Assembly (NCBI GenBank): GCA_026995955.1 | Contig: JALWNJ010000328.1 | Span: 1 to 11,525 of the forward strand | DNA from: Gammaproteobacteria bacterium | GTDB lineage: Bacteria; Pseudomonadota; Gammaproteobacteria; J044 | Length of the DNA: 11,525 nt | Reading direction: 5' to 3' | In this document: in pieces, positions 1 through 11,525 of the stretch | Position numbering within the stretch: position 1 is the stretch's first letter | Layout: each line of letters begins with the position of its first letter | The notes under the pieces: model-generated | The model's input: only the letters and a program-made list of their open reading frames with translations | Databases searched by the model: none | Told to the model about the DNA's origin: nothing | Program-made: the position numbers and the translations under genes

Positions 1-832
1 GATGATACCCATGGATACCCAGCTCCTCAACCACCCGCGCCAGGGCATCGGCCTGCTCCACCGTGGCGATGGGCCCGACATGGACGCGCCACACCGGGCG
101 CTGCCGGCTCCAGCCCTTGCGCACGATGACCTGGCCCAGGCTGTGCGGCAGGCGCTGGCGCAGGCGCTCGGCATTGGCGCGCTCGGAGAAGGCGCCGACC
201 TGGATGTAGATGGCGGGAGGGCGCCGCCTTTCCGCAGACGCTGCCGGGGCCCGAGCAGCCGGGCGGGCGGGGGCGGAACGGGCAGGCGTTGCCGCCGCCT
301 GGGTACGCCCCGGGTGGCGCGGGTCGATGGCACGCACCTCGACAAAGCCGGTGCCGGTGGCGACGATGCCGAGCTTTTCGGCCGCGGCATAGGAGAGGTC
401 GATGAGGCGGTTGTCGTGGAACGGGCCGCGGTCGTTGACCCGCACCACCACCGAGCGGCCATTCCTGAGGTTGGTGACCCGCACATAGGTCGGCAAGGGC
501 AGGGTCTTGTGGGCGGCGGTCATCTTGTACATGTCGTAGGGCTCGCCGCTGGAGGTGCGCCGGCCGTGGAACTTGCGCCCGTACCAGGAGGCAATGCCAC
601 GCTCGACATAGCCGGCCGCCGACTTGCGCACATAGTAGCGCCGGCCGTTGACGACATAGGACTCGGGATTGCCGTAGCGGCTGCGCGGCTCTACCCGCGG
701 CCGCGCATCGGGAATGTGGCTGACATCGATGCGCCGGCCGATGCCGTCCTCGCCGCGCACCCCGCCGCCGCTACTGCAGCCGGCCAGCAACAGCACGGAG
801 ACGAGGGACAGCAGTGCGGTGGCGCGCACCAT
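1..832 (-). CDS. rlpA: RlpA septal lytic transglycosylase lipoprotein, C-terminal end cut by window
   Basis: Seen: 277 codons from an ATG at 832 to the left edge. A lipoprotein signal ends in LAGC with Cys19, so an outer-membrane lipoprotein is expected. The double-psi beta-barrel domain covers about residues 78-160, with GIASWYG, FHGRRT, AAHKTLPLPT and VNDRGPF. Glu97, His108 and Asp134 have the same spacing as the residues I recall as important in Pseudomonas aeruginosa RlpA (E120, H131, D157). An Ala/Pro-rich linker leads to a SPOR domain from about residue 207 (YIQVGAF) that is nearly complete at the edge. Known for the family: it cleaves peptide-free (denuded) septal glycan, and SPOR binds that glycan. 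Context: its start overlaps the mltB stop by one base (TGATG), last visible gene of the elongation cluster. The catalytic set suggests an active enzyme rather than the inactive E. coli type; that is inference. Only a few C-terminal residues should be missing. Confidence 0.95.
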   Translation of the reverse strand, partial: MVRATALLSLVSVLLLAGCSSGGGVRGEDGIGRRIDVSHIPDARPRVEPRSRYGNPESYVVNGRRYYVRKSAAGYVERGIASWYGRKFHGRRTSSGEPYDMYKMTAAHKTLPLPTYVRVTNLRNGRSVVVRVNDRGPFHDNRLIDLSYAAAEKLGIVATGTGFVEVRAIDPRHPGRTQAAATPARSAPARPAARAPAASAERRRPPAIYIQVGAFSERANAERLRQRLPHSLGQVIVRKGWSRQRPVWRVHVGPIATVEQADALARVVEELGIHGYH

Positions 833-1833
833 CAGCCGGCCTCCCCGTTCCCGGCCCGCTGCCGGGCCTCGCGCCGCTCGCGGATGGCCTGGCTCAACTG
901 GTACACGGCCATGGCGTACAACGGGCTGCGGTTGTAGCGGGTGATGACGAAGAAGTTGTGCTGCCCGATCCAGTACTCAGGCCCCTTCGCGCCCTCCAGC
1001 TCGATCAGGGCATAGGGACCTTCGCCGCGCGGCAGGTGACGCGGGCGCAGGCCCTCGGCGGCGAGCTGGCGCAGGCTGTAGCCAGGCCGTACATCGCGCT
1101 TGAGCCCGGCACGCACCGGCCCGCGGGCGATGGCCGGCACGGCCACCCCCTCGCCCGCGCGCCAGCCGTGGCGCCGGAAGTAGTTGGCCACGCTGCCGAT
1201 GGCATCGGTGGCATCCCACAGGTCACGATCGCCGTCACCGTCGAAGTCCACGGCATAGGCTCGGTAGCTGCTGGGAATGAACTGCCCGAGCCCCATGGCG
1301 CCGGCATAGGACCCCTTCGGCTGCTCCGGTTGCCAGCCCTCCTCGCTGGAAAGCACCAGGAACTGGCCCAGCTCGCGGCGGAAGAAGCCGGCCCGCTTGG
1401 GGTAGTCGAAGCCCAGCGTGGCCAGGGCATCGAGCACCCGGTAGTTGCCGGTATGACGGCCGTAGAAGGTCTCGACGCCGATGATGGCGACGATGATCTC
1501 GGGCTCGACGCCGTATTCATGCGCGGCGCGTTCGATGGCCGAGGCGTGCCGATCCCAGAAACGCACGCCGCCCTCGATGCGCACCTCGGTGAGGAAGATG
1601 GGGCGGTATTCATGCCAGGGCTTGGCCTCGGCCGGGCGGCTGATGGCGTCGAGAATCGACTGCTTGCGCTCGGCCCGGGCCAGGGCACGCTCCACCAGGG
1701 CGCGATCCAGGCCCTGGCCCACCAGTTCGTCCACCAGCGCCCGCGCCTCGGGCCGGTCGAGATAGCCGGCCTGCAGGGACAGGGCAGGCGACAGCAGGAA
1801 CACAGCGAGAAGATGGCGTAGACGACGATTCAT
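832..1833 (-). CDS. mltB: MltB-type lytic murein transglycosylase
   Basis: Seen: 333 residues from an ATG at 1833 that overlaps the rodA stop by 4 bases (ATGA). The N-terminus is a Sec-type signal (basic MNRRLRHLL, then a hydrophobic core to about residue 22) without a lipobox Cys. The catalytic Glu is Glu121 in IIGVETFYG, followed by the substrate groove motif GAMGLGQFIPSSYR (178-191). An EF-hand-like metal loop, DFDGDGDRDLWD, lies at 196-207, as in Slt35. Known for the family: soluble or lipid-anchored enzymes that cleave MurNAc-GlcNAc bonds to give 1,6-anhydro ends in the periplasm. Length is close to E. coli MltB, which is a lipoprotein; this one looks periplasmic and soluble. A longer open frame upstream of this start is antisense-free but overlaps rodA out of frame and is not coding. 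Context: between rodA and rlpA in a coupled elongation operon. Confidence 0.95.
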   Translation of the reverse strand: MNRRLRHLLAVFLLSPALSLQAGYLDRPEARALVDELVGQGLDRALVERALARAERKQSILDAISRPAEAKPWHEYRPIFLTEVRIEGGVRFWDRHASAIERAAHEYGVEPEIIVAIIGVETFYGRHTGNYRVLDALATLGFDYPKRAGFFRRELGQFLVLSSEEGWQPEQPKGSYAGAMGLGQFIPSSYRAYAVDFDGDGDRDLWDATDAIGSVANYFRRHGWRAGEGVAVPAIARGPVRAGLKRDVRPGYSLRQLAAEGLRPRHLPRGEGPYALIELEGAKGPEYWIGQHNFFVITRYNRSPLYAMAVYQLSQAIRERREARQRAGNGEAG

Positions 1834-2951
1834 TTGGCGAGCAGGCGTCGGTGTGATTGTATGGACATCAGCATACCGAAGGCGGCCATCAGGGTCACCA
1901 GCGAGGTCCCGCCATAGCTCACCAGCGGCAGCGGCACGCCGACCACCGGCAACAGGCCGATGACCATGCCGGTGTTGACGAACAGATAGACGAAGAAGGT
2001 CAGGCTCAGGCTGCCGCCGAGCAGCCGGCCATAGGTGTCCTGCGCGTGCATGGCGATCCACAGGCCGCGAAAGATGATGGCCAGATACAGCAACAGCAGC
2101 AGCACCGCACCGACGAATCCGAACTCCTCGCCGAACACGGCGAAGATGAAGTCGGTGGAGCGCTCGGGCAGGAAGTCGAGCTGCGACTGGGTGCCGTTGA
2201 GCCAGCCCTTGCCGTACCAGCCACCGGAGCCGATGGCGATCTTGGACTGGATGATGTGATAGCCGGCGCCGAGCGGGTCGCGCTCGGGGTCGAGGAAGGT
2301 GAGCACCCGCTGGCGCTGGTAGTCGTGCATGAAGTGCCACAGCACCGGCGCCGCCGCCACCGCGGCCACGCCCAGCCCGGCCAGGATGCGCCAGGAGATG
2401 CCGGCAAAGAAGATGGCGAACAGGCCGGCGCTGCCGACCAGCAGCGCGGTGCCGAGATCGGGCTGGCGGGCGATCAGCAGCATCGGCACCAGCGCCAGCG
2501 CGCCCGCCACCGGCAGGTCGCGCCAGGACGGCGGCAGCGGCCGGTCGGCGAAGTACCAGGACACCATCATCGGCACCACCAGCTTCATCATCTCGGAGGG
2601 CTGGAAGCGCACCACCCCCAGATCCAGCCAGCGCTGCGCCCCCTTGCCCATCTCGCCGGCCACCAGCACCGCGATCAGCAGCAGCACGCCCAGCCCGTAG
2701 AGCCAGGGTGACCAGCGCTTGAGCACCTCGGGCGAGATCTGGGCAAACACCAGCATCGTCGCCAGGGCCACACCGAGCCGGATCAGCTGGTTGGTCATCA
2801 GCTGCCCGTTCTCGCCACCGGCGCTGTAGAGGATGACCAGCCCGGCCCCCGCCAGGGTGAGCAGCAACAGCAACAGCACCACATCGATGTGCAGAAACCG
2901 CGTCAGGTCGCGGAACAGGTAGTAGAGATCGTATCCGGTTTCCCCCTTCAT
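1830..2951 (-). CDS. rodA: RodA peptidoglycan glycosyltransferase (SEDS family)
   Basis: Seen: 373 residues, close to E. coli RodA (370), with about ten hydrophobic segments starting near residue 25. Signature stretches include KGAQRWLDLGVVRFQPSE (103-120), QPDLGTALLV, HDYQRQRVLTFLDPERDPLG, GTQSQLDFLPERSTDFIF and a C-terminal PLPLVSYGGTS. Asp267 in STDFIF aligns with the essential E. coli Asp262. Known for the family: an inner-membrane polymerase that uses lipid II to elongate glycan strands with PBP2 in the rod complex. The ATG at 2951 overlaps the mrdA stop by 4 bases, and its stop overlaps the mltB start by 4 bases, indicating translational coupling on both sides. No truncation or missing key residue is visible. 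The FtsW paralogue is less likely because of the neighbouring PBP2 gene and the RodA-like sequence throughout. Confidence 0.97.
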   Translation of the reverse strand: MKGETGYDLYYLFRDLTRFLHIDVVLLLLLLTLAGAGLVILYSAGGENGQLMTNQLIRLGVALATMLVFAQISPEVLKRWSPWLYGLGVLLLIAVLVAGEMGKGAQRWLDLGVVRFQPSEMMKLVVPMMVSWYFADRPLPPSWRDLPVAGALALVPMLLIARQPDLGTALLVGSAGLFAIFFAGISWRILAGLGVAAVAAAPVLWHFMHDYQRQRVLTFLDPERDPLGAGYHIIQSKIAIGSGGWYGKGWLNGTQSQLDFLPERSTDFIFAVFGEEFGFVGAVLLLLLYLAIIFRGLWIAMHAQDTYGRLLGGSLSLTFFVYLFVNTGMVIGLLPVVGVPLPLVSYGGTSLVTLMAAFGMLMSIQSHRRLLAK

Positions 2952-4825
2952 GGTCGCCCCGCCAGTTTTTCGCCCAGATGGAGCCGCCGCAGCAGCCAGT
3001 AGTCGATGACCTTGCGCGCCACGGGCGCCGCCTCGGCGCCACCGTGCCCGGCATGTTCCACGATCACGGCCACCGCGATGCGGGGAGCCTCCACCGGGGC
3101 GAAGGCCACGAACAGGGCATGATCGCGCAGCTTGCGGTGCAGCTTGTCGGCCTCGTATTCCTCGTCCTCCTTGAGACTGAACACCTGTGCCGTGCCGGTC
3201 TTGCCCGCCATGCGGTACTTCAGGCCCCGGCCGATGTGCCAGTAGGCCGTGCCGTTCTTCGCGTGCACCACCTGTTCCATGGAGCGGATGACCTGGTCCC
3301 AGTACAGGGGATTGGACAGCTTGACGCGGTCCACCTCGCGGACCGGCAATGGAAACTCGCTGCCGGTAGCCGGGTCACGAATGGCCCGCACCAGGCGTGG
3401 CTGCATGCGCCGGCCCCGGTTGGCGATGGTGGCGGTGGCCACCGCCAGCTGCAGCGGCGTGGCCAGCATGTAGCCCTGGCCGATACCGACGATCAGCGTC
3501 TCGCCCGGATACCAGGGCTGGCGATGGACGGCCCGTTTCCACTCGCGCGAGGGCAGCAGCCCGCGCCGCTCGCCGGTGGTGTCTATGCCGGTCTTGCGGC
3601 CGAGGCCGAAATGCGACAGGAACTCGTGGATGCGGTCGATGCCGAGCTTGTAGGCCAGGTCGTAGAAATAGACATCGCAGGACTGGGCCACGGCCTTGTA
3701 CATGTTGACCTCGCCATGGCCGGTCTTCTTCCAGTCGCGGTACTTGCGCGGGTCGTTCCTGAGCTGATAGTACGGCCCGGCATACATGGTCTTGCCGGCC
3801 CAGGTGACCTGGTAGTACAGTCCCGCCAGCGCCATCAGCGGCTTGACGGTGGAGCCCGGCGGGTACTGACCGCTCAGCGGCCGGTTGAACAGCGGCTGCT
3901 CGGGGTCGTCGCGCAAGGCGGCGTAGTCCTTCTTCGAGATGCCATTGACGAACAGGTTGGGGTCGTAGTTGGGCGTGCTCACCATGGCCAGCACATCGCC
4001 GGTGCGCGGATCGATCGCCACCACGGCGCCGGAATGCCCGTCCATGGCGGATTCGGCCACCGCCTGCAGACCGGCATCGATGGCCAGCACCAGGTCCCTG
4101 CCGGCCACCGGCGGCTGACGCTCCAGCACCCGCAGGTGACGCCCCTGGGCATTGACCTCCACCTGCTGGTAGCCCACCTGGCCATGCAGCAGGTCCTCGT
4201 AGTAGCGCTCCAGCCCCAGCTTGCCGATGTGGGTGGTGCCCTTGTAATTGCTCTTGTCCACCCGCGCCAGCTCGCGCTCGTCGATGCGTCCGACATAGCC
4301 GATGACATGGGCGGCGATGCCGGCCATGGGGTAATGGCGCGACAGGCGGGCGTCGATGTCCACCCCATTGAACTGATGGCGGTGGACGGCGAAGGCCGCC
4401 ACCTCCTCGTCGCTCAGGTTGAAGGCCAGGGGAACCGGCTGGTACGGGCTGCTGCGGCGCAACGCGCGCCGGAAGCGGCGCACATCGGCATCGCTGATGT
4501 CGATGATGCGGCGCAGCCGGTCCAGGGTGCGATCCAGATCGTCCACGCTGGCCGGGGTGATCTCCAGCACATAGCTGGGGCGATTCTCGGTGAGCGGCGT
4601 GCCGTTGCGGTCGAACATCAGCCCGCGCGGCGGCGGCACCGCCTCCAGCCGCACCCGATTGTTCTTGGACAGGGTAATGAAGTGCTCGTGCTCGAGCACC
4701 TGCAACACGAACAGCCGAGCCAGCACCGCGCCCAGCGCCAGCACCACCAGCGCGCCGGCGACCAGCACGCGGTTGCGCATCACGCGCTGCTCGAACTCGA
4801 GATTCTTGATGGCCTGACGACGCAC
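2948..4825 (-). CDS. mrdA: Penicillin-binding protein 2 (elongation transpeptidase)
   Basis: Seen: a bitopic class B PBP. A short cytoplasmic end is followed by one membrane helix (RVLVAGALVVLALGAVLARL), the dimerisation motif region PPPRGLMFDRNGTPL, and a C-terminal transpeptidase domain. Motifs are PPGSTVKP with catalytic Ser at codon 3853-3851, SCD (SxD as in PBP2) at codons 3682-3674, and GKTGTA near 3202. Known role: crosslinks side-wall peptidoglycan together with RodA; the target of mecillinam. Start: the frame opens with a GTG at 4876, but that codon has no Shine-Dalgarno and lies on a strong hairpin. I chose the GTG at 4825 (625 residues) because conserved sequence begins at about QAIKNLEFEQ and the catalytic Ser then becomes residue 325, close to E. 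coli Ser330. The ATG at 4780 is a shorter alternative. The 3' end overlaps rodA by 4 bases. Confidence 0.95.
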   Translation of the reverse strand: MRRQAIKNLEFEQRVMRNRVLVAGALVVLALGAVLARLFVLQVLEHEHFITLSKNNRVRLEAVPPPRGLMFDRNGTPLTENRPSYVLEITPASVDDLDRTLDRLRRIIDISDADVRRFRRALRRSSPYQPVPLAFNLSDEEVAAFAVHRHQFNGVDIDARLSRHYPMAGIAAHVIGYVGRIDERELARVDKSNYKGTTHIGKLGLERYYEDLLHGQVGYQQVEVNAQGRHLRVLERQPPVAGRDLVLAIDAGLQAVAESAMDGHSGAVVAIDPRTGDVLAMVSTPNYDPNLFVNGISKKDYAALRDDPEQPLFNRPLSGQYPPGSTVKPLMALAGLYYQVTWAGKTMYAGPYYQLRNDPRKYRDWKKTGHGEVNMYKAVAQSCDVYFYDLAYKLGIDRIHEFLSHFGLGRKTGIDTTGERRGLLPSREWKRAVHRQPWYPGETLIVGIGQGYMLATPLQLAVATATIANRGRRMQPRLVRAIRDPATGSEFPLPVREVDRVKLSNPLYWDQVIRSMEQVVHAKNGTAYWHIGRGLKYRMAGKTGTAQVFSLKEDEEYEADKLHRKLRDHALFVAFAPVEAPRIAVAVIVEHAGHGGAEAAPVARKVIDYWLLRRLHLGEKLAGRP

Positions 4826-4851
4826 CCGCAGGCTCAGACCCGGGAATGCGC

Positions 4852-4874
4852 GGCGGACCCGGCCCGGGTCCGCC
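4852..4874 (-). other. GC-rich inverted repeat between ppa stop and mrdA start
   Basis: Seen: two perfect 11-base arms (4852-4862 and 4864-4874) around one central base. As RNA this folds to a 10-bp stem with a 3-nt loop, starting 15 bases after the ppa stop and touching the GTG at 4876. No T-run follows on the minus strand, so it is not a standard intrinsic terminator. It could be a partial attenuator, an mRNA 3'-end stabiliser for ppa, or a structure that limits entry to mrdA. Function is inference. Confidence 0.6.
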
Positions 4875-4888
4875 ACAAGACAGAAGAA

Positions 4889-5422
4889 TTACGCTGACTC
4901 ATACCGCTTGACGCTGTCGAGGATCTCCTGGCGCGCCGCATCGAGGCCCGCCCATCCTTCGACCTTCACCCACTTGCCGGGTTCCAGCGCCTTGTACTGC
5001 TCGAAGAAGTGCTCGATCTGGCGCAGCAGGTCCTGCGGCAGGTCCTCGATGGTCTCGATGCCGGCATAGGCCGCCAGGATCTTGGCCGTGGGCACGGCGA
5101 CGATCTTGGCATCGACACCGGATTCGTCGGTCATCTTCAGCATGCCCAGCGGGCGGCTCGGCACCACCGCGCCCACCATCAGCGGCACTGGGGTCACCAC
5201 CAGTACGTCCACCGGATCACCGTCCTCGGACAGGGTGTGCGGCACGAACCCGTAGTTCGCCGGATAGAACATGGCCGAGTTGACGAAACGGTCGACGAAC
5301 ATGGCCCCGGTGTCCTTGTCCATCTCGTACTTCACCACCGGCGCCGAATGGGCGGGGATCTCGATGATGACATTGACCTCGTCGGGCACCTGCTTGCCCG
5401 CGCTGAGCTTCTCCAGATTCAT
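4889..5422 (-). CDS. ppa: Soluble inorganic pyrophosphatase, family I
   Basis: Seen: 177 residues, matching E. coli Ppa (176). The ATG at 5422 has GGAG about 7 bases upstream; the frame stays open further upstream but that part is not related to the family. Active-site residues are in place: Glu21, Lys31, Glu33, Arg45, Tyr57, the signature DGDPVDV with Asp67, Asp69 and Asp72, then Asp99, Glu100, Asp104, Lys106, Tyr143 and Lys144. Known role: a cytosolic, Mg-dependent hexamer that hydrolyses PPi to phosphate and so pulls biosynthetic reactions forward. Context: a TATAAT box lies 37-42 bases upstream, so it probably has its own promoter. mrdA follows on the same strand after a short spacer with a hairpin, so read-through into the elongation genes is plausible. 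Confidence 0.97.
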
Positions 5423-5458
5423 GGCTGCGCTCCGTATCCGTGATGAATGACTGGCGGC

Positions 5459-5464
5459 ATTATA
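5459..5464 (-). promoter_or_regulatory. Probable -10 box of the ppa promoter
   Basis: Seen: on the minus strand the sequence reads CCGGTATAATGCC, an exact TATAAT, in the gap between the MNT stop and ppa. Transcription would start near 5452, giving a leader of about 30 bases that includes the GGAG ribosome site. The -35 position (CACAGG at about 17-base spacing) is a poor match, so the box may depend on an activator. The assignment is inferred from sequence alone. Confidence 0.5.
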
Positions 5465-5519
5465 CCGGAGAGCGCCGCGCCCCTGTGGGGCAAACCCCGC
5501 AGAAATGCGCCCTGCCGCG

Positions 5520-5813
5520 CTACTGGATGTACTCCATCTGCTCGCGCACCAGGGCGTGGAATTCGGGGGAGACGCGCGACTGGTCCACCACATCGACCCG
5601 GAACGGGAGATCGGATTCCTCGAAGGCGTCCTTGAGCCGGAACAGGGTCTCGAGCGGCAGGGGCTCCTCCCCCAGCACCAGCAGATCGAGATCGGAGTGC
5701 GGCCGTGCCCCGCCTCGCACCCGCGATCCGAAGGCGGCCACCCGCCGGTCGGGCACCCAGCGCCGCAGTATCTCGCGCACCTGCTCGAGCTGAGGCTCGG
5801 GCAGGTCAATCAT
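5520..5813 (-). CDS. MNT-type minimal nucleotidyltransferase, probable antitoxin
   Basis: Seen: 97 residues from an ATG at 5813. The nucleotidyltransferase core is intact: [19 protein letters not shown] with Gly29-Ser30, Asp41 and Asp43, and a third carboxylate at Asp74 in FRVDVVD. Known for the family (HI0073 and MntA): small transferases encoded beside a HEPN protein; in characterised MntA/HepT pairs the MNT protein adds AMP to a tyrosine of the HEPN toxin and silences it. Context: its start lies inside the end of the HEPN gene, with an 8-base overlap (5806-5813), so the two are translationally coupled, toxin gene first. The stop at 5520 is followed by the ppa promoter region. Toxin-antitoxin activity is inferred; some HI0073/HI0074 pairs have only been called a nucleotidyltransferase and its substrate-binding subunit. 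Confidence 0.9.
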
Positions 5814-6225
5814 TGCGCGCCTCCAGGGCCTCGAGCAGGCGGTGGGCATCGCGGGCAAAGGCATCCGCCAGCAAGGCGATCTCACGCGCGACCGTCTGGT
5901 TGTAGGTGTGGGAAGTGAGATTGCGGGCCTGATGGTAGCCCATCCAGGTCTCGACATCGTCGATCAGCCCATGCTCTGCGGCCAGTCGAAAGAGGTGGCG
6001 CCGGGACACCCCTTCGACCTCCGACGGACCCAGGTTGTGGGCCAGCCAGCGACGGATGAACTTCCAGGCCAGTTCGTAGCTGAACTCGAAGTTCTGCACC
6101 ACACCGGCCTCGATGGCGCGCCGTGCGGCCTCGGGCAGGCCGGAGAGAAAATCCCGGTCATGATAGAGGGCAAGGACTTCGTCCAGGGAATTCAGCGCCT
6201 TGCGAAACGACCCCAGATCGAGCAT
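5806..6225 (-). CDS. HEPN-domain protein, HI0074-like, probable toxin of the MNT pair
   Basis: Seen: 139 residues, mostly helical, from an ATG at 6225 with GGGGA 8 bases upstream; a GTG at 6240 in the same frame adds five residues but lacks a good ribosome site. The family stretch [18 protein letters not shown] lies at 44-61. The HEPN motif is RNLTSHTY, Arg101-x4-His106-x-Tyr108. Known: in HEPN RNases the Arg and His cleave RNA, and in HepT the Tyr of RX4HXY is the residue adenylylated by MntA. All three are present, so the protein may be an active RNase under MNT control. It also matches the older description 'nucleotidyltransferase substrate-binding protein' (HI0074). Context: first gene of a two-gene unit, divergent from adk. 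The RNA target is not predictable from the sequence. Confidence 0.9.
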
Positions 6226-6257
6226 GTGCCACTTCCCCACAGATTGGCAGGGTCAAA

Positions 6258-6263
6258 AGCATA
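6258..6263 (-). promoter_or_regulatory. Candidate -10 box for the HEPN-MNT pair
   Basis: Seen: TATGCT on the minus strand about 33 bases upstream of the HEPN ATG. A TTGCGT lies upstream but at only 14-base spacing, so the -35 match is unconvincing. It is the best candidate I find in the spacer shared with adk; weak inference. Confidence 0.25.
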
Positions 6264-6311
6264 GCATGGCAGCAGCAACGCAAGGCCGCCGCGGTTGCCG
6301 CCATTTCCTGC

Positions 6312-6340
6312 TTGCGTCGGCCGGGGCCGCGGGTTATAAG
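6312..6340 (+). promoter_or_regulatory. Probable sigma-70 promoter of adk
   Basis: Seen: TTGCGT at 6312-6317 and TATAAG at 6335-6340 with exactly 17 bases between them. Transcription would start near 6347, about 46 bases before the adk ATG. A strong ribosome site (AGGGGGAG, 6378-6385) lies in this leader. The GC-rich spacer between the two boxes is itself partly palindromic. Assignment is from sequence match only. Confidence 0.55.
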
Positions 6341-6392
6341 ACGCCTGAATCGTGGCAGGGGCCACCTACCGAGCTTCAGGGGGAGCAGAGCG

Positions 6393-7586
6393 ATGAGACT
6401 GGTACTACTCGGTGCGCCGGGTTCCGGCAAGGGCACGCAGGCCAAGCGGCTGGTCAAGCGTTATGGCATTCCACAGATCTCCACCGGCGACCTGCTGCGC
6501 GAGGCAGTGGCCGCCGGCACCGAGCTGGGCCGCGCGGCCAAGCAGTTCATGGATGCCGGACAGCTGGTGCCGGACGAGGTCGTGCTGGGCATGATCCGCG
6601 AACGCCTGAGCCAGCCCGACACCGCCAGGGGCTTCATCCTCGACGGCTTTCCGCGCAATGTCTCCCAGGCCGAGGCCCTGGACCGGATGCTGGAGGAGAT
6701 GAAACAGCCGCTGGACCTGGCCATCCTCATCGACACCGACTACGACGTGCTGATGCAGCGCCTCACCGGCCGCCTGACCTGCGAGAACTGCGGCGCGGTG
6801 TTCAACATCTACACCAATCCGCCCAGGCAGGATCGCATCTGCGACTTCTGCGGCGGCAGGCTGCACCACCGCGCCGACGACAACGAGGAGACCATCTCCA
6901 ACCGGCTCAGGGTGTACGACCAGCAGACCCGCCCGGTGATCGCCTACTACGAGATGGAATGCAAGCTGGCGCGCATCGACGGCGAGGGCGAGATCGACAC
7001 CATCTTCCAGCGCATCGTCGATGCCATCGAACAGCGCCTGAAGCGCGCGACGGCTTCCTCGGACGCCATCGGCCAGGGCGCGGCAGCGCCCGGTGCCGAA
7101 ACCGAAGCGCAAGCGAAAGACGCCACGCAGAAGGCAACGGCAAGGAAGGTCACGAAGAAAAAGACCTCCGCCAAAAGGGCCGGCAAGGCGACCACGGGCA
7201 AGAAGGCCGTCAAGGGCGTGGTGAAGAAGAAAGTGGCTCCGGCCAGCAAGGCGGTGAAGAAGGCGACCAAAAAGGCCGTCAAGAAGGCCGCCGGCAAAAA
7301 GGCGGCGGGGAAGGCGGTGCGCAAGAAGGCCGTGCGTCGTGCCGTGCCGTCGCTGGAGCAGGTGCTGCGCGTCGTGGAACAGGCCGTCGCCCGCGAGATC
7401 CGGCAGATGGAGCGCCAGCTCGAACAGGCGGCAAAGGAAACGGCGCGGCTGCTGGCCCGCGTCGCCCGCGCCGAGGCGCAGGGCGAGAAGCGGGTGAGCC
7501 GGGCCGAGGAGCGCGTGCGCCGGATCGAGGATCGCATCCGCAAGCTCACCGGCAAGAACCCGCCGGGGCGCCCGCGCAAGCGCTGA
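6393..7586 (+). CDS. adk: Adenylate kinase fused to a histone H1-like, coiled-coil and AT-hook tail
   Basis: Seen: 397 residues from an ATG at 6393 behind AGGGGGAG. Residues 1-217 form a full adenylate kinase: P-loop GAPGSGKGT (7-15), Arg36, DGFPR with Arg88, and a lid with Cys130, Cys133, Cys150 and Cys153 (Cys4 zinc type). Known role: ATP + AMP to 2 ADP in the cytosol. Normal length is about 214, so some 180 residues are extra. Residues 241-318 hold 26 Lys and 5 Arg with Ala, Thr, Gly and Val, like AlgP or bacterial H1-like proteins. Residues 319-385 read as a charged coiled coil, and the end PPGRPRKR resembles an AT-hook. There is no stop or frame change between the parts. Inference: the tail binds nucleic acid or another polyanion and oligomerises. 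A rival view is that the tail only aids solubility or localisation. The kinase call is firm; tail function is open. Confidence 0.95.
   Translation: MRLVLLGAPGSGKGTQAKRLVKRYGIPQISTGDLLREAVAAGTELGRAAKQFMDAGQLVPDEVVLGMIRERLSQPDTARGFILDGFPRNVSQAEALDRMLEEMKQPLDLAILIDTDYDVLMQRLTGRLTCENCGAVFNIYTNPPRQDRICDFCGGRLHHRADDNEETISNRLRVYDQQTRPVIAYYEMECKLARIDGEGEIDTIFQRIVDAIEQRLKRATASSDAIGQGAAAPGAETEAQAKDATQKATARKVTKKKTSAKRAGKATTGKKAVKGVVKKKVAPASKAVKKATKKAVKKAAGKKAAGKAVRKKAVRRAVPSLEQVLRVVEQAVAREIRQMERQLEQAAKETARLLARVARAEAQGEKRVSRAEERVRRIEDRIRKLTGKNPPGRPRKR
7113..7346 (+). repeat. Degenerate Lys/Ala codon repeat inside the adk tail
   Basis: Seen: purine-rich, irregular repetition of AAGAAGGC-like units encoding KKA, KKAV and GKKA steps; for example GGCCGTCAAG occurs near 7206 and again near 7273. 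The units are not exact tandems. Such low-complexity coding DNA can change length by slippage or recombination, as described for the KPAA repeats of Pseudomonas algP; instability here is inference. Confidence 0.6.
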
Positions 7587-7614
7587 GCCGCCTCCCTGCA
7601 GGCAAACCACATCC

Positions 7615-7636
7615 CGGGGCCCGCATGCGGGCCCCG
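7615..7636. terminator. Palindromic hairpin between convergent genes, probable bidirectional terminator
   Basis: Seen: a perfect palindrome with 10-base arms (7615-7624 and 7627-7636) and AT at the centre, folding as a 9-bp all-GC stem with a CATG loop on either strand. It lies 28 bases after the adk stop and 6 bases after the stop of the convergent acidic-protein gene. Neither side has a clear T-run, so termination may be partial or may be helped by Rho. Confidence 0.55.
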
Positions 7637-7642
7637 CCTCGT

Positions 7643-8089
7643 TCAGTCGCCCCCTTCGGTCACATGGTGGCAGATGGGCCGGGTGTCGGGATTTTCCACC
7701 GCGCTGACGATGGCATCGACCAGATCACCGATCTCCTGCGTGCTGAGCACGCTGAGCAGACGGTTCATCATCTCCTCCGGAATCGGCACGTAGCAGGTCT
7801 CGCCGCTCGACAGGTTGACGCTGATGGCGGTGACCCGCTTCTCGGCCTCGTCCTCGGCGATCAGTGCCTGCTTCAGGCGCTGCTCGTATTCGCGCTCCAG
7901 TCGTTCGAACTCGGCTTCCACCGCATCGTCCAGCTCCTCGTCCAGGTCGTCGGGCACGCTGACTACCAGGTGCCCTTCGTCCTTGGTATCGGCGCGGGTC
8001 TCGTAGGGAACGCCCCGGGCCTCGAGAAAGGTGCGGAATTCGCGCGCGTGGGTGTCGTCGAAGCAGATGTAGTCGAAGGTGCCGCTCAT
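7643..8089 (-). CDS. Acidic 148-residue protein of unknown function, coupled to RND permease
   Basis: I do not recognise a named family. Seen: 148 residues from an ATG at 8089 that overlaps the permease stop by 4 bases (ATGA), so translation is probably coupled. It has no signal peptide or membrane segment and should be cytosolic. The N-terminal part (1-45, FDYICFDDTHAREFRTFLEA) looks like a small alpha/beta fold. Residues 47-82 are very acidic and helical, possibly a coiled coil. The rest (88-148) has a strand-like VTAISVNLSSGETCYVPIP and then a helix-rich segment with MNRLLSVLSTQEIGDLVDAI. Cysteines occur at 9, 99 and 140, with HH after the last (141-142), but no recognised metal motif. Context: last gene of the pump operon, followed by a hairpin. 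A role as regulator or accessory of the pump is inferred only from coupling. Confidence 0.85.
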   Translation of the reverse strand: MSGTFDYICFDDTHAREFRTFLEARGVPYETRADTKDEGHLVVSVPDDLDEELDDAVEAEFERLEREYEQRLKQALIAEDEAEKRVTAISVNLSSGETCYVPIPEEMMNRLLSVLSTQEIGDLVDAIVSAVENPDTRPICHHVTEGGD

Positions 8090-11000
8090 GCCGCCGTCCG
8101 TTCGGGTGAATGCAAGAGGCGGGCAACCCGCTGGCGCAGATCGTCCGCAATGAGATAGAAACAGGGTAGCGCAATCAGGATCAGGACGGTAGCGAACATC
8201 AGCCCGAAACCGAGGCTCACGGCCATCGGCGACAGGAAGCGGGTCTGACCGCTGGCGAAGAAGATCAGCGGCGAGATGCCGAGAAAGGTGGTAACGCTGG
8301 TGAGCAGGATGGGCCGGATGCGCACGCGGCCGGCCTGCACCATGGCCTCGATGCGTTCCAGCCCCCGGCGACGCGCCTGCAGGTAGAAGTCCACCAGGAT
8401 CAGCGAATCGTTGACCACGATACCGGTCAGGGCCAGGAATCCCACCATCGACAGGAACTGCAGATGGTGGCCGAACAGCAGATGGCCCACCACCACGCCG
8501 ATGATGCCGAAGGGAATGGCGAACATCACGACCAGCGGGTCGAGCAGCGAATTGAACAGCGCGGCGAGGATGACGAAGATGATGGCCAGCGAAATGACCA
8601 GCGCCCGTTTCATGTCGGCCAGCGAATCGCCGGCCTCCTTCTTCTCGCCGAGGAAGATCAGCCGGTGTCCGGGATGTTTCCGGGGCAGGTCGGCAAAGGC
8701 ACGCTGGATGCGCTCGGTGACCTGCAGTGGCGTGGTGACCGAGGAATCCACCTCGGCGGTGATGGTGGCCAGACGCTGGCCGTCGCGGCGGTGGATGGTG
8801 GACAGGCCACGGGTCAGGCGGATGTCGGCCACATCGCCCAGATACACCAGACGCCCGTCGGGCAGCGCCAGCGGCAGGTGCGCCAGCACATCGCCCTGGT
8901 GGCGCACCGGTTCGTCGTAGATCACGCGCACCGGATAGCGGTCGCGCGGCCAGTTCACCTGCACCGCCTCCAGACCGAGGAAGCCGGTGCGCACGGCGCG
9001 GGCCAGGCTGGCCTGATCCAGCCCCAGGCGGCGGCCGCGCTCGTTGAGGGTGTAGCGGTACTCGAGCTTGCCCGGCTCCAGGTCCTGGCGCACATCGTGC
9101 ACGCCGGGTACGCGCCTGAGCCACTCGGCCAGCTCGGCGGCCACCGGCAACAGGCGATCGATGTCGCTGCCGATCACACCGACCTCGATGTCGGCCCCGC
9201 TGGGCCCGCCCTGCGGGCGCAGCACGGCCAGGCGCTGGATGCCCGGAATGCCCTCCACGCGCTGGCGCACGGCGTTGATGATGGCCTCGGTATCGCGCTC
9301 GCGCGTCCCCTCCCAGGAAAAGCGCAGGTTCACCAGCGGCGAGACGAAACGCTCGATGAACCCCTTCGGGCGCTGCTTTTTCAGATCGATGATGAACTGG
9401 ATGTACTGGCTGCCCAGCCGCACGCGGTTGAAGTCGATGAAGCTGACGCCGACATTGGTGAGCATGGTGTCGAGTTCGTCCTCGTGTACCACCTCGAGGA
9501 TGGCCTTTTCGATCTCCTCGGCGAGGCGCTCCGAGTCCTGCAGCGAATAGGTATTGGGCGCCTCCACATTGAGAAAGAACTGGCCGATCTCGACATGGCC
9601 GAAGAGCTGGAACGGGATCCAGGCCACGGCCAGAACCAGGCTCACGGCCAGCGCACCGAGGGTGGCCACGGCCATGTAGTAGCAATGGTGCAGCGACCAG
9701 CGCACGAAACGGATGTAGCGTTCCAGCCAGGCCTTCCAGTCGATCAGGCGCCGGCCCACGCCGTGTTCCAGGCGCAGCATCTCGGCGGCATGCGAGGGCA
9801 GCACGACGAAGGCCTCCAGCAGCGAGCCCAGCAGCGAGGCCGAGACCACCACCGGGATCACCTCGATGAACTTGCCCATGGTGCCGCCGATGGCGAACAT
9901 CGGCAGGAAGGCGGCGATGGTGGTGGTGGTGGAGGCCACCACCGGCCAGAACACCTCGCGCGCGCCCCGCTCCGCCGCGTCGCGCGGGGCCATGCCCTCC
10001 TCGATGTGGCGATAGATGTTCTCGGTGACGATGATGGCGTCGTCCACGATCATCCCCAGGGCGATGAGGAAAGCGAACAGCGATACCATGTTGATGGTGT
10101 AACCGAGGGCGAAGATGGCGATCACCGCCACCAGGATCGACACCGGAATGCCCATGGCGGTGATCAGGGCGATGCGGAAGTTGAGGAACAGGTACAGCGA
10201 CAGCAGCACCATCGCCAGGCCGACGATGCCGGAGGACTTGACCGTCTCCAGGCGGGTGCGTACATAGACCGACAGGTCCGAAAACACGCCCAGCCTCAGG
10301 GTCGGCGGCAGCGACTGCTGCAGCTCGGCCGCCAGCGCCCGTACCTGCTCGGCGACGGTGATGGTGGAGGCCTCGGCGGTCTTGTTGACGGTGAGGTTGA
10401 TCGACGGATGACCGGCGAAACGCCCCAGCGTGGTCGGTTCCTCGAGCCGCATCTCCACCCGCGCCACCTGCCCCAGCAGCAGTTGCGCACCGTTGTCCTC
10501 GCTGCGCAACGGCAGCCGGCGCAGGTGCTCCAGATCGGGCGCGGCACCCAGACCGCGCAGCAGGATGTCGCCCTCGCGCGCCTTGATGGAGCCGCCAGGC
10601 AGGTCACGCAGGTTGTCGCGCAGCACCTGCGTCAGGTGATCCAGGGTGAGCTGATGGGCGGCCAGCACCCGGGGATCGACCTCGACCCAGATCTCCCAGT
10701 CGCGATCGCCTGCGGTGCCCACGCTGGCCACCCCCGGCAGCTGCAGCAGGCGCCGCTTGACCCGCTCCGCGTGCTCGTTGAGAAACCCGGCCGACACCTC
10801 GCCGTAGAGCGCCAGGCTGATGACCGGGAAGCGGGTCTTGAGCCGGGTAATGCGCGGCGTCTCCGCCTCCGCCGGCAGGTCGTCGATCTGATCGATGGTG
10901 TCGCGCAGGTCGTCGAGGAAGTCGTCGACATCAGTGCCCTGCTTGAGCTTGATCAGGATCCGAGACAGGCCCTCGGCGCTGGTGGAGGTCACGGTGTCGA

Positions 11001-11229
11001 TGTCGGGCAGGCCGTCCAGTGCATCCTCGATCACCACCGTGACCTGGCGCTCCACTTCCTCCGGTGGCGCACCCTCGTACACGGTACGGATGGAGACCTT
11101 GTCCAGCTCCACCGTGGGCAGCATCTCCTGCGGCATGGCACGCCAGGCCAGCACGCCGCCCAGCACCACCAGCACCAGCAGCAGGTTGACCAGCAGGGGG
11201 TGGTCGATGGAGAAGCGGATGACGCCCAT
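8086..11229 (-). CDS. RND (HAE1-like) efflux permease
   Basis: Seen: 1047 residues, the usual length of an RND pump, with the two-fold pattern of one N-terminal helix (about 11-29), a large periplasmic loop, helices 2-6 (about 333-480), a short cytoplasmic link, helix 7 (about 525-545), a second loop, and helices 8-12 (about 876-1025). The proton-relay pair Asp396-Asp397 is in GMIVDDAIIVTEN, matching AcrB D407/D408. In helix 10 the position of AcrB Lys940 is Asn940, in GIVVNDSLILVDF. Known for the family: a trimeric inner-membrane, proton-driven exporter joined to an adaptor and an outer-membrane channel. Context: starts 2 bases after the adaptor stop and overlaps the acidic-protein gene by 4 bases. 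No outer-membrane channel gene is in view. The substrate cannot be read from sequence; drugs, solvents or lipids are all possible. Metal-type (CusA) motifs are not apparent. Confidence 0.95.
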   Translation of the reverse strand: MGVIRFSIDHPLLVNLLLVLVVLGGVLAWRAMPQEMLPTVELDKVSIRTVYEGAPPEEVERQVTVVIEDALDGLPDIDTVTSTSAEGLSRILIKLKQGTDVDDFLDDLRDTIDQIDDLPAEAETPRITRLKTRFPVISLALYGEVSAGFLNEHAERVKRRLLQLPGVASVGTAGDRDWEIWVEVDPRVLAAHQLTLDHLTQVLRDNLRDLPGGSIKAREGDILLRGLGAAPDLEHLRRLPLRSEDNGAQLLLGQVARVEMRLEEPTTLGRFAGHPSINLTVNKTAEASTITVAEQVRALAAELQQSLPPTLRLGVFSDLSVYVRTRLETVKSSGIVGLAMVLLSLYLFLNFRIALITAMGIPVSILVAVIAIFALGYTINMVSLFAFLIALGMIVDDAIIVTENIYRHIEEGMAPRDAAERGAREVFWPVVASTTTTIAAFLPMFAIGGTMGKFIEVIPVVVSASLLGSLLEAFVVLPSHAAEMLRLEHGVGRRLIDWKAWLERYIRFVRWSLHHCYYMAVATLGALAVSLVLAVAWIPFQLFGHVEIGQFFLNVEAPNTYSLQDSERLAEEIEKAILEVVHEDELDTMLTNVGVSFIDFNRVRLGSQYIQFIIDLKKQRPKGFIERFVSPLVNLRFSWEGTRERDTEAIINAVRQRVEGIPGIQRLAVLRPQGGPSGADIEVGVIGSDIDRLLPVAAELAEWLRRVPGVHDVRQDLEPGKLEYRYTLNERGRRLGLDQASLARAVRTGFLGLEAVQVNWPRDRYPVRVIYDEPVRHQGDVLAHLPLALPDGRLVYLGDVADIRLTRGLSTIHRRDGQRLATITAEVDSSVTTPLQVTERIQRAFADLPRKHPGHRLIFLGEKKEAGDSLADMKRALVISLAIIFVILAALFNSLLDPLVVMFAIPFGIIGVVVGHLLFGHHLQFLSMVGFLALTGIVVNDSLILVDFYLQARRRGLERIEAMVQAGRVRIRPILLTSVTTFLGISPLIFFASGQTRFLSPMAVSLGFGLMFATVLILIALPCFYLIADDLRQRVARLLHSPERTAA

Positions 11230-11231
11230 GG

Positions 11232-11525
11232 TCAGCGGCTTTCCACCACCTGCAGCCCGTCCGCCAGCCCGGCCACGTCGCGCGCCACCACCCGCTCGCC
11301 CTCACTCAGTCCGCGGCGCACAATGCGCAGATCGTCCACCCTGGGGCCCACCTCGACGGGACGCCGCTGCAGGCGCCCATCCCGGAACACGAACACGAAG
11401 TGCCGTCCCTCGTCGTTGAGCAGGGCCGACACCGGCACCGCCAGGGACCCGGGATAGCGCCCCGTCACCAGCTCGGCATGGGCCAGCAGGCCCGGCCGCC
11501 CCACGCCCTCGGGCAGGCGCAGGCG
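11232..11525 (-). CDS. RND periplasmic adaptor subunit, C-terminal part only
   Basis: Seen: the last 97 residues of a protein whose start lies beyond the right edge; the frame is open to the edge. The pattern matches the beta-barrel and membrane-proximal domains of membrane fusion proteins: LPEGVGRPG, then YPGSLAVPVSALLNDEGRHF, FVFRDGRLQRRPVEVG, and GLSEGERVVARDVAGLADGL. Known role: a periplasmic hairpin-shaped linker that joins the RND pump to the outer-membrane channel. Context: its TGA stop is 2 bases from the permease ATG, so the two are one operon and surely act together. An internal GTG at 11504 is not the start. The signal peptide and coiled-coil part cannot be judged here. Confidence 0.9.
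   Translation of the reverse strand, partial: RLRLPEGVGRPGLLAHAELVTGRYPGSLAVPVSALLNDEGRHFVFVFRDGRLQRRPVEVGPRVDDLRIVRRGLSEGERVVARDVAGLADGLQVVESR

Follow-up and report, generated by a model that had tools for sequence, protein, structure and literature searches.

Why should an adenylate kinase (Adk), a textbook soluble enzyme that is taken to move freely through the cytoplasm, continue into a long basic extension? The question is raised by one open frame in the window, by which we mean the whole 11,525-nucleotide stretch of gammaproteobacterial DNA analysed here (contig JALWNJ010000328.1). On the forward strand, 397 uninterrupted codons lead from an ATG at 6393 to a TGA at 7584-7586 and encode both an Adk core and a tail (Table 1). 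Known long-form Adks end at about 214-226 residues, whereas the window protein has 180 more, and these are basic.

Table 1. Features of the window adk gene and its upstream neighbours.
Feature	Position	Strand	Basis
Soluble inorganic pyrophosphatase (ppa), conserved divergent neighbour	4889..5422	-	PF00719; NF002317 271 bits, cut-off 200
Nucleotidyltransferase pair between ppa and adk	5520-6240	-	profile matches
Adk core with Cys4-type lid, residues 1-217	6393..7043	+	NF001380, PF00406, PF05191
Lys/Ala-rich disordered stretch, residues 218-316 (26 K, 6 R)	7044..7340	+	composition, pLDDT
Predicted long helices, residues 321-385, possible coiled coil	7353..7547	+	AlphaFold, heptad register
C-terminal end including PPGRPRKR, degenerate AT-hook-like motif	7548..7583	+	kept in P0001-P0004, absent from P0005

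By its P-loop, NMP-binding and lid domains, the window protein (P0001) is a bacterial Adk, with catalysis predicted from sequence. Residues 1-214 score 306.5 bits against NF001380 (cut-off 251), and PF00406 and the lid domain PF05191 both lie above their cut-offs. In an alignment of 27 Adk rows, the P-loop, the segment T31-G-D-L-L-R36 and the four lid cysteines (C130, C133, C150 and C153) are invariant. The whole core and lid resemble the bacterial long-form Cys-lid Adks (NF001380, TIGR01351), of which 5g3y and 5g3z are the nearest solved chains; in the AlphaFold model, the 10-residue pLDDT means of the core lie between 80 and 96. The core has a pI of 5.1 and a net charge of -6. A further Adk model, NF010381/PRK13808 (335 positions), describes a different type without the Cys lid, against which P0001 scores 228.6 bits versus a cut-off of 426. 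The fused protein is the sole Adk match in the window genome, which is 86% complete, and is apparently the only Adk of the cell. In G023 and G024, both 100% complete, a tailed Adk is the sole match at E ≤ 1e-20 and should therefore be the housekeeping enzyme.

The tail (residues 215-397) has a pI of 11.7 and a net charge of +40. The first-pass annotation of this DNA had counted 26 Lys and 5 Arg in 78 residues, and residues 239-316 contain exactly these numbers. Residues 227-250 and 252-315 are modelled by AlphaFold with pLDDT below 50, and helices are predicted at 321-363 and 365-385, with 10-residue block means of 69-91. In this helical end, a single heptad register places Leu, Ile, Val or Met at 10 of 21 a/d positions; register and helices together fit a possible coiled coil, with putative pairing. 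The comparison with H1- and AlgP-like tails holds, in that the window tail is, by composition and pLDDT, a long basic segment that is disordered and rich in Lys and Ala. AlgP and PhaF likewise have long, disordered tails rich in Lys, Ala and Pro, but these sit on helical, non-enzymatic domains, whereas the window tail is attached to an Adk. Homology of the window protein to phasins or AlgP was rejected, as Pfam returns no phasin family for P0001 at E ≤ 1. The AT-hook once seen at the C terminus fared less well: PPGRPRKR, with its GRP, is present and is kept in P0001-P0004, but the motif lacks the first Arg of the RGRP core, is absent from P0005 of a sister species, and brings no AT-hook family in Pfam at E ≤ 1, so that we do not assign an AT-hook.

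The joining of an Adk to a tail of about 180 residues in one frame, as first annotated, is borne out by the intact frame (6393-7586) and by relatives. The annotation had allowed that no relative might keep the fusion; the recurrence search that it proposed found it in the same genus (G001, 74% identity) and in the same family (G002, 57%). As a protein query, the tail alone gave four matches at E ≤ 1e-3 among 7,992 scored candidates, all of them Adk fusions of 383-404 residues, with 93, 80, 69 and 66% identity over 100, 67, 92 and 50% of the tail. The fourth, P0005, in all likelihood represents the G001 protein, whose length it shares, and hence offers no independent support beside it. In a scan of genome contigs, 15 loci were found, of which L055 (G002) aligned over residues 1-390 and the other 14 within 1-227 only. 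GC3 is 0.88 in the tail versus 0.90 in the core, and omega relative to G001 (Nei-Gojobori counts) is 0.49 versus 0.16. By these measures the tail is coding-like, under weaker constraint than the core.

The impression that the tail is a local oddity does not survive a class-level search. We searched 370 Gammaproteobacteria genomes with P0001, plus 56 relatives, fetched the neighbourhoods of the best matches and kept one best Adk per locus, which yielded 139 P0001-like rows. With a tail defined as at least 60 residues containing at least 12 Lys, 91 of these loci are tailed and 48 are untailed. The tailed loci represent 91 genomes and 40 family codes; 90 of these genomes belong to the 370 searched, so that, judged from the best matches, at least 90 of the 370 have a tailed Adk. 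Setting aside 13 tailed rows whose ends are open or which contain masked stretches leaves 78 intact tails; these span 88-316 residues (median 188.5), consist of 34.5% Lys and 23.7% Ala with almost no aromatic residues, and carry net charges of +24 to +113 (median +63).

Among database proteins of about 267 residues or longer, at least 7,977 match the core of P0006 at E ≤ 1e-20 (7,977 of 8,000 scored); 119 of the best 120 matches contain Adk domains and are 317-555 residues long, and all eight of the 119 that were read are Lys-tailed. The first of the best 120 is P0007, a eukaryotic protein of 750 residues with several Adk-type domains. In a phylum survey of 299 genomes with P0006, none of the matches listed, apart from the window genome, extended past query residue 230 without a stop; this survey favours the gamma group, and the tail of G401 (see below) surfaced only with NF010381. 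A genome search with the tail alone matched 4 of 11 genomes, yet all 11 carry a tailed Adk; because composition correction hides such tails, this search says little about the number of other tailed proteins. No description of a Lys-rich Adk tail was found in the open-access literature. Already known are H1-like tails, the Adk core family and one tailed Adk inside an NCBIfam model; what is apparently undescribed in that literature is that gammaproteobacterial Adks of this kind bear long polycationic tails and have a conserved gene neighbourhood.

A FastTree phylogeny of 190 cores shows how unevenly the tails are distributed. The P0001-like rows do not separate cleanly from the rest, since other Adk types nest beside untailed members, and 'P0001-like group' is thus only a working name. 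Two untailed members, G214 and G109, both without PPi neighbours, group with the other Adk types. Tail presence requires at least eight changes on this tree. The window genus and family are placed among the untailed neighbours G139, G315 and G238 (support 85), and because of this placement their tail may be either a separate gain or the survivor of losses. Two or three Adks coexist in several genomes. Among 12 further Adk loci from nine multi-Adk genomes, nine encode another untailed Cys-lid type and two an untailed form whose lid is E. coli-like; the twelfth, L229 (G012), encodes a divergent gammaproteobacterial Adk that is extended by about 300 Lys-rich residues, and has PFK and PPase matches nearby.

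Basic extensions also occur outside the Lys-rich definition and outside the Cys-lid type. The P0001-like proteins of L199 (G212), L200 (G296) and L201 (G106) fail the Lys criterion but have short, Arg-rich basic ends. The NF010381 cut-off was exceeded in 1 of 12 genomes tested, G401, so that this Adk type, too, has a tailed member; its short-lid Adk (L233), of alphaproteobacterial type, bears its own K/A-rich tail of roughly 85-90 residues. Given the Arg-rich ends at three loci and the tails on a different Adk type, positive charge rather than sequence seems to be the feature that is kept.

The pyrophosphate enzymes encoded around adk had gone unremarked in the first-pass annotation. The window gene fits what we call the PPi-locus working group (a divergent PPase or PPi-PFK neighbour) through its opposite-strand ppa, and PPase is the only pyrophosphate enzyme that the window locus keeps. 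The pair between ppa and adk consists of an MntA-like nucleotidyltransferase (41.9 bits, below the cut-off of 60) and an HI0074-family substrate-binding subunit (79.3 bits, cut-off 55.8). Across 34 regions and the window, opposite-strand neighbours include PFK at 26 loci, H+-PPase at 24 and soluble PPase at 23, the window among them; the one PFK that was profiled is of the PPi-dependent kind (NF010675, 654.5 bits, cut-off 273). Counting as within reach an opposite-strand PFK centred at most 2.6 kb away, an opposite-strand PPase at most 1.7 kb away, or an H+-PPase or PPase at most 6 kb away, a PPi enzyme, mostly divergent, lies near 83 of the 86 tailed loci that could be assessed and near 39 of the 45 such untailed loci; in the remaining 8 of the 139, the upstream sequence was too short for assessment.

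For comparison, the same scan was applied to 50 control loci that encode other Adks, with shorter flanks of about 1.5-3 kb. One of them is L229, with its PFK and PPase matches. Among the other 49, PFK was matched at 1 of 11 loci in one set (L020-L030, ten of which have an E. coli-like lid), and no PPi enzyme was matched at any of three loci in another (L136-L138) or at any of 11 second copies. All 24 loci from outside the class (L112-L135) have an H+-PPase match nearby, and the Adks that they encode lack a tail, the cores measuring about 213 residues; the linkage between Adk and PPi enzymes is therefore wider than the group and does not need the tail. The raw counts with and without PFK are 64 and 22 for tailed and 11 and 34 for untailed loci, with 8 not assessable. 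On the tree, tail and PPi-PFK yield two independent pairs on supported branches and no trend. That the tail tracks PPi-PFK is unsupported, and relatedness explains the raw association as far as this test goes.

A PPi-based energy economy has been proposed for methanotrophs and sulfur oxidisers. The enzymes of the PPi-PFK/H+-PPase/PPase cluster of methanotrophs and sulfur-oxidising symbionts are the same as those beside most of these adk genes, and this shared locus suggests a place for Adk in such an economy. In the Solemya velum symbiont, PPi-PFK is accompanied by a co-encoded H+-PPase, with a PPase gene immediately upstream of that for PPi-PFK; the words 'adenylate kinase' do not occur in the text of that paper (PMC4287430). 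For the window organism, the case for a full PPi economy is weakened by the lack of an H+-PPase match in its genome (G000), as in G001, and by the location of its PFK on another contig.

What might the tail do? Reactions that convert ATP to AMP and PPi leave these two by-products, and for AlgP and PhaF a role of the H1-like tail as a polyanion tether has been reported or proposed. At a probability of roughly 0.47, a little short of even odds, we favour a PPi-locus housekeeping Adk that would be held electrostatically on polyanions (nucleoid, RNA or polyphosphate) by its polycationic tail. The core would act as a normal Adk and the flexible tail would be sticky for polyanions; in the window genus, the helical, possibly coiled-coil end may in addition let molecules pair. 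At the polyanion, Adk would remove AMP while the neighbouring PPases remove PPi. That Adk might sit on a polyanion had been proposed in the first-pass annotation and is, judged from sequence, a reasonable reading. In its favour are the net charge of all 78 intact tails, their scarcity of aromatics and the predicted disorder, the recurrence of tails, at 91 of the 139 loci and also in another type of Adk, and the PPi enzymes near 83 of 86 assessable tailed loci. Parallels from other systems lend further support: the H1-like tail of AlgP is needed for the spacing of polyphosphate granules and AlgP fragments bind DNA (PMC9239181), and a review states that overproduction of E. coli PPK1 enhanced Adk and polyP:AMP phosphotransferase activities (PMC3163519). 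By analogy with AlgP, nucleoid plus polyphosphate would be the first choice for the bound polyanion.

Several results weaken the proposed electrostatic tether. A tail is missing from 48 of the 139 relatives, PPi neighbours are just as common where there is no tail (39 of 45), and the raw association between tail and PPi-PFK loses its support when relatedness is taken into account. In the window genome itself, the absence of an H+-PPase match (shared with G001) and the placing of PFK on another contig count against it, as do the only ppk match, which is partial (31 positions), and the omega of 0.49 in the tail. The narrower proposal that many Gammaproteobacteria tether a PPi-locus housekeeping Adk through an H1-like tail to nucleoid-associated polyphosphate is unlikely as it stands; if true, removal of AMP and PPi would be concentrated at one intracellular polyanion phase, possibly together with recharging of AMP to ADP and ATP from polyphosphate with the help of polyphosphate kinases. 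More generally, if many Gammaproteobacteria anchor Adk to DNA, RNA or polyphosphate, the adenylate energy charge could differ from place to place in those cells, and truncation of the tail would provide a direct genetic handle on the anchoring.

Among other explanations, a nearly neutral low-complexity expansion, in which repeat slippage behind a tolerant C terminus does little harm, is unlikely. It would account for the repetitive composition, the spread of lengths from 88 to 316 residues, the higher omega in the tail than in the core (0.49 versus 0.16) and the eight or more gains or losses on the tree; however, every one of the 78 intact tails has a net charge of at least +24, the same kind of tail is found on other Adk types, tails occur in 40 family codes and omega in the tail is still below 1. 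It is quite unlikely that the tail has acidic partners or anionic membrane lipids as its targets, in place of nucleic acid or polyphosphate, and would thereby bring Adk to PPase, H+-PPase or PPi-PFK for the joint handling of AMP and PPi. The strongly basic tail and the conserved gene neighbourhood speak for this, but that neighbourhood is equally present in relatives that lack a tail (39 of 45), and the 24 outside-class Adks encoded near an H+-PPase do without a tail altogether. Regulation of the enzyme or its assembly, through autoinhibition or through oligomerization via the helical end, with polyanion binding being incidental, is more doubtful again: a helical end is present in the window genus and, with differing sequence, in G125, G305 and G225, but a filter for acidic ends retained just 5 of the 78 intact tailed rows, although it missed the helix-like ends of G002 and G371. 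An assembly join or frameshift, for which no evidence was found, is hardly credible and was rejected as the source of the fusion, which recurs in further assemblies, both within the genus and family and across 39 more family codes, and whose tail has a GC3 of 0.88.

Two minor observations concern the surroundings of the gene and the wider use of such extensions. A scan for promoters and terminators gave nothing useful for adk; a perfect 20-base GC-rich palindrome at 7616-7635, 30 bases past the adk stop, was not reported by the terminator scan. In G036, a DksA protein (L248:1087-1689, minus strand; PF21157 and PF01258 over cut-off) is extended at its N terminus by about 65 residues, Lys/Ala-rich and H1-like, and a similar protein is encoded in G219 (L246).
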